A DNA stretch of 64,000 bases from Microbacterium luteum (lineage in GTDB: Bacteria > Actinomycetota > Actinomycetes > Actinomycetales > Microbacteriaceae), in the NCBI RefSeq assembly GCF_015277875.1, contig NZ_CP063814.1:2852001-2916000 (forward strand), read 5' to 3'. Positions within the stretch are counted from its first letter, which is position 1. Each line of letters begins with the position of its first letter. Shown here piece after piece: positions 1-64,000 of the stretch. The translations under genes and the position numbers were made by a program. The notes beneath the pieces are model-generated. The model saw only the letters and a program-made list of their open reading frames with translations. It was not told the DNA's origin and did no database searches.

Positions 1-1374
1 CCATTGGTGGACACCTTCGCCGTCGGGGTGATGTCGCAGGGCGGTGAGCTGCGGCTGGAGTTCCTCTGGTGCTTCCCGGTGGCGTGGATCGCCACGCACT
101 TCCCGGCGAGGTGGCTCGGGGCCGCCTTCGCGCTCATCTCCGCCGTCATCCTCTTCGAGGCGGTCGGGGCGGGAGCGACCTCGAGCATCACCCTGCGGTT
201 CGCGATCGTCGTGCTGTGTCTGGCGTTCCTCGGGGTGCTCTTCCGCCAGATGTCGCGCCGCACGACGGCCATGAAGTCCCTCCTGCGCAGCCAGGCCGAC
301 AGGACCCAGCGCACCCTCGCCCGCGTGTCGGCGCAGCAGGAGCGCGCCACCCAGATGTTCGACGGCGTGCCGATCGCCATCGCGCGGGTGACCCCCAACG
401 GCGACCTCGTCTCGCCCAACGCCGCCTACCTCACCCTCTACGGCATCGACCCCGACGATCCGACGCAGCCCCCTCGCACGGTCGACTACGAGTCGCAGCG
501 CGGTCGGGCGCTCTCCGCCGACGAGCGGCCCGTGCATCGCGCTGCCCGCGGCGAGCATCTCGACGGCGAGCGCGGCTGGGTGTTCGACACCACGGGGCAG
601 TGGCGTGCGGTGTCCGTCTCGACGCGGCCGCTGCCTCCGGTGGGCGATGAGAGCCCCAGCACGCTGCTCATGGTCCAGGACGTCACCGAGCTCACCCAGG
701 AGCGGCGCGGACGCGAGAACCTGGCCGCGGTGGTCTCCCACGAGCTGCGCACCCCCATCACCGTCATGCTCGGCAATGTCGACCTCATGCGCGACGACGA
801 CAACCTCACCCCCGAGCAGACCGGACGCCTCGACACGATCGACCGGGCTGCCGAGCGGATGCTCGCCCTCATCTCGAGCATCCTCACCACCGATCGCGAC
901 ACGTCGGTGCCGCACGAGCCGGTCTCCCTCGTGTCGCTGCTGCGCGAGTCCGTCACGTCGTTCTCGGCCGCCGCGCGCACCCGCGACCAGTCGCTCACCC
1001 TCGACATCGCCGGCACCTTCCGCCTGGCCGGCGACGCCTTCCGCCTGCGTCAGCTCATCGACAACATCCTCAGCAACGCCGTGAAGTACACGCCGAACGG
1101 CGGCACCATCCGCGTCGCCGCCCGTACGCACGACCAGCAGATCGAGGTGTCGATCAGCGACAGCGGCCTCGGCATCGCCGAGGAGGACATCCCGCACCTG
1201 TTCGACGACTACTTCCGCGCCCAGGAGGCCGTGGGCAGCGGCCTCCCCGGCTCGGGACTCGGCATGGGGATCGCCAAGGCCATCGCCGAGGCCCACGGCG
1301 GCACCATCCGCGTCGAGAGCACCGTCGGACGCGGCACCACCGTCACCATCACCCTCCCGGAGGACACCGCGTGA
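1..1374 (+). CDS. Sensor histidine kinase with PAS domain (5' end cut by window)
   Basis: Membrane histidine kinase of a two-component system. The reading frame is open to base 1, so the true start and further membrane helices probably lie outside the window; a TTG at 4 is the first in-window start and residue numbers count from it. The order is hydrophobic helices (about 18-85), a short coiled stretch, a PAS-like sensor domain (about 115-235), a HisKA domain with the phospho-acceptor in SHELRTP (His246), and a HATPase_c domain with the N-box (DNILSNAVKYT), the G1 box (DSGLGI) and the G2 box (GSGLGMGIAKA). The kinase motifs are intact. The next gene starts inside its stop codon (GTGA overlap). 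No response regulator is adjacent; the nearest is at 6957, a plausible partner by inference only. Confidence 0.9.
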   Translation, partial: PLVDTFAVGVMSQGGELRLEFLWCFPVAWIATHFPARWLGAAFALISAVILFEAVGAGATSSITLRFAIVVLCLAFLGVLFRQMSRRTTAMKSLLRSQADRTQRTLARVSAQQERATQMFDGVPIAIARVTPNGDLVSPNAAYLTLYGIDPDDPTQPPRTVDYESQRGRALSADERPVHRAARGEHLDGERGWVFDTTGQWRAVSVSTRPLPPVGDESPSTLLMVQDVTELTQERRGRENLAAVVSHELRTPITVMLGNVDLMRDDDNLTPEQTGRLDTIDRAAERMLALISSILTTDRDTSVPHEPVSLVSLLRESVTSFSAAARTRDQSLTLDIAGTFRLAGDAFRLRQLIDNILSNAVKYTPNGGTIRVAARTHDQQIEVSISDSGLGIAEEDIPHLFDDYFRAQEAVGSGLPGSGLGMGIAKAIAEAHGGTIRVESTVGRGTTVTITLPEDTA

Positions 1375-2555
1375 ACTCTGCCGTCGCCCTGAACCTCGGA
1401 ATCAGTCAAGCCACCGTCGCGACCCTCGCGACGGCCCTGATGATCGGTCTGGGATTCCTGCGCCGACCCTCGGCGGCCACCGCGCTGTGGTCGATGGCGT
1501 TCGTGCTCGCGATGATCACCTCCTATGCCTCGATCAGCGCCGAGGCGGCGACGCAGGAGTCCGCCCGCGTGGCCGCACTCGGTTTCATGCTGGGCGCGCC
1601 GGCGTTCATCTGGAGCGGCCTGCGCGCCGCCCGGGGCGCGGCGTCCTTCGCCTGGATCGCGCCGCTGCAGGCTCTGGTGTCAGCCAGCGTGCTCGTGGTG
1701 CTCGCCGGCACGCCCGGGTACAGCACCGGGTTCGCGCTGCTCTACTTCGCGTCGTCGCTCGTGGCGGGGCTGACCGCGTGGGAGCTCTTCCGACGCCCCG
1801 ACCGCGGCGGAGGGATGCTCCTGCCGCTCACCCTCGTCTCGGGCGTGTACACGCTGCTCGGAGCGCTCGTCGCGGTCGTCACGATCGCGACCGATCCGGC
1901 CGGCGGCGGCGACCTCGTACTGGTCCGCACGATCAACGCGGTCGCGATGATCGTCTACATGATCTGCGCACTGGTGTCGCTGCTCTTCCTGTCCGAGAAC
2001 CGCGACGACGGCCTCAGCCGACGCGGGAACGACCTGCGACGCGTGATGCAGGACCGCCTCGCCCGCGCCGAGGACCGTGACGACACGGCGTGGTCGCTGC
2101 TGACGATGACCCTCGACGATGTCGGCGACATCCGTGCCGCCGCGGGCGAGGGTGCGTTCACCGCGACCATGGAGCGCCTGATCGCGGATGCACGCGCCAC
2201 CTTCCCCGCCGAGTCCGACATCGGCCCGGGCGCCGGTCCGGGGTCGCTCGTCATCCTCGTCGCGCGCTCTGAAAACGAGGTCCGCGAGCACATGCGCGCG
2301 TTCCTGCGACGCCTGGGCACCATGCGGCCGGAGCAGCCGCTGGCCACGCAGCTGTCGGCCAGCATCGGATGGGCGCCGGTCCGCGAGGTCGGCTTCGATC
2401 TCGAAGCGCTCATCGCCGCCGCGGCCTCTGCCGAAGCAGAGGCGCGCGCCGCCGGCGGCGACGGCTGGTACCGCGTCGGGAATGCGCGGCGATCGGCCTT
2501 CCCCGCGATCGAGAAGGGCTCGACCCACAGCGGCTCCACACCGCCGGCCCCCTAG
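1371..2555 (+). CDS. Membrane protein with degenerate GGDEF-like domain
   Basis: 394 residues. The first half (about 8-205) is six to eight hydrophobic helices. The second half (about 220-370) has the layout of a GGDEF domain: a long helix, a central strand, then LSASIGWAPV, which matches the SIG strand, and a closing helix-strand ending AAGGDGWYRV. The GG(D/E)EF signature is replaced by GPGAGPGSLVI, so the diguanylate cyclase active site appears lost. It may be a pseudo-enzyme that binds a nucleotide or a partner. It is translated with the upstream histidine kinase through a GTG start overlapping that gene's TGA, which suggests one sensory unit. The GGDEF relation comes from pattern reading and needs a profile search. 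Confidence 0.7.
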   Translation: MNSAVALNLGISQATVATLATALMIGLGFLRRPSAATALWSMAFVLAMITSYASISAEAATQESARVAALGFMLGAPAFIWSGLRAARGAASFAWIAPLQALVSASVLVVLAGTPGYSTGFALLYFASSLVAGLTAWELFRRPDRGGGMLLPLTLVSGVYTLLGALVAVVTIATDPAGGGDLVLVRTINAVAMIVYMICALVSLLFLSENRDDGLSRRGNDLRRVMQDRLARAEDRDDTAWSLLTMTLDDVGDIRAAAGEGAFTATMERLIADARATFPAESDIGPGAGPGSLVILVARSENEVREHMRAFLRRLGTMRPEQPLATQLSASIGWAPVREVGFDLEALIAAAASAEAEARAAGGDGWYRVGNARRSAFPAIEKGSTHSGSTPPAP

Positions 2556-2558
2556 AGT
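2553..2558 (+). promoter_or_regulatory. -10 box (TAGAGT) of leaderless DUF4012 gene
   Basis: TAGAGT fits the actinobacterial TANNNT -10 class. Exactly 6 nt separate it from the GTG at 2565, so transcription would begin at or next to the start codon. No Shine-Dalgarno sequence precedes the GTG. The box overlaps the stop codon of the upstream gene. Confidence 0.6.
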
Positions 2559-2564
2559 GTCAGC

Positions 2565-4361
2565 GTGACTTCCCCGCCCTCGTCGCCCGTTCTCCCGCAC
2601 GCCGTCCGGGTGGCGGGAACGGTGTTCGCGGCCGTCCTCGGCGGGCTGCTCCTGCTGGCGATCATCGCGGCCGCGTGGGTGGGCGTGCGCGGCTTCCTGG
2701 CCTACGGTCACCTCCGCGATGCGCAGACCACGGCCGCCCTCGCACGCGATCAGCTGACCGATCCGGCGACGGCCGCCGATGCGATCGCCGAGATCGCCGA
2801 CGACACCTCTGCCGCTCGCGGCCTCACCGCCGACCCGGTGTGGAGCGCGGCCGAGCATCTGCCGTGGGTGGGCCCGCAGCTCGCGGCCGTGTCGACGATG
2901 ACCGCAGCGGTCGACGACGTCGCCGGGTCGGCCCTGACCCCCCTGGTCGAGGTCGCCGGGTCGTTCGACGTCGATTCGCTGCGCCCTCAGGACGGACGCA
3001 TCGACCTCACGCCGTTCACGGAGATCCAGGATGCCGCCGCCGCGGGCACCGCGGAGCTCGTCGACGCCGCCGACACCGTCTCCGCGATCGACCGCGACCC
3101 CCTGGTGACGCCGGTGCGCACCGCGGTGCGCGAACTGTCCGCCCTCCTGGCCGAGACCCGCGACGGCGCGGGCGCCGTCGCGCGCGCCACCGCACTGCTG
3201 CCGGCCATGCTCGGCGCCGACGGACCGCGCACCTACCTGCTGCTCTTCCAGAACAACGCCGAGTGGCGCTCCCTCGGGGGGATCACCGGCGCGGTGGCGG
3301 CCATCCGCACCGACGGCGGAGCCCTGTCGCTCCAGGCCCAGGCTTCCTCGAGCGACTTCCCGCGCTACGACGATGCCGTGCTCCCCCTCGACGAGGAGGT
3401 GCTCGGCATCTACGGCACCCGGCCCGGCCGGTACATCCAGAACGTCACACAGGTTCCCGACTTCGCGCTGTCGGGTGCACTCGCGCAGGAGATGTGGGAA
3501 CGCGAGACCGGCGAGACGGTCGACGGGGTCATCGCCGTCGACCCCGTCGCGCTGTCGTACCTGCTCGAGGCGACCGGTCCGGTGACTCTCCCCACCGGCG
3601 ACGAGCTCACCGCCGACAACGCGGTGGACCTGCTGCTGAACGAGGTCTACTTCCGCTACGAGGTCCCCGCCGAGCAGGACGCCTTCTTCGCCGCCGCCGC
3701 CGCAGCCGTGTTCGAAGCCGTCGCCGGCGGAGGCGCGGACCCCGCGGCCCTCCTCTCCGCCCTCACCCGGGCCGGCGACGAGCACCGACTGCTCCTGTGG
3801 AGCGACCACGAGGAGGACCAGGAGCTCCTGGCCGACACCACGCTCGCCGGCGGACTGCCCGTGACCGACGACGACACGGCCCGGTTCGGGGTGTTCCTCA
3901 ACGACGGCACGGGCTCGAAGATGGACTACTACGTCACCGCCGACACCGTCGTCGGCTGGGACACGTGCATGATCGACGACGCCGGAGACGCGCAGGGCGA
4001 GGCGACCCTCGGGGTGACCATCACCAACACCGCCCCCGGCGCCGACAGCCTGCCCCGCTACATCACCGGCGGCGGCGGATTCGGCGTGCCCGCCGGCACC
4101 GCACGGACCGTCGGCTACCTCTACCTGCCGGAGGGCTGGGACCTCGTCGACGCCGAGATCGACGGCGACGTCGGATTCGGCGGCGGAACCCACGACGGCA
4201 GGCGCGTGCTCACATTCGAACTCGACCTGGAATCCGGCGAGCAGGCGAGCGTGTTCGTCACCGCGCGACCGAGTGAACCCGGTGCACCGACGGTCGAGGC
4301 GGTGTCAACCCCCCGCATCGGCGAGAGCACCCGAGTTGTCGCCACGTGCCCGCCCGCTTAG
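2565..4361 (+). CDS. DUF4012 domain-containing membrane-anchored protein
   Basis: 598 residues. One N-terminal membrane segment (about 14-37) is followed by a large extracytoplasmic region. The order of a helical stalk (LRDAQTTAALARDQL), the motif HLPWVGPQ, a segment YLLLFQNNAEWRSLGG and a C-terminal beta-rich part matches the DUF4012 family, found in actinobacterial surface and polysaccharide gene clusters. Biochemical function is unknown. The NNAEWR-type stretch resembles the conserved core of LytR-associated DUF4012 proteins, but no catalytic role is visible. The GTG at 2565 fits a leaderless start. The gene lies between the sensor pair and a wall-anchored protein, which supports a role at the cell surface. 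Confidence 0.85.
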   Translation: MTSPPSSPVLPHAVRVAGTVFAAVLGGLLLLAIIAAAWVGVRGFLAYGHLRDAQTTAALARDQLTDPATAADAIAEIADDTSAARGLTADPVWSAAEHLPWVGPQLAAVSTMTAAVDDVAGSALTPLVEVAGSFDVDSLRPQDGRIDLTPFTEIQDAAAAGTAELVDAADTVSAIDRDPLVTPVRTAVRELSALLAETRDGAGAVARATALLPAMLGADGPRTYLLLFQNNAEWRSLGGITGAVAAIRTDGGALSLQAQASSSDFPRYDDAVLPLDEEVLGIYGTRPGRYIQNVTQVPDFALSGALAQEMWERETGETVDGVIAVDPVALSYLLEATGPVTLPTGDELTADNAVDLLLNEVYFRYEVPAEQDAFFAAAAAAVFEAVAGGGADPAALLSALTRAGDEHRLLLWSDHEEDQELLADTTLAGGLPVTDDDTARFGVFLNDGTGSKMDYYVTADTVVGWDTCMIDDAGDAQGEATLGVTITNTAPGADSLPRYITGGGGFGVPAGTARTVGYLYLPEGWDLVDAEIDGDVGFGGGTHDGRRVLTFELDLESGEQASVFVTARPSEPGAPTVEAVSTPRIGESTRVVATCPPA

Positions 4362-4429
4362 ACTTCCCGCCAAGGGGAGGACACGTCCCCGTCGCCACGC
4401 GCTTCACTCGCCGCCACGAGGGACCCCCC

Positions 4430-4975
4430 ATGACTCGCCGGATCACCCGCCTCCTCATCGCCGCTGCCATCTCGATCGCCGCGGTCGCTGCACCGAGCGC
4501 GGCGAGCGCCTCGACGATCTATCCGCCGGCCGGTTCCTGCACGACCAGCCCCGCCACGATGACCGCCGGCAGCACCGTGACCTTCGCGTGCTCGGGCGGC
4601 ACGTTCTCAGCAGAGGAGCCGGTCACCGTCACCGTGACGGGAGAGAACGGCGCCGACAGCACCTTCGGCATGATCCGCATGGCCATCAGCACCGCCAGCG
4701 CTGGATTCACGTCCACCTCGGAAGGCGCGCTGGAGGCCGTCCGCATCACCCTTCCCGCCAACGCGAGCGGAACCTACAACATCGCCGCCGTCTCGCCGAC
4801 CTCCGCCGGCGGCACCGCCGCCGCAAGCATCACGACGGCCGAGGGCCTTCCCACCACCGGACTCGACCAGTCGTCGCTGGCGATCGTGTGGATCGGCGGC
4901 GGAGCGCTGCTGGCAGCCGGCGCCGTGCTGGCGATCGTCGCCGGCGTGCGCCGCTCCCGCGACCGCAACTCCTGA
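4430..4975 (+). CDS. Small LPXTG-type cell-wall surface protein
   Basis: 181 residues. It has a classic signal peptide (basic MTRR, hydrophobic 8-25, AxA-type cleavage near ASA-ST) and a mature Thr/Ser/Ala-rich beta-type domain with two cysteines (Cys37 and Cys54) that could form a disulfide. The C-terminal sorting signal is LPTTG at 140-144, then a hydrophobic helix and the basic tail RRSRDRN. This predicts covalent attachment to peptidoglycan by a sortase; no sortase gene is in the window. The ATG at 4430 has a GAGGGA ribosome-binding site six bases ahead. An in-frame start further upstream would put a charged stretch before the signal peptide, so 4430 is preferred. Ligand and function are unknown. 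Confidence 0.85.
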   Translation: MTRRITRLLIAAAISIAAVAAPSAASASTIYPPAGSCTTSPATMTAGSTVTFACSGGTFSAEEPVTVTVTGENGADSTFGMIRMAISTASAGFTSTSEGALEAVRITLPANASGTYNIAAVSPTSAGGTAAASITTAEGLPTTGLDQSSLAIVWIGGGALLAAGAVLAIVAGVRRSRDRNS

Positions 4976-4991
4976 TCCCCCACAGGCCGCG

Positions 4992-5708
4992 TCAGGACTC
5001 CGCGGCGAAGGTGCGCGCCGCCGACGCGGAAGCGCCGCCGACGGTGGGATGCGCCGTGACGAGGATCGGGAGGTGGTCCGACCGCCCCTGCGGCAGCGTG
5101 CGCACCTTGTCGACGCGGAAGCCGATCGACGTGGCGAAGTCGTAGTGTCCGCGGAAGAACCGGTACCGCGTGTAGGTCCGCGCGTCGCTGAGACTCAGCT
5201 CGTAGCCCTGTTCGCGCACCTTCTGCCCGAGGTTCTCCTTGAAGACGGGGTAGTTGTAGTCACCGACCATGAGAGCGGGCAGACCCTCGCCGAGCGAGGT
5301 CAGCTCGGTCAGCGCGGTACGGATCTGATGGCGCCTGAGGGAGTTCAACGCGGTCAACGGTGCGGCGTGGAACGACGCCACGATGAATTCGTGCCCGTCG
5401 TCGATGTCGTGGAGGCGAACGCCGAGCAGGCGCTCCTCGGCGGGCTTGAGCACCATGTCGTGGAGGGACTTCTTCAGGGCGAGCGAGCGCACGTCGACCG
5501 CGCGGTAGGAGTTCTCCCGGTAGTACACCGCGAGCCCCAGCCGGTTCCGCTGCGTCGCGTCGGCCAGCCTCAGGCCGCCGATCGTTGGGGGGATCTCGCG
5601 GGTGTCGTACTCCTGCAGGCACAGCACGTCGGCGCCGTGGTGCTCGACGAGATGGGCCAGCTCGCCGGCGGCCCGGTGCTTGCGCAGGTTGTAGGAGATG
5701 ACCTTCAT
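4992..5708 (-). CDS. Endonuclease/exonuclease/phosphatase family protein
   Basis: 238 residues and no signal peptide, so cytoplasmic. The metal-dependent EEP fold (DNase I-like) shows in order: ISYNLRKH near the N-terminus, LCLQEYD with the metal-binding Glu33, SFHAAP, VGDYNYP with the catalytic Asp/Asn pair, and the final SDHLPI with the catalytic Asp-His. All key residues are present. The family cleaves phosphodiesters in nucleic acids, phospholipids or inositol phosphates; the substrate here cannot be told. The gene runs opposite to its neighbours, converging on the LPXTG gene 16 bases away. Confidence 0.88.
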   Translation of the reverse strand: MKVISYNLRKHRAAGELAHLVEHHGADVLCLQEYDTREIPPTIGGLRLADATQRNRLGLAVYYRENSYRAVDVRSLALKKSLHDMVLKPAEERLLGVRLHDIDDGHEFIVASFHAAPLTALNSLRRHQIRTALTELTSLGEGLPALMVGDYNYPVFKENLGQKVREQGYELSLSDARTYTRYRFFRGHYDFATSIGFRVDKVRTLPQGRSDHLPILVTAHPTVGGASASAARTFAAES

Positions 5709-5810
5709 GGTGCCGCCAGCCTATTCCCGCTCCCCGGCCGACCGGCGCTCATCCGGTGATCCCATAGCCGACCCGTAGGTGCCGCGCGTTCGGGTGACAC
5801 CGGCTCGGGA

Positions 5811-5816
5811 TAGCAT
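5811..5816 (+). promoter_or_regulatory. -10 box (TAGCAT) of leaderless GH6 gene
   Basis: TAGCAT lies 6 nt before the GTG start of the glycoside hydrolase, the same spacing as at five other genes in the window. The start codon has no Shine-Dalgarno sequence. No strong -35 hexamer is visible. Confidence 0.55.
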
Positions 5817-5822
5817 CGAGTC

Positions 5823-6845
5823 GTGACTGTACGTCCGGCACCCGTGCGGCGACGGTTCGGGATGCCGCGGTGGCTGCTGTTCACGCTGCTGGGCCTCGCC
5901 GCCGTCGTCACCCTGGCGATCCTCGCCGGGATCGGTTCGCTCATCACGTGGGGAGTGCAGACCCTGTCCGCCAGACCGCCCGCCGTCGGAACGACCGTCG
6001 TTGCCCCGGAGGAGTCCAAGGCCGCCCGTGCGCTCGACGACCTCACCGCGGGCTCCGCGGAGTACGAGGCGACCGCCTACCTCTCCGAGCAGCCCACCAC
6101 CTACTGGCTCACGCCGGAGGAGGATCCGATCGGCACCGCGACCGCGCGCGTGTCGAACCTCGCGTCCGAGGCCCGCGACACGGGTACGGCGCTCTCCGTC
6201 GCGGTCTACGGCCTGCCCGGACGCGACTGCGGCAGCTACTCCGCGGGCGGACTGGTCGAAGAGGACTACGCCACCTGGATCGACGAGATCGCGCGCGGCC
6301 TGGATGCGGCACCCGACGTGCAGAAGATCGTCATCCTCGAGCCGGACAGCCTGGCACTGGCACCCGAGTGCGGCAACGTCGAGGAACGCGTCCGTCAGCT
6401 GCGCAACGCCATCGATCGACTGACCGGCACGAACACCTGGATCTACGTCGACGGCGGACACTCCAACTGGCTCCCCGCCGCCGACATGGCCGCCCTCATC
6501 GAGGCCGTGGACCGCAGCGACGCCATCCGCGGGTTCGCCACCAACGTCTCCAACTACAACCACTCCACCGAGGAGTTCGCCTACGCGCACGAGCTGTCGG
6601 ACCTTCTCGGCGGCTCCCACGCGATCATCGACACATCGCGCTCCGGCGCGGGCTCCAACGGCGACTGGTGCAATCCCTCCGGCCGGCTGGTGGGTGAGCC
6701 GGGCGGAACCCTCGGCGACGAGGTTGTCGACACCAACCTCTGGGTCAAGCCGCCCGGCGAGAGCGACGGCACGTGCAACGGCGGTCCCGCCGCCGGCGTG
6801 TGGTGGCCCGAAGCGGCGGTCGAGCTCACCCGCGACGTTCGCTGA
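5823..6845 (+). CDS. Membrane-anchored glycoside hydrolase family 6 (endoglucanase / cellobiohydrolase type)
   Basis: 340 residues. One N-terminal membrane helix (about 16-45) anchors an extracytoplasmic GH6 domain (about 70-335). Family landmarks are in order: AVYGLPGRDC with Asp135-Cys136, LEPDSLA with the general acid Asp175, WIYVDGGHSNW, FATNVSNYN, IIDTSRSG, GDWCNPSGR and LWVKPPGESDGTC. All four structural cysteines of the family are kept (RDC, PEC, DWC, GTC). Established GH6 enzymes cleave beta-1,4-glucan with inversion. No cellulose-binding module is present and the enzyme is tethered, so trimming a self-made glucan is more likely than plant-cellulose digestion. The family-2 glycosyltransferase 1.2 kb downstream supports this. 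Start chosen from the leaderless promoter spacing. Confidence 0.93.
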   Translation: MTVRPAPVRRRFGMPRWLLFTLLGLAAVVTLAILAGIGSLITWGVQTLSARPPAVGTTVVAPEESKAARALDDLTAGSAEYEATAYLSEQPTTYWLTPEEDPIGTATARVSNLASEARDTGTALSVAVYGLPGRDCGSYSAGGLVEEDYATWIDEIARGLDAAPDVQKIVILEPDSLALAPECGNVEERVRQLRNAIDRLTGTNTWIYVDGGHSNWLPAADMAALIEAVDRSDAIRGFATNVSNYNHSTEEFAYAHELSDLLGGSHAIIDTSRSGAGSNGDWCNPSGRLVGEPGGTLGDEVVDTNLWVKPPGESDGTCNGGPAAGVWWPEAAVELTRDVR

Positions 6846-6878
6846 CCGCCCGCTGCGCGCAGCGCCCCGCGCGCACTG

Positions 6879-6886
6879 TGTAGCAT
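6879..6886 (+). promoter_or_regulatory. Possible extended -10 promoter for the response regulator
   Basis: TG followed by TAGCAT, an extended -10 arrangement just after the GH6 gene ends at 6845. Transcription would start near 6893 and give a leader of about 64 nt to the ATG at 6957. No convincing -35 element is seen. Confidence 0.35.
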
Positions 6887-6956
6887 GACCGGAAGGCAGA
6901 ATCTTGCACTGTCGCCTCCCCTGGTCCGCACCCTTCCCCGAGCCGGAGCTTCGCCG

Positions 6957-8018
6957 ATGACCGACCCATCGCTCGACCTCAAGACCGCCGTCATCGTCGA
7001 GGACGACCCGGACATCCGCCATCTCCTCCGCGAGGTGCTCGAGGCGGCCGGGTTCTCGACGGTGTCCGTCGGCAACGGGATCGACGGCGTCCGCGCGGTC
7101 ATGTCGTATCGGCCGCTGATCACCACCCTCGACGTGAACATGCCGGGGATCGACGGGTTCGAAGCCGCGCGCCGCATCCGCTCGCAGAGCGACACCTACA
7201 TCATCATGCTCACCGGGCTCGAGGATGAGGCCGACGTCGTGCTCGGGCTCGGCTCGGGCGCCGACGAGTACATCATCAAGCCCTTCCGTCCGCGCGAATT
7301 CCGTGCGCGCATCGACGCCATGCTGCGTCGCCCCCGGCAGGGCGCCCCCGCCCCGGCGGCGCCCCGGCAGGACTCGGTCGGTCCGTCGTTCCCCGGCGGC
7401 CGCAACACGTCGCGCGGCGCACAGCCTCCCGGATACGACGGCGACTCCGGCTGGGGCGTCGCCCCGGCGGTCGGCGAGGGGACCGACGGTTCGCACCGGA
7501 ACGGCTACGACGCGCCACGGCCCGAGATCGCACAGACCCCGGGCGACCCCGCGACCTACCGCCTGCCGCCTGGCGCCGACGCCCCGCCGCAGTGGAACGC
7601 GGCGGAGCCCGAGCGCCCCGCCCCCGGCACCGACATCGAACGCGCCACGCACGGCGGCGCGGTCGAACTCGCGGGCCCCTCGGTGATGACCCACCGCGAC
7701 CTGCAGGTCAATCCCGACAGCCGCGTCGTGGTCGTCGGCGGCGATCAGCTGGAGCTCACGCGCACCGAGTTCGACCTGCTCGCCACGCTCATGGAGTCCA
7801 AGCGTCGCGTGCGGAGCAAGGCCGACCTGACCCTGGTGCTGCGCGGCGAGTCCTACGTGACGTCGTATTTCGTCGGCGAGGCCGACAAGCGCGCCATCGA
7901 GGCCCACATGACGAACCTCCGCCGCAAGCTCGGCGACAACCCGAACAATCCGCGCTACATCGAGACGGTGCGCGGCGTCGGCTACCGCATGACCAGCGAA
8001 CTGACCGCCTCGAACTGA
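6957..8018 (+). CDS. OmpR-family response regulator with long proline-rich linker
   Basis: 353 residues. The receiver domain (about 10-125) has the acidic pocket IVEDDPD, the phospho-acceptor Asp59 in LDVNMPG, the switch Thr in MLTGLED and the Lys of KPFRPREF. The winged-helix DNA-binding domain (about 255-350) begins LQVNPDSRVV and ends YIETVRGVGYRM. Between them is an unusually long linker of about 125 residues rich in Pro, Gly and Ala, against a typical 10-20, which makes the protein about 120 residues longer than usual. The start at 6957 has a GGAG sequence eight bases upstream; an in-frame ATG at 6885 overlaps a promoter-like element and is less likely. Likely target: the CTTGAG repeats at 10422-10458. 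The partner kinase may be the one at 1-1374. Confidence 0.92.
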   Translation: MTDPSLDLKTAVIVEDDPDIRHLLREVLEAAGFSTVSVGNGIDGVRAVMSYRPLITTLDVNMPGIDGFEAARRIRSQSDTYIIMLTGLEDEADVVLGLGSGADEYIIKPFRPREFRARIDAMLRRPRQGAPAPAAPRQDSVGPSFPGGRNTSRGAQPPGYDGDSGWGVAPAVGEGTDGSHRNGYDAPRPEIAQTPGDPATYRLPPGADAPPQWNAAEPERPAPGTDIERATHGGAVELAGPSVMTHRDLQVNPDSRVVVVGGDQLELTRTEFDLLATLMESKRRVRSKADLTLVLRGESYVTSYFVGEADKRAIEAHMTNLRRKLGDNPNNPRYIETVRGVGYRMTSELTASN

Positions 8019-8022
8019 CGCC

Positions 8023-8066
8023 GACGCGAAGAACGGCCCCGCACGAGCGGAGCCGTTCTTCGCGTC
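8023..8066. terminator. Bidirectional hairpin terminator
   Basis: A perfect 15-bp inverted repeat (arms 8023-8037 and 8052-8066) with a 14-nt loop lies between the convergent response regulator and glycosyltransferase genes, so it can end transcription from both sides. Confidence 0.85.
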
Positions 8067-8087
8067 ATCCGTCACACCCTGTCGCCC

Positions 8088-9572
8088 TCACACCTTGTAG
8101 CCCTGGTGGCGGCGGATGAGCTTGAAGAACATCAGCAGCGTCTGGATGACGGTCACGACACCCACGATCGGCCACCCGATCCACAGGATCGTCGACTGCA
8201 CCACCGGGTCGAGCATCGACCAGATCACCGCGAGGGCGACGAACACGGCCACGAGCAGGATGAGCGGGATCCAGTGGGTGCTGCCGCCACCCTTCTCCGC
8301 CTTGGCCTGCATCGCCCAGTTGTCGACCTTCTTGCGCGACAGGAAGCGGGTCCACGATCGCAGGAAGTGGCTCAGCCGGATCCACATGAAGATCTCGGCG
8401 GGGAAGACGAGCCCGGCGAACATCACGTCCCGCGAATTGCGGTTCTCCATCGTGTAGGCGATGCGCAGGTTCAGCAGCACGGCCATGAGCACCGGGATCA
8501 GCCACCATGCCGAGAAGACGAACGCGTTGATCGACAGCGACGCCGCCAGCAGGGTGATGAACGCGACGCGCACGAAGAGGTTCGTGAGCATGCCGAAGTT
8601 CTCGAACCAGCGCAGGCGCAGGTTCGGGTGGAACGGCTGGCCCTTCGTGTCGCCGCGCTGGCCGGGCCACATGAGCTCGATGGCACCGTAGGTCCACTTC
8701 ACCTGCTGGGCGTCGTAGCCGCGCAGCGTGGTCATGCCGCCGACGTCGGCCCGCGAGAACGGGCTGATCTTGGTGAGGTACCCGGCGCTCTTGATCTGCA
8801 GGGACAGCAGCGAGTCCTCCACTTCGCTGTCCTTGACCCACGGCGTCGACTGGTGGTTCTGACGCATCACCTCGCGAAGGGCGTTGGTGGAGAAGATCGA
8901 GAACTGTCCGCCCAGCACGGCCATGTTGCGCCCGCGCAGCAGGTTCTGCAGGTTGAACGCCGCGAACTGGGTGCGCTGACCGGCGATGAGGAACTTGCCG
9001 ATGAGGCCCTTGATGGGCCGGTCGTCGATCGAGTAGATCGCGGAGATGCCGCCGATGCGCGAGTCCGACACCGCCTCGGTCTCCAGGTACTCCACCGCGC
9101 GCGAATCGGCGGTGGTGTCGCCGTCCACCCCGAGCAGGTAGTCGTAGCCCTCCACGAGCGAGTAGCCGTAGTTGAGGGCGCCGACCTTCTTGTCGGGGTT
9201 CTTGCCGATGTCGTGCACGAAGACCTCGGTGAACTGCTCGCCCATCTCGGTCTCGAGTTCGTGGGCGCCGGCGAACTCTGACGCGATGCGCACCGTGGCA
9301 TCGGAGGTGTTGTTGACGACGACGTGGATCACATCCGGCACCCGCGTCTGGGCGAGGAGCGACTGGATGACGTCGGCGATCGACTCTTCCTCGTTGTACG
9401 CCGGAATGATGCATCCGATGGTCGACCGGTGGCCGGTGGTGTTCTCCAGCACCGCCGAGAAGTCGTCGGCGAAGCCGGGCTCGGACTCGGCACGGGGCTC
9501 GCGCGGCAGGATGGAATCGGGCGCGTGGACGGCGTGCGGTGTCATCTGCCGGGGGCTGTTGACGTCCGTCAT
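8088..9572 (-). CDS. Processive family-2 glycosyltransferase, multi-pass membrane protein
   Basis: 494 residues. The GT-A domain (about 50-300) shows IIPAYNEE, the nucleotide-sugar/metal motif DGD at 150-152, GGQFSIFS, the catalytic ED pair at 252-253, and QQVKW at 289-293, the counterpart of the Q(Q/R)xRW motif of cellulose, hyaluronan and chitin synthases. About five membrane helices follow (about 315-480). This motif set marks a processive polysaccharide synthase that moves the product through the membrane. No PilZ domain is present, so direct c-di-GMP control of the BcsA kind is not expected. The first 45 residues are polar and probably cytoplasmic. The ATG at 9572 has the strong site GAGGGAG. 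The lipoprotein gene starting at 10318 lies upstream on the same strand. The sugar is not identifiable from the sequence. Confidence 0.88.
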   Translation of the reverse strand: MTDVNSPRQMTPHAVHAPDSILPREPRAESEPGFADDFSAVLENTTGHRSTIGCIIPAYNEEESIADVIQSLLAQTRVPDVIHVVVNNTSDATVRIASEFAGAHELETEMGEQFTEVFVHDIGKNPDKKVGALNYGYSLVEGYDYLLGVDGDTTADSRAVEYLETEAVSDSRIGGISAIYSIDDRPIKGLIGKFLIAGQRTQFAAFNLQNLLRGRNMAVLGGQFSIFSTNALREVMRQNHQSTPWVKDSEVEDSLLSLQIKSAGYLTKISPFSRADVGGMTTLRGYDAQQVKWTYGAIELMWPGQRGDTKGQPFHPNLRLRWFENFGMLTNLFVRVAFITLLAASLSINAFVFSAWWLIPVLMAVLLNLRIAYTMENRNSRDVMFAGLVFPAEIFMWIRLSHFLRSWTRFLSRKKVDNWAMQAKAEKGGGSTHWIPLILLVAVFVALAVIWSMLDPVVQSTILWIGWPIVGVVTVIQTLLMFFKLIRRHQGYKV

Positions 9573-9592
9573 GGTGATCTCCCTCACGCCGG

Positions 9593-10318
9593 TCACTCTT
9601 CGGTCGTTGCGTCGGAGGATATCGCGATCGGCAGGTACTGGTACACGGTCTGCTGAGAGAACGACGTGTCGTCGTCGGCGACGCCCTCCACGGCGATCGT
9701 CATCGCGAATTCCAGCGTGATGCCGTACGTGTCCGCGGGCAGCTGGTTGATGGTCGTCTCGGGCACGAGCAGACCGCCCTGGTAACTGTTCAGCAGCAGA
9801 CCCCGGTCCGAGCGCAGGGTGTCCGTCGGCACGAGCGTGCGCGGGTCGGAGCTGAACTGGAACGGGTTCTGCACCTGGCCCGACGTCTGCGCGGTCTGCG
9901 AGGTGATCGAGATCGACGAGATGTACACGCGTCGCTTCTGTGTGAGCACGGCCTTCTCGTCCACGTAGTTGTCGTAGACGTTGACGGCGAAGCCGAACGT
10001 CTTCGGGGTCGTGGAATCCCACTCGTTCGTCCGTTTCGGATTCGCAGCCCACACCTCCAGACGCAGCTCGAGCTGATCGGCGACGTCGGTCGAGAGGGCG
10101 ACGGAGCCGTCATAGGTGAACAGCGAGTCGAAGGCGATGTCCTCGGTCGTCAGCGGCGTGGGGCTCGCGTAGGCGACCGGCTCCTCCGCGACGCCCGGCT
10201 GCTGCTGCAGCCCGTTGAACACCTCGGCCAGCTGCGAACAGCCGGCGAGGGAGACGGCGAGCCCGAAGGCTGCGCCGACGGCGAGGATGCGACGCGTGGC
10301 CGACGACGAGATGCTCAC
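9593..10318 (-). CDS. Lipoprotein of the exopolysaccharide-like locus
   Basis: 241 residues. A signal peptide ends in the lipobox SLAGC, so Cys27 would be lipidated and the protein sits on the outer face of the membrane. The mature part is beta-rich, with no family I recognise. It resembles the divergent lipoprotein at 10534: both have a strand like VYISSISI/VYLQSASM and a closing region with YGITLEF/AVQLQF followed by a final strand. The start is GTG at 10318 with GGAGCGGAA ahead; longer in-frame starts add a stretch before the signal peptide. It ends 20 bases before the glycosyltransferase start, so the two are probably co-transcribed and the lipoprotein may assist the synthase outside the cell. 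Confidence 0.8.
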   Translation of the reverse strand: MSISSSATRRILAVGAAFGLAVSLAGCSQLAEVFNGLQQQPGVAEEPVAYASPTPLTTEDIAFDSLFTYDGSVALSTDVADQLELRLEVWAANPKRTNEWDSTTPKTFGFAVNVYDNYVDEKAVLTQKRRVYISSISITSQTAQTSGQVQNPFQFSSDPRTLVPTDTLRSDRGLLLNSYQGGLLVPETTINQLPADTYGITLEFAMTIAVEGVADDDTSFSQQTVYQYLPIAISSDATTEE

Positions 10319-10421
10319 GATGTTCCGCTCCAGGTTCAGGGGTGCCGCCGGGCTTCGGGTCCCCGGCGGCGTCTCGGGGATTCCCCGCGACAACACACAG
10401 GCAACCACGCCGATCACGCGT

Positions 10422-10458
10422 CTTGAGGTTCTTGAGCTTGTCTTGAGCGAGCCTTGAG
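10422..10458 (+). promoter_or_regulatory. Four CTTGAG direct repeats, likely response-regulator operator
   Basis: CTTGAG occurs at 10422, 10431, 10442 and 10453, start-to-start steps of 9, 11 and 11 bases, all in the same orientation. OmpR/PhoB-family regulators bind tandem direct repeats with one-helical-turn spacing, and such a regulator is encoded at 6957. The array lies between two divergent lipoprotein genes. A TACCCT box at 10470-10475 is 11 bases beyond the last repeat, the geometry of activator-dependent promoters in which the repeats stand in for the -35 box. Confidence 0.65.
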
Positions 10459-10469
10459 GCTCGCGCCTC

Positions 10470-10506
10470 TACCCTCGGTCGGCGGGCGTCGCGGCTCTCG
10501 TAAGCT
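10470..10506 (+). promoter_or_regulatory. Candidate -10 boxes for the lipoprotein gene at 10534
   Basis: Two TANNNT boxes are present: TACCCT at 10470-10475, directly after the CTTGAG array, and TAAGCT at 10501-10506. Neither has a good -35 hexamer, which fits activation by a bound regulator. Which one is used cannot be told from sequence. Confidence 0.4.
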
Positions 10507-10533
10507 GGGGAGCACACGGAGCCGGGAGGGCAC

Positions 10534-11151
10534 ATGGGAACAGCACGACGCGTCGGCACGGCGACGGCGGCCGCGGCTCTCGCCCTGGCTCTCGCCGGAT
10601 GCGGCCCCGCGCCGTGGGAATACGGCGACGGCGGCGACGCCACCCCGACCCCCACCCGCACCTCCGCCTCCCCGGCACCCGCGCCGGTGCCGAACGACCT
10701 CTCGAGCGGTTCGACGCAGCGCGAGCTCGTCGCCGGTGCCGTCACCGCGACCGTGGACTACTGGTCGACGCTGTCGATGGACCTGTGGACCGCGGAGGCG
10801 GTGAAGCCCGTGAGCATCTCGATGGTCACCGAGGTCACCCCTGACGACGGCCAGAAGGTGTACCTGCAGAGCGCATCGATGGTCGCCGTCGCCCTCGATG
10901 CCGACGGCGTGACGATCGACGCCCTCGATCCGCAGACCGACACTTCCGCCGTCTCGCCCGGCTACCTCGTGCTCTCGCCGTACAGCTACTCGCAGACCTT
11001 CAACGTCGGCGCCGTGCCCGCGGACACCGCCGCCGTGCAGCTCCAGTTCACCTACGACTTCCTCGTGCAGACGACTCCCACGTCGAAGGAGTACGCCAAG
11101 CAGACCGCGAGCGACACGCTCACCGTCGCCATCTTCCAGCCCGGCGAGTAG
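10534..11151 (+). CDS. Lipoprotein, divergent partner of the one at 9593-10318
   Basis: 205 residues. The signal peptide ends in the lipobox ALAGC with Cys23 as the lipidation site. A Pro/Thr/Ser-rich spacer (about 30-55) is followed by a beta-rich domain of about 145 residues with no recognised family. Length, strand order and the closing pattern resemble the divergent lipoprotein across the CTTGAG array, so the two are probably distant paralogues under one control region. GGGAGGG lies just before the ATG at 10534. Its C-terminal end converges on truA. Confidence 0.78.
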   Translation: MGTARRVGTATAAAALALALAGCGPAPWEYGDGGDATPTPTRTSASPAPAPVPNDLSSGSTQRELVAGAVTATVDYWSTLSMDLWTAEAVKPVSISMVTEVTPDDGQKVYLQSASMVAVALDADGVTIDALDPQTDTSAVSPGYLVLSPYSYSQTFNVGAVPADTAAVQLQFTYDFLVQTTPTSKEYAKQTASDTLTVAIFQPGE

Positions 11152-11159
11152 AACCCGGG

Positions 11160-12005
11160 TCAGTCCCGGTCGCGGCGGTTGCGGGTCTGCGCGGCGCGCG
11201 CCGCGAGCAGGTCGTCGGCCGGATACCCGACCTCGGTGAGGGTGAGGCCGCGCGCGGCGAGCACCTTCACGTCGGGAACCCGCAGGAGCCGGTCACGGAT
11301 CTCCGCCAGGTCACCGGCGGTCAGACGGCCCTCGCCGACGGCGACGCATCCGCCCACGAGGGCGCGCACCATGCTGTGGCAGAACGCGTCCGCCTTGACG
11401 TTGGCCACCAGCACCCCGGCGGTGTCGCGGTGCCAGTCGAACTCCAGGAGCGTGCGGATCGTCGTCGCCTCATCCCGCGGCTTGCAGTACGCCGCGAAGT
11501 CGTGCAGGCCGATCAGCGACCGCGCCGCCTCGTCCATGGCCTCGACATCCAGCTCGCCGCGCACGGTCGTGGTGCGGAGCCGTTCGAGCGGGTCGTATCC
11601 CGCACGCGCATCGGTCAGGCGATATGCGTAGCGCCGCCAGACCGCGGAGAAGCGGGCGTCGAATCCCTCCGGCGCCACGCGGGAGGCGTGCACGGTCACA
11701 TCCGCATAGGCGCCCAGCACGCCGCGCACGCGCGCGGCCAGCGCCTCGACCGGATCGGCGTGGGGGGCGCGGGCGCGGCGCGACAGCATCCGCTCCGTCT
11801 GAGCCGCATCGAGGTCCACGTGGGCCACCTGACCGGAGGCGTGCACCCCGGCATCGGTGCGCCCGGCGACGACCAGTCGCGGGGTGCCACCGATCACGCG
11901 CGCGAGTGCGTCTTCGATCTCTCCCTGAACGGTGCGATGCGCGGGCTGGCGCGCCCAGCCGCGGAAGTGCGTGCCGTCATAGGCGATGTCGAGACGGATG
12001 CGCAC
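11160..12005 (-). CDS. truA: tRNA pseudouridine synthase A
   Basis: 281 residues, normal for the family. TruA turns uridines 38-40 of the tRNA anticodon stem into pseudouridine. The catalytic Asp51 is in GRTDAGVHA, and the family strands MRIRLDIAYDGT, FRGWARQP and RYAYRL are present. A central insertion (about 75-95, with SRRARAPHADPVE) is common in actinobacterial TruA. In many actinobacteria truA directly follows rplQ; here about 4.3 kb of other genes separate them. The GTG start follows a -10 box by 6 nt, which suggests a leaderless mRNA. Confidence 0.95.
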   Translation of the reverse strand: MRIRLDIAYDGTHFRGWARQPAHRTVQGEIEDALARVIGGTPRLVVAGRTDAGVHASGQVAHVDLDAAQTERMLSRRARAPHADPVEALAARVRGVLGAYADVTVHASRVAPEGFDARFSAVWRRYAYRLTDARAGYDPLERLRTTTVRGELDVEAMDEAARSLIGLHDFAAYCKPRDEATTIRTLLEFDWHRDTAGVLVANVKADAFCHSMVRALVGGCVAVGEGRLTAGDLAEIRDRLLRVPDVKVLAARGLTLTEVGYPADDLLAARAAQTRNRRDRD

Positions 12006-12011
12006 CGCTCC

Positions 12012-12017
12012 AGCCTA
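12012..12017 (-). promoter_or_regulatory. -10 box (TAGGCT) of leaderless truA
   Basis: TAGGCT on the minus strand is followed by six bases and the GTG start of truA, matching the leaderless spacing seen elsewhere in the window. Confidence 0.55.
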
Positions 12018-12112
12018 TGTCGGGCGGCCCTTCCGGCGGATGCTCGGGGAGTTCCCGCACGGGAGTCGTACACTGACGTGTCGCCCCCTCTTCCCCCTCC
12101 TCCCCCGGACCG

Positions 12113-14080
12113 ATGACCTCTCCAGCGCAGCACCCCGCCGCGACGCCCACGCGCTACGCGGGCCTCGACGGTCTGCGTGCCGTCGCCGTCGCCCTGGTCG
12201 TGCTCTACCACCTCTTTCCCGGCGCGCTCGTCCCCGGGGGTTTCGTCGGCGTCGACGTGTTCTTCGTCATCAGCGGCTTCCTCATCACGACCCTGCTGCT
12301 GCGCGAGCACCGCAGCACCGGACGCATCTCGCTCGTCGATTTCTGGCGCCGACGCGCCCGACGCCTGCTGCCGGCCCTCACCCTAGTCGTCATCGCCTGC
12401 GCGAGCGCGGCGTGGATGATCGGCGGCGACGTGCTCGTGCGGCTGGGCGCGCAGATCGTCGGAGCCTTCACCTTCAGCTACAACTGGGTCGCGCTCTCCG
12501 GTGGCGACGGCTATTTCGCCGCCACGACCCCGGAGCTGTTCCGCAACATGTGGTCGCTCGCCGTCGAAGAGCAGTTCTACCTGCTGTGGCCGATCGTGCT
12601 GCCGCTGTTCCTGATGCTCCCCCGGTCCTGGGCGCGGGTGATCACCGCCCTCGTCGCGGCGACGGCATCTGCGATGTGGATGGGCGCCGTCGTCGCCTCC
12701 GGCGGCGACCTCACGCGCGCGTACTTCGGCACCGACACGCACGCGTTCGGTCTGCTGCTCGGCGTCGCTCTCGCGTTCGGCATGGCGCCGCTGCTGCGTC
12801 GCCTCGGCGTCGGCGACCTGCCGGCGTGGGCACGATCCGGGGGTGCGCGCGCCACGGTGTCCGCGCTCGGCGTCGCCGGGCTGATCGGCATCCTTGCCAT
12901 CGCCTCGATTCCCGCCGGAGACACGACGGCGACCTTCCCCGGCGCCCTCCTGGCTGCGAGCGTGTGCGCCGCGATGGTGATTCTCGCCGGCGTCTGGCCC
13001 GGCTCCCGCCTCGGCCGGGCGCTCGATGCCATCCCGCTGCGCTGGCTCGGCGACCGGTCCTACGGCATCTACCTGTGGCACTGGCCGCTGCTCGTGCTCC
13101 TCGTCGCCGCCACCACCGGCACCGGCCCGGAGGCGGGGGTGCCGATCGGCGTCGGCGCTCTCGTCCTCGTGTCGACCCTCGCGCTGGCGGAGGCGTCGTA
13201 CCGCTGGGTGGAGACGCCGGTGCGCCGGTTCGGCTTCCGCGGCTGCGCCCGGCGCGTGCGTGCGGCGCTGCGTGCCCGGGCGGCGCGGCGCGCGACCGCG
13301 CTCGCAGGTCTCGCCACCGGCGCCGCCCTCGTCGCGGGCGCGGGCGCGGCCGTCGCCGCGGCACCCGCGGTCTCCTCCGGTCAGTCCGTCGTCGAAGCCG
13401 GCGCCGCCGCTCTCGCCGCCGAGACGGCCGCCGCCTCGCCGACCCCTGCACCCGCGGAGACCTCGCCCGCGCCCGTGGAGGCATCCGACGCCACGGCCCC
13501 GAGTCCCTCCCCCACCCCCGTGCGGGGCGACGAGATCACCGCCGTCGGCGACTCGGTCATGCTCGCTTCCGCTCCCTCCCTGCTGGAGCGGTTCCCGGGA
13601 ATCGAGGTGGATGCGGCCGAGTCGCGCTCCGCGTGGGCGGGGCCGGGCATCCTGCGCACGCTCGAGGACGAAGGGCGCCTCCGCTCCGTCGTCGTGATCG
13701 GGCTGGGCACCAACGGCCCGGTCGACCGCGAGACGCTCGACGAGATGGCGGCGATCGCGGGTCCCGACCGCAGGATCGTGCTCGTCAACGCCTATGCGCC
13801 CCGCGAGTGGATCCCCCAGGTCAACGACACCCTGCGCGCATTCGCCGATGACCGCTCCGACGTGAGCGTCGCCGATTGGAGCCGGGCGATCGACCGGCAC
13901 GTCGATCTGCTCGCGGGCGACCGCATCCACCCCGGGCGCCCCGGTGGCGACGTGTACGCCGACGCCGTGGCGACCGGTGTCGACGGGGCCGAGTACGAAC
14001 GCGCCATGCGCCGCTACGGCGAGGAGCTCCGCGCCTTCCGCGACGAGCATCGCGACAGCCGTCTGCCGGTGCCGCAGTAG
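12113..14080 (+). CDS. Membrane acyltransferase (acyltransferase 3) fused to SGNH domain
   Basis: 655 residues. The N-terminal two-thirds (about 15-390) is the acyltransferase-3 fold: GLDGLRAVAV, VVLYHLFPG with the conserved His, GFVGVDVFFVISGFL, FWRRRARRLLP and about ten membrane helices. A Pro/Thr/Ala linker (about 420-465) leads to a periplasm-side SGNH domain (about 470-650) with VGDSVML (block I Ser), GLGTNGP and a closing DRIHP with the catalytic Asp-His. The architecture is that of OafA/OatA-type enzymes that O-acetylate surface polysaccharide or peptidoglycan; the acceptor is not identifiable. It is well placed to modify a polymer made by the neighbouring locus, but that is inference. 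It converges on the GNAT gene with a gap of 10 bases. Confidence 0.9.
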   Translation: MTSPAQHPAATPTRYAGLDGLRAVAVALVVLYHLFPGALVPGGFVGVDVFFVISGFLITTLLLREHRSTGRISLVDFWRRRARRLLPALTLVVIACASAAWMIGGDVLVRLGAQIVGAFTFSYNWVALSGGDGYFAATTPELFRNMWSLAVEEQFYLLWPIVLPLFLMLPRSWARVITALVAATASAMWMGAVVASGGDLTRAYFGTDTHAFGLLLGVALAFGMAPLLRRLGVGDLPAWARSGGARATVSALGVAGLIGILAIASIPAGDTTATFPGALLAASVCAAMVILAGVWPGSRLGRALDAIPLRWLGDRSYGIYLWHWPLLVLLVAATTGTGPEAGVPIGVGALVLVSTLALAEASYRWVETPVRRFGFRGCARRVRAALRARAARRATALAGLATGAALVAGAGAAVAAAPAVSSGQSVVEAGAAALAAETAAASPTPAPAETSPAPVEASDATAPSPSPTPVRGDEITAVGDSVMLASAPSLLERFPGIEVDAAESRSAWAGPGILRTLEDEGRLRSVVVIGLGTNGPVDRETLDEMAAIAGPDRRIVLVNAYAPREWIPQVNDTLRAFADDRSDVSVADWSRAIDRHVDLLAGDRIHPGRPGGDVYADAVATGVDGAEYERAMRRYGEELRAFRDEHRDSRLPVPQ

Positions 14081-14090
14081 CGGCGCGAGC

Positions 14091-15131
14091 TCACATCCGC
14101 GCGACGAGCACGCGATCGCGCTCGGTCGGGACGAAGCCGAGACCCTCGTAGAGCGTGTTCGCACCGGTAGGGCTCGCCGTGTCCACATCGAGCACGGCCT
14201 TGGCGAGCCCGGCTCCGGCGATCGCGCGCAGGGTGCGGGCGATCACGCGCGGGGCGAGCCCGCGACCGCGGCTGTCGCGCACGACGCCGATGAGGTCGAT
14301 GTACGCGTTCGACGCTCCGAGCGTCACCCAGTCGTCCTCGTTCACCGACGCGAGGCAGAAGGCCACGACGCGCCCGTCGACGACGGCGAGCGTCGACAGG
14401 TCCGCGCGCAGGAACCGTCCGCCGGTGAACTGCGCCCACCGCTCGGGCGGCGTCGGAAGGCTCCCCCAGTGGTCGCGGAACGCGTCGTTGCGGGCGACGC
14501 GTGTCGCCTCGTCCCACTCCGGGGCGAACGCGAGCATCCGCACCCCCTCGAGCGCGACCGGCTCGGAGATCGGATGCGCCATGTCGCGCACCATCGTGGT
14601 GAACCACCGCTCGGTGGTCATCCCGAGCCGCTCGGCGAGCACGACGGCGCCGTCGTTGCCGTCGTGCACGTACACGTGCACCTCGCCGGGCAGGGTGAGG
14701 TCGGAGGCCGCGAGAAGCTGGCGGGCGCGGGCATGCTGCCACGTCATCAGGGCGCCGCCGATCCCCCGTCGACGCCACTGCGGATGCACGGCACCGTCGA
14801 GGTGCACCTTCACCTTCTCGGAGGTGTCGGGATGGCGGATCGCCGACCCGACCGCAACCGGGGTGCCGTCGGCGGCGAAGCCCAGCGCCGTGTCGGTGAG
14901 ATGGTCGACACCGGCGAGATCGAACGTGTCGGCGATATCCTCCCGTGGCGTCACCCAGGTGGGGTGGTCCACGCGGTCGGCCGCGGCGACGACGGCGTGG
15001 ATCGCGTCGATGTCGGCCGCGGTCGCCCCGCGCCATACGGCCACGTCGGGGTGCGACGGGTGGGGCAGGATCTCCGGAGCCGTCACGCGCGCGCTGAGCG
15101 GCGCATCCGACCCGGTGGGTGTCTCGGTCAC
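14091..15131 (-). CDS. Tandem-GNAT acetyltransferase (paralogue 1)
   Basis: 346 residues with two GNAT domains. The first (about 25-165) includes the acetyl-CoA loop WRRRGIGGAL; the second (about 185-345) includes IGVVRDSRGRGLAPRVI and closes with NTLYEGLGF. The two-domain layout resembles mycothiol synthase and aminoglycoside-type acetyltransferases, but no substrate can be assigned and it is longer than typical MshD. It is clearly paralogous to the next gene, sharing NDAFRDHWGS and SPTGANTLYE. The GTG at 15131 is chosen because a TAGAGT box lies 6 nt upstream; a start two codons earlier would fall inside that spacer. Confidence 0.85.
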   Translation of the reverse strand: MTETPTGSDAPLSARVTAPEILPHPSHPDVAVWRGATAADIDAIHAVVAAADRVDHPTWVTPREDIADTFDLAGVDHLTDTALGFAADGTPVAVGSAIRHPDTSEKVKVHLDGAVHPQWRRRGIGGALMTWQHARARQLLAASDLTLPGEVHVYVHDGNDGAVVLAERLGMTTERWFTTMVRDMAHPISEPVALEGVRMLAFAPEWDEATRVARNDAFRDHWGSLPTPPERWAQFTGGRFLRADLSTLAVVDGRVVAFCLASVNEDDWVTLGASNAYIDLIGVVRDSRGRGLAPRVIARTLRAIAGAGLAKAVLDVDTASPTGANTLYEGLGFVPTERDRVLVARM

Positions 15132-15137
15132 CCGCAC

Positions 15138-15143
15138 ACTCTA
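15138..15143 (-). promoter_or_regulatory. -10 box (TAGAGT) of leaderless GNAT gene 1
   Basis: Minus-strand TAGAGT with a 6-nt spacer to the GTG at 15131. Confidence 0.55.
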
Positions 15144-15202
15144 GTCGGCGCGCAGGACGCCCTCACGGCGCCCTCCGGAGGCAGCAGCGCTGCGGGGGAG
15201 GC

Positions 15203-16228
15203 TCAGAAGTGGCGCGTGAAGACCTGCTCGCGATCGCGCTCGACGAAGCCGAGGCTCTCGTAGAGCGTGTTGGCGCCGGTCGGGCTGTCGGTGTCCACAT
15301 CCAGCTGCGTCGCCTTGAGCTCCGCGGCGGCCATCGCCCGGAGCGTGCGGCGGATCACCCGCGGCGCGAGTCCCTTGCCGCGATGCGCGCGCACGACGCC
15401 GATGTACTCGATGTAGGCGTAGGGCAGTCCGCGGCGCTCCCAGTTGTCCTCGTTGACGGTCACGAGGCAGAACGCGGCGACTTCGCCGTCGATGAGTGCG
15501 ACCGTCGACAGGTCGAGGCTGAAGTGCTCCGAGCCCGTGAAGGCGTTCCAGTACTCCTCCGAGTACGGCACGCTCCCCCAGTGGTCCCGGAACGCGTCGT
15601 TGCGGGCCAGGCGCACGTCGTCGACGCGGTCTGCGGCGAGGGGAACGAGGTCGACGCCCGGTTCGACATCGCCCTCCACATCGAAGACCGGCTCGGTGAG
15701 GTCGCGCTCCATGACGACGAACCAGCGTCCCACCGTCATCCCCAGACCGCCGGCGATAACCGCGGCTCCCGGGTCGTCCTCGTGCACGTACTGCTCGATC
15801 ACCCCGTCGACGGTCGCATCCGTCTCGGCGGCGAGGAGCTGCAGGGCGCGGTCGTACTGCCAGCGGCCAACGGCACTGCCCAGGCCGCGTCGCCGCATCT
15901 CGGGCACGACCGCGCCCTGCAGGCTCACGCGCACCTCGAGCGAGGTGTCCTCCTGCTTGATCGCGGCACCGACGGCGACGATGCGACCATCGGGCGTCTC
16001 GCCCACCAGCAGGTCGTCGCGGGTCGTCTGGGGCAGGTCGAACCAGTCCTCCACGTCGCCGCGGGCGAACGCCCACGTCGGATGGTCGACTTCGTCGGCG
16101 GCGACGAGAGCGGCGTGGATGTCGTCGATGTCGTCAGGGGTCGGGGATCGCCATGCCACGTCGGGATGCGCGGCGGGGGCGAGGGTCTCGGGAGCGGTCA
16201 CACGGTGGTTCAGAGTCTGATCGGCCAC
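15203..16228 (-). CDS. Tandem-GNAT acetyltransferase (paralogue 2)
   Basis: 341 residues, with the same two-domain architecture as its neighbour: acetyl-CoA loop MRRRGLGSAV in the first half, IGVVRAHRGKGLAPRVI in the second, and the shared SPTGANTLYESLGF near the end. The pair is a tandem duplication in the same orientation, separated by 71 bases, and each copy has its own promoter-like box. Substrate unknown. It starts at GTG 16228; AGGAAG just before it could also act as a weak ribosome-binding site. Confidence 0.85.
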   Translation of the reverse strand: MADQTLNHRVTAPETLAPAAHPDVAWRSPTPDDIDDIHAALVAADEVDHPTWAFARGDVEDWFDLPQTTRDDLLVGETPDGRIVAVGAAIKQEDTSLEVRVSLQGAVVPEMRRRGLGSAVGRWQYDRALQLLAAETDATVDGVIEQYVHEDDPGAAVIAGGLGMTVGRWFVVMERDLTEPVFDVEGDVEPGVDLVPLAADRVDDVRLARNDAFRDHWGSVPYSEEYWNAFTGSEHFSLDLSTVALIDGEVAAFCLVTVNEDNWERRGLPYAYIEYIGVVRAHRGKGLAPRVIRRTLRAMAAAELKATQLDVDTDSPTGANTLYESLGFVERDREQVFTRHF

Positions 16229-16234
16229 CTTCCT

Positions 16235-16240
16235 ACGGTA
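16235..16240 (-). promoter_or_regulatory. -10 box (TACCGT) of GNAT gene 2
   Basis: TACCGT lies 6 nt upstream of the GTG at 16228, the leaderless spacing again; the spacer AGGAAG is purine-rich, so a short leader is also possible. Confidence 0.45.
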
Positions 16241-16283
16241 CGCGGGTCCCCCCGGGGCCGGTCAAACCGGCGCCGTCATGCGC

Positions 16284-16315
16284 AACGCCCGCGACCCGGA
16301 CGGGTCGCGGGCGTT
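16284..16315 (-). terminator. Terminator of the rpoA-rplQ operon
   Basis: Perfect 14-bp stem (16284-16297 with 16302-16315) and a 4-nt loop, 30 bases after the rplQ stop. It closes the long leftward ribosomal transcription block. Confidence 0.85.
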
Positions 16316-16344
16316 CCGCAGGTGCCGGGCGGGCCGGCAGCAGG

Positions 16345-16914
16345 TCACTTCGTGGTGTCGGCGTCCTCGGCGGCGGCCTCCGCGGCCTCGCCCTCCTCGG
16401 TCGACTCGGCACCGGCGTCGGCGGACTCCTCGGCCGGAGCATCCTCAGCCGGGGTCTCCTCGGCCGCGGACTCCTCGGCCGGGGTCTCCTCGGCGACGGG
16501 GGCCGCCTCTTCCGCGGGCTCGGAGCGACGCTTGGTGCTCTTCGCCTTCGGCGTGACCGGCTCGAGAACGAGCTCGATCACGGCCATCGGCGCGTTGTCG
16601 CCCTTGCGGTTGCCGACCTTGGTGATGCGGGTGTATCCGCCCTCACGCTCGGCGACCAGCGGCGCGATCTCGGCGAACAGGACGTGCACGACTTCCTTGT
16701 CACCGATGATCGACTGCACGCGACGACGGGCGTGCAGGTCGCCGCGCTTGGCGAACGTGATCAGACGCTCGGCCAGCGGACGCAGGCGCTTCGCCTTGGT
16801 CTCGGTGGTCTGGATCGACTTGTGGGTGAACAGCGCCGCAGCGAGGTTCGCAAGCAGCAGGCGCTCGTGTGCGGGGCCGCCTCCGAGGCGGGGACCCTTC
16901 GTGGGCTTGGGCAT
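16345..16914 (-). CDS. rplQ: 50S ribosomal protein L17 with acidic C-terminal tail
   Basis: 189 residues; the L17 core is about 1-120 ([26 protein letters not shown]). The last 65 or so residues form a Glu/Ala/Pro-rich low-complexity tail, starting after a basic [11 protein letters not shown] stretch. The tail is about half again the normal length of L17 and is probably disordered. L17 binds near the polypeptide exit tunnel. The gene follows rpoA, its usual partner. Confidence 0.96.
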
Positions 16915-16976
16915 TTCTCAGTTACTCCAGGTGGGAAAGTCGGTCGAAGACGGATGCCGGTACGGCTCCGCGTGGC

Positions 16977-17966
16977 TCAGGCGTTCTCTTCGTCGTAGCC
17001 GGCGTAGAAGTGGGCGCCGTCGAACCCGGGGACCGAGTCCTTGAGCGAGAGGCCGAGCGAGACGAGCTTGTCGCGCACCTCGTCGACCGACTTCTGACCG
17101 AAGTTGCGGATGTTCATCAGCTGCGTCTCCGAGAGGGCGACCAGCTCCGAGACCGTGTTGATGCCTTCGCGCTTCAGGCAGTTGTACGAACGCACCGACA
17201 GATCGAGGTCCTCGATCGGCATCGACAGCTCGTTCGAGGCGACCTCCGCGACCGGCGCCGGGCCGATCTCGATGCCCTCGGCCTCGACGTTCAGCTCGCG
17301 GGCGAGACCGAACAGCTCGGTGAGGGTGCGACCGGCCGACGCGACCGCGTCACGCGGGGCGATCGAGGGCTTCGTCTCGACATCCAGGACCAGCTTGTCG
17401 AAGTCGGTGCGCTCCCCGGCACGGGTGGCGTCGACGCGGTAGCTGACCTTGAGCACCGGCGAGTAGATCGAGTCGACCGGGATCTGGCCGGCCTCGGCGT
17501 ACTCGTTGCGGTTCTGGTTCGCCGAGACGTAGCCGCGGCCGCGCTCGATGGTGAGCTCGAGCTCGAACTTGGCGGTGTCGTTCAGCGTGGCGATGACCAG
17601 CTCGGGGTTGTGCACCTCGACGCCGGCCGGCGCCGAGATGTCGGCGGCGGTGACCTCACCGGAGCCGGTCTTGCGCAGGTAGGCCGTGATGGGCTCGTCG
17701 CGCTCGCTGGAGACGACCAGCTGCTTGATGTTCAGGATGATCTCGGTGACATCCTCCTTCACACCCGGGATGGTGCTGAACTCGTGCAGGACGCCGTCGA
17801 TGCGGATGCCCGTGACGGCTGCGCCGGGGATCGACGAGAGGAGGCTGCGACGCAGCGCGTTGCCGATCGTGTAACCGAAGCCGGGCTCGAGCGGCTCGAT
17901 GACGAATCGGCTGCGGAACTCCCCGATCTTCTCCTCGTTCAGGGTGGGACGCTGTGCGATGAGCAC
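16977..17966 (-). CDS. rpoA: DNA-directed RNA polymerase subunit alpha
   Basis: 329 residues. The N-terminal domain (about 1-230) has [17 protein letters not shown] and dimerises to nucleate polymerase assembly. The C-terminal domain (about 245-315), with [14 protein letters not shown] and [12 protein letters not shown], contacts UP elements and activators. A Glu/Asp-rich linker joins them. It starts at 17966 and follows rpsK with a 153-base gap that holds a hairpin. Confidence 0.98.
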
Positions 17967-18069
17967 GATGTGTTCCTTTCGGCTAAGTGCCCGCTATATG
18001 ACACTTGCTGGTTGAGTTGTTGAGTTGTGGGACGGACTGCCGAGGCATCCCGTCGTGAAACGACCGAAT

Positions 18070-18109
18070 CCCGGGTCGGTGCGCGGGCGGACCCACGCAC
18101 CTACCCGGG
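18070..18109 (-). terminator. Hairpin between rpsK and rpoA
   Basis: 14-bp stem with one mismatch (18070-18083 with 18096-18109) and a 12-nt loop. Lying inside an operon-like row, it could act as a partial terminator or mRNA processing site and lower rpoA output relative to the ribosomal genes. Confidence 0.5.
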
Positions 18110-18119
18110 TGCGGCAAAC

Positions 18120-18518
18120 TCAGACGCGGCGACGCTTGGGCGGGCGGCAGCCGTTGTGCGCCTGCGGGGTGACGTCCTGGATGGACCCCACCTCGAGGCC
18201 GGCGGCCTGCAGCGAGCGGATCGCGGTCTCGCGGCCCGAACCCGGGCCCTTCACGAAGACGTCGACCTTCTTGACGCCGTGGTCCTGCGCCTGGCGCGCG
18301 GCGGCCTCGGCGGCCATGCCCGCGGCATACGGGGTCGACTTGCGCGAGCCCTTGAAGCCCACGCCGCCGGAGGACGCCCAGCTGATGACAGCGCCCGACG
18401 GGTCGGTGATCGAGACGATCGTGTTGTTGAACGTCGACTTGATGTGGGCCTGGCCCAGCGCGATGTTCTTCTTCTCCTTGCGGCGCGGCTTGCGCGCAGC
18501 GGTCTTGGCCTGTGCCAT
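18120..18518 (-). CDS. rpsK: 30S ribosomal protein S11
   Basis: 132 residues, with a basic N-terminus ([13 protein letters not shown]) and the S11 core [14 protein letters not shown] and [15 protein letters not shown]11 sits on the 30S platform and contacts the mRNA exit. The C-terminus ends PPKRRRV, as usual. In many actinobacteria rpsD follows; here it does not. Confidence 0.97.
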
Positions 18519-18549
18519 GAGTGTTCTCCTCTAAACCTTGCAGCGCGCC

Positions 18550-18924
18550 TTAGCGGGCCTTCTTCTTACCGGCGACGGTGCGCTTCGGGCCCTTGCGGGT
18601 GCGCGCGTTGGTCTTGGTGCGCTGTCCGCGCACGGGCAGGCCGCGGCGGTGACGCAGGCCCTCGTAGGAGCCGATCTCGACCTTGCGGCGGATGTCGGCG
18701 GCCACCTCGCGGCGGAGGTCACCCTCGACCTTGTAGGTGCCCTCGATGAAGTCGCGGAGTGCCACCAGCTGGTCGTCGGTGAGGTCCTTGACGCGGATGT
18801 CGCCGTTGATCTCGGTCGAAGCGAGGATCTCGGCGGAGCGGGTACGGCCGATGCCGTAGATGTACGTGAGAGCGATCACCACGCGCTTGTCGCGCGGGAT
18901 GTCGACTCCGGCCAGACGTGCCAT
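18550..18924 (-). CDS. rpsM: 30S ribosomal protein S13
   Basis: 124 residues of normal length. Landmarks are [14 protein letters not shown] at the start, [14 protein letters not shown], and [20 protein letters not shown] near the basic tail that reaches the P-site tRNA. S13 forms the head bridges to the 50S subunit. Confidence 0.97.
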
Positions 18925-18957
18925 GTCGTCTCCAAAGGAGTGTCGTGGAGGTGTGGA

Positions 18958-19018
18958 GCAGGATCGGTGCCCGGGCCTCCGCCCCGAGGTGTCCCCGCCG
19001 AAGCGGTTCTGATCCTGC
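18958..19018. other. Spacer between rpmJ and rpsM with long-range inverted repeat
   Basis: The 130-base gap (18925-19054) contains 8-bp arms GCAGGATC (18958-18965) and GATCCTGC (19011-19018), closing a GC-rich interior. It could be a processing or regulatory structure in the leader of rpsM. No open reading frame of note is present. Confidence 0.35.
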
Positions 19019-19054
19019 CGAAGGTGTGTTCAGTTGTACGTGGGTGGTGCTGTC

Positions 19055-19171
19055 TCAACCCTGGCGCTGCTTGTGGCGCGGGTTGGACTTGCAGATGACC
19101 ATGACGCGGCCGTTGCGACGGATGACCTTGCAGTGGTCGCAGATCGGCTTGACGCTCGGGTTGACCTTCAT
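19055..19171 (-). CDS. rpmJ: 50S ribosomal protein L36
   Basis: 38 residues ([19 protein letters not shown] and onward). The zinc-binding set is complete: Cys11, Cys14, Cys27 and His33, so this is the C+ (zinc ribbon) form. The start ATG at 19171 has AAGGAAAAGAAC upstream. L36 is the smallest 50S protein and sits near helix 89-91 of 23S rRNA. It lies between infA and rpsM, as is typical. Confidence 0.97.
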
Positions 19172-19250
19172 TGTTCTTTTCCTTGTTCGCTGTCTTCGTG
19201 CCTCGGCGCGCGGATGGTGCCGCCCTCCGGGCCGTTACTTCTCGACCGGC

Positions 19251-19472
19251 TCAGCGGTAGCGGTACACGATCCGACCTCGGGTGAGGTCGTACGGGCTGA
19301 GTTCGACGACGACGCGGTCCTCGGGGATGATGCGGATGTAGTTCTGCCGCATCTTTCCGGAGATCGTGGCCAGCACCTTGTGCCCGTTGGTCAGCTCGAC
19401 GCGGAACATCGCGTTGGGCAGAGCCTCGGAGATGACGCCCTCGATCTCGATGACACCGTCTTTCTTCGCCAT
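19251..19472 (-). CDS. infA: Translation initiation factor IF-1
   Basis: 73 residues, a single OB fold. Landmarks are [37 protein letters not shown] and a closing [10 protein letters not shown]-1 occupies the 30S A site during initiation. It opens the infA-rpmJ-rpsM-rpsK-rpoA-rplQ row and has a good promoter about 145 bases upstream. Confidence 0.97.
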
Positions 19473-19614
19473 AAACTCACTATCGCTCGTGCAGTCCGCG
19501 CGCTCGGAGCAGCGTCACGGCCATGGCCGTTCGGCGCCCCGTGCAGCCGGTCGGTCTGCGGTGATGGGTTCGGTGCGCGGACACGCCGCGATGGGCGCAA
19601 CGCACCAAAGAACG

Positions 19615-19643
19615 AGCATACGTGGTATTGCCTCCGCGCACAA
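19615..19643 (-). promoter_or_regulatory. Promoter of the infA-rplQ operon
   Basis: On the minus strand TTGTGC (19638-19643), a 17-bp spacer and TATGCT (19615-19620) make a good sigma-70-type promoter. The transcript would start near 19608 with a leader of about 135 nt before infA. Confidence 0.7.
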
Positions 19644-19721
19644 CTAGCCGCTATCCTCCCACCCCCTGAACCCGGCCCGCGCGCCCGCTCTGCTCCCGCT
19701 CGCCCCCGCATCCCACCTCGT

Positions 19722-19788
19722 CGAGAAACACCCTTCCGCACGACAAACACCGCATTGCGCGATGTCTCGCGCCGTTCTGCGTTTCTCG
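19722..19788. repeat. Imperfect palindrome upstream of the AbiEi-like gene
   Basis: Outer arms CGAGAAAC (19722-19729) and GTTTCTCG (19781-19788) enclose a second weaker pair (CGACAAACACCGC with GCGATGTCTCG). The same two-part arrangement, with nearly the same words, recurs after the gene at 20871-20933. The pair therefore brackets the gene. The 408-base gap 19473-19880 holds only the infA promoter and this element. Confidence 0.6.
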
Positions 19789-19880
19789 GTGCTCCTCCAC
19801 AGCCACGCTCGCCGGGTGGGGTTTCCACGGCGGTGCGCTTCGCGCGACGTCGGAGCCAGCGCGCGCGAAAGGGTCTGGTC

Positions 19881-20855
19881 ATGCCGTCTCCGATCTCGTT
19901 GCTGCGCCCGTCCCCCATCCCGCTCCATGCCGTGCGACAACTCGACGCCGGGCGGTTGCGCGCACGCGGCGACGCGGGCTTCGTGCGCGTTCGCACGGGC
20001 GTCTACGCGGATCGGCGACTCTGGCAGGACCTCGCTCCCTGGGAGCGCTATCTCGCACGGGTGCATGCGGTGGCGGCTCGCCGCCCGGACACGATCTTCG
20101 CCTTCGAATCAGCCGCGGCGCTGCTCGGCCTGCCGATCTTCGGGGAGCCGCGCGACCTCCACACCTACGACCCCGACCGGACGCGCTCCCGGCGCTTCGG
20201 CGATGTCGTCGTCCACACGAGCGAAGATCCGAAGATGATCCGCAGCGGGGTGATCAGCGTCACCTCGGTGGCCGACACCGCGCTCGATCTGCTTCGCGTG
20301 CTCACGCCGGCCTTCGCACTCGCGGTCGCCGACGCGGCGATCGCGCCATCCCTCGCGAACGCGACGAGTCAGGCTCATCTCCGCGCGCTCGCGGAGACGG
20401 CAGCGAACCCGCGCCGCCGCGCGCAGGCGCTGTGGGCGGTGGACCGCGCAGATCCGCAGGCCGAGTCGCCCGCAGAATCGATCAGCCGCGCGGTCATCGA
20501 ATGGACGGGCTTCGAGGCACCCGAGCTTCAGCGGTGGTTTTCGAGCGAGGGCTTCGATGACCGCGTCGACTTCTTCTTCCCGCGGGCACGGGTGATCGGC
20601 GAATCCGACGGGTACGACAAGTACGCCGCTGAGGACTCCCGAGACGCCGTGCGCGGCATCGTCGCCGAGAAGCAACGCGAAGACAGGCTCCGGCGCCAGT
20701 GCGACGGTTTCGCCCGCTGGGACCGGGCCGACGCACTCGCGGTGACACCGCTTCGGCGCAAGCTCCACGCCGCGGGGCTGCGCGCCGAGCGGCCGGAGCA
20801 GACCGTCATGCTCGCGACGCTCCGGGCGCGCCGGCCCGACGGCCGCCATCCGTGA
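19881..20855 (+). CDS. AbiEi-like / DUF559-type protein (possible restriction-fold nuclease)
   Basis: 324 residues. The first part (about 15-60, VRQLDAGRLRARGDAGFVRV, VYADRRLW) resembles the winged-helix region of AbiEi-type antitoxin proteins. The middle (about 70-180) includes FAFESAAALLGLP and SVADTALDLLR, typical of this family. The C-terminal part (about 210-300) has DFFFPRARVIGESDGYDKY followed by EKQREDRLRRQ, the spacing of the D...E-x-DG...K pattern in DUF559/Vsr-like nucleases, so a nuclease-like fold is plausible. No toxin partner is next to it. It sits opposite to the ribosomal genes, between palindromes that resemble each other. Start ATG 19881 has AAAGGG ahead. Function unknown. 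Confidence 0.75.
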   Translation: MPSPISLLRPSPIPLHAVRQLDAGRLRARGDAGFVRVRTGVYADRRLWQDLAPWERYLARVHAVAARRPDTIFAFESAAALLGLPIFGEPRDLHTYDPDRTRSRRFGDVVVHTSEDPKMIRSGVISVTSVADTALDLLRVLTPAFALAVADAAIAPSLANATSQAHLRALAETAANPRRRAQALWAVDRADPQAESPAESISRAVIEWTGFEAPELQRWFSSEGFDDRVDFFFPRARVIGESDGYDKYAAEDSRDAVRGIVAEKQREDRLRRQCDGFARWDRADALAVTPLRRKLHAAGLRAERPEQTVMLATLRARRPDGRHP

Positions 20856-20870
20856 AGCAGCACCCGCCTC

Positions 20871-20933
20871 GAGAAACACCGAACGCCCCGAGACACCAGG
20901 CGATGCGTGGTTTCTCGGGGCATTCGGGGTTTG
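20871..20933. repeat. Long palindrome downstream of the AbiEi-like gene, possible terminator
   Basis: Arms 20873-20898 and 20908-20933 pair at 22 of 26 positions around a 9-nt loop. It lies between two convergent genes, so it can end both transcripts, and it shares the CGAGAAACACC and GTTTCTCGG words with the element at 19722-19788. Confidence 0.7.
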
Positions 20934-20975
20934 TCGGCGCCACGGCGCCCGCAGGCGCGGGGCGGGATGCGCGGG

Positions 20976-21662
20976 TCAGGTGAAGAGGGAGGCCAGGTTG
21001 TCGGGCTCGGGAAGCTCGGAGTTGGCGATGACCTCGCCGTTGACCTCGATCGTCGGGGTTGCGATGCCGGAGTTGCCGGGCTGGATCGGGGTCTCCTGCG
21101 TCATCGCGGTGACGTAGTCGCTGTACTCGCCCTCGGTGACGCACGTGTCGATGCCGGTGACGCCGGCACCCTCGGCCATCGCGAGGATCTCCTCGTCGGT
21201 CAGGCCCTCGGTGTTCTCGGTCGGCTGTCCCGCGAACATCGCCTGCATGAACGGCACGGCCGCGTCGGGGTCCGCCTCGGCGACGCAGTACATCGCGTTC
21301 GCCGCACGCGTCGAGTACTCGGTTCCCTGCGAATAGCGGTCGAGGATCGAGATGGGGTGGATGTTGAGCGTGATCGTGCCGTCGTCCACGAGCTCGAGGA
21401 TGGCGTCGCCGTAGGCCTCTTCGAACTGACCGCAGATGGGACACATGAAGTCGATGTACGTGTCCATCGACTGCTCGCCGTCACCGACGACGACCGCACC
21501 GGTCTCCTGGTCGATGCCGGAGCCCTGCGGGGGCTCACCGGGATCGGTGGCGGCGTTGTTCATCCACACCACCAGCACGGTCACGACGACCAGCACCGCG
21601 ACGACCACGACACTGACCCAGACGGCGAACCAGTTCGTCTGCTTCGCGTTCGCTGCCATCAT
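20976..21662 (-). CDS. DsbA-family membrane-anchored thiol-disulfide oxidoreductase
   Basis: 228 residues. One membrane helix (about 12-34) is followed by an extracytoplasmic thioredoxin-like domain of the DsbA/DsbG type. The active site is CPIC (Cys74, Cys77) in YIDFMCPICGQFEEAYG. The helical insertion (AMYCVAEADPD, AMFAGQP) and the cis-Pro strand GIATPTIEVNG are in place. It also has two additional cysteines (in AMYCV and DTCVT). It probably forms or shuffles disulfides in exported proteins such as the Cys-rich GH6. It starts 16 bases after map and so joins the secY-adk-map row. GAGGAA lies six bases ahead of the ATG at 21662; an ATG one codon later is possible. Confidence 0.88.
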   Translation of the reverse strand: MMAANAKQTNWFAVWVSVVVVAVLVVVTVLVVWMNNAATDPGEPPQGSGIDQETGAVVVGDGEQSMDTYIDFMCPICGQFEEAYGDAILELVDDGTITLNIHPISILDRYSQGTEYSTRAANAMYCVAEADPDAAVPFMQAMFAGQPTENTEGLTDEEILAMAEGAGVTGIDTCVTEGEYSDYVTAMTQETPIQPGNSGIATPTIEVNGEVIANSELPEPDNLASLFT

Positions 21663-21677
21663 GCTGTGTTCCTCTTC

Positions 21678-22523
21678 CTATGCGATCTCTCGGGGCGTGA
21701 CGCCGAACGGCGCGAGGCCCTCCGCACCGCCGTCGGGCGCGGTGAGCACCCAGACTCCGCCATCATGCACGGCGACGCTATGTTCCCAATGTGAACCGGC
21801 CATGCCGTCGACCGTCGAGACCGTCCAGCCGTCGTCTTCGACGAACGTGACATCGCTGCCGGCGACGACCATCGGCTCGATCGCGAGCACGAGCCCCGGG
21901 CGCACCTCCGGCCCGGGGTCGGCGACGCGGTAGTTGAACACCGACGGCGACTCGTGCATCTTGCGACCGATGCCATGCCCGACGTACTCGCGCAGGATGC
22001 CGTACTCGCCCTGCGCCTCGATGTAGGCCTGGATGGCGGCGCCGATCTCGCCGATGTGCGTCGCGGTCGACAGGGCGGCGATCCCGGCCCACAGCGACCC
22101 CCGCGTCACCCGCGACAGCTCTTCGCGAGCGGCCACGACCTCGGGACGGTCGGGGTCGGGAAGCACCACGGTGAAGGCGGAGTCCCCGTTCCAGCCGCGG
22201 TACTCGGCGCCGGCGTCGACCGACACGATGTCACCGGGCTGCAGCACGCGGTCGCCGGGGATGCCGTGGACGACCTGCTCGTTCACGGAGGCGCAGATGG
22301 TGTGACGGTATCCGCGGACCATCTGGAAGTTCGACTTCGCCCCGCGGGAGGTGATCACCTCGGATGCGGCCGCATCCAGCTCCGCGGTGGTCACGCCCGG
22401 TCCGATGAGCGACCGGACGGCGGCCAGGGCGTCGGCGGTGATGCGGCCGGGCTCGATCATCGAGCGCAGCTGCGCCGGGGTCTTGTAGAGGGAGCGGCGA
22501 CCGGGGAGGAGCGACGGCGACAC
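21678..22523 (-). CDS. map: Methionine aminopeptidase, type I
   Basis: 281 residues. The enzyme removes the initiator Met from new proteins. The five metal ligands are visible: Asp in SVDAGAEY, Asp in NGDSAF, His in VGHGIGRKMHE, Glu in AIEPMV and Glu in HWEHSVAV. The substrate-pocket His is in GYRHTICASVNEQVVHG. The start is GTG at 22523, one base after the adk stop, so translation is coupled to adk; no in-frame ATG lies nearby before the conserved SLYKTPAQL. Confidence 0.95.
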   Translation of the reverse strand: MSPSLLPGRRSLYKTPAQLRSMIEPGRITADALAAVRSLIGPGVTTAELDAAASEVITSRGAKSNFQMVRGYRHTICASVNEQVVHGIPGDRVLQPGDIVSVDAGAEYRGWNGDSAFTVVLPDPDRPEVVAAREELSRVTRGSLWAGIAALSTATHIGEIGAAIQAYIEAQGEYGILREYVGHGIGRKMHESPSVFNYRVADPGPEVRPGLVLAIEPMVVAGSDVTFVEDDGWTVSTVDGMAGSHWEHSVAVHDGGVWVLTAPDGGAEGLAPFGVTPREIA

Positions 22524-22524
22524 G

Positions 22525-23130
22525 TCAGGCCAGGGCGCGGCGCGCGAGACCGCGCGCTTCGAGAGCCGCCACGATCCGCTCGGTGATCTCGTCGAGCGTG
22601 CCGACGCCGTCGATCGTGTCGACGACGTCGCGCTCGCGGTAGACGTCGAGGATCGGAGCGGTCTCGCGCTCGTAGATGCCGAGGCGGTTGGCGATGACCT
22701 CTTCGGTGTCATCGGTGCGCCCCTGCTCCCGAGCACGCTGCGTCAGCCGCGAGATGCTCTCCTCGCGGGGCACGTTCAGCTCGATGACGGCGTCGATCTT
22801 CTCGTCGCGCGCGGCGAGGAACGCGTCGAGGTCGGCGACCTGGCCGAGGTTGCGGGGGTACCCGTCGAGCAGGAATCCGTTCGCCGCGTCGTCCTGGCCG
22901 AGGCGCTCGGCCACGACGGCGCTGGTGAGCTCATCGGGAACGAGGTTGCCCGCTTCGATCAGCGCCTTCACCTGGTTGCCCAGGTCGGACCCGGCGGCGA
23001 CGGCCGCGCGGAACATGTCTCCGGTCGAGATCGCCGGGACCCCGAAGGCGTCGGCGATGCGCACGCCCTGCGTGCCCTTGCCGGAGCCCTGGGGCCCCAC
23101 GATGAGAAGACGAGCGGTCTGATCCGTCAT
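22525..23130 (-). CDS. adk: Adenylate kinase
   Basis: 201 residues. It interconverts ATP + AMP and 2 ADP. The P-loop is VGPQGSGKGTQ, the AMP-binding STGDMFR is present, DGYPRN is the core motif, and the LID is the short non-zinc form (RAREQGRTDDTEEVIANRL). It overlaps the secY stop by four bases (ATGA), the classic secY-adk-map arrangement. Confidence 0.97.
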   Translation of the reverse strand: MTDQTARLLIVGPQGSGKGTQGVRIADAFGVPAISTGDMFRAAVAAGSDLGNQVKALIEAGNLVPDELTSAVVAERLGQDDAANGFLLDGYPRNLGQVADLDAFLAARDEKIDAVIELNVPREESISRLTQRAREQGRTDDTEEVIANRLGIYERETAPILDVYRERDVVDTIDGVGTLDEITERIVAALEARGLARRALA

Positions 23131-24449
23131 CGGAGGAGCCCTTCGTAATGACGCTGCTGAAGCTGAGCGTCGATCTGCTTCACGGTCTCGAGACCCACAC
23201 CGACGATGATGAGGATCGACGCGCCGCCGAACGGGAAGTTCTGGTTCGCCCCGACTGTCGCGAGCGCGATCAGCGGCAGCAGCGCGATCAGACCCAGGTA
23301 GATCGATCCCGGCAGGGTGATGCGCGTGAGCACGTAGTCGAGGTACTCGGCCGTGGGGCGCCCCGCGCGGATGCCGGGGATGAACCCGCCGTACTTCTTC
23401 ATGTTGTCGGCCACATCAACCGGGTTGAAGGTGATCGCGACGTAGAAGTAGGTGAACCCGACGATGAGGAGGAAGTAGGTCGCCATGTAGATCGGCGAGT
23501 CACCCGTCGTGAAGTACTGCGCGATCCACGCCACCCACGGGGCGGCTTCCTGCCCGGCCTGGGGCTGGTTGAACTGCGCGATCAGCGCGGGGATGTACAG
23601 CAGCGACGAGGCGAAGATGACGGGCACCACGCCGGCCATGTTCACCTTGATCGGGATGTAGGTGTTGGTGCCGCCGTAGGTGCGCCGGCCCACCATGCGC
23701 TTGGCGTACTGCACGGGGATGCGCCGCTGCGACTGCTCGACGAAGACCACGAGCGCGACCACCACGATGCCCACGGCCAGCACGAGCAGGAAGATCTCGA
23801 ACCCCTGCGAGGTCGCGATCGCCCACATCGATGCCGGGAAGGCCGCCGCGATCGAGGTGAAGATGAGCAGCGACATGCCGTTGCCGATGCCGCGCTCGGT
23901 GACGAGCTCGGCGAACCACATGATCAGGCCGGTGCCGGCGGTCATGGTGATGATGACGAGCAGCTGAGCCCACCACACGTCGTTGGTGAGCACCTGCTGG
24001 CACGCGGCGACGTCGGTCACGCCGAACAGCTGACCGCTGCGGGCGACGGTGACGAGGGTCGTGGACTGCAGCAGCGCGAGCGCGATGGTGAGGTAGCGCG
24101 TGTACTGCGTGAGCTTGGCCTGACCCGACTGGCCCTCCTTGTAGAGGGTCTCGAAGTGCGGGATGACCACGCGCAGCAGCTGCACGATGATCGTCGCAGT
24201 GATGTAGGGCATGACGCCCAGCGCGAAGATGGAGAGCTGCAGCAGCGCGCCGCCGGAGAACAGGTTCACCAGCGACAGCAGACCCTCGGTCGTCCCGGTG
24301 ATCTGGAGACACTCCTGGATGTTCGGGAAGTCCACGAACGGGGCCGGTATGTGCGCTCCCAGACGATAGATGGCGATGATCGCGAGGGTGAACGCGATCT
24401 TCCGCCGCAGGTCGGGAGTGCGGAAGACCCGCGCGATGGCGCTGAACAA
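23127..24449 (-). CDS. secY: Protein translocase subunit SecY
   Basis: 440 residues with ten membrane helices; this is the channel of the Sec machinery. Landmarks are FRTPDLRRKIAFTLAIIAIY, RLGAHIPAPFVD, the plug-region FSGGALLQLSIFALGVMPYITA, and QRRIPVQYAKRMVGRR in the cytoplasmic loop that contacts the ribosome and SecA. The start is TTG at 24449, with CTGGAGG eight bases ahead, giving the usual N-terminus FSAIARVF; the longer frame would add a Pro-rich stretch. Confidence 0.96.
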   Translation of the reverse strand: MFSAIARVFRTPDLRRKIAFTLAIIAIYRLGAHIPAPFVDFPNIQECLQITGTTEGLLSLVNLFSGGALLQLSIFALGVMPYITATIIVQLLRVVIPHFETLYKEGQSGQAKLTQYTRYLTIALALLQSTTLVTVARSGQLFGVTDVAACQQVLTNDVWWAQLLVIITMTAGTGLIMWFAELVTERGIGNGMSLLIFTSIAAAFPASMWAIATSQGFEIFLLVLAVGIVVVALVVFVEQSQRRIPVQYAKRMVGRRTYGGTNTYIPIKVNMAGVVPVIFASSLLYIPALIAQFNQPQAGQEAAPWVAWIAQYFTTGDSPIYMATYFLLIVGFTYFYVAITFNPVDVADNMKKYGGFIPGIRAGRPTAEYLDYVLTRITLPGSIYLGLIALLPLIALATVGANQNFPFGGASILIIVGVGLETVKQIDAQLQQRHYEGLLR

Positions 24450-24512
24450 GACGATGCCTCCAGGTGGGAATGCGCGGCGGCACACAGGCGCGCCGTTACC
24501 CAGGGTAGCCGA

Positions 24513-24542
24513 ACGGGGGCCGGAGTGATCTCCGGCCCCCGT
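24513..24542 (-). terminator. Hairpin between rplO and secY
   Basis: 13-bp perfect stem (24513-24525 with 24530-24542) and a TGAT loop directly after the rplO stop. There is no clear U tract, so it may attenuate or protect the mRNA rather than fully stop transcription. secY may depend partly on a promoter in the 63 bases that follow. Confidence 0.6.
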
Positions 24543-24549
24543 CAGGGAC

Positions 24550-25101
24550 TTACTTGATCGAACCGCCTGCGGCGACGATCTTCTGCTCGGCAGAACCCGA
24601 GACCTTGTCGACCTCGACGGTCAGGGCGACCGAGATGTCGCCGGTGCCGAGCACCTTGACCTTCTCGTTCTTGCGGACGGCACCCTTGGCGACGAGGTCG
24701 CTCACGGTGACGTCGCCGCCCTCGGGGTAGAGCTCCGCGAGCTTGCTCAGGTTCACGACCTGGTACTCCACGCGGAACGGGTTCTTGAACCCGCGCAGCT
24801 TCGGGGTGCGCATGTGCAGCGGCATCTGGCCACCCTCGAAGCCGGGACGCACCTGGTAGCGCGCCTTCGTGCCCTTGGTTCCACGGCCGGCGGTCTTACC
24901 CTTCGAGCCCTCACCGCGACCCACACGGGTCTTGGCGGTGTGGGCGCCGGGGACCGGACGCAGGTGGTGCACCTTGAGCACGCCGGGGCGCGAGGCAGCG
25001 GCCTCGGTCTCGGCGGGCTTCGCGGACTTCTTCGCGGCGGGCTTGGTCGCCGCCTTCTTCGCCGGAGCCTTGTCGGCTTCGGCCTTGTCGTTCTCAGCCA
25101 T
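24550..25101 (-). CDS. rplO: 50S ribosomal protein L15 with Lys/Ala-rich N-terminal extension
   Basis: 183 residues. The core begins near residue 40 ([32 protein letters not shown]). The first 38 residues are a Lys/Ala/Glu low-complexity extension not found in standard L15 of about 145 residues. L15 is a late-assembly 50S protein. It overlaps the rpmD stop at 25101. Confidence 0.97.
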
Positions 25102-25286
25102 CAGTCGATCTCCTCAACCTTCACGAGGTGGGCGACGGTCTTGACGTAACCGCGCGTCTGCGCGTCGTCGGGACGGACGACCGAGTCGCCGATCCGCTTC
25201 AGACCGAGGCTGCGCAGCGTGTCACGCTGGTTCTGCTTCTCGCTCACCTTGGACTTGACCTGGGTCACCTTCAGACGTGCGGCCAT
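25101..25286 (-). CDS. rpmD: 50S ribosomal protein L30
   Basis: 61 residues of normal length ([27 protein letters not shown]). Two consecutive in-frame ATG codons occur; the downstream one at 25286 gives the usual MAARLK start, while the one at 25289 overlaps the rpsE stop as ATGA. Confidence 0.96.
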
Positions 25287-25972
25287 CATGCACCAGCCTT
25301 CGCAGCGGTGGCCTCGGCCTCCGCACGCACGAGACGGGCGGGGGCGACCTGGTCGAACTCGAGGCCACGACGCGCGGCGACCGCGCGGGGCTCCTCGAGC
25401 TGCTTCAGCGCCTCCACAGTCGCGTGGACGATGTTGATCGTGTTCGACGAGCCGAGCGACTTCGACAGCACGTCGTGGATGCCGGCGCACTCGAGCACGG
25501 CGCGCACCGGACCACCGGCGATGACACCGGTACCCGCGGCGGCCGGACGCAGCAGCACGACGCCCGCGGCGGCCTCACCCTGCACCGGGTGCGGGATGGT
25601 CGAGGCCGAACGGGGAACGCGGAAGAAGTTGCGCTTGGCCTCTTCGACGCCCTTCGAGATCGCCAGGGGCACCTCGCGGGCCTTGCCGTAGCCGACGCCG
25701 ACCACTCCGTTGCCGTCGCCGACGACGACGAGCGCGGTGAAGCTGAAGCGACGACCACCCTTGACGACCTTCGAGACGCGGTTGATGGTGACGACGCGCT
25801 CGAGGAACTGGTTGTCGCCCCGGTCGCGCGCACCGCGGTCGCGGTTGTTGTTGCGCTCGCGACCGCCGCGGCGGCCTTCGCGCGGCTCGCGCTCGTTCGG
25901 CGCCTCGGCGGCGGCCTGCTCGGGCGCGGCCTGCTCGGTGGCGGTCACTTCGGTCTCCTTGTTGTCACTCAC
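25286..25972 (-). CDS. rpsE: 30S ribosomal protein S5
   Basis: 228 residues. The first 50 or so are a low-complexity Glu/Ala then Arg-rich extension ([16 protein letters not shown]). The core has [23 protein letters not shown] in two parts, [13 protein letters not shown] and [14 protein letters not shown]5 helps mRNA entry and decoding accuracy. GTG start overlaps the rplR stop (GTGA). Confidence 0.97.
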
Positions 25973-26328
25973 AGGTTCAGCCCTCCCTCGCGGGCACCGT
26001 CGGCGATCGCGGCGACGCGGCCGGCGTAGCGGTTGCCGCCACGGTCGAACACGACTTCCTCGACACCGGCGGCCTTCGCGCGCTCGGCGACGAGCTCGCC
26101 GACCTTGCGCGCCTTGGCGGTCTTGTCACCGTCGAACGAGCGCATGTCCGCTTCGAGCGTGGACGCCGACGCGACGGTGTGACCCTTGGCGTCGTCGACG
26201 ACCTGGACGAACACGTGACGTGCCGAACGGGTCACGACCAGACGCGGCCGCAGCTCGGTGCCGACGATCTTCTTGCGAAGGCGGGCGTGACGACGCGCAC
26301 GGGCGACGTTCTTCGACTTCACAGCCAT
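25969..26328 (-). CDS. rplR: 50S ribosomal protein L18
   Basis: 119 residues; it binds 5S rRNA. The N-terminal basic arm is [12 protein letters not shown], followed by [15 protein letters not shown] and the closing [16 protein letters not shown]. Length and order are normal. Confidence 0.97.
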
Positions 26329-26330
26329 GC

Positions 26331-26867
26331 TTACTTACCAGCCTTTCCGGCCTTGCGGCGGACGACCTCGCCCGCGTAGCGCACACCCTTGCCCTTGTAG
26401 GGCTCGGGCTTGCGGATCTTGCGGATGTTGGCAGCCGTCTCGCCGACGGCCTGCTTGTCGATGCCGCTCACGGTGACCTTGTTGTTGCCTTCGACCGTGA
26501 ACGTGATGCCAGCCGGCGGCTCGACCAGCACGGGGTGGGAGAAGCCGAGGGCGAACTCGATGTTCGAGCCCTTCTGCTGCACGCGGTAGCCCGTGCCGAC
26601 GACCTCGAGGCCCTTGGTGTAGCCCTGGGTGACACCGATGATGTTGTTGTTGATGAGCGTGCGGGTCAGGCCGTGGAGCGACCGCGACTCGCGCTCGTCG
26701 TCGGGACGGGTCACGACGACCTGGTTGTCCTCGACGGAGACCTCGATGGGCCGGGCGACGGTGATGCTCAGCTCGCCCTTGGGGCCCTTGACGGCGACGG
26801 CGCGGCCGTCGACCGAAACGGTCACTCCGGTGGGGATGTCGATGGGAAGACGTCCGATTCGCGACAT
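26331..26867 (-). CDS. rplF: 50S ribosomal protein L6
   Basis: 178 residues with two related domains. The start is [15 protein letters not shown], and the C-terminal signature is [16 protein letters not shown]6 lies near the factor-binding site of the 50S subunit. Confidence 0.97.
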
Positions 26868-26873
26868 GTCAGA

Positions 26874-27272
26874 TCACCACACGTAGGCGAGGACTTCCCC
26901 ACCCACGCCCTTCGACTCGGCCTGCCGGTCGGTGAGAAGACCGGAGGAGGTGGACAGGATGGCAACGCCGAGGCCGCCGAGCACCGTGGGGATCTCGGTC
27001 GACTTCGCGTAGACGCGCAGACCGGGCTTGGACACGCGCTTGATGCCCGCGATCGAACGCTCGCGGTTGGGGCCGTACTTCAGCGTGAGGGTCAGGGTCT
27101 GGCCGACGCGGGCGTCTTCGACGTCCCAGCCGGAGATGTAGCCCTCCTGCTTGAGGATCTCGGCGATGTGGGTCTTGAGCTTCGAGCTCGGCAGCGACAC
27201 GGAGTCGTGGTGCGCCGAGTTCGCGTTGCGCAGACGGGTCAGCATGTCTGCGACCGGGTCTGTCATCGTCAT
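26874..27272 (-). CDS. rpsH: 30S ribosomal protein S8
   Basis: 132 residues ([19 protein letters not shown], then the C-terminal [14 protein letters not shown]). In other bacteria S8 binds helix 21 of 16S rRNA and also represses the spc operon. rpsN, often upstream of rpsH, is absent here. Confidence 0.97.
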
Positions 27273-27336
27273 GGATTGCTTCTTTCTGTCACCAGGTTTC
27301 GTACGCCGTTACACGACGGCCGACCTGTGGTGGGGT

Positions 27337-27361
27337 GTGGGCCCGGAAGTCCCGGGCCCAC
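27337..27361 (-). terminator. Hairpin between rplE and rpsH
   Basis: 10-bp perfect GC-rich stem (27337-27346 with 27352-27361) with a 5-nt loop, in the 97-base gap where rpsN stands in many genomes. It could be a processing or attenuation site, or the S8 autoregulatory target region; the sequence alone does not decide. Confidence 0.45.
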
Positions 27362-27369
27362 GGGGTAGG

Positions 27370-27987
27370 TCACGCCTGAGCGTCGTCCGCGCGGAACGGG
27401 AAGCCGAGGTGACGCAGCAGCGCCCGGCCCTCGGCGTCGGTCCCCGCGGAGGTGACGACCGTGATGTCGAAGCCGCGCACGCGGTCGATGCGGTCCTGGT
27501 CGATCTCGTGGAACACCGACTGCTCCTGGAGCCCGAAGGTGTAGTTGCCGTTGCCGTCGAACTGCTTGCCCGACAGACCGCGGAAGTCGCGGATGCGGGG
27601 CAGCGCGAGGTTGACCAGGCGGTCCACGAACTCCCACGCACGGTCGCCGCGAAGGGTGACGTGCGCGCCGATGGCCTGGCCCTCGCGCAGCTTGAACTGC
27701 GCGATGGACTTGCGGGCCTTGGTGACGACCGGCTTCTGGCCGGTGATCTTGGTGAGGTCCTCGACCGCACCATCGATCACCTTGCTGTCGCGAGCTGCCT
27801 CGCCGACACCGGTGTTCACGACGACCTTCACGAGACCGGGGATCTGCATGACGTTCGCGTAGCCGAACTCTTCCTGCAGGGCCTTCTTGATCTCGGCGTT
27901 GTACTTCTGCTTCAGGCGCGGCTGGACACGTGCCGAAAGCGAGCCTTCGGCCGCAGGGCCAGCCTGCGCGTCAATGGCGGTGCTCAT
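27370..27987 (-). CDS. rplE: 50S ribosomal protein L5
   Basis: 205 residues. The core is [47 protein letters not shown] and [13 protein letters not shown]. The N-terminal 15 residues are an Ala/Gly-rich extension. L5 holds 5S rRNA in the central protuberance and contacts P-site tRNA. Confidence 0.97.
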
Positions 27988-27989
27988 GT

Positions 27990-28337
27990 TCAGAGGTCCT
28001 TGCCTGACTTCTTCGCGTAGCGCACGCGGACCGTGCGCTTCACGCCGTCCTTGACCTGCTCCTCGACGCGGTGGCCGACGCGGGTCGGCTTCTTGGTCTC
28101 GGGGTCGACGACGGCGACGTTGGAGATGTGGATCGGGGCTTCCATCGTTTCGATGCCGCCCGTCTTGGTGCCGCGCTGGGACTGGCCCACGCGGGTGTGC
28201 TTGGTGACGAAGTTCACGCCCTCGACGATGACGCGGTCCTGCTCGGTGAGCACCTCGAGGACCTTGCCCTGCTTGCCGCGGTTGTCCTTCGTACCAGAGA
28301 TGACCTGAACCAGGTCGCCCTTCTTGATGTTCGCCAT
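27990..28337 (-). CDS. rplX: 50S ribosomal protein L24
   Basis: 115 residues with the KOW motif in [20 protein letters not shown]. It is a primary binder that starts 50S assembly near the exit tunnel. The stop lies two bases before the rplE start. Confidence 0.97.
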
Positions 28338-28339
28338 GA

Positions 28340-28708
28340 TCAGATGACCTCCGGGGCGAGCGAGACGATCTTCATGAACTTCTTGTCGCGAAGCTCACGG
28401 CCGACCGGTCCGAAGATGCGGGTGCCGCGGGGCTCCCCGTCGTTCTTCAGGATGACGGCGGCGTTCTCGTCGAACTTGATGTACGACCCGTCGGGACGAC
28501 GGGTGTGCTTGACGGTGCGGACGACGACGGCCTTGACGACATCACCCTTCTTGACGTTTCCGCCGGGGATGGCGTCCTTGACCGTGGCGACGATGGTGTC
28601 GCCGAGGCCCGCGTAGCGGCGGTTCGAGCCACCGAGGACGCGGATGGTCAGCAGCTCCTTGGCGCCGGTGTTGTCGGCGACCTTCAGCCGGGACTCGTTC
28701 TGAATCAC
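28340..28708 (-). CDS. rplN: 50S ribosomal protein L14
   Basis: 122 residues ([18 protein letters not shown], ending [12 protein letters not shown]). It forms bridge B8 between the subunits. GTG start overlaps the rpsQ stop. Confidence 0.97.
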
Positions 28709-29043
28709 TTTGCCTTCTCCAGGATCTCGACGAGACGCCAGCGCTTGGTCGCGCTCAGCGGACGGGTCTCGTTGATGACGACGAGATCACCGATGCCGGC
28801 GGTGTTGGCCTCATCGTGCGCCTTCACCTTCGAGGTGCGGCGCATGACCTTGCCGTAGAGCGGGTGCTTCACGCGGTCCTCGACCTCGACGACGATGGTC
28901 TTGTCCATCTTGTCGCTGACGACGTAGCCGCGGCGGGCCTTGCGGTACCCGCGGGCGTCGGCGTCACGCACGTCGTGCTCGGCGTGCTCGTGGCCGGGAA
29001 CCTGCTCCGCGGCCTCGGCAGCTGCCTTCTTCGTGGTGGCCAT
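28705..29043 (-). CDS. rpsQ: 30S ribosomal protein S17 with N-terminal extension
   Basis: 112 residues; the S17 core starts near residue 32 ([32 protein letters not shown]). The first 30 residues are an Ala/Glu/His-rich extension. The ATG at 29043 shares a base with the rpmC stop; a GTG one codon earlier is an alternative. Confidence 0.96.
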
Positions 29044-29348
29044 CACTCAGCCTCTTCCTTCGCGGCCTCGGCGGCGTCCGCCTTCTTGGCCTTGCTCTTC
29101 TTCGCCTTCGTCTCCACCGGCGCGGGCGTGGCACGGATGCCGAGCTCGCGCTCGCGGATCACGGTGTAGAGCCGCGCGATGTCGCGCTTGACCGCACGGA
29201 TGCGGCCGTGGCTCTCCAGCTGCCCGGTGGCCGACTGGAAGCGCAGGTTGAACAGCTCTTCCTTGGCCTTGCGCAGCTCCTCGACGAGGCGCTGGTCTTC
29301 GAACGTGTCCAGCTCGCTGGTCGCGAGCGTCTTGGTGCCGATCGCCAT
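29043..29348 (-). CDS. rpmC: 50S ribosomal protein L29 with charged C-terminal tail
   Basis: 101 residues, about 30 longer than the family. The core (about 8-75) includes [20 protein letters not shown] and [15 protein letters not shown]. The tail is Lys/Ala then Glu-rich ([19 protein letters not shown]). L29 lines the tunnel exit, where SRP and trigger factor dock. Confidence 0.96.
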
Positions 29349-29767
29349 TACGCGTCGCCCTCCTCGCGCTTGATGATGCGTGCCTTCAGGGGCAGCTTGT
29401 GGATTGCGCGGGTCAGCGCCTCACGAGCGAGTTCCTCGTTGACGCCCGAGACCTCGAAGAGGACCCGGCCCGGCTTGACGTTTGCGACCCACCATTCCGG
29501 CGAACCCTTACCGGAACCCATGCGGGTCTCGGCGGGCTTCTTGGTCAGCGGTCGGTCGGGGTAGATGTTGATCCACACCTTTCCGCCACGCTTGATGTGA
29601 CGCGTCATGGCGATACGAGCGGACTCGATCTGACGGTTGGTCACGTAGGCGGGGGTCAGCGCCTGGATGCCGAACTCACCGAACGACACCTTGGTGCCAC
29701 CGGTGGCCTGGCCACCGCGCTTGGGGTGGTGCTGCTTGCGGTACTTGACCTTGCGGGGGATGAGCAT
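29348..29767 (-). CDS. rplP: 50S ribosomal protein L16
   Basis: 139 residues ([38 protein letters not shown]). L16 organises the A-site tRNA region of the 50S. It starts at 29767 in a TAATG junction with rpsC. Confidence 0.97.
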
Positions 29768-30513
29768 TACGCCGACGCTCCTTCTGCGACCGGGGCCTCG
29801 CTGCGGGGGCCACGGCGGCGGTCACCGCGCTCGCGCGACGGCTTCTGAGCCGCCTGCTCGCGCGCCAGTTCCTTGTTGGTGAGATCGCCCTTGTAGATCC
29901 AGACCTTCACGCCGATGCGGCCGAAGGTGGTCTTGGCCTCGTAGAAGCCGTAGTCGATGTTCGCGCGGAGGGTGTGCAGCGGCACACGGCCTTCGCGGTA
30001 GAACTCGGAGCGGCTCATCTCGGCGCCGCCGAGGCGGCCCGACACCTGGATGCGGACACCCTTGGCGCCGGCGCGCTGCGCGCCCTGCAGGCCCTTGCGC
30101 ATCGCGCGGCGGAAGGCCACGCGAGCGGCAAGCTGCTCGGCGATGCCCTGGGCGACCAGCTGAGCGTCGGTCTCGGGGTTCTTCACCTCGAGGATGTTCA
30201 GCTGGATCTGCTTGCCGGTGAGCTTCTCGAGGTCGCCGCGGATGCGCTCGGCCTCGGCGCCGCGGCGGCCGATCACGATGCCCGGACGGGCGGTGTGGAT
30301 GTCGACGCGGACGCGGTCACGCGTGCGCTCGATCTCGATGTTGCTCACGCCGGCACGGTCGAGCTGCTTCTGCAGCAGCTGACGGATCTTGATGTCCTCG
30401 GCGACGTAGTCGGCGTAGCGCTGGCCGGGCTTCGTCGAGTCGGAGAACCACCGCGACACGTGGTCGGTGGTGATGCCGAGGCGGAAGCCGTACGGGTTGA
30501 CTTTCTGTCCCAT
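29767..30513 (-). CDS. rpsC: 30S ribosomal protein S3
   Basis: 248 residues. It has the KH-type domain with [16 protein letters not shown] and the C-terminal domain with [20 protein letters not shown] and [16 protein letters not shown]. The tail is Arg/Gln-rich. S3 forms part of the mRNA entry helicase. Confidence 0.97.
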
Positions 30514-30911
30514 TACTTGCTCGCCTTCTTCGAGTTGGCAGCCGGCGCGGTCTCGGCGACCTCGGGCGTCGACAGCACGACCGTGATGTGGCTCGTGCGC
30601 TTCTTGATCTGGAATGCGCGACCCTGGGCACGGGGCTGGAAACGCTTGAGCGTCGTGCCCTCGTCCACGTACGCGTTCTTCACGTACAGGTCCTGGTCAT
30701 CCAGGTACTCGCCGTCCTTGTCGGCCTTCACGCGAGCGTTCGCGATCGCCGAGGCGACGAGCTTGTAGATCGGCTCGCTCGCACCCTGCGGCGCGAACTT
30801 GAGGATGGCCAGGGCCTCCTCGGCCTGCTTGCCCTTGATGAGGGCAACGACACGACGAGCCTTCTGAGGGGTCACGCGGATGTGTCGCACGCGGGCGATG
30901 GACTCCACCAT
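30513..30911 (-). CDS. rplV: 50S ribosomal protein L22
   Basis: 132 residues ([20 protein letters not shown], the tunnel hairpin with [19 protein letters not shown]). The hairpin narrows the exit tunnel and is a macrolide contact; no obvious change is seen in it. ATG/stop overlap with rpsC. Confidence 0.97.
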
Positions 30912-30937
30912 TTCTCTCTCCTCTCAGCGCCCCCGCG

Positions 30938-31219
30938 TCAGCGGCGGCGGCCCTTCTTGTCGTCCTTCTCGTGGCCGCGGAAGGTGCGGGTGGGCGCGAA
31001 CTCGCCCAGCTTGTGGCCGACCATGGTCTCGGTCACGAACACGGGGATGTGCTTGCGACCGTCGTGCACGGCGATCGTGTGGCCCAGCATGGCCGGGATG
31101 ATCATCGAGCGACGCGACCAGGTCTTGATGACGTTCTTCGAACCCGCCTCGTTCTGCGACACGACCTTGCGAAGCAGGTGCTCGTCGACGAAGGGGCCCT
31201 TCTTGAGACTGCGTGGCAT
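30938..31219 (-). CDS. rpsS: 30S ribosomal protein S19
   Basis: 93 residues ([39 protein letters not shown]). Head protein next to S13 and the A-site tRNA. Confidence 0.97.
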
Positions 31220-31232
31220 CTTCTGTTCCTAC

Positions 31233-32072
31233 CTACTTGCGCTTCTTGCCGGCGGTGCGACGACGGACGATGTACTTGTCGCTTTCCTTGTTGGGGTGGC
31301 GGGTGCGACCCTCCGGCTGGCCCCACGGGCTGACGGGGTTGCGACCACCGGAGGTCTTGCCCTCACCACCACCGTGCGGGTGGTCGACCGGGTTCATCGC
31401 GACACCGCGGACGGTCGGGCGGACGCCCTTCCAGCGCTTGCGGCCGGCCTTGCCCCAGTTGATGTTCGACTGCTCGGCGTTGCCGACCTCGCCGATGGTG
31501 GCGCGGCAGCGCGCGTCGACGTTGCGGATCTCGCCCGAGGGCAGACGCAGCTGCGCGTACGGGCCGTCCTTGGCGACCAGACGCACCGAGGCGCCGGCCG
31601 AGCGTGCCATCTTCGCGCCGCCGCCGGGACGGAGCTCGATCGCGTGGATCACCGTACCGGTGGGGATGTTGCGCAGCGGCAGGTTGTTGCCCGGCTTGAT
31701 GTCCGCGCCGGCACCCGACTCGACGATGTCGCCCTGCTTGAGCTTGGCGGGCGCCAGGATGTAGCGCTTCTCACCGTCGGCGAAGTGCAGCAGTGCGATG
31801 CGCGCGGTGCGGTTGGGGTCGTACTCGATGTGAGCGACCTTCGCGTCGATGCCGTCCTTGTCGTTGCGACGGAAGTCGATCACGCGGTACTGGCGCTTGT
31901 GCCCACCGCCGATGTGGCGGGTGGTGATGCGGCCCTGGTTGTTGCGTCCACCGGTCTTGGCCAGCGGACGGAGCAGCGACTTCTCGGGCGTCGATCGGGT
32001 GATCTCCGCGAAGTCGGCCACCGACGAGCCGCGGCGACCGGGGGTCGTCGGCTTGTACTTGCGAATAGCCAT
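31233..32072 (-). CDS. rplB: 50S ribosomal protein L2
   Basis: 279 residues. It starts [15 protein letters not shown], has [19 protein letters not shown], and the conserved [15 protein letters not shown] loop with the His close to the peptidyl transferase centre. Normal length. Confidence 0.98.
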
Positions 32073-32097
32073 GATTCTCTCGTCCCTTACCCGACCG

Positions 32098-32418
32098 TCA
32101 GTTGACTGCCGTGAAGATGTCGATGGAACCCGACTTCAGCGTGACGATGGCGCGCTTGGTGTCCTTGCGCTTGCCGGTGCCGAAGCGGGTGCGACGGGCC
32201 TTGCCGACGCGGTTGATCGTGTTGACGCCAGCGACCTTCACGCCGAAGATCTTCTCGATCGCGGCCTTGATCTCGGTCTTCGAGGCGCGGGGGTCCACCA
32301 GGAAGGTGTACTTGCCCTCGTCGATGAGCCCGTAGCTCTTCTCCGAGACGACCGGCTTCAGGATGATGTCGCGCGGGTCCTTGTTGGATGCCGTCTGCAG
32401 GACGTTCTCCGTGGTCAT
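32098..32418 (-). CDS. rplW: 50S ribosomal protein L23
   Basis: 106 residues ([35 protein letters not shown]). Tunnel-exit docking site for trigger factor and SRP. It overlaps the rplD stop by four bases. Confidence 0.97.
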
Positions 32419-33077
32419 GCCGAGACCTCCTCTGTGGCGGCGCTCTTGGACGCGACGAAGGCGTCGTAGGCGGCCTTGGTGAAGACGATGTCGTCGGAGA
32501 CGAGCACGTCGTAGGCGTTCAGCTGGTCGAACGACAGCACGTGGACGAACGCGAGGTTGCGCACGCTCAGGATGCTGCGCTCGTCGTCGCGGTCCACGAC
32601 CACGAGCACGTTCTTGGTGGCGCCGAGGCCGGTGAGGACCGACGCGGCGGCCTTGGCCGACGGGCCGTTCTCGGTGCCGAAGGCCTCCACGATGTGGAGA
32701 CGCTCGCCGCGGGCACGGTCGCTCAGGGCGCCGAGGAGGGCGGCGGCGATCATCTTCTTGGGGGTGCGCTGCGCGTAGTCGCGCGGCTTCGGCCCGTGGA
32801 CGATGCCACCACCGGTCATGTGCGGCGCACGGATCGAACCCTGGCGGGCGTTACCGGTGCCCTTCTGCTTGAAGGGCTTGCGGCCGGCGCCGGAGACCTC
32901 ACCGCGACGCTTGGTCGAGTGGGTGCCCTGGCGAGCCGCCGCGCGCTGCGCGACGACGACCTGGTGGATCAGCGGGATGTTCGTCTTGACGTCGAACAGC
33001 GCGGCGGGAAGCTCAACCGAACCGGCGTTCTTGCCGTCGGCGCTGCGGACGTCGAGCGCGAGAGTCGAGTCGGCCAT
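32415..33077 (-). CDS. rplD: 50S ribosomal protein L4
   Basis: 220 residues. It has the [20 protein letters not shown] tunnel loop and [20 protein letters not shown]. In other bacteria L4 binds the S10 leader to repress its own operon. The ATG at 33077 gives [10 protein letters not shown]; an in-frame GTG at 33089 would overlap rplC and is less likely. Confidence 0.96.
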
Positions 33078-33081
33078 GAGA

Positions 33082-33741
33082 TCAGGCACCCTTCACTGCG
33101 TTGCGGACGTAGACGGTGCGGCCACGCGCGCCGGGGACGGCGCCCTTGACGAGCAGCAGGCCCTTCTCGGCGTCGACGGCGTGCACCGTGAGGTTGAGGA
33201 CGGTCACGCGCTCGCCGCCCATGCGGCCGGCCATGCGCATGCCCTTGAAGACGCGGCTCGGGGTCGCCGAGGCGCCGATCGAACCGGGCTTGCGGTGGTT
33301 GCGGTGCGCACCGTGCGAAGCGGAGACGCCCTTGAAGTTGTGGCGCTTCATGACACCCGCGGTGCCCTTGCCCTTGCTGGTGCCGACGACGTCGACCAGC
33401 TGGCCCGACGCGAAGACGCCGTCCACCGTGAGCTCCTGACCGAGTGAGTAGTCAGCGGCGTCCGCGGTGCGGATCTCGGTCAGGTGGCGACGCGGGGTCA
33501 CGCCCGCGGCCTCGAAGTGGGCCGTGAGGGGCTGGTTGACCTTGCGGGGATCGATCTGGCCCGCGGCGATCTGGACGGCGCTGTAGCCGTCCTTCTCGAC
33601 CGAGCGGACCTGGGTGACCACGTTGGGGGCCACCTCGATGACGGTGACGGGGACGAGCTTGCCGTCCGCGTCCCAGACCTGGGTCATGCCGAGCTTGGTG
33701 CCCAGCAGGCCCTTGGAAACCTTGGTGTTGATGTCAGCCAT
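33082..33741 (-). CDS. rplC: 50S ribosomal protein L3
   Basis: 219 residues ([49 protein letters not shown]). The conserved loop near the peptidyl transferase centre looks normal. Confidence 0.97.
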
Positions 33742-33751
33742 GGATCGGACC

Positions 33752-34060
33752 TCAGAGCTTGATCTCGATGTTGACGTCGGCCGGCAGGTCGAGGCGCATC
33801 AGCGAGTCGACGGCCTTGGGCGTCGGGTCGACGATGTCGATCAGACGCTTGTGGGTGCGCATCTCGAAGTGCTCGCGGCTGTCCTTGTACTTGTGGGGCG
33901 ACCGGATGACGCACACGACGTTCTTCTCGGTCGGGAGGGGCACCGGGCCCACGACCGTCGCGCCCGCACGGGTCACGGTGTCGACGATCTTGCGCGCCGA
34001 GGAGTCGAGACCTGCGTGGTCGTACGACTTCAGGCGAATGCGGATCTTCTGTCCCGCCAT
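33752..34060 (-). CDS. rpsJ: 30S ribosomal protein S10 (NusE)
   Basis: 102 residues ([37 protein letters not shown]). It acts in the 30S head and also as NusE in antitermination. First gene of the S10 row. The ATG at 34060 gives the standard N-terminus; a longer frame upstream is leader. Confidence 0.97.
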
Positions 34061-34403
34061 TGTCTGCTCACTCTCTTTCTCGCGTCTTACCGCGGTGTTC
34101 CCCTTGCGGGGCACAGCGCAGGCATCGGACGCACACGGCGCTTTCGCGCCCTGGCACTTTCGTCCCGCTCTCGCGGGTTCTGCTGCACCGCTGTTCTGAT
34201 GTCAATCCGGACATCGGGTGTCCGGCCGGCACTCGCACGCACGGGAGTGCATCCCGTTCGAGGAGGTGTCGGTGTGGCGTTCTGCTGCCCGCGGCCTAGG
34301 TCCTCGCGCGTCTGGCTCGAAGAGTTCGACGCCCCGCCTATGCACTGCCCTGGCAGTGATCCGGCGGCGCACAGAAGCGCACGCCGGAATGTGGAACCTG
34401 ACT
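34061..34403 (-). promoter_or_regulatory. Leader of the S10 operon with stem-loops
   Basis: About 340 bases without a gene, transcribed ahead of rpsJ. It holds a perfect 7-bp hairpin (34207-34213 with 34219-34225) and a 6-bp one (34229-34234 with 34245-34250). A long structured leader is where L4-type autoregulation acts in other bacteria; that role here is inference. Confidence 0.45.
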
Positions 34404-34433
34404 AGCTTAGCCGCGGGTCGACATCCCACGCAA
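34404..34433 (-). promoter_or_regulatory. Candidate promoter of the S10 operon
   Basis: TTGCGT (34428-34433), 18-bp spacer, TAAGCT (34404-34409) on the minus strand. Start near 34397. Confidence 0.5.
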
Positions 34434-34500
34434 ACCCGGGCGTGTCGCGCTGGGTCGACTCCCAGGAACGACACGCCGGAGAGCGCCGGTACGGACACGA

Positions 34501-34532
34501 CGAAGCCCCCGAGGTTTCCCCCGGGGGCTTCG
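34501..34532 (-). terminator. Terminator of tuf
   Basis: 14-bp stem with one mismatch (34501-34514 with 34519-34532) and a 4-nt loop, GC-rich, about 115 bases after the tuf stop. Confidence 0.75.
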
Positions 34533-34560
34533 TGGATCTCGAGTGGAGATCTCGCGAGGA

Positions 34561-34596
34561 GATCTCGATACGCCGCCTGACGGCGGCTACTCGATC
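34561..34596. repeat. REP-like palindrome, copy A
   Basis: GATCTCGATACGCCGC on the left pairs imperfectly with a right half ending GGCTACTCGATC. The same element, inverted and three bases shorter in its centre, lies at 61206-61238. It stands between tuf and its terminator. Confidence 0.65.
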
Positions 34597-34647
34597 TGAG
34601 CCGCCGCCGCGTCAACGCGCGCTATGCGCGCATTGACCCGGCACGGC

Positions 34648-35841
34648 TCACTTCAGGATCTTGGTGACGGTGCCGGCACCGACGGTGCGGCCACCCTCGC
34701 GGATGGCGTAGCCGAGGCCTTCCTCCATGGCGATCGGCTGGATGAGCTCGACCGTCATGTCGGTGGTGTCGCCGGGCATGACCATCTCGGTGCCCTCGGG
34801 CAGCGTGATGACGCCGGTGACGTCGGTGGTGCGGAAGTAGAACTGCGGGCGGTAGTTCGTGAAGAACGGGTTGTGACGCCCACCCTCGTCCTTGGAGAGG
34901 ATGTAGGCGGTGCCCTCGAAGTTCGTGTGCGGGGTGACCGAACCGGGCTTCACGACGACCTGGCCGCGCTCGACGTCGTCACGCTTGGTGCCGCGCAGGA
35001 GCAGACCACAGTTCTCGCCGGCCCAGGCCTCGTCGAGCTGCTTGTGGAACATCTCGATACCGGTGACGATCGTCTTCTGCGTCGGGCGCAGACCCACGAT
35101 CTCGACCTCGGAGTTGATGGCCAGGGTGCCGCGCTCGGCACGGCCGGTGACGACGGTTCCACGACCGGTGATCGTGAAGACGTCCTCGATCGGCATCAGG
35201 AACGGCTTGTCCTTGTCGCGCACCGGGTCGGGCACGTTCTCGTCGACGGCCTCCATGAGGTCGAGGACCGACTGGACCCACTTGTCGTCGCCCTCGAGCG
35301 CCTTCAGACCGGAGACCTGCACCACGGGGGCGTTGTCACCGTCGAAGTCCTGGCTCGACAGGAGCTCGCGGACCTCGAGCTCGACGAGCTCCAGGATCTC
35401 CTCGTCGTCGACCATGTCGGCCTTGTTGAGCGCGACCACCAGGTAGGGCACGCCGACCTGCTTGGCCAGCAGCACGTGCTCGCGCGTCTGGGCCATCGGG
35501 CCGTCGGTGGCGGCGACCACGAGGATCGCGCCGTCCATCTGGGCGGCACCGGTGATCATGTTCTTGATGTAGTCGGCGTGACCCGGGGCGTCCACGTGAG
35601 CGTAGTGGCGCTTCGGGGTTTCGTACTCGACGTGCGAGATGTTGATCGTGATGCCGCGCTGGCGCTCCTCGGGCGCCGAGTCGATCGACGCGAAGTCGCG
35701 CTGCACGTTGGTGGCCGACGGGTACTTGTCGGCGAGCGTCTTCGAGATCGCCGCGGTGAGCGTGGTCTTGCCGTGGTCGACGTGACCGATCGTTCCGATG
35801 TTCACGTGCGGCTTGGTCCGCTCGAACTTGGCCTTAGCCAC
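34648..35841 (-). CDS. tuf: Elongation factor Tu
   Basis: 397 residues. The GTPase domain has [21 protein letters not shown] and NKADMVDD; the tRNA-binding domains 2 and 3 follow, ending [11 protein letters not shown]. It brings aminoacyl-tRNA to the A site. The start is GTG at 35841 with the strong site GAGGAGG upstream. It has its own promoter-like element after the fusA terminator. Confidence 0.98.
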
Positions 35842-35915
35842 TGGGTCCTCCTCAGGACGTCGTGTAGATCTTCCGGGCGCTGGATTGCGACCGGTCGTCT
35901 ACGGGGATGGTTGTC

Positions 35916-35921
35916 AGTCTA
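35916..35921 (-). promoter_or_regulatory. Candidate -10 box (TAGACT) for tuf
   Basis: TAGACT on the minus strand in the gap after the fusA hairpin. Transcription would start near 35909, about 70 nt before the GTG. The -35 region is weak (no TTGACA-like hexamer at 16-18 bp), so this is tentative. Confidence 0.4.
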
Positions 35922-35948
35922 ATAGACGGGTCTGTATTCAGTTTGCGA

Positions 35949-35980
35949 GCTTCCGGGGCCGCCGTGACGGCCCCGGAAGC
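35949..35980 (-). terminator. Hairpin after fusA
   Basis: Perfect 13-bp stem (35949-35961 with 35968-35980) and a 6-nt loop, five bases after the fusA stop. It separates fusA from tuf. Confidence 0.8.
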
Positions 35981-35984
35981 AGGG

Positions 35985-38099
35985 CTACTCGCCCTTGTTC
36001 TTCTGGATGATCTCCTCGGCCACGGCCTTGGGAACCTCGGCGTAGCTCTCGAACTCCATCGAGTACACGGCGCGGCCCGAGGTCTTCGAGCGCAGGTCGC
36101 CGATGTATCCGAACATCTCCGACAGCGGCACGCTCGCGCGCACCACCTTGACGCCGGCGGCGTCTTCCATCGACTGGATCTGTCCACGACGCGAGTTCAG
36201 GTCGCCGATGACGTCGCCCATGTACTCCTCCGGAGTACGCACCTCGACGGCCATGACCGGCTCGAGGATCACGGGGCCGGCCTTGCGGGCGGCCTCCTTG
36301 AAGCCCATCGAACCGGCGATCTTGAACGCCATCTCCGACGAGTCGACATCGTGGGATGCGCCGTCGAGGAGGGTCGCCTTCACACCGACCATCGGGTACC
36401 CGGCGAGGATACCGACGTTCATCGCGTCCTGGAAGCCCGCATCCACCGAGGGGATGTACTCGCGGGGGATGCGACCACCGGTGACCTTGTTCTCGAACTC
36501 GTAGATCTTGTCGCCCTCGACCTCCATGGGCGCGAGGCCGAACTGGATCTTGGCGAATTGACCCGAACCACCGGTCTGCTTCTTGTGGGTGTAGTCGTGC
36601 TTGTCGACGGTCTTCTTGAGCGTCTCGCGGTAGGCCACCTGGGGCTTTCCGACGTTCGCCTCGACCTTGAACTCGCGCTTCATGCGATCCACGAGGATGT
36701 CCAGGTGCAGCTCGCCCATGCCCTTGATGACGGTCTGACCGGTCTCGGCGTTGAGCTCGACGCGGAACGTCGGGTCCTCTTCGGCGAGCTTCTGGATGGC
36801 CAGCGAGAGCTTCTCCTGGTCGGCCTTCGTCTTCGGCTCGATGGCGACCTCGATGACGGGCTCCGGGAAGGTCATCGACTCGAGCACGACCTGGCTGTCG
36901 GAGTCCGAAAGGGTGTCACCGGTGGTGGTGTCCTTCAGACCGATCACGGCGTAGATGTGACCGGCGGTGACCGAGTCGACCGGGTTCTCCTTGTTGGCGT
37001 GCATCTGGAAGATCTTCCCGACGCGCTCCTTCTTGCTCTTGGTCGAGTTCACGACCGCCGAGCCGGAGTCCAGGTGTCCCGAGTAGACGCGGATGTAGGT
37101 CAGGCGACCGAAGAAGGGGTGCGAGACGACCTTGAACGCGAGGGCCGCGAAGGGCTCGTCGCGGTCGGCGTGACGCTCGATGATCTTCTCTTCGTCCTTG
37201 GGGTCGTGCGCCTCGATGGCGGGCACGTCCAGGGGCGAGGGGAGGTAGTCCACCGTCGCGTCGAGCATCGGCTGCACACCGCGGTTCTTGAACGCCGAGC
37301 CGCAGAGCACCGGGTACGCCTCGCCGGCGATGGTGAGCTTGCGGATCGCGCCCTTGATCTCCTCGGGGGTGAGCTCCTCGCCGCCGAAGTACTTCTCCAG
37401 CAGCGCGTCGTCGGACTCGGCGACGGCCTCGAGCAGCTTCTCGCGGTACTCCTCGACCTTGTCGACCATGTCTGCCGGGATCTCTTCGATCTCGTACTTG
37501 GCGCCCATGGTCACGTCGCCCTTGGCGTCGCCGGGCCACACCAGGGCGCGCTTGTAGATGAGGTCGACGACGCCGACGAAGTCGTTCTCGGCTCCGATGG
37601 GCAGCTGCAGCACGAGCGGCTTCGCCTTCAGGCGGCTGACGATCGTGTCGACGGTGAAGTAGAAGTCAGCACCCAGCTTGTCCATCTTGTTGACGAAGCA
37701 GATGCGGGGGACGTTGTACTTGTCGGCCTGACGCCACACGGTCTCCGACTGGGGCTCCACGCCCTCTTTGCCGTCGAAGACGGCGACGGCACCGTCGAGC
37801 ACGCGGAGCGAGCGCTCCACCTCGACCGTGAAGTCGACGTGCCCGGGGGTGTCGATGATGTTGACCTGGTTGCCCTCCCAGAAGCACGTCACCGCAGCGG
37901 AGGTGATCGTGATGCCGCGCTCCTGCTCCTGCTCCATCCAGTCGGTGGTGGCAGCGCCGTCGTGCGTCTCGCCGATCTTGTGATTGACGCCCGTGTAGAA
38001 CAGGATGCGCTCGGTCGTCGTCGTCTTGCCGGCATCGATGTGCGCCATGATGCCGATGTTGCGGACCTTCTTGAGGTCGGTGAGCACGTCTTGTGCCAC
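35985..38099 (-). CDS. fusA: Elongation factor G
   Basis: 704 residues. GTPase motifs are [23 protein letters not shown] and [10 protein letters not shown]; domains II to V follow, with domain IV carrying [12 protein letters not shown] and VDAGFQDAM. It drives translocation on the ribosome. Length is normal. Confidence 0.98.
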
Positions 38100-38131
38100 G
38101 GGGTGTCCTTACGTGTAGTGACGGATGGATG

Positions 38132-38208
38132 CGTTTCGTCTCGCGCTGCTCGCTCAACGACCGTGGGTTCCGGTCGTTGAGCGAGCGGCGAAGCCGCGAG
38201 TCGAAACG
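38132..38208. repeat. Paired inverted REP-like element between rpsG and fusA
   Basis: A left arm (38132-38162) containing CTCGCTCAACGACC faces a right arm (38172-38208) containing GGTCGTTGAGCGAG across a 9-nt gap. The outer ends CGTTTCGTCTCG and CGAGTCGAAACG also correspond. This is a bipartite palindrome inside the str operon, and it may fold in the mRNA and set the fusA-to-rpsG ratio. Confidence 0.65.
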
Positions 38209-38227
38209 CGGCGACGCGGAGCGCGGG

Positions 38228-38698
38228 TTACCAGCGGTAGTGCGCGAATGCCCGGTTCGACTCGGCCATCTTGTGGGTGTCCTCACGACGCTTGACCGCG
38301 GCACCCAGGCCGTTCGAGGCATCCAGGATCTCGTTCTGGAGGCGCTCGGTCATCGTCTTCTCACGACGACCCTTGGCGTAGCTGACGAGCCAGCGCAGCG
38401 CGAGGGTGTTCGCGCGGTGCGGCTTGACCTCGACCGGCACCTGGTAGGTCGACCCGCCGACGCGGCGGCTCTTGACCTCGAGGGTCGGACGCACGTTGTC
38501 GAGGGCCTTCTTCAGCGTGGCGACCGCGTCCTGGCCGTTCTTGGCCTCGACGCCGCGGAGGGCGTTGTACACGATCGACTCGGCGAGGGACTTCTTGCCG
38601 TCGACGAGGATCTTGTTCACCAGCTGGCTGACGATCGGTGCACCGTAGACCGGGTCGTTGACGACGGGGCGCTTCGGGGCGGGTCCCTTACGAGGCAT
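38228..38698 (-). CDS. rpsG: 30S ribosomal protein S7
   Basis: 156 residues ([52 protein letters not shown]). S7 nucleates assembly of the 30S head and in other bacteria represses the str operon. Confidence 0.97.
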
Positions 38699-38703
38699 CT
38701 AAC

Positions 38704-39072
38704 TCAACCCTTCTTCGCGCCGTAGCGGCTACGGGCCTGCTTGCGATTCTTGACGGCCTGGGTGTCCAGGGCGCCGCGAACGATCTTGTAACGCACACCG
38801 GGGAGGTCCTTGACACGACCGCCGCGCACGAGCACCAGCGAGTGCTCCTGCAGGTTGTGGCCCTCACCGGGGATGTACGCGGTGACCTCGGTGCCGTTGC
38901 GGAGCTTGACACGGGCGACCTTGCGCATCGCCGAGTTCGGCTTCTTCGGTGTGGTGGTGTACACGCGGGTGCACACGCCCGCCTGCTGCGGGTTCGCCTT
39001 CAGCGCCGGAGCCTTGGTCTTGGCGACCTTGGGGCTGCGGCCCTTGCGAACCAACTGCTGAATGGTTGGCAC
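38704..39072 (-). CDS. rpsL: 30S ribosomal protein S12
   Basis: 122 residues. Decoding-centre protein. Both streptomycin-critical segments look wild type: [16 protein letters not shown] and [14 protein letters not shown] keep their lysines. The start is GTG at 39072, the only one that gives the standard [12 protein letters not shown]-terminus. It opens the rpsL-rpsG-fusA row. Confidence 0.97.
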
Positions 39073-39302
39073 GTTCTCTCTACTCTCGTTTCGCTGCGCG
39101 GGGCCGGAGCCGTCGCACAGGTGCTGCACGGTGACAGCGTTCGTGGTTTCACCACAGATCCGACGTGCAGAACAATCGTGCTGCACGCGTTGTCGGATAT
39201 GCCGTGGGGGTGGCCTGTTCGCAGACCGTTCCCGGGATGAGGCGACCTCGCGGACCCGTCTGGCATGCCGAGACACGGCAGACGGCGCGCGCGGACGCAC
39301 AC
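39073..39302 (-). promoter_or_regulatory. Leader region of the str operon
   Basis: About 230 bases with no gene. A short inverted repeat, CGTGCAG and CTGCACG, lies around 39163-39186, and the word GTGCTGCACG is repeated near 39121 and 39178. These could be regulatory; nothing else is recognised. Confidence 0.35.
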
Positions 39303-39309
39303 CCGATCC

Positions 39310-39339
39310 ATGATACGCGCTGGCACCGAGGGGGGTCAA
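39310..39339 (-). promoter_or_regulatory. Promoter of the rpsL operon
   Basis: TTGACC (39334-39339), 18-bp spacer, TATCAT (39310-39315) on the minus strand, five of six consensus bases in each hexamer. Start near 39303. Confidence 0.75.
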
Positions 39340-39364
39340 ACGAGTGTCGGATCCGCCCGCGGCC

Positions 39365-39874
39365 TCACAAGAGCAGAAGAAGCACCAGGGCGCCGGCGGC
39401 GAGGACCACGCCCACCCCGATCCCGGCGAGGAGCAGGAACGCCCGGCGCCGACCGCGGCGTCGCTCGCGCGAGCGGGCGGCGCGGTCCGGGGCGGGCCCT
39501 TGCGGACGACGGGCCGACGCCGGGCTGCGGCGCGCCACGAACGGCTCGGCGGTTCGCGGCGCGACCGGGTCGAAGGCGCCGTCCGGTACGGCTGCGGTGC
39601 GCACGAGCGGTCGTTCGGCCGTGATCGCGGGGTCTGCGGCGCGGGAGCCGCGCACGCGGACGGTCGTCGCGTCGGGGCGACGCCGCCGCTCGGCCGCAGG
39701 TGCCGTCGGCGCGTCGTCGATCCGTCGTCGCGCGAGCTGGGTCGGCGGCTCCGGATCCCGTCGTCGCGAGCGGGCCGTCACGTCTTCCGCGCTGTCGCCG
39801 GACCCGGCGCGCTCGCGGCGCGAGATCCGAGTCGCCTCGTCGGGATCGACGTCGTCGTGCGGATCGCCGGTCAC
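39365..39874 (-). CDS. Hypothetical tail-anchored protein
   Basis: 169 residues. The first 145 are polar, rich in Arg, Asp, Ala and Pro and probably disordered ([31 protein letters not shown]). One C-terminal membrane helix closes the protein ([20 protein letters not shown]), so it is a cytoplasmic domain tethered by its tail. The Thr/Ser-Arg context could offer phosphorylation sites for the kinase encoded upstream; that is inference. The GTG at 39874 overlaps the stop of the FHA gene (GTGA). It is the last gene of the kinase cluster, ending just before the str promoter. No family recognised. Confidence 0.65.
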
Positions 39875-41610
39875 GAGGCGGCGGCCTCCTCGAGGCGGAG
39901 CTCGGCGTCGCCGAGCAGGAAGCGGGGGGTGAGGCGGGTGACCGCACCCGGCTCCACGTCCGTCTCGTCCTCGTTGTCGGCGATGAGCACGACGCCGTTG
40001 GTCGAGTCGAGGTCGACCACGGCCCACACGTCACCGCGCAGCTCGAGCCGGGCGTGCGTCTTGGAGACGGTGCGGGTCGGGTCGCCGACGGTGATCAGCT
40101 GCGCCTGCGGGAAGGCCGCATCGACGCTCGGCCGGCGCCCGACGATCGCGACTTCCTCGCTGAGGGGGATGCGCTCCCCGTCGGGGGCCACCAGCACCCA
40201 GCCGGTGCGGCGACGTCGCGTGACGATCGTGTGGTCGGCGAGCTCCTCGTCACGGCTGACGTCGGCGAAGCGCGCGGACACCGAGGATCGAGCCGACAGC
40301 GGGGAGCCCGCCACGGGCGCTCCCACGATGGCGGAGACCCCACCGTCGTCGGGGAACGCGTCGTCGTCGGACGACGAGGGGGCGGCGGCATCGCGCGCGA
40401 CGGCGGGAGCACGGGTCACGGGCGGCGGGGTGGGCGCAGCCGGCGGTGCCGGGGGGACGGCGGGCGAGGATGTCGGCTCGCCGGGCGCGGCGGGCTCGGC
40501 GTTCTCGGGCGACGCCGCCGGTTCGGCGGGCTCGGGCGGCACGGACGGTTCGACGAACTCACGCGGGGCGGGGCGCTCGGGCGGCACGGGCGGATGGGAC
40601 TCGTCCACGACGGGCGCGGACGGCACGGCGGAGATCGGGGCCGGAGCCCCGGGCACGGCGTCGGTGACCTCGCCGGTGAACTCCCCCGGCACGCTGAGGT
40701 CGAAGCCGTTCCAGGCCGGGCGCGCCGTCGACCGGCGCAGCGGCGGCGGCACCTCCTCACGATCCTCGACCGCCGGCTCCGCCGCGGAATCGACCCCGGG
40801 GAGGTCGGCCGGGCGCGGTGGCGCGATGACGGGCGCGGCCGTGACGGGCGGCGGCGGGGCGGCCGCGCCACCGTCATCGTCATCGTCATCGTCATCGCCC
40901 GACGGCTTCTCATCGAGCAGGGCGCCGGGCACGGGATCGTCGACGGCCGAGTCGGTGTCGGGGTCCTCATCGAGCACTTCCGGCCACCAGTCCGCGAAAG
41001 GAGACCGCGCCTCGGACGTCTCGGCGGCCGGCGTCGATGCGGCGTCGGCCGGTGGCTGCTCCGGTGCGCGCGTGGGCGCCCAGCCGGCCAGGCCCGCCGC
41101 GGCGGGGCGCTCGCCGTCCTGACTCTCGGCCGCCTCCTCGGCGACGCCGAACGATGCGGGTGTCCCGTCGAAGCCGCGGGCGTAGACCGGGTCGGCCACA
41201 TCGCCGTGGGTACGGCGTCGCGGCGCACCGGCGTCATCGGCCCCGATCCAGCGGGCGGAGCCGAAGCCCAGCACCGTCGCCCAGACCGGCGGCAGCAGCA
41301 CCGCGAGCACGGTCATTCCGCCGCCGTAGCCGAACGCGCGACCCACCCGGTGAGCGGCGAGCACGAACACCACGAACACGATCACGGGACCGGCCACAGG
41401 CAGAAGGATGAGCAGCACGCTCCACCACGGGTAGCCGGCGAGCTGGAAGAGGACGCCGAGGTTGTAGACCGGCACCCAGCCCTTCCAGGCCGCTTCCCCG
41501 GACTTGCGGAACAGCGCCGACAGCGCGATGGCCGTCCACACGTAGAGCAGCACGCTGACCACGAGCGAGGTCGCCGTGACGGCGACGAGTGCGGTGGAGT
41601 CGGTGTTCAT
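39871..41610 (-). CDS. Membrane protein with C-terminal FHA domain
   Basis: 579 residues. Three to four N-terminal membrane helices (about 8-105) carry the pattern WKGWVPVYNLGVLFQLAG, seen in DUF5684/signal-peptidase-like small membrane modules. A long Pro/Ala/Glu/Ser-rich low-complexity region follows (about 140-460). The FHA domain (about 475-575) keeps its phospho-threonine-binding motifs: GRRPS, SKTHARLEL and DSTNG. FHA domains bind phospho-Thr peptides, so this is the natural reader for the Ser/Thr kinase at 52406. ATG overlaps the stop of the transglutaminase-like gene (ATGA). Confidence 0.85.
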   Translation of the reverse strand: MNTDSTALVAVTATSLVVSVLLYVWTAIALSALFRKSGEAAWKGWVPVYNLGVLFQLAGYPWWSVLLILLPVAGPVIVFVVFVLAAHRVGRAFGYGGGMTVLAVLLPPVWATVLGFGSARWIGADDAGAPRRRTHGDVADPVYARGFDGTPASFGVAEEAAESQDGERPAAAGLAGWAPTRAPEQPPADAASTPAAETSEARSPFADWWPEVLDEDPDTDSAVDDPVPGALLDEKPSGDDDDDDDDGGAAAPPPPVTAAPVIAPPRPADLPGVDSAAEPAVEDREEVPPPLRRSTARPAWNGFDLSVPGEFTGEVTDAVPGAPAPISAVPSAPVVDESHPPVPPERPAPREFVEPSVPPEPAEPAASPENAEPAAPGEPTSSPAVPPAPPAAPTPPPVTRAPAVARDAAAPSSSDDDAFPDDGGVSAIVGAPVAGSPLSARSSVSARFADVSRDEELADHTIVTRRRRTGWVLVAPDGERIPLSEEVAIVGRRPSVDAAFPQAQLITVGDPTRTVSKTHARLELRGDVWAVVDLDSTNGVVLIADNEDETDVEPGAVTRLTPRFLLGDAELRLEEAAAS

Positions 41611-44093
41611 GGTGCGGTGCGCGCTCGCCGGGGCGAGCCGCGCTCCCCCCTTTCGGCGAGACGTCGGCGGCGGCCGCCCGCCGGGGCGGCCTGACGCATG
41701 AATGATCTCAGAGAAACGGATGCCGCGAGCGCGCGCCACACACCCCGCTCGGTGCGCAGCGCGCGTCGCCGCGCGTCGACGTCGCGCCAGAAGCTCTCGG
41801 CCTCGTCGGGGGTCGCGCCGCGTCCGGAGAAGGTCGCGGCATCGGCGGCCGCCGCGATCCGACCGCCGTCGGGCAGCTCCCAGAGCTCGGCCACCTCGAC
41901 CCGGGTGCGGGCACCGGGCGCCTCGCGGCGGGCATCGGCGGCCGCGTCGACGATCTCGTCCCACCCGCCGGCGATCCGCTCCGCCGGCGTGGGGGCGCGG
42001 CGTCGTCCGCGCCGGCGCGCGGCCTTCGCGGCGATGACGGCCGCGAAGGGGCCGAGCAGAAGCAGCGCGATCAGGAGCACGATCGACGTCGTCCGGAGGA
42101 CCGGCCACAGCCACGCCAGATCGAGCCCGGCGCGGTCCTCGTCGTCGCGGGCGGCGGCGTCATCCTGCTGGGTGGGATCCGGCGGCACGACCTCCTCGAC
42201 GGCGTCGGGGCGCACGTCGGTGACGTTCTCGGGGTCACGCTGCTCGGTCGTGTCCAGGTTCGGCGAGCGCGTGTGCTGGGGCGTGGTGTCCATCGGCACC
42301 CACGCCCCGGTGGCGGTCTGCACCTCCACCCACGCGGCGAGATCGCCCGCGGTGCACACACCGTCGTCGCACACCGACGCGGAGTCGTCCTCGGACTGGA
42401 GTCGTGTGCCGACGACGACGCGGGCGGGGAAGCCCAGCTCCTCGGCGATGAGGGCCGCGGCGACGGCGAACTGCTCGTCGTCGCCGACCGCGGCGACGAA
42501 GTTGTCGGCGGCGACGGCCTGGGGGTCGGACTCGCGCTGCAGCAGGCGCGTGAACATCTGATCGATGCGAGCGAGGGAGTGGCCTGCAGCGGCGGGCTGG
42601 AACCGGTAGTCGACGAGGTCCTCGACCCACCGCGAACCCGCTTCCGGCTCGGTGAGCCCGTGGCTGAGGTATCCGCGGTCGCGCAGCAGGTCGATCAGTC
42701 CCACGAGCGCCGCACCGTCCGATCCGGTGCGGTGCTCCTCGACCCACGTGCGCAGGCTCTCCGGCGCCTCAACCGCGGGCGTCGTGCCGGGTGCGGTCAT
42801 CGCCGCCGGGTCGACGGTCTCGGCCACCGAAGCGACGAGGCGATAGCCGTCACCGGCGCGAAGCCCGCCGCCGGCGGTCTGGACGCCCGCGGCGTCGTCG
42901 GCGCTGTAGTAGAACCCGTCGGCGAGGGCGCTCGCACGCTCGCCGACGAAGGCGACCTCGACGAGATCGCCGGCCGTCGGCATCCACACGCTTCCGAGAT
43001 CCGCGATGCCGACCTCGAGGACGGCGCTCTCACCCGGCTCCGCCGCACGGGTGGACGGAACGCGCACGAAGCGCGTCTCCGGCTCGGTGCGGTAGACCTC
43101 ACCGTCGTACCCGTCGAGGGTGGCGATGCGGATGCGGTCGACCTCACCCTCTTCGACGTCGACGGTGAAGAGCACGTCGTCGTAGCGCTCGTCGTCGAAC
43201 GAGGCCCGATATGCCGCGAGCGGACTGATCTCGGCGGACAGGTCGATCTCGGGTGCGGTGAGGCTGCGCAGCACGTCGCGGTTCAGCCCCTGCGCGCCGA
43301 GCGGGACGACCGCGACGGCGACGATCACGGCGAGGGTGAGCATCCCGGCGGCCGTCCAGGCCCGTGCCGCAGATCCGCTGGCGGCGCGGCGCGTCACGCG
43401 CGCTCGACCGGCACGCTCGAGGGCGCCGGCACGCTGGGCGCGCCCGCGCCAGACGAGCCACAGCAGCGCGGCCGTGAGAGCCGACGCCCCCACCGCGGTC
43501 TCCACGGGAGCCGGCAGCGCGACCGGGCCCATCACGAGGGTCTCGCTCACGGTCGTGCGCCCGAAGAGCAGGCCGAATCCGACCATCGCCAGCCCGACGG
43601 GCACGGCGGCGTACGCGCGTGCATCGCGCCGCCAGGACAGCAGCAGCATCGCGCACGTTCCGCCGAGGAAGACCACCAGCGCCGGCACCAGCAGGTTGCG
43701 GTACGACCCTACGGGCAGATCGACGGTCAGCAGGTCCTTCCACCCGAACACGGCTCCGGTGAGGACATCACCGAACGCGAGCGGCAACTGGGCGATATCG
43801 GACAGCCGCGTCGGAGCGGCGACGACGACGCCGACCGCGAACAGGGCACCGATCAGGATCGCCGCGACGATCCATCCGCCCCACCCGAACCGCTGCGCGC
43901 ACACCGCCACGGCGGCGCCGATCGCGGCTCCGGCGGCGACGACCACGAGGAAGTGCGGTGCCGCGTACACCGGCCAAGCCGCGGTCGCGGCGATCACGAC
44001 GATCGCGAGCGTGAAGGCGGCGCCCGCGAGGAATCGTCCCGGACCGCCGACCGGCTGCCGTGCCGGGCGCGCCGCGGCGCTCGAGCCGCTCAC
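41607..44093 (-). CDS. TgpA-like membrane protein with inactive transglutaminase domain
   Basis: 828 residues. About six to seven N-terminal membrane helices (25-275), an extracytoplasmic region with a transglutaminase-like core (about 450-610), a further helix (about 660-685, SIVLLIALLLLGPFAAVIA) and a cytoplasmic C-terminal tail. The core motifs are recognisable but altered. GDDEQFAVAAALIAEELG stands where active enzymes have G-x-C-E-(H/Q)-F/Y, so the catalytic Cys is Asp539. DLAAWVEV stands where they have DAHAWVEV, so the catalytic His is Ala586. Only the third residue, the Asp of MDTTP, is kept. A cross-linking or protease reaction is therefore unlikely, and it is probably a structural or binding protein. 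GTG start overlaps the DUF58 stop. Confidence 0.88.
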   Translation of the reverse strand: MSGSSAAARPARQPVGGPGRFLAGAAFTLAIVVIAATAAWPVYAAPHFLVVVAAGAAIGAAVAVCAQRFGWGGWIVAAILIGALFAVGVVVAAPTRLSDIAQLPLAFGDVLTGAVFGWKDLLTVDLPVGSYRNLLVPALVVFLGGTCAMLLLSWRRDARAYAAVPVGLAMVGFGLLFGRTTVSETLVMGPVALPAPVETAVGASALTAALLWLVWRGRAQRAGALERAGRARVTRRAASGSAARAWTAAGMLTLAVIVAVAVVPLGAQGLNRDVLRSLTAPEIDLSAEISPLAAYRASFDDERYDDVLFTVDVEEGEVDRIRIATLDGYDGEVYRTEPETRFVRVPSTRAAEPGESAVLEVGIADLGSVWMPTAGDLVEVAFVGERASALADGFYYSADDAAGVQTAGGGLRAGDGYRLVASVAETVDPAAMTAPGTTPAVEAPESLRTWVEEHRTGSDGAALVGLIDLLRDRGYLSHGLTEPEAGSRWVEDLVDYRFQPAAAGHSLARIDQMFTRLLQRESDPQAVAADNFVAAVGDDEQFAVAAALIAEELGFPARVVVGTRLQSEDDSASVCDDGVCTAGDLAAWVEVQTATGAWVPMDTTPQHTRSPNLDTTEQRDPENVTDVRPDAVEEVVPPDPTQQDDAAARDDEDRAGLDLAWLWPVLRTTSIVLLIALLLLGPFAAVIAAKAARRRGRRRAPTPAERIAGGWDEIVDAAADARREAPGARTRVEVAELWELPDGGRIAAAADAATFSGRGATPDEAESFWRDVDARRRALRTERGVWRALAASVSLRSFMRQAAPAGGRRRRLAERGERGSPRRARTAP

Positions 44094-45472
44094 GCGGTCG
44101 CCCCGCGGACGAGGAGGCCGGCGAGGTCGTCGATCGTGCCGACGGTGAGCACCGTCATGCCGCTGACGGCCTGCATGCGCGGGTGCGCCCGTTCGTCGCA
44201 GCGCACCCCGACGACCGTCGCATCGGCGGGGAAGTGCAGCGCGGCCTGACGCAGGCGCGACAGCGGCACGCGGGAACCGGTCACCACGAACGCGATCGAC
44301 AGGCGCTCGCCCGACTCCCCCGCCACACGGCACACCTCGCCGACCGGCATCGTCGTCTCGAGAAGGTCGATCCCGCTGAAGCCGTCGAGCATCCCACGCG
44401 GGGACACCGCCGGCACGCGCTGCACGGCGCGCAGGCGACCGCGGATCACCCGCGGCACGTCGCCGCCGGCCACGATGTCGACCTCCCGCGCGTCACGGAC
44501 CGCCCGCAGGCCGATGGAGGCCGCGCACGAGACGGCGAGCTCGAACTCGTCGGCATCGGCGTATTCGTCCTGCGCGATCGCGAGGATGACGGCCATGCGC
44601 GATCGCCGGGTCTCCTCGTACTGCCGCACCATGAGCCGCCCGGTCTTGGCGGTGGACTTCCAGTGCACCTGCCGGCGACTGTCGCCCGGCGCGTATTCGC
44701 GGATGGCGTGGAAGGCCATGTCGGCATCCACGAGCCGCCGCGTCGGGAAACCCTCGAGGTCGCGGATGAGCCCGGCGCTCGTGGACGGGAGGGCCACGGT
44801 GCGCGGATGCACGTACAGGTCGTGCACGTCGGGGAAGGCGTGTTCGCGTCGCAGCAGGCCGAGGGGGTCCGCCCGCACGGTCGTGGCGGGCCCGACCGAG
44901 ACGATCCCGCGGCGCAGGTCGGGAAGCTCCAGCGGGTCGTCCACCGCGTGACCGGGCCGCAGCAGCGGCACCTCCACCTCGACCAGGCCCTCCCCCACGG
45001 GGATGTCCAGGCGCCCGGGGAGCGTCGTACGCGGGCCGGTGTTGCGCACGCCGATCGCGCCGGCGACGGCCGATCCCGCGACGGCGCGCTCGTGCGCGAG
45101 GGAGAGATCCACGGCGTAGGAGCGCGCCCCGAAGAGGAACGGCACGGCCGTCGCGAGCAGCACGAGCGCGATGACGGCGGCCACCAGCCATTCCACCCAC
45201 CCGAAGACGAGGCCGAAGACCAGGCCGACGGTCGCGGCGACGACCACGAGCACGCCCGCCGGACGCACGGTGCGCGCGGACCACCGCGCCGCCTGGGCGA
45301 CGGCCGCCACGACCACGCGGGTCACGCGCGTGAGCCCCACGACCGCACCGACGAGCGCCCGATCGCGTCGCGTGCCCGACACGTGCGTGCCGGTCGCGCC
45401 GAACGTCGTCGACCCGCCGGCGGTGTCGCCGCGGGTGGATGTGCGGGTCAGTCGGGAGTCGGTGGGCGTCAT
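44090..45472 (-). CDS. DUF58 domain-containing membrane protein
   Basis: 460 residues. Two adjacent membrane helices (about 72-110) precede an extracytoplasmic beta domain (about 120-240) and the cytoplasmic DUF58 domain with the signature REYAPGDSRRQVHWKSTAKT near residue 260, then MVRQYEETRRS and a vWA-like continuation. MoxR-DUF58-transglutaminase rows are widespread in bacteria and are thought to assemble or mature envelope proteins, but the role is not settled. ATG overlaps the MoxR stop. Confidence 0.9.
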   Translation of the reverse strand: MTPTDSRLTRTSTRGDTAGGSTTFGATGTHVSGTRRDRALVGAVVGLTRVTRVVVAAVAQAARWSARTVRPAGVLVVVAATVGLVFGLVFGWVEWLVAAVIALVLLATAVPFLFGARSYAVDLSLAHERAVAGSAVAGAIGVRNTGPRTTLPGRLDIPVGEGLVEVEVPLLRPGHAVDDPLELPDLRRGIVSVGPATTVRADPLGLLRREHAFPDVHDLYVHPRTVALPSTSAGLIRDLEGFPTRRLVDADMAFHAIREYAPGDSRRQVHWKSTAKTGRLMVRQYEETRRSRMAVILAIAQDEYADADEFELAVSCAASIGLRAVRDAREVDIVAGGDVPRVIRGRLRAVQRVPAVSPRGMLDGFSGIDLLETTMPVGEVCRVAGESGERLSIAFVVTGSRVPLSRLRQAALHFPADATVVGVRCDERAHPRMQAVSGMTVLTVGTIDDLAGLLVRGATA

Positions 45473-46434
45473 ACCGCCTCGCGTCGCGTGGGCGGTTCGA
45501 CATCCAGCAGCACCTGGCCGACCACGGCTTCCGGGGTGACACCGTCGAACTCGGCCTCGGCGTGCAGGATCAGGCGATGCGCGAGCACCGGCACGGCGAG
45601 CGCCTTGACGTCGTCGGGCGTGACGAAGGTGCGCCCCTGCGCGGCGGCGCGTGCGCGGGACGCGCGCGTGAGGGCGAGGGCCCCGCGGATGCTCACGCCC
45701 AGGCGCACCTCGTCGGCCGAGCGCGTCGCGTCCACGAGGCGTGCGATGTAGTCGAGCACGAGAGCGTCGGCGTACACGGTGGCGGCCAGGTCGGCCATGC
45801 CGACCAGCGCCTGGGGGGTGATGATCGGGTGGAGCTCTTCGGTGGCGATGGCCGCGCCGTCGAGGATGCGCACCGTGGCAGCGTGGTCGGGGTAGCCGAG
45901 CGAGGTGCGCATGAGGAAGCGGTCCAGCTGGGCTTCCGGAAGCCGGTAGGTGCCGGCCTGCTCGACCGGGTTCTGGGTCGCCAGCACCAGGAACGGCACC
46001 CCCACGGCACGGCTCACGCCGTCGATGGTGACGTGCCCCTCCTCCATGACCTCCAGGAGCGCCGCCTGCGTCTTCGGGCTCGCACGGTTGATCTCGTCGG
46101 CGAGCACGATGTTGGCGAAGATCGGTCCCGCGTGGAACTCGAACACGCCCTGCTTCTGGTCGTACACGCTGATGCCGGTGATGTCGCCGGGAAGCAGGTC
46201 CGGCGTGAACTGGATGCGCGTGTTGGTGCCCTGCACCGACTGCGCGATGGCGCGGGCGAGCGAGGTCTTGCCGGTACCGGGCACATCCTCCAGCAGCACG
46301 TGTCCGTCGCTGAGCATCGCGGTGAGCACCAGTTCGACCACGTGGCGCTTGCCCAGCACCGCGCGCTCGACGTTGTCGGCGATCTGCGCGAAGGTCTGGG
46401 CGAACCAGGTGGCCTGTTCCTGCGTGATGGTCAT
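45469..46434 (-). CDS. MoxR-family AAA+ ATPase
   Basis: 321 residues. Walker A is PGTGKTS (52-58) and Walker B is LADEIN with Asp113-Glu114. Sensor 1 is in TQNPVEQAGTYRLPEAQLDRF (split at about 135), and a lid domain follows. These chaperone-like ATPases work with DUF58/vWA partners, here encoded immediately downstream with an overlap. The gene follows the giant Ig-like protein by 21 bases. Confidence 0.93.
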   Translation of the reverse strand: MTITQEQATWFAQTFAQIADNVERAVLGKRHVVELVLTAMLSDGHVLLEDVPGTGKTSLARAIAQSVQGTNTRIQFTPDLLPGDITGISVYDQKQGVFEFHAGPIFANIVLADEINRASPKTQAALLEVMEEGHVTIDGVSRAVGVPFLVLATQNPVEQAGTYRLPEAQLDRFLMRTSLGYPDHAATVRILDGAAIATEELHPIITPQALVGMADLAATVYADALVLDYIARLVDATRSADEVRLGVSIRGALALTRASRARAAAQGRTFVTPDDVKALAVPVLAHRLILHAEAEFDGVTPEAVVGQVLLDVEPPTRREAV

Positions 46435-46455
46435 CGTTCCTCGTTCGTTCGGGCC

Positions 46456-49400
46456 TCAGCCGGCCGGGGGCTCCGACGGCGCTTCGCCGGGCTGACAGGT
46501 CGCGGCGAAGGTCGTCTGGGCGTTGCGGAGTCCCCATCCCTGCGCGCTCCAGTCCACCGTCACCGAGATGCCTTCGACGTACGCCGCGCCGACCGGCACC
46601 TGCCAGGTTCCCGCCTCGTGCGGCAGCGGATTGTTCTCGGCGTCGAAGTAGCGCAGCGATCCGTTGCCGAAGGTGATCGCGGCCGTGCCGCCGCCCGGGG
46701 CGTTCGACGACGAGCTCGTGCGCTGGAGCGTGCCGCCGCCGACACAAGAGGTCACCGACCATGTCGCCTGCACCTGGTAAGGCGCACTCCCCGCGCGCGA
46801 CGTGACGCCCGCCCAGTCTGTGGTCGGGCCGCGCCATTGGTGCACGTAGCGCACCCGGATGCCCGGGTCGCCGTCGAAGACGCTCGTCGGCGGACCGCCG
46901 GAGAACTCGGCCGCGTTGAAGCGCGGCGGGTCCTCGTCGGAGGTGGGCAGATCGCGGATGCGCCACTCGGCGCGATTGGAGGTGACGTCGGGGCGGGCGT
47001 CGACGACGAAGGTGTACCCCCGCGGCGCGTCGTCGTCCTGCACGGCGTACACCGCCTTGGTGACGGTGACCTCGCCGAAGGACCGCCCGCCGTACGTCGA
47101 GGTCACGCACATGTCGTAGGAGTACTCCTCGCCGTCGTCCACCTCGAATTCCGCGCGGGCGCCGTCGTCGTCGGGCCGGCAGAACCTGCCCGCCTCGACG
47201 ATGTCGTACCGCAGACTCGACCCCTGGCCGTTGACGGTCGCGCTGCCGGTGGCGACGATCGTGGCCGTGCCATCGCCATTGTTGGTCGCCGTCAGCGTCA
47301 GCTGGGCGTTCCGCGGCGCGCCGACGCCGTTCGCGGCGACCGTCACCGACGAGCCGGATGCGCTGCCGCCGAGGCCGGGCGGCACGTCGAAGCGCGACAG
47401 CGGGGTGACCGTGACCGTGGATGCGGCGTTCGTGCCGATGCGGTACTCCGGCACGGTGACGCGCGTGTCCCATCGCGACACGGACACGGTCGACTCGTCG
47501 CCGGACGGGCTCGTGAGGCGCAGACTGCCGGTCTCGGCGGTGTCGATGCCGGTGATCTCCAGCCGGATGACACCACCCTCGCCCGACGCGGTGGCGACCG
47601 GAGCCGCGGAGACGGCGTCGGGCGCCGGCGGCGGGTCGTAGGCCCACGCGGTCGTTCCCACCGCGCTGCGGGACTCGCCGACGCCGTTGACCGCGCGCGC
47701 CTCGTAGACCCGCTGCTCGCCGTTGGGCGCGGAGATCGCCGGGCACGTGCCATCGGCCCCGCACCGCGCCACCACCTGACCACCGCTTCGGATGACGAAG
47801 CCCGTGAGCGAGGGGTAGGCCTGTCGGGCGGCGCCCGGATCGACGCGCAGGGTGATGCGACCGTCCGCATACGCGGTCTGCGTCACCGACGCCGGCGCCC
47901 GAGGGTATCCCTGCAGATCCAGCAGCAGCGCGCCGTTGCGCTCACCCGCCGACACGCGCCCCTGAGCGTCGCGAACCGCGAAAGACGCCGAGCACGTGGC
48001 GCCGGGAGCGTCGCTCGACCACGACGCGACCACACTCGAGGCATCCGCGACCGCGAAGGTGACGCCCGTGCACGCGCCCGTCGGGGCGACGCCCACGACC
48101 TCGAGCGGCGTGCCCGGCAGGGGGTTGACCTCTCCCCCGGCGCCCACGACGTCGATCGTGCACTGCCCGCCGGAGGCCTGCGAGCACTGCTGCGTCACCG
48201 ACCCGCCGCGGGGAAGCGTGGAAGGCGCCGCCCCGACCCGCAGCAGCAGGCGCGCCGACGCCACGCCCGGGTGGCTCGTGACCGACACCACCACGGCTTC
48301 CTGGCCGCCGGGCACCGCATCGTCGGCGCCCGTGATCGACAGCGTCGACCCCGACAGGGCGATCTCGAAGGCCCGACCCTCGCTGGAGACGGCGTACGAG
48401 ATGCCGGCCCAGTCCTCGCGCAGCTGCCACGAGGTCATCTCGCGCAGGTCGAACGCCTCGGTCTCGCCGGGGCCGACCGTGAGCGACGCCGGGGCGAGCT
48501 CCGGCTGCGGGTCGAGGGCGACGATGGTGATGGGGACCGAGAGGTAGGTCCACTCCTGCTGGCCGACCATCCGGACCGGCACCTGGCACGCATCGGAGAA
48601 GGGGGCACCGGCACCCGCGTCGTACGTCACCTCGGTCCCCGACGCCGCCCGGCAGGCCGCCTCGGCCCGCGCACCGGCGGCGCGCACGTCGTCGCCCACC
48701 TCGAGCGAGGCGCCGCGCGGGAGCGCGACGTGATCGGCGAGATCGAACGTGACCGACTCCAGCTCGGTCACCTCCGGCGCCGGCACTCCGGCGCGCAGCG
48801 CCAGCTCGATGTCGTCGTCGCCGGGCACCCGCAGGAACGCGTAGGTGGTGACCTCCCCCGAGGCGCCCTCGCCCGTGACCGAGAACGGGATGATGCGGGT
48901 GCGCTCCGGGAGCTCGCCCCGAAGGGACGCCCCCTCCACCTCGACGTCATCGACCTCGCCCCAGAGACCGACCTCGAGCTCGCCGACGTCGCCGCCGGAC
49001 CAGACGGTCTTCCCCGCGAGCACATCCACCCCGTCGGCGAAGTCGTCACGGGTCTCGACGGTGAGCACCGTGTCGTCGACGACCGGGTAGTCGGGCACGG
49101 CGTCGCGCACGACCTTGACCACGACCAGGCCCCGACCGGTGTTTCCCGACGACGAGGCCACGTCGTAGAGGAACGACATCGTGCCGACCTGCTCGCCCGC
49201 CTCGACGACGAGCGTGCGCTCTCCCGCGACATCCACCAGCGCGTCCAGCCGCGTGTACTCGGGGTTGATCGATCCGTCGGCCAGCGCCGTGGGCTGATCC
49301 GGGCGCACGGCGGTGACCTCCAGCTCCCCCCCGGTGGGGTCGATGTCGTTCGCGACGGGATCCACGCGCACGACGTTCTGGGCGCCGACCTGCACCTGCA

Positions 49401-52400
49401 CGTAGTCGGTGAACGTGATCGGGCTCGGATTGGCCTCCGAGTCGAGCACGCCCACGCGCACGGTTCCCTCGCCGGTCTCGCCGAACTCGTCCACGACCCG
49501 GTAGCGGAACTCGTCCTGCCCGCTGTCGCCGGCGACGCTGGAGTACACCAGCGCCGTGCCGTCGGCCGAGACGGTCGCCACACCCGACGCCGGCTGCGCG
49601 ATGACCGCATCGAGCCGCACGACGTCGCCGTCCGGATCCATCCCGAAGCCGTCGAAGGCGATGCGGGTGCTCTCGCCGCTGAGCACCCGGGCTTCGAGCG
49701 TGTCGGCCGACGGGGCCCGGTTGGCGTCGGAGTCGAGCACCTCGATGCGCACCGTCGCGGTGTCCTCGAGGCTCGGCGCGCCCGTGAGATAGGCGGCGTA
49801 CTCCACGGTGTAGCTGCCGGGTTCGTCCGGCGCCAAGTATCGCAGGCGATCGGCGGAGGCGAAGGCCAGGGCGTCACCGGTCGACGACACGACCGACGCC
49901 GGATTCAACACCGGACGCCCGCCCGAGGGGGCGACGTCGTTCTCGAGCACGGGGATGTCCACCTGCGCGCCCGTGCGCACGACGACGGCGTCATCCACCG
50001 CGATCGGGGCCAGTTCCGGCGCGGGCGGCAGCAGGTAGACGGTGGCCTCGCCTCTGACTGAGGCGCCGCCGTCCTGGGTGCCGTCGCTCACCGTATAGGT
50101 CACGGTGCCCAGCCGGCCCGCTTCGCCCGTGGCCGTCGTTCCGGAGACGCGCAGATAGTTCTGTCCGACGCCGTCGACGCTGAGGCTCGCCCCCTCGTCG
50201 GGGCGCGCCTCGACGTCGCTGAGCAGCAGCACCCGGCGCGTGGGGTTGGACACCGCCGCGAAGACGTCGAGGGTCGCATCCTCCTGCGGGTGGACGAACG
50301 CGACGACCGGAGCGGTCGCGAGATCGGCCGGCGCGTCGGCGGCGAGCAGGGTGATGCGCGCCGTGGCGGTGGCGGAGCTGTCGCCGTCGGTGACCGTGTA
50401 ATCCACCCGGTAGGTGCCGGGCTCCTCGGCGGCCACGTCGAACGTCGTGGACCCGCCGACGACGGTCGCCGTGGCTGCGGCGTCGTCGAGCACGCGCACC
50501 GACTCGAGCGAGATGGCCCCGGCCGTGCCGGTCACGTGGTCGATCACGTCGACGCTCGTCGCGGCGTCGATCGAGTCGATCACCGCGAAGGACTGCGCCG
50601 CCAGGAGCGGCTGCGGCGAGACGCGCACCATGAGCGACTTCGCGGCCGTGGCCCCCGCCGTGTCGGCGACGGTCACGATCAGTTCGATGAGCTCCTCCGT
50701 GCCGCCGCCGTCGTCGTCGTGCTGGTAGACGACCTCTCCGGCGGGTGTCGCCGCGACGTTGCCGACGCCGCTCGGGTTCTCCACCGACAGCAGCAGCAGC
50801 GGATCGCCCTCGGGGTCGACCCATCCCGGCAGCACCGGGACGGTGACCGTGCCGCCTCGCGCGACCTCCGGGGCGGGCCACGTCACCAGGCACCCCTCGA
50901 CCCCGCACCAGCGCGGCGCGGTCTGCGCCTCGGGCGCTGCCACGGTGAGCGTCACGGTGGCAGGTTCGGATGCGAGCCCGTCGTCGGCGGTCCCGTCGGT
51001 CACGGCGTACGAGAACGTCGCCGAGCCGCTCGCGCCGGGCTCGGTCTGCACCGTGAGCCGTTGCCCGTCGTCGGTGATGCCGACGACGCCGAAGGCGGGG
51101 TCGAGCCCCGTGACCGACGCGGCGGCGATCGCGAGCACGTCCTCATTCGGGTCGTGGTCGTTCAGCAGCACCGGCAGGGCCGTCAGCGCACCCGCGCGCA
51201 CGCCGAACGCATCGGGCTCTGCGATCGGCGGGCGGGGGTCGACCTGCACCGCGAGCTGCTCGTCGCTCGGCTCGGCATCCGGATTCACCCGGTCATCGAG
51301 CGCCCAGTTCTGACTCGACGCGACCAGCCCGCCGTCGGGAACGGTCCACACCCATCCGCTGCGGGTCTCGTTGAGGATCACCGCCCCCTGCCCCACGACG
51401 AATTCCGGCCGCCGCTGCTCCCCGAGCGTCTCGCCGGCGTAGTCGAGCGGCGTCTCGCCGTCGGCGGAACTCCAGAGCAGACCGCCCGCGGTCCCCTGCG
51501 GCAGCCACGCGGCGTACACCTCGCCATCGACGGTCACCGGCTCGGCGGGCAGGCCGAGCACCGACGTGCCGGCGCGCTCCGTGTCGGGGGCGGATCCGTC
51601 GACGGGGATGCGCACGAGCGCCGTCTCGTCGGCGACGTAGACGGAGTCGCCCTCGGCCGCGGCGCGTCCGACCACCACGGAGCCTGCCACGTCGACCGTG
51701 ACCGGCTCGGCCACGCCCTGTCGCCACACCGTTCCGGTGTCGGCATCGACGAGCACCCACGACTCCCCCGCTGCCGTCATCAGCGGCTGCGCGAGGTCGC
51801 CGGCGTCGATCGGGTCGCGGACTTCGGACCGGCCCGCGGGGATGTCCCACCGCAGCACCGACCCGTCGCCGGCGGAGTAGGCGAACAGGGTGCCGTCGTC
51901 GGCGACGGCGATCGCGTCGGCGGTGTAGGGCGCATCGTCATCGCCCGCCGCGAACGGGTCGAGCTGCACCGCGTCGCCTGCGATCTCGCCCGCGAACACG
52001 GTGCCGGCGTCGGTGAGATAGGCGACGTAGTCTCCGGCGGTGGAAACGACCGTCGTGCCGGCCGGAGTCGACGGCGACGCCCGCACCGTCTCGTCGTCCA
52101 GATCGACCGGCTGTGCGCCGTCGATGGGCGTGACCTTCGACCAGCTGTCGGTGAACAGGAACGCCCCGCCGGCGTTCTGGGTGACCTCGCTCGGATTCGA
52201 CACGGTGCGCACCGTGTCCAGTTCGCCGATCGCGGTGTTCACGCGGGCGTAGCGCGACCCCTCGCCCGTCTGCAGCGCCCACACGGACGCGTCGACCTCG
52301 GGGGTCTCCTGCGCGTCCAGACCCGGCCAGACGATGCCGGCCGTGAGCACGACGCCCGCGGCGGCGACGCCCGCGACGATGCCGACCAGAGTGCGGCGCC

Positions 52401-52404
52401 GCAC
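46456..52404 (-). CDS. Giant membrane-anchored surface protein with Ig-like and fibronectin III repeats
   Basis: 1982 residues. An N-terminal signal-anchor (about 5-27) is followed by a propeller-like region (about 35-390) of short repeats with Val-Ala-Asp strands. Next is a long array of Ig-like/VCBS-type repeats (about 400-1450), marked by LLNDHDPNED, LENDVAPSGG and ANDIDPTGG, the usual N-D-x-D turn that binds calcium in such folds. Fibronectin-III-like domains (about 1500-1900) and a Cys-containing C-terminal domain follow. There is no LPXTG motif. It likely stretches into or beyond the wall, for adhesion or wall organisation. GTG start at 52404, one base after the kinase stop, so expression is tied to the kinase. 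Binding target unknown. Confidence 0.85.
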   Translation of the reverse strand: MRRRTLVGIVAGVAAAGVVLTAGIVWPGLDAQETPEVDASVWALQTGEGSRYARVNTAIGELDTVRTVSNPSEVTQNAGGAFLFTDSWSKVTPIDGAQPVDLDDETVRASPSTPAGTTVVSTAGDYVAYLTDAGTVFAGEIAGDAVQLDPFAAGDDDAPYTADAIAVADDGTLFAYSAGDGSVLRWDIPAGRSEVRDPIDAGDLAQPLMTAAGESWVLVDADTGTVWRQGVAEPVTVDVAGSVVVGRAAAEGDSVYVADETALVRIPVDGSAPDTERAGTSVLGLPAEPVTVDGEVYAAWLPQGTAGGLLWSSADGETPLDYAGETLGEQRRPEFVVGQGAVILNETRSGWVWTVPDGGLVASSQNWALDDRVNPDAEPSDEQLAVQVDPRPPIAEPDAFGVRAGALTALPVLLNDHDPNEDVLAIAAASVTGLDPAFGVVGITDDGQRLTVQTEPGASGSATFSYAVTDGTADDGLASEPATVTLTVAAPEAQTAPRWCGVEGCLVTWPAPEVARGGTVTVPVLPGWVDPEGDPLLLLSVENPSGVGNVAATPAGEVVYQHDDDGGGTEELIELIVTVADTAGATAAKSLMVRVSPQPLLAAQSFAVIDSIDAATSVDVIDHVTGTAGAISLESVRVLDDAAATATVVGGSTTFDVAAEEPGTYRVDYTVTDGDSSATATARITLLAADAPADLATAPVVAFVHPQEDATLDVFAAVSNPTRRVLLLSDVEARPDEGASLSVDGVGQNYLRVSGTTATGEAGRLGTVTYTVSDGTQDGGASVRGEATVYLLPPAPELAPIAVDDAVVVRTGAQVDIPVLENDVAPSGGRPVLNPASVVSSTGDALAFASADRLRYLAPDEPGSYTVEYAAYLTGAPSLEDTATVRIEVLDSDANRAPSADTLEARVLSGESTRIAFDGFGMDPDGDVVRLDAVIAQPASGVATVSADGTALVYSSVAGDSGQDEFRYRVVDEFGETGEGTVRVGVLDSEANPSPITFTDYVQVQVGAQNVVRVDPVANDIDPTGGELEVTAVRPDQPTALADGSINPEYTRLDALVDVAGERTLVVEAGEQVGTMSFLYDVASSSGNTGRGLVVVKVVRDAVPDYPVVDDTVLTVETRDDFADGVDVLAGKTVWSGGDVGELEVGLWGEVDDVEVEGASLRGELPERTRIIPFSVTGEGASGEVTTYAFLRVPGDDDIELALRAGVPAPEVTELESVTFDLADHVALPRGASLEVGDDVRAAGARAEAACRAASGTEVTYDAGAGAPFSDACQVPVRMVGQQEWTYLSVPITIVALDPQPELAPASLTVGPGETEAFDLREMTSWQLREDWAGISYAVSSEGRAFEIALSGSTLSITGADDAVPGGQEAVVVSVTSHPGVASARLLLRVGAAPSTLPRGGSVTQQCSQASGGQCTIDVVGAGGEVNPLPGTPLEVVGVAPTGACTGVTFAVADASSVVASWSSDAPGATCSASFAVRDAQGRVSAGERNGALLLDLQGYPRAPASVTQTAYADGRITLRVDPGAARQAYPSLTGFVIRSGGQVVARCGADGTCPAISAPNGEQRVYEARAVNGVGESRSAVGTTAWAYDPPPAPDAVSAAPVATASGEGGVIRLEITGIDTAETGSLRLTSPSGDESTVSVSRWDTRVTVPEYRIGTNAASTVTVTPLSRFDVPPGLGGSASGSSVTVAANGVGAPRNAQLTLTATNNGDGTATIVATGSATVNGQGSSLRYDIVEAGRFCRPDDDGARAEFEVDDGEEYSYDMCVTSTYGGRSFGEVTVTKAVYAVQDDDAPRGYTFVVDARPDVTSNRAEWRIRDLPTSDEDPPRFNAAEFSGGPPTSVFDGDPGIRVRYVHQWRGPTTDWAGVTSRAGSAPYQVQATWSVTSCVGGGTLQRTSSSSNAPGGGTAAITFGNGSLRYFDAENNPLPHEAGTWQVPVGAAYVEGISVTVDWSAQGWGLRNAQTTFAATCQPGEAPSEPPAG

Positions 52405-52405
52405 G

Positions 52406-53536
52406 TCAGATCACCCCCGCGATCAGCAAGGATGCGACGACGCCGACCGCGCCCACGAGCGCCGCCACCGCGACGGCCCACGGCAGCATCCGCTGTCGGG
52501 CCCGCTCGGGCGACGTGAACTCGGTGTCCTCATCGCGTGCGAGCGAGGCGACGCCCGTGCGCGGCGCGGTCTTGCGGCGCACCTCCCGCTCGATGCGCGA
52601 CCGGGCCGGCCCGCGCAGCGCGCTGTCGGCGAAGTCGATCGGGTCAGCGCCCGGCGCCCACTCCGACGCCGGGACCTCCAGCGGCGTCGGCGACACCCCG
52701 AGCGATTCCTGCACCGACTGCAGCGCCTCGGCGAACTCACGCGCCGAGGCATATCGCTGTGCCGGAATACGACTCATCGACCGCGCGAGCACGTCTTGCA
52801 GCGCATCCGGAACATCGGTGCGCGGGATGGGCGTGTACGACGCTCGGGCGATGCGACGGCGCAGCAGATCCTTGGAGTTCTGGCCGCGTTCACGACGTTC
52901 GAAGGGGCTGCGGCCGGCCAGCAGCGAGTAGACGGTGGCGCCCAGACTCCAGACCTCGCTCGAGATCGTGCCGGCCGTCTCCTCCGCGACCACCTCCGGC
53001 GCCGACCACGGAATCGACATCGCGAGCACCTCGTCGGCCTGCGTGCCGATGAGCGACGACGAGATGCCGAAGTCGGCCAGCACCGGGGTGCCGAAGGTCG
53101 TGACCAGGATGTTGCTGGGCTTCACGTCGCGGTGCACCAGCCCCGCGCGGTGGGCCGATTCCAACGCGGAGGCCATCCGCACCCCGATCGAGAGCACCTC
53201 GGTCACCGGCATCCGCTCGACGCGGTAGCGCTGCGACAGCGACCCGGGGCAGAACTCCATCACGATGAACGGCCTGCCGTCGGCGGAGATGCCCGCCTGG
53301 TACACGGTCACGATCGACGGATGCGCCGACAGCCGCGCGAGCACGTCGGCCTCGGCGTTGAACATGCGGCGCAGGTCTGCTTCTCGCACGTCGCTCGGCA
53401 GCACCTTGACCGCGACGTCGCGCCGGGGCATGTCCTGCTCGTAGAGGAAGACGTCGGCGAAGCCGCCCGAGCCGAGGGGACGGATGTAGGCGAGCCCCGG
53501 GAGTATCGGCGGCGCAGAAGGCAGGCGTGCGGCCAC
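52406..53536 (-). CDS. Membrane Ser/Thr protein kinase
   Basis: 376 residues. The kinase domain (about 14-275) has the Gly-rich loop LGSGGFADV, catalytic Lys44, HRDVKPSN (Asp137, Asn142), DFG (Asp155) and APE, so it should be active. The activation loop (ISSSLIGTQADEVLAMS) has several Ser/Thr. A juxtamembrane region with basic and Thr residues (about 300-345) leads to one membrane helix at the very C-terminus (349-376) with no extracellular sensor, unlike PASTA kinases. It is the first gene of the cluster that ends with an FHA protein. GTG start with a strong GGGGGAGG site. Confidence 0.94.
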   Translation of the reverse strand: MAARLPSAPPILPGLAYIRPLGSGGFADVFLYEQDMPRRDVAVKVLPSDVREADLRRMFNAEADVLARLSAHPSIVTVYQAGISADGRPFIVMEFCPGSLSQRYRVERMPVTEVLSIGVRMASALESAHRAGLVHRDVKPSNILVTTFGTPVLADFGISSSLIGTQADEVLAMSIPWSAPEVVAEETAGTISSEVWSLGATVYSLLAGRSPFERRERGQNSKDLLRRRIARASYTPIPRTDVPDALQDVLARSMSRIPAQRYASAREFAEALQSVQESLGVSPTPLEVPASEWAPGADPIDFADSALRGPARSRIEREVRRKTAPRTGVASLARDEDTEFTSPERARQRMLPWAVAVAALVGAVGVVASLLIAGVI

Positions 53537-53572
53537 CGTTCCTCCCCCTGTTGCCCTGGCGCAAGCCCGCCC

Positions 53573-53578
53573 ATGCTA
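53573..53578 (-). promoter_or_regulatory. Candidate -10 box (TAGCAT) of the kinase cluster
   Basis: TAGCAT on the minus strand, about 37 bases before the kinase start, in a 108-base gap. No clear -35. Confidence 0.4.
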
Positions 53579-53644
53579 ACAAGCAGACCTGCTCGCACCG
53601 CGCATCCCGCCTCGGCGCAGGGCTCAACCCGCCCGACGCAGGGC

Positions 53645-54355
53645 TCAGGTCAGCGGCGGCGGATCGTCGAAGGGGGCGTCGAGGGAGCGGGTGAGCTCCT
53701 CGAGCATCGCGGCGATCTGCGGCTCGACGAGCTCGGCGACGGCCGCCTGGATGCGCAACCGGTGGTGCAGGAGGATCGAGCACACCTCTCGGCCCACCAT
53801 GTTCGCGTAGTCGTCGGCCAGCCCGACCTCCTGGCGCAGCGCCGCCTTCGCCTCGTCCGTCAGCGGCGGCAGCGCCGGAACGTCGGCGTCGGCCTCCTCC
53901 GCGAGCCCGGCGATGGTGAAGAGGAAGGGCGCCCCGGGCACCGGATCCGGGTCGAGCGGCAATCCCTCGAACTCGGGGTCGAGGTCTTCGGCGGGCCGGT
54001 AGCTGCGGGCGCGGTTGCGTGCGGCCTGCTGGTCGAGCTCCGCCTGCAGCATGGGGAGGTTCCGCGCGGTGTAGTCGGCGACGGTGTGGTCGACGATCGT
54101 CTTGACCCGGGTGGAGAGGCCGTGCTGCACGCCGTGGGGCACGTCCGCACCGAGGCCGGCCGCAGACAGCACCGGAGATCCGAAGCAGCGCCGACACGGC
54201 GCGACGCGGCCGCGGTGGGTCGCCGGCTCCCAGCGGGGCAGCCAGCGCAGCCAGGCGTCCACCGCCTGGCTCACCTGCGTCTCGAGCGACCGCTCCACCC
54301 CTCCACGGTAGCCGTCCGTCCCCGATCCGACGGGGTTTGCGCCCTCCGGATTCAT
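53645..54355 (-). CDS. Hypothetical protein
   Basis: 236 residues, soluble, no signal peptide. The N-terminal part has two close cysteines in APCRRCFGSP. The middle is charged (RSYRPAEDLDPEFEGLPLDPDP) and the C-terminal half is helical with REVCSILLHHRLRI. It looks like a conserved cytoplasmic helical protein; I do not recognise the family. Its ATG overlaps the stop of the upstream membrane protein (ATGA), so it belongs to the 55825-53645 row. Confidence 0.7.
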   Translation of the reverse strand: MNPEGANPVGSGTDGYRGGVERSLETQVSQAVDAWLRWLPRWEPATHRGRVAPCRRCFGSPVLSAAGLGADVPHGVQHGLSTRVKTIVDHTVADYTARNLPMLQAELDQQAARNRARSYRPAEDLDPEFEGLPLDPDPVPGAPFLFTIAGLAEEADADVPALPPLTDEAKAALRQEVGLADDYANMVGREVCSILLHHRLRIQAAVAELVEPQIAAMLEELTRSLDAPFDDPPPLT

Positions 54356-54855
54356 GCGTCGTCCTCGTCCTCCCACGACCAGTGGGGGCGGGATGCGCGC
54401 GTGCGCACGAGCGCGATACCCGCCCACGCCGCCCCGAGCGCCGCGGCGATGATGACGAGCCCGAACCAGGTCGTGGCCACGCGACCGGCCACCGCCGACG
54501 CCGCCCCGAGTCCCGACCCGGTGATCACCAGCGTGATCCACATGCCGGCGAGATAGGCGAGCCCCGTTGCGGCGGCGATCCACAGCGACGACATGTACGA
54601 GGGATGCGGTCGGCGCACGACGGTCAGCAGCGTCAGAGCGAATGCGGCGATCGACGCGGCGACGGCCACCGCCCCGGGCGCCTGACCGAGGCCGGGCATC
54701 GCGATCACGGACTCGTCGGTGACCAGGCTCGTCATGCCGAGCCCGAAGATGAGCAGCGCGAGGTCGCCGACGGTGGCGAAGACGACGGCGACGCCCGGTC
54801 GCACGGGTCCCCCGCCGGAGGCGGAGGGGTCCGGTGCGCCGGGCGTCGCGGTCAC
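54352..54855 (-). CDS. Hypothetical four-helix membrane protein
   Basis: 167 residues with four hydrophobic segments (about 22-45, 62-80, 88-112 and 125-148) and an acidic-aromatic C-terminus, HWSWEDEDDA. GTG start at 54855, four bases after the previous stop. It has no recognised family and lies between two other uncharacterised genes in a coupled row. Confidence 0.7.
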   Translation of the reverse strand: MTATPGAPDPSASGGGPVRPGVAVVFATVGDLALLIFGLGMTSLVTDESVIAMPGLGQAPGAVAVAASIAAFALTLLTVVRRPHPSYMSSLWIAAATGLAYLAGMWITLVITGSGLGAASAVAGRVATTWFGLVIIAAALGAAWAGIALVRTRASRPHWSWEDEDDA

Positions 54856-54859
54856 GGTC

Positions 54860-55825
54860 TTACGGGCGGACCAGTTGGGGTCCCGCCTCGAGGGTGCGCT
54901 CGTACTCGCGCTGCGCCTCGGTGTTGAGCTCGGTGACGCGCTTGCCGCGCGATGCGACCCACGCGCCGTACCAGATGGTCAGTTCGCGGCCGAGGACGAA
55001 GGCGACGATCGCCAGCGGGGCGAGCACCTGCTCCTCGACGAGGGCCGCGCCCTCACGGGCGGTCAGCAGCCAGAACGGCGCCTGGAAGAGCTGCCCGAGG
55101 ATGTGACCGCCGTAGGACGCCAGACCCACCAGCAGGCCGAAGATCACCCACGCACCCCACCGACCGCGGTTGATGATGGCGCCCAGCAGCCAGAACGACA
55201 GGAAGAAGACGACGACAGGCACCCACAGGGATGCCGTGGCGAGCGCCTCGAGCGCATCGGTGCCGATCGTCTCGGCGGTGACCGACCCCTCGATGGCGCC
55301 GAAACCGAGCCACGCCGCGAGGTACAGCACGGCGAAGGTGAGAGCGGCGAGCACGCCGATGGCGCCGGCGGCGGCACGGTTCCCGCGCGGGCGGGGGGCT
55401 TCGGGTGCCTGAACGAAGATCGGCTGCGGGCTGGCGGCGGGCGCGACGTAGGCGGGTTCCGCGTGGGCGGGTCCGGCGTCCGCCGGCTGGGCGGCGGGCT
55501 CCTCGGCCCACGAGGGGACGTCGTAGGTCCGCTCGGTGTACGACGGCTCGTCGGCGGCGACGACCGTCTCATCGACGGGCGCGTCATAGGCCGTGGCGGC
55601 GGGCTCGTCCGAGACCGGCTCGCGGGTCACCGGCTCGGCGGTCTCCGTCGATGTCGGCTCGGCGGCGGGCTCCTGGGGATCGGGGTCGGCGGCGGCCTGC
55701 GCGGCGGCTTCCTCGCGACGGGCGGCCTCGGCGTCGGCGAGACCGGCGTTGGCCTGTCCGACCACGTCATCCACCGGGCCGGGCTCTTCGACCGGCTCCC
55801 CGTACGACGACTTGGGGTCACTCAT
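54860..55825 (-). CDS. Hypothetical membrane protein with acidic disordered N-terminus
   Basis: 321 residues. The first 150 are rich in Glu, Ala, Pro and Asp (low complexity, with PAEPTSTETAEPVTREP), then four membrane helices (about 155-280) and a Glu/Arg helix at the end. The N-terminal region resembles the disordered cytoplasmic tails of mycobacterial-type septum or wall proteins, but no family is recognised. SD GTGAGGAG stands before the ATG at 55825. First gene of the row and divergent from the lipoprotein at 55976. Confidence 0.72.
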   Translation of the reverse strand: MSDPKSSYGEPVEEPGPVDDVVGQANAGLADAEAARREEAAAQAAADPDPQEPAAEPTSTETAEPVTREPVSDEPAATAYDAPVDETVVAADEPSYTERTYDVPSWAEEPAAQPADAGPAHAEPAYVAPAASPQPIFVQAPEAPRPRGNRAAAGAIGVLAALTFAVLYLAAWLGFGAIEGSVTAETIGTDALEALATASLWVPVVVFFLSFWLLGAIINRGRWGAWVIFGLLVGLASYGGHILGQLFQAPFWLLTAREGAALVEEQVLAPLAIVAFVLGRELTIWYGAWVASRGKRVTELNTEAQREYERTLEAGPQLVRP

Positions 55826-55963
55826 CGTGATCGCACTCCTCACGCGGGGACGATCCCCGCAGTTGCGAAGATATCGCGGGGATGCGCGTGGGGCCCGCAG
55901 GCGTGCCGGGCGTTGCGGCACCGGATTCGTCCCGGATGCCTCCCACGCGTCACGGCATCGGAT

Positions 55964-55969
55964 TAGGGT
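55964..55969 (+). promoter_or_regulatory. -10 box (TAGGGT) of leaderless lipoprotein gene
   Basis: TAGGGT followed by 6 nt and the ATG at 55976. The 150-base divergent gap 55826-55975 shows nothing else clear. Confidence 0.55.
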
Positions 55970-55975
55970 GTCATC

Positions 55976-56596
55976 ATGCTGCGCCGCCACGCTTCCCGCG
56001 CCGCCCTGGCGGCGGCATCCGTGCTGGTCGCCGCCGCCCTCGCCGGGTGCGCTCCGGACCCGGCCGACACGCCGACGCCCGATCCGACCGTCAGCGCGAA
56101 AGACCCGTCCGGCCTGCCGTCGCCGATCGAGTCGATGACGCCCGGCGCGACCCCGACACCGACGGTCGAGCCCGCCGCGGCGGTGCCGAGCGACTGCGAG
56201 TCCCTGCTGAACGACGAGGTGCGTGCGCAGCTGTACGGCATCCCGCTGAACGACCCCGCGTTCGGGCCGAGCGGCGTACAGGCCGACGGGTCGCTCATCT
56301 GCATCTGGGGCGACCCGGCGGCGGATACGACGAGCCTCGTCACGACCATCGAGACTCTCTCGCGCGACCCCGCCCTCGAGCAGCTCAACGCGCTCGTCGA
56401 AGACGAGGGGTTCACGTGCTACACCCCCGACGGGGGCACGCGGTGCGAGAAGACGTGGGACAACCCGGACTATCCGGTCACCGATGGGCGCACCCTGTTC
56501 TGGCGTGCCGACCTGATGATCGACACCCGGTACTCCAACCTCGCCCCGACCGGCTACACCTCCTCGGTGATCACCTCGATCTGGGGCGAGGACTAA
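55976..56596 (+). CDS. Putative lipoprotein (convergent pair member 1)
   Basis: 206 residues. The signal peptide ends in ALAGC (Cys25 lipidated), followed by a Pro/Thr spacer. The mature domain has four further cysteines at conserved spacing: SDCESL, LICIWG, FTCYTP and RCEKTW. The same order, C...CxW...TT...GFxC...TxC, is present in the protein encoded opposite at 56593. The fold is unknown; two disulfides are likely. Its TAA stop overlaps the stop of that neighbour. Confidence 0.75.
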   Translation: MLRRHASRAALAAASVLVAAALAGCAPDPADTPTPDPTVSAKDPSGLPSPIESMTPGATPTPTVEPAAAVPSDCESLLNDEVRAQLYGIPLNDPAFGPSGVQADGSLICIWGDPAADTTSLVTTIETLSRDPALEQLNALVEDEGFTCYTPDGGTRCEKTWDNPDYPVTDGRTLFWRADLMIDTRYSNLAPTGYTSSVITSIWGED

Positions 56597-57213
56597 CCCC
56601 AGACCTGGTCGGCGACCCGCGCGGCGTAGTCCTCGGGATGCCACGCGCTCTCCCGGCTCGCCACCCACACCCCGTCACGGATGCGGTGCACTTCGACCTC
56701 GCCGGATGCGGTGCGCGAGCACGTGAGCGACGTCTCGGTGGTGTCGCACGTGAAGCCCTGTCCGCGCAGGGCCGCGTCGGCGACGGTCACCGCGTCGTCG
56801 GCGACGGTCGCGAGCGTCGTCGTGATGGTGCCGTACTCCGAGCGCCATCCGCACGTGACGGCCACGACGGGTGCCAGCAGATCGTTCAGCCCCTCCACCG
56901 CCGTGACGGGCGCGGCGCCGGTCTGCGACAGCAGGGCGTCCGGACTCCACACGAGCTCGGCCCACAGGTCGTCGGCGTAGAGCGCGCGGCAGTCGATGTC
57001 GGAGAAGTCCTCGGCCGTGATGACCTCGGCAGGGGGCACCGTCGGCTCGGCCTGCACGTTCTGAGCACTGCCGAACCGGAGGGCATCGCCGATGAATCCC
57101 ACGACGCCGGGAACCTGCGGGGCGGCGAGCCACCCGAGCGCACCGACCACGGCGAGGCAGATCATCCCGATGGGTACGGCGAGCCACAGGCTCCGTCCGC
57201 CCGTGCGCGCCAT
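56593..57213 (-). CDS. Exported protein, paralogue of the convergent lipoprotein
   Basis: 206 residues. One N-terminal membrane helix (about 9-30, LWLAVPIGMICLAVVGALGW), then an extracytoplasmic domain with four cysteines in IDCRAL, VTCGWR, FTCDTT and LTCSRT. The spacing matches the convergent lipoprotein, and the lengths are equal (206). It is anchored by a helix rather than a lipid. Start ATG at 57213 (MARTGG); a longer frame would run into the rpoC terminator. Function unknown. Confidence 0.75.
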   Translation of the reverse strand: MARTGGRSLWLAVPIGMICLAVVGALGWLAAPQVPGVVGFIGDALRFGSAQNVQAEPTVPPAEVITAEDFSDIDCRALYADDLWAELVWSPDALLSQTGAAPVTAVEGLNDLLAPVVAVTCGWRSEYGTITTTLATVADDAVTVADAALRGQGFTCDTTETSLTCSRTASGEVEVHRIRDGVWVASRESAWHPEDYAARVADQVWG

Positions 57214-57251
57214 CCGTCGACCCCTTCCGTCGCGCCTTCCACCGTACGTCG

Positions 57252-57294
57252 GAACGACGACGGGCCCCGGCATTGCCGGGGCCCGTCGTCGTTC
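57252..57294 (-). terminator. Terminator of rpoBC
   Basis: Perfect 19-bp stem (57252-57270 with 57276-57294) and a 5-nt loop, 12 bases after the rpoC stop. The strongest hairpin in the window. Confidence 0.9.
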
Positions 57295-57305
57295 GTGGAT
57301 TCAGC

Positions 57306-61178
<3,873 letters not shown>

Positions 61179-61205
61179 GTGTGTTTACTCCTGTGAGATT
61201 CCGGT

Positions 61206-61238
61206 GATCGAGTAGCCGCGACGCGGCGTATCGAGATC
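61206..61238. repeat. REP-like palindrome, copy B
   Basis: GATCGAGTAGCCGC... GCGGCGTATCGAGATC, the inverted counterpart of 34561-34596, in the 80-base gap between rpoB and rpoC. Confidence 0.65.
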
Positions 61239-61258
61239 AGTGGGTCGGATGCCGCGGG

Positions 61259-64000
<2,742 letters not shown>

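Follow-up and report, generated by a model that had tools for sequence, protein, structure and literature searches.

The question raised by this locus is what acts at a short array of identical words lying between two divergent lipoprotein genes of Microbacterium luteum. The array lies within the 64,000-nucleotide stretch of DNA analysed here, referred to below as the window, and consists of four CTTGAG direct repeats in + orientation at 10422..10427, 10431..10436, 10442..10447 and 10453..10458, with steps of 9, 11 and 11 bp, exactly as the sequence-only reading had described it. That reading gave the 9-bp first step correctly and left unsaid that this step is at odds with a single strict 11-bp register: repeats 2, 3 and 4 share such a register, and repeat 1 begins 9 bp before repeat 2. 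The flanking genes, lip1 (9593..10321, − strand) and lip2 (10534..11151, + strand), are divergent and each encodes a putative lipoprotein, with a signal peptide and an LAGC motif recognized by eye; neither product has a Pfam match, and that of lip1 has no NCBIfam match either. The structure model of the lip1 product is weak (mean pLDDT 61.8), and its PDB matches were given no weight. Judged from sequence comparison, the array is very probably an operator of the OmpR/PhoB type serving a surface-polysaccharide and lipoprotein cluster. This site class had already been proposed for it, and the proposal gains support from the recurrence of 11-bp arrays at orthologous promoters and from their clustering around the gene of the candidate regulator RR1.

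The word alone is not enriched in the window, where 20 matches to CTTGAG compare with 15.8 expected. Its clustering is another matter: not one of 2000 dinucleotide shuffles of the intergenic stretch 10322-10533 had even two copies within 40 bp on the + strand. When the whole window was shuffled 100 times and read on both strands, no cluster exceeded two copies. Five occurrences of CTTGAG-N3..6-CTTGAG were found in the 3.52-Mb genome, three of them being the window array itself and the other two having N6 spacing. The genome matches at 1356219 and 2878409 lie inside long open frames, which we take from their sequences to be those of nicotinate phosphoribosyltransferase and ribosomal protein L6, and were set aside as chance matches. 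A scan for CTTGAG-N5-CTTGAG, suggested in the earlier reading, found the exact pair in the window array and nowhere else in the 3.52 Mb. The CTTGAG cluster in the window is real, beyond chance and conserved.

The genes around the array form a recognizable set. Downstream of lip1 on the − strand lies GT2 (8088..9566), a family 2 glycosyltransferase that weakly resembles PgaC/IcaA, scoring 56.5 bits where the cut-off is 422.3; the gap of 26 bp suggests that GT2 and lip1 probably form one transcript. RR1 (6957..8018, + strand), the OmpR/PhoB-type regulator gene previously noted 2.4 kb away, does end 2.4 kb from repeat 1 and encodes a response regulator with a receiver and a Trans_reg_C domain joined by a long linker. 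It has no adjacent kinase gene, and in relatives it is often adjoined by a gene for a GH6 family glycoside hydrolase, here at 5823..6845 (+ strand). A second regulator, RR2 (L094 5958-6725), has its gene outside the window but close to it: the gene stops about 0.3 kb short of position 1, directly upstream of a histidine kinase gene whose in-window part occupies 1..1374 on the + strand (whole gene L094 6731-8374). The kinase gene is followed at 1371..2555 (+ strand) by one whose product has no Pfam match and looks GGDEF-like by eye, so that the gene run reads RR2, kinase, GGDEF-like protein, DUF4012. About 80 bp before the start of RR2, taken at L094 5958, there is a CTTGCG-N5-CTTGCG pair. Of the 40 wide Microbacterium loci retrieved, 30 contain a homologue of this kinase, which lies between lip1 and lip2, upstream of DUF4012, or at some other place in the locus.

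The fate of the array in relatives was followed through lip1, a match to which was found in 48 of 149 sampled genomes of the genus; five weak matches (E 4.4e-5 to 8.8e-4) were left out, and 43 strong ones remained. RR1 is present in 42 of these 43, the exception being G080 (L063). Forty-one genomes, namely our own window and L046-L085, were compared with wide flanks, G016 and G044 lying outside this set. In 34 of the 41 the 330 bp preceding lip1 or GT2 contain a CTTGMG array, mostly of 11-bp period (upstream of lip1 in 14, upstream of GT2 in 25 of 39), and shuffling of the same upstream stretches over 20 rounds gave a mean of 0.05 genomes with an array and a maximum of 1. The seven without an array in the tested lip1 and GT2 upstream windows, which weigh against the operator reading, are L060, L062, L063, L064, L065, L078 and L082; in L064 an array stands upstream of lip2 instead, and in L062, where two further genes of the cluster enclose it, as well as in L068, one lies in the gap before an EEP gene, with no clear target. 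The same 9-11-11 array is found upstream of lip1 in L007, L008 and L009, its last two units being CTTGCG in L008 and L009, and CTTGCG likewise takes the place of repeats 3 and 4 in L047/L048. Other variants upstream of lip1 are CTTCAG-N5-CTTGCG-N5-CTTGAG in L010, L017, L037, L038 and L040, and CTTTAC-N5-CTTGAG-N3-CTTGAG in L039 and L042-L045; the N3-spaced pair formed in the window by repeats 1 and 2 is thus also present in relatives (e.g., L007, L039 and L042-L045). The sequence-only reading would have been given up had the repeats been missing from orthologous intergenic regions, and it is in these regions that arrays recur.

Several further observations concern lip1 and its genomes. In the locus fetched from G080, the sole genome with a strong lip1 match and no RR1 match, GT2 is represented by a fragment only, and a single exact CTTGCG unit stands upstream of lip1. 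An exact pattern finds, in 16 of the 149 genus genomes, a leader upstream of lip1 that contains two nearly invariant blocks; the leader is absent from the window, and among its carriers are L011, L012, L014 and L019-L022. The blocks measure 22 and 45 nt in eight aligned sequences and surround a variable hairpin. The leader had no match in Rfam at gathering scores, and for one locus none at E<=1. Its consensus fold, in which CCATC is closed by GATGG, has two-sided changes in 3 of 40 pairs, all within the variable hairpin, and a slightly unfavourable covariation term; the leader is a possible new cis-regulatory RNA. It is also worth recording that in G047:C1 one lip1 match is found twice with the same score, close to either end of the contig, as would be the case if a circular chromosome had been left with an end overlap of about 23 kb.

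Beyond the genus the comparison was made through GT2, close relatives of which were found in 39 of 299 sampled genomes of the family, representing 17 of 85 genera. The best 30 of these loci were compared: our own, 28 from 10 other genera and one more from Microbacterium (G045). The usual gene order in the 10 other genera is RR / GT2 / lip2; among the 29 loci besides our own, a response-regulator match adjoins GT2 in all but L120 and L122 (27 loci), and GT2 and lip2 are divergently arranged in all but L099 and L124 (again 27). A position weight matrix for 11-bp triple repeats, trained only in Microbacterium, scored the stretch upstream of GT2 above all 200 shuffles in 27 of the 29 loci, with p values of 0.015 and 0.020 in the other two, and gave scores below zero in all 28 control stretches downstream of GT2 (L120 gave none). 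The array is sense to GT2 in 28 of the 29, and in the window it is sense to lip2 and antisense to lip1-GT2; this difference in orientation, together with the 9-bp first step that breaks the 11-bp register, counts against the operator reading. The 28 loci from other genera, with their 1.5-kb flanks, gave no lip1 match; the gene was therefore apparently inserted between GT2 and lip2 in Microbacterium, which would place the window array in the older divergent promoter. At the level of the order 20 loci were returned, 18 of them new; arrays were present at p<=0.035 in five of seven loci with an RR match (not in L191 and L204) and at p<=0.01 in three of ten whose 1.5-kb flank has no such match; in L200, where the RR matches are fragmentary, no array was seen. 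The link between array and regulator is looser across the order than within the family.

The relation of the arrays to promoter elements also recurs. A TACCCT box on the + strand (10470..10475) had been put forward as the −10 element of an activator-dependent promoter; it does lie 11 bp past repeat 4, but it is absent from that place in the closest relative, L007/L036, and was rejected in this role. A better candidate for the −10 element of lip2 is, more likely, TAAGCT (10501..10506, + strand), which starts 42 bp past repeat 4, because a counterpart, TAGACT, occurs 44 bp past the last repeat in L036, a distance of 42-44 bp thus being shared with the relative. Of 51 GT2 promoters, 28 have, at a distance of exactly 43 bp downstream of the second repeat, the start of a −10-like hexamer resembling CAGAST, although the regular expression was written post hoc, after inspection of the sequences, and the species are not independent. 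Three more GT2 promoters have it at 42 or 44 bp, and other positions gave 4 matches in 3414. By genus, the hexamer at 43 bp is found in 14 of 25 Microbacterium promoters, in 4/6, 5/5, 2/3 and 3/3 of those from four other genera, and in 0/9 from the four genera left; the expression used for this count detected no array in L106 or L121. In 18 of the 51 a further CTTG(A/C/T)G unit stands in register at +27 and ends 10 bp before the −10-like place, a geometry that an activator replacing the −35 element would be expected to have and that would point to activation rather than repression. As judged by eye, a TAGACT/TAGAAT box lies 12 bp past the last unit in L008 and L009, and in several lip1 promoters, those of L042, L043, L065, L069 and L078 among them, a TAnnnT box stands some 60 bp from the array; the lip1 promoter of the window has no obvious TAnnnT box at such a distance from the array.

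The association with RR1 was counted with exact CTTGMG-N5-CTTGMG pairs, overlapping pairs of one array being counted apart, and with RR1 matches at E<=1e-60; for G104, whose regulator gene is broken across two contigs, the part sharing a contig with GT2 was used. The 69 genus genomes with RR1 have 140 exact pairs in all; 64 of these, from 47 genomes, are no more than 5 kb from RR1, with 0.44 expected, and among RR1-bearing genomes with no strong lip1 match such a pair is near RR1 in 18 of 27. The 80 genomes without an RR1 match have 1.00 pairs per genome and those with RR1 have 2.03, including 1.10 at a distance from it, so the higher count is due to the sites beside RR1. Weighing against the operator reading, the genome-wide total of pairs is not above that of a reversed-pattern control (4 against 2 in our own genome, with the control higher in many genomes of the genus). 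From the 76 remote sites, 19 loci, chosen mostly for overlapping pairs, were inspected. The array precedes a glycosyltransferase gene in seven of them: an approximately 780-aa membrane glycosyltransferase in L158, L159, L160, L162 and L169, and another GT2 with a GH16-like gene nearby in L165 and L168. The neighbours in the other 12 are a large secreted protein, hydrolases, NUDIX-type genes and unclear frames, all these names having been given by eye. The remote targets would point to control of cell-surface polysaccharide. In our own genome a possible site, CTTGAG-N5-CTTGGC, was noted by eye upstream of the approximately 780-aa GT2. In genomes without an RR1 match, at least 5 of the 11 loci inspected (L130, L135, L142, L146 and L152) have CTTGAG-N5-CTTGAG around locus position 1501, with a kinase/lipoprotein pair on one side and an ABC-transporter ATPase gene on the other (names by eye); because of this other locus, the word is not exclusive to the GT2/lip cluster.

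Regulators of the OmpR/PhoB family are described as binding direct repeats, and for PhoP of M. tuberculosis 7-bp words with a required 4-bp spacer, that is, an 11-bp period, have been reported, together with binding extendable to trimers and tetramers and an approximately 20-fold loss of affinity when the spacer is 1 bp shorter (PMC4832192). A tandem PhoB dimer covers the −35 region, according to PMC3348028. The arrays resemble such operators in being direct repeats and, like PhoP sites as described there, in having an 11-bp period and more than two units; they differ in their word, CTTGMG as opposed to TCACAGC, in the single 9-bp step of the window, in the longer loop preceding the recognition helix of RR1 and RR2, and in their targets, a surface-glycan cluster. 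The actinobacterial MtrA of the MtrAB system is also similar to these regulators, the best PDB match of RR1 by sequence being 2gwr (E 7.6e-38) and the best NCBIfam match of both RR1 and RR2 being MtrA. With 160.5 and 158.9 bits, respectively, against a cut-off of 300, neither is MtrA by the NCBIfam model, and the MtrA-like protein of the genome, labelled by eye, is encoded by a separate gene at genome 2378178.

RR1 is a plausible binder of the array, as judged from its sequence and position, though not the sole candidate. It is possible, if rather doubtful, that the repeats are bound by RR2, paired with the kinase encoded next to it, and that RR1 acts there as a modulator or a competitor. RR2 adjoins a kinase gene and has a CTTGCG-N5-CTTGCG site of its own, and it shares with RR1 a loop insertion, 55% identity over the aligned part of the DNA-binding domains and a very similar recognition helix, placed according to the general fold of such domains. 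Yet the excess of sites centres on RR1, and in 10 other genera the regulator directly beside GT2 occupies the place of RR1. Nor is the insertion confined to the pair: among the 11 Trans_reg_C proteins of the genome it is present at full length in three, RR1, RR2 and the protein at genome 3256073, which have similar recognition helices, while that in L188 is shorter.

The words might instead be overlapping −35 (TTGAnn) elements, or a chance or slippage duplication with no dedicated regulator. TTGA does resemble a −35 element and slippage can generate tandem words, but such an origin is improbable, as the words stay while the spacers vary between species, and 11-bp-period arrays occur in both orientations in the 34 of 41 genomes and in other genera. 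A heat-shock operator bound by HspR is hardly credible: HAIR shares the word CTTGAG, being quoted in a review as CTTGAGT-N7-ACTCAAG (PMC9775585), but it is an inverted repeat with N7, whereas all four words of the window point the same way, no CTCAAG occurs on the + strand of the surrounding 390-bp stretch, and no chaperone gene is among the compared neighbours. An RNA hairpin or terminator at 10447-10464, where a perfect stem of 7 bp, capped by a TTGA loop, overlaps repeat 4, is equally hard to credit, as the stem is lost in L007/L036 while the repeats are kept, no T run follows, and an Rfam search of the window gave no match at gathering scores, which also led to rejection of a known RNA there.

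In the operator reading, one or more phosphorylation-controlled OmpR/PhoB-type response regulators would bind head to tail along the CTTGMG direct repeats, controlling two divergent promoters, that of lip2 and that of lip1-GT2. The binder would be RR1, its paralogue RR2, or both; phosphorylation would come from the neighbouring kinase, and the outcome would be activation rather than repression. A broader proposal, put forward tentatively and with somewhat more doubt than confidence, is a two-component regulon of the whole family Microbacteriaceae, in which the paralogues RR1, a long-linker orphan, and RR2, linked to a kinase, may read one CTTGMG code of 11-bp period, the operator flipping in orientation and moving between the lip1, lip2, GT2 and kinase/regulator promoters while roughly keeping its helical phase to the −10 element. 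Such a regulon is apparently new to the literature; the titles and abstract openings among the matches listed describe no CTTGMG motif or regulon, which is weak evidence of absence. For the Microbacteriaceae it would amount to a small, testable regulon comprising a surface glycosyltransferase, two lipoproteins and a kinase-regulator operon, and the combination of a concrete DNA code with two paralogous candidate regulators would make crosstalk between paralogues on one operator directly testable.
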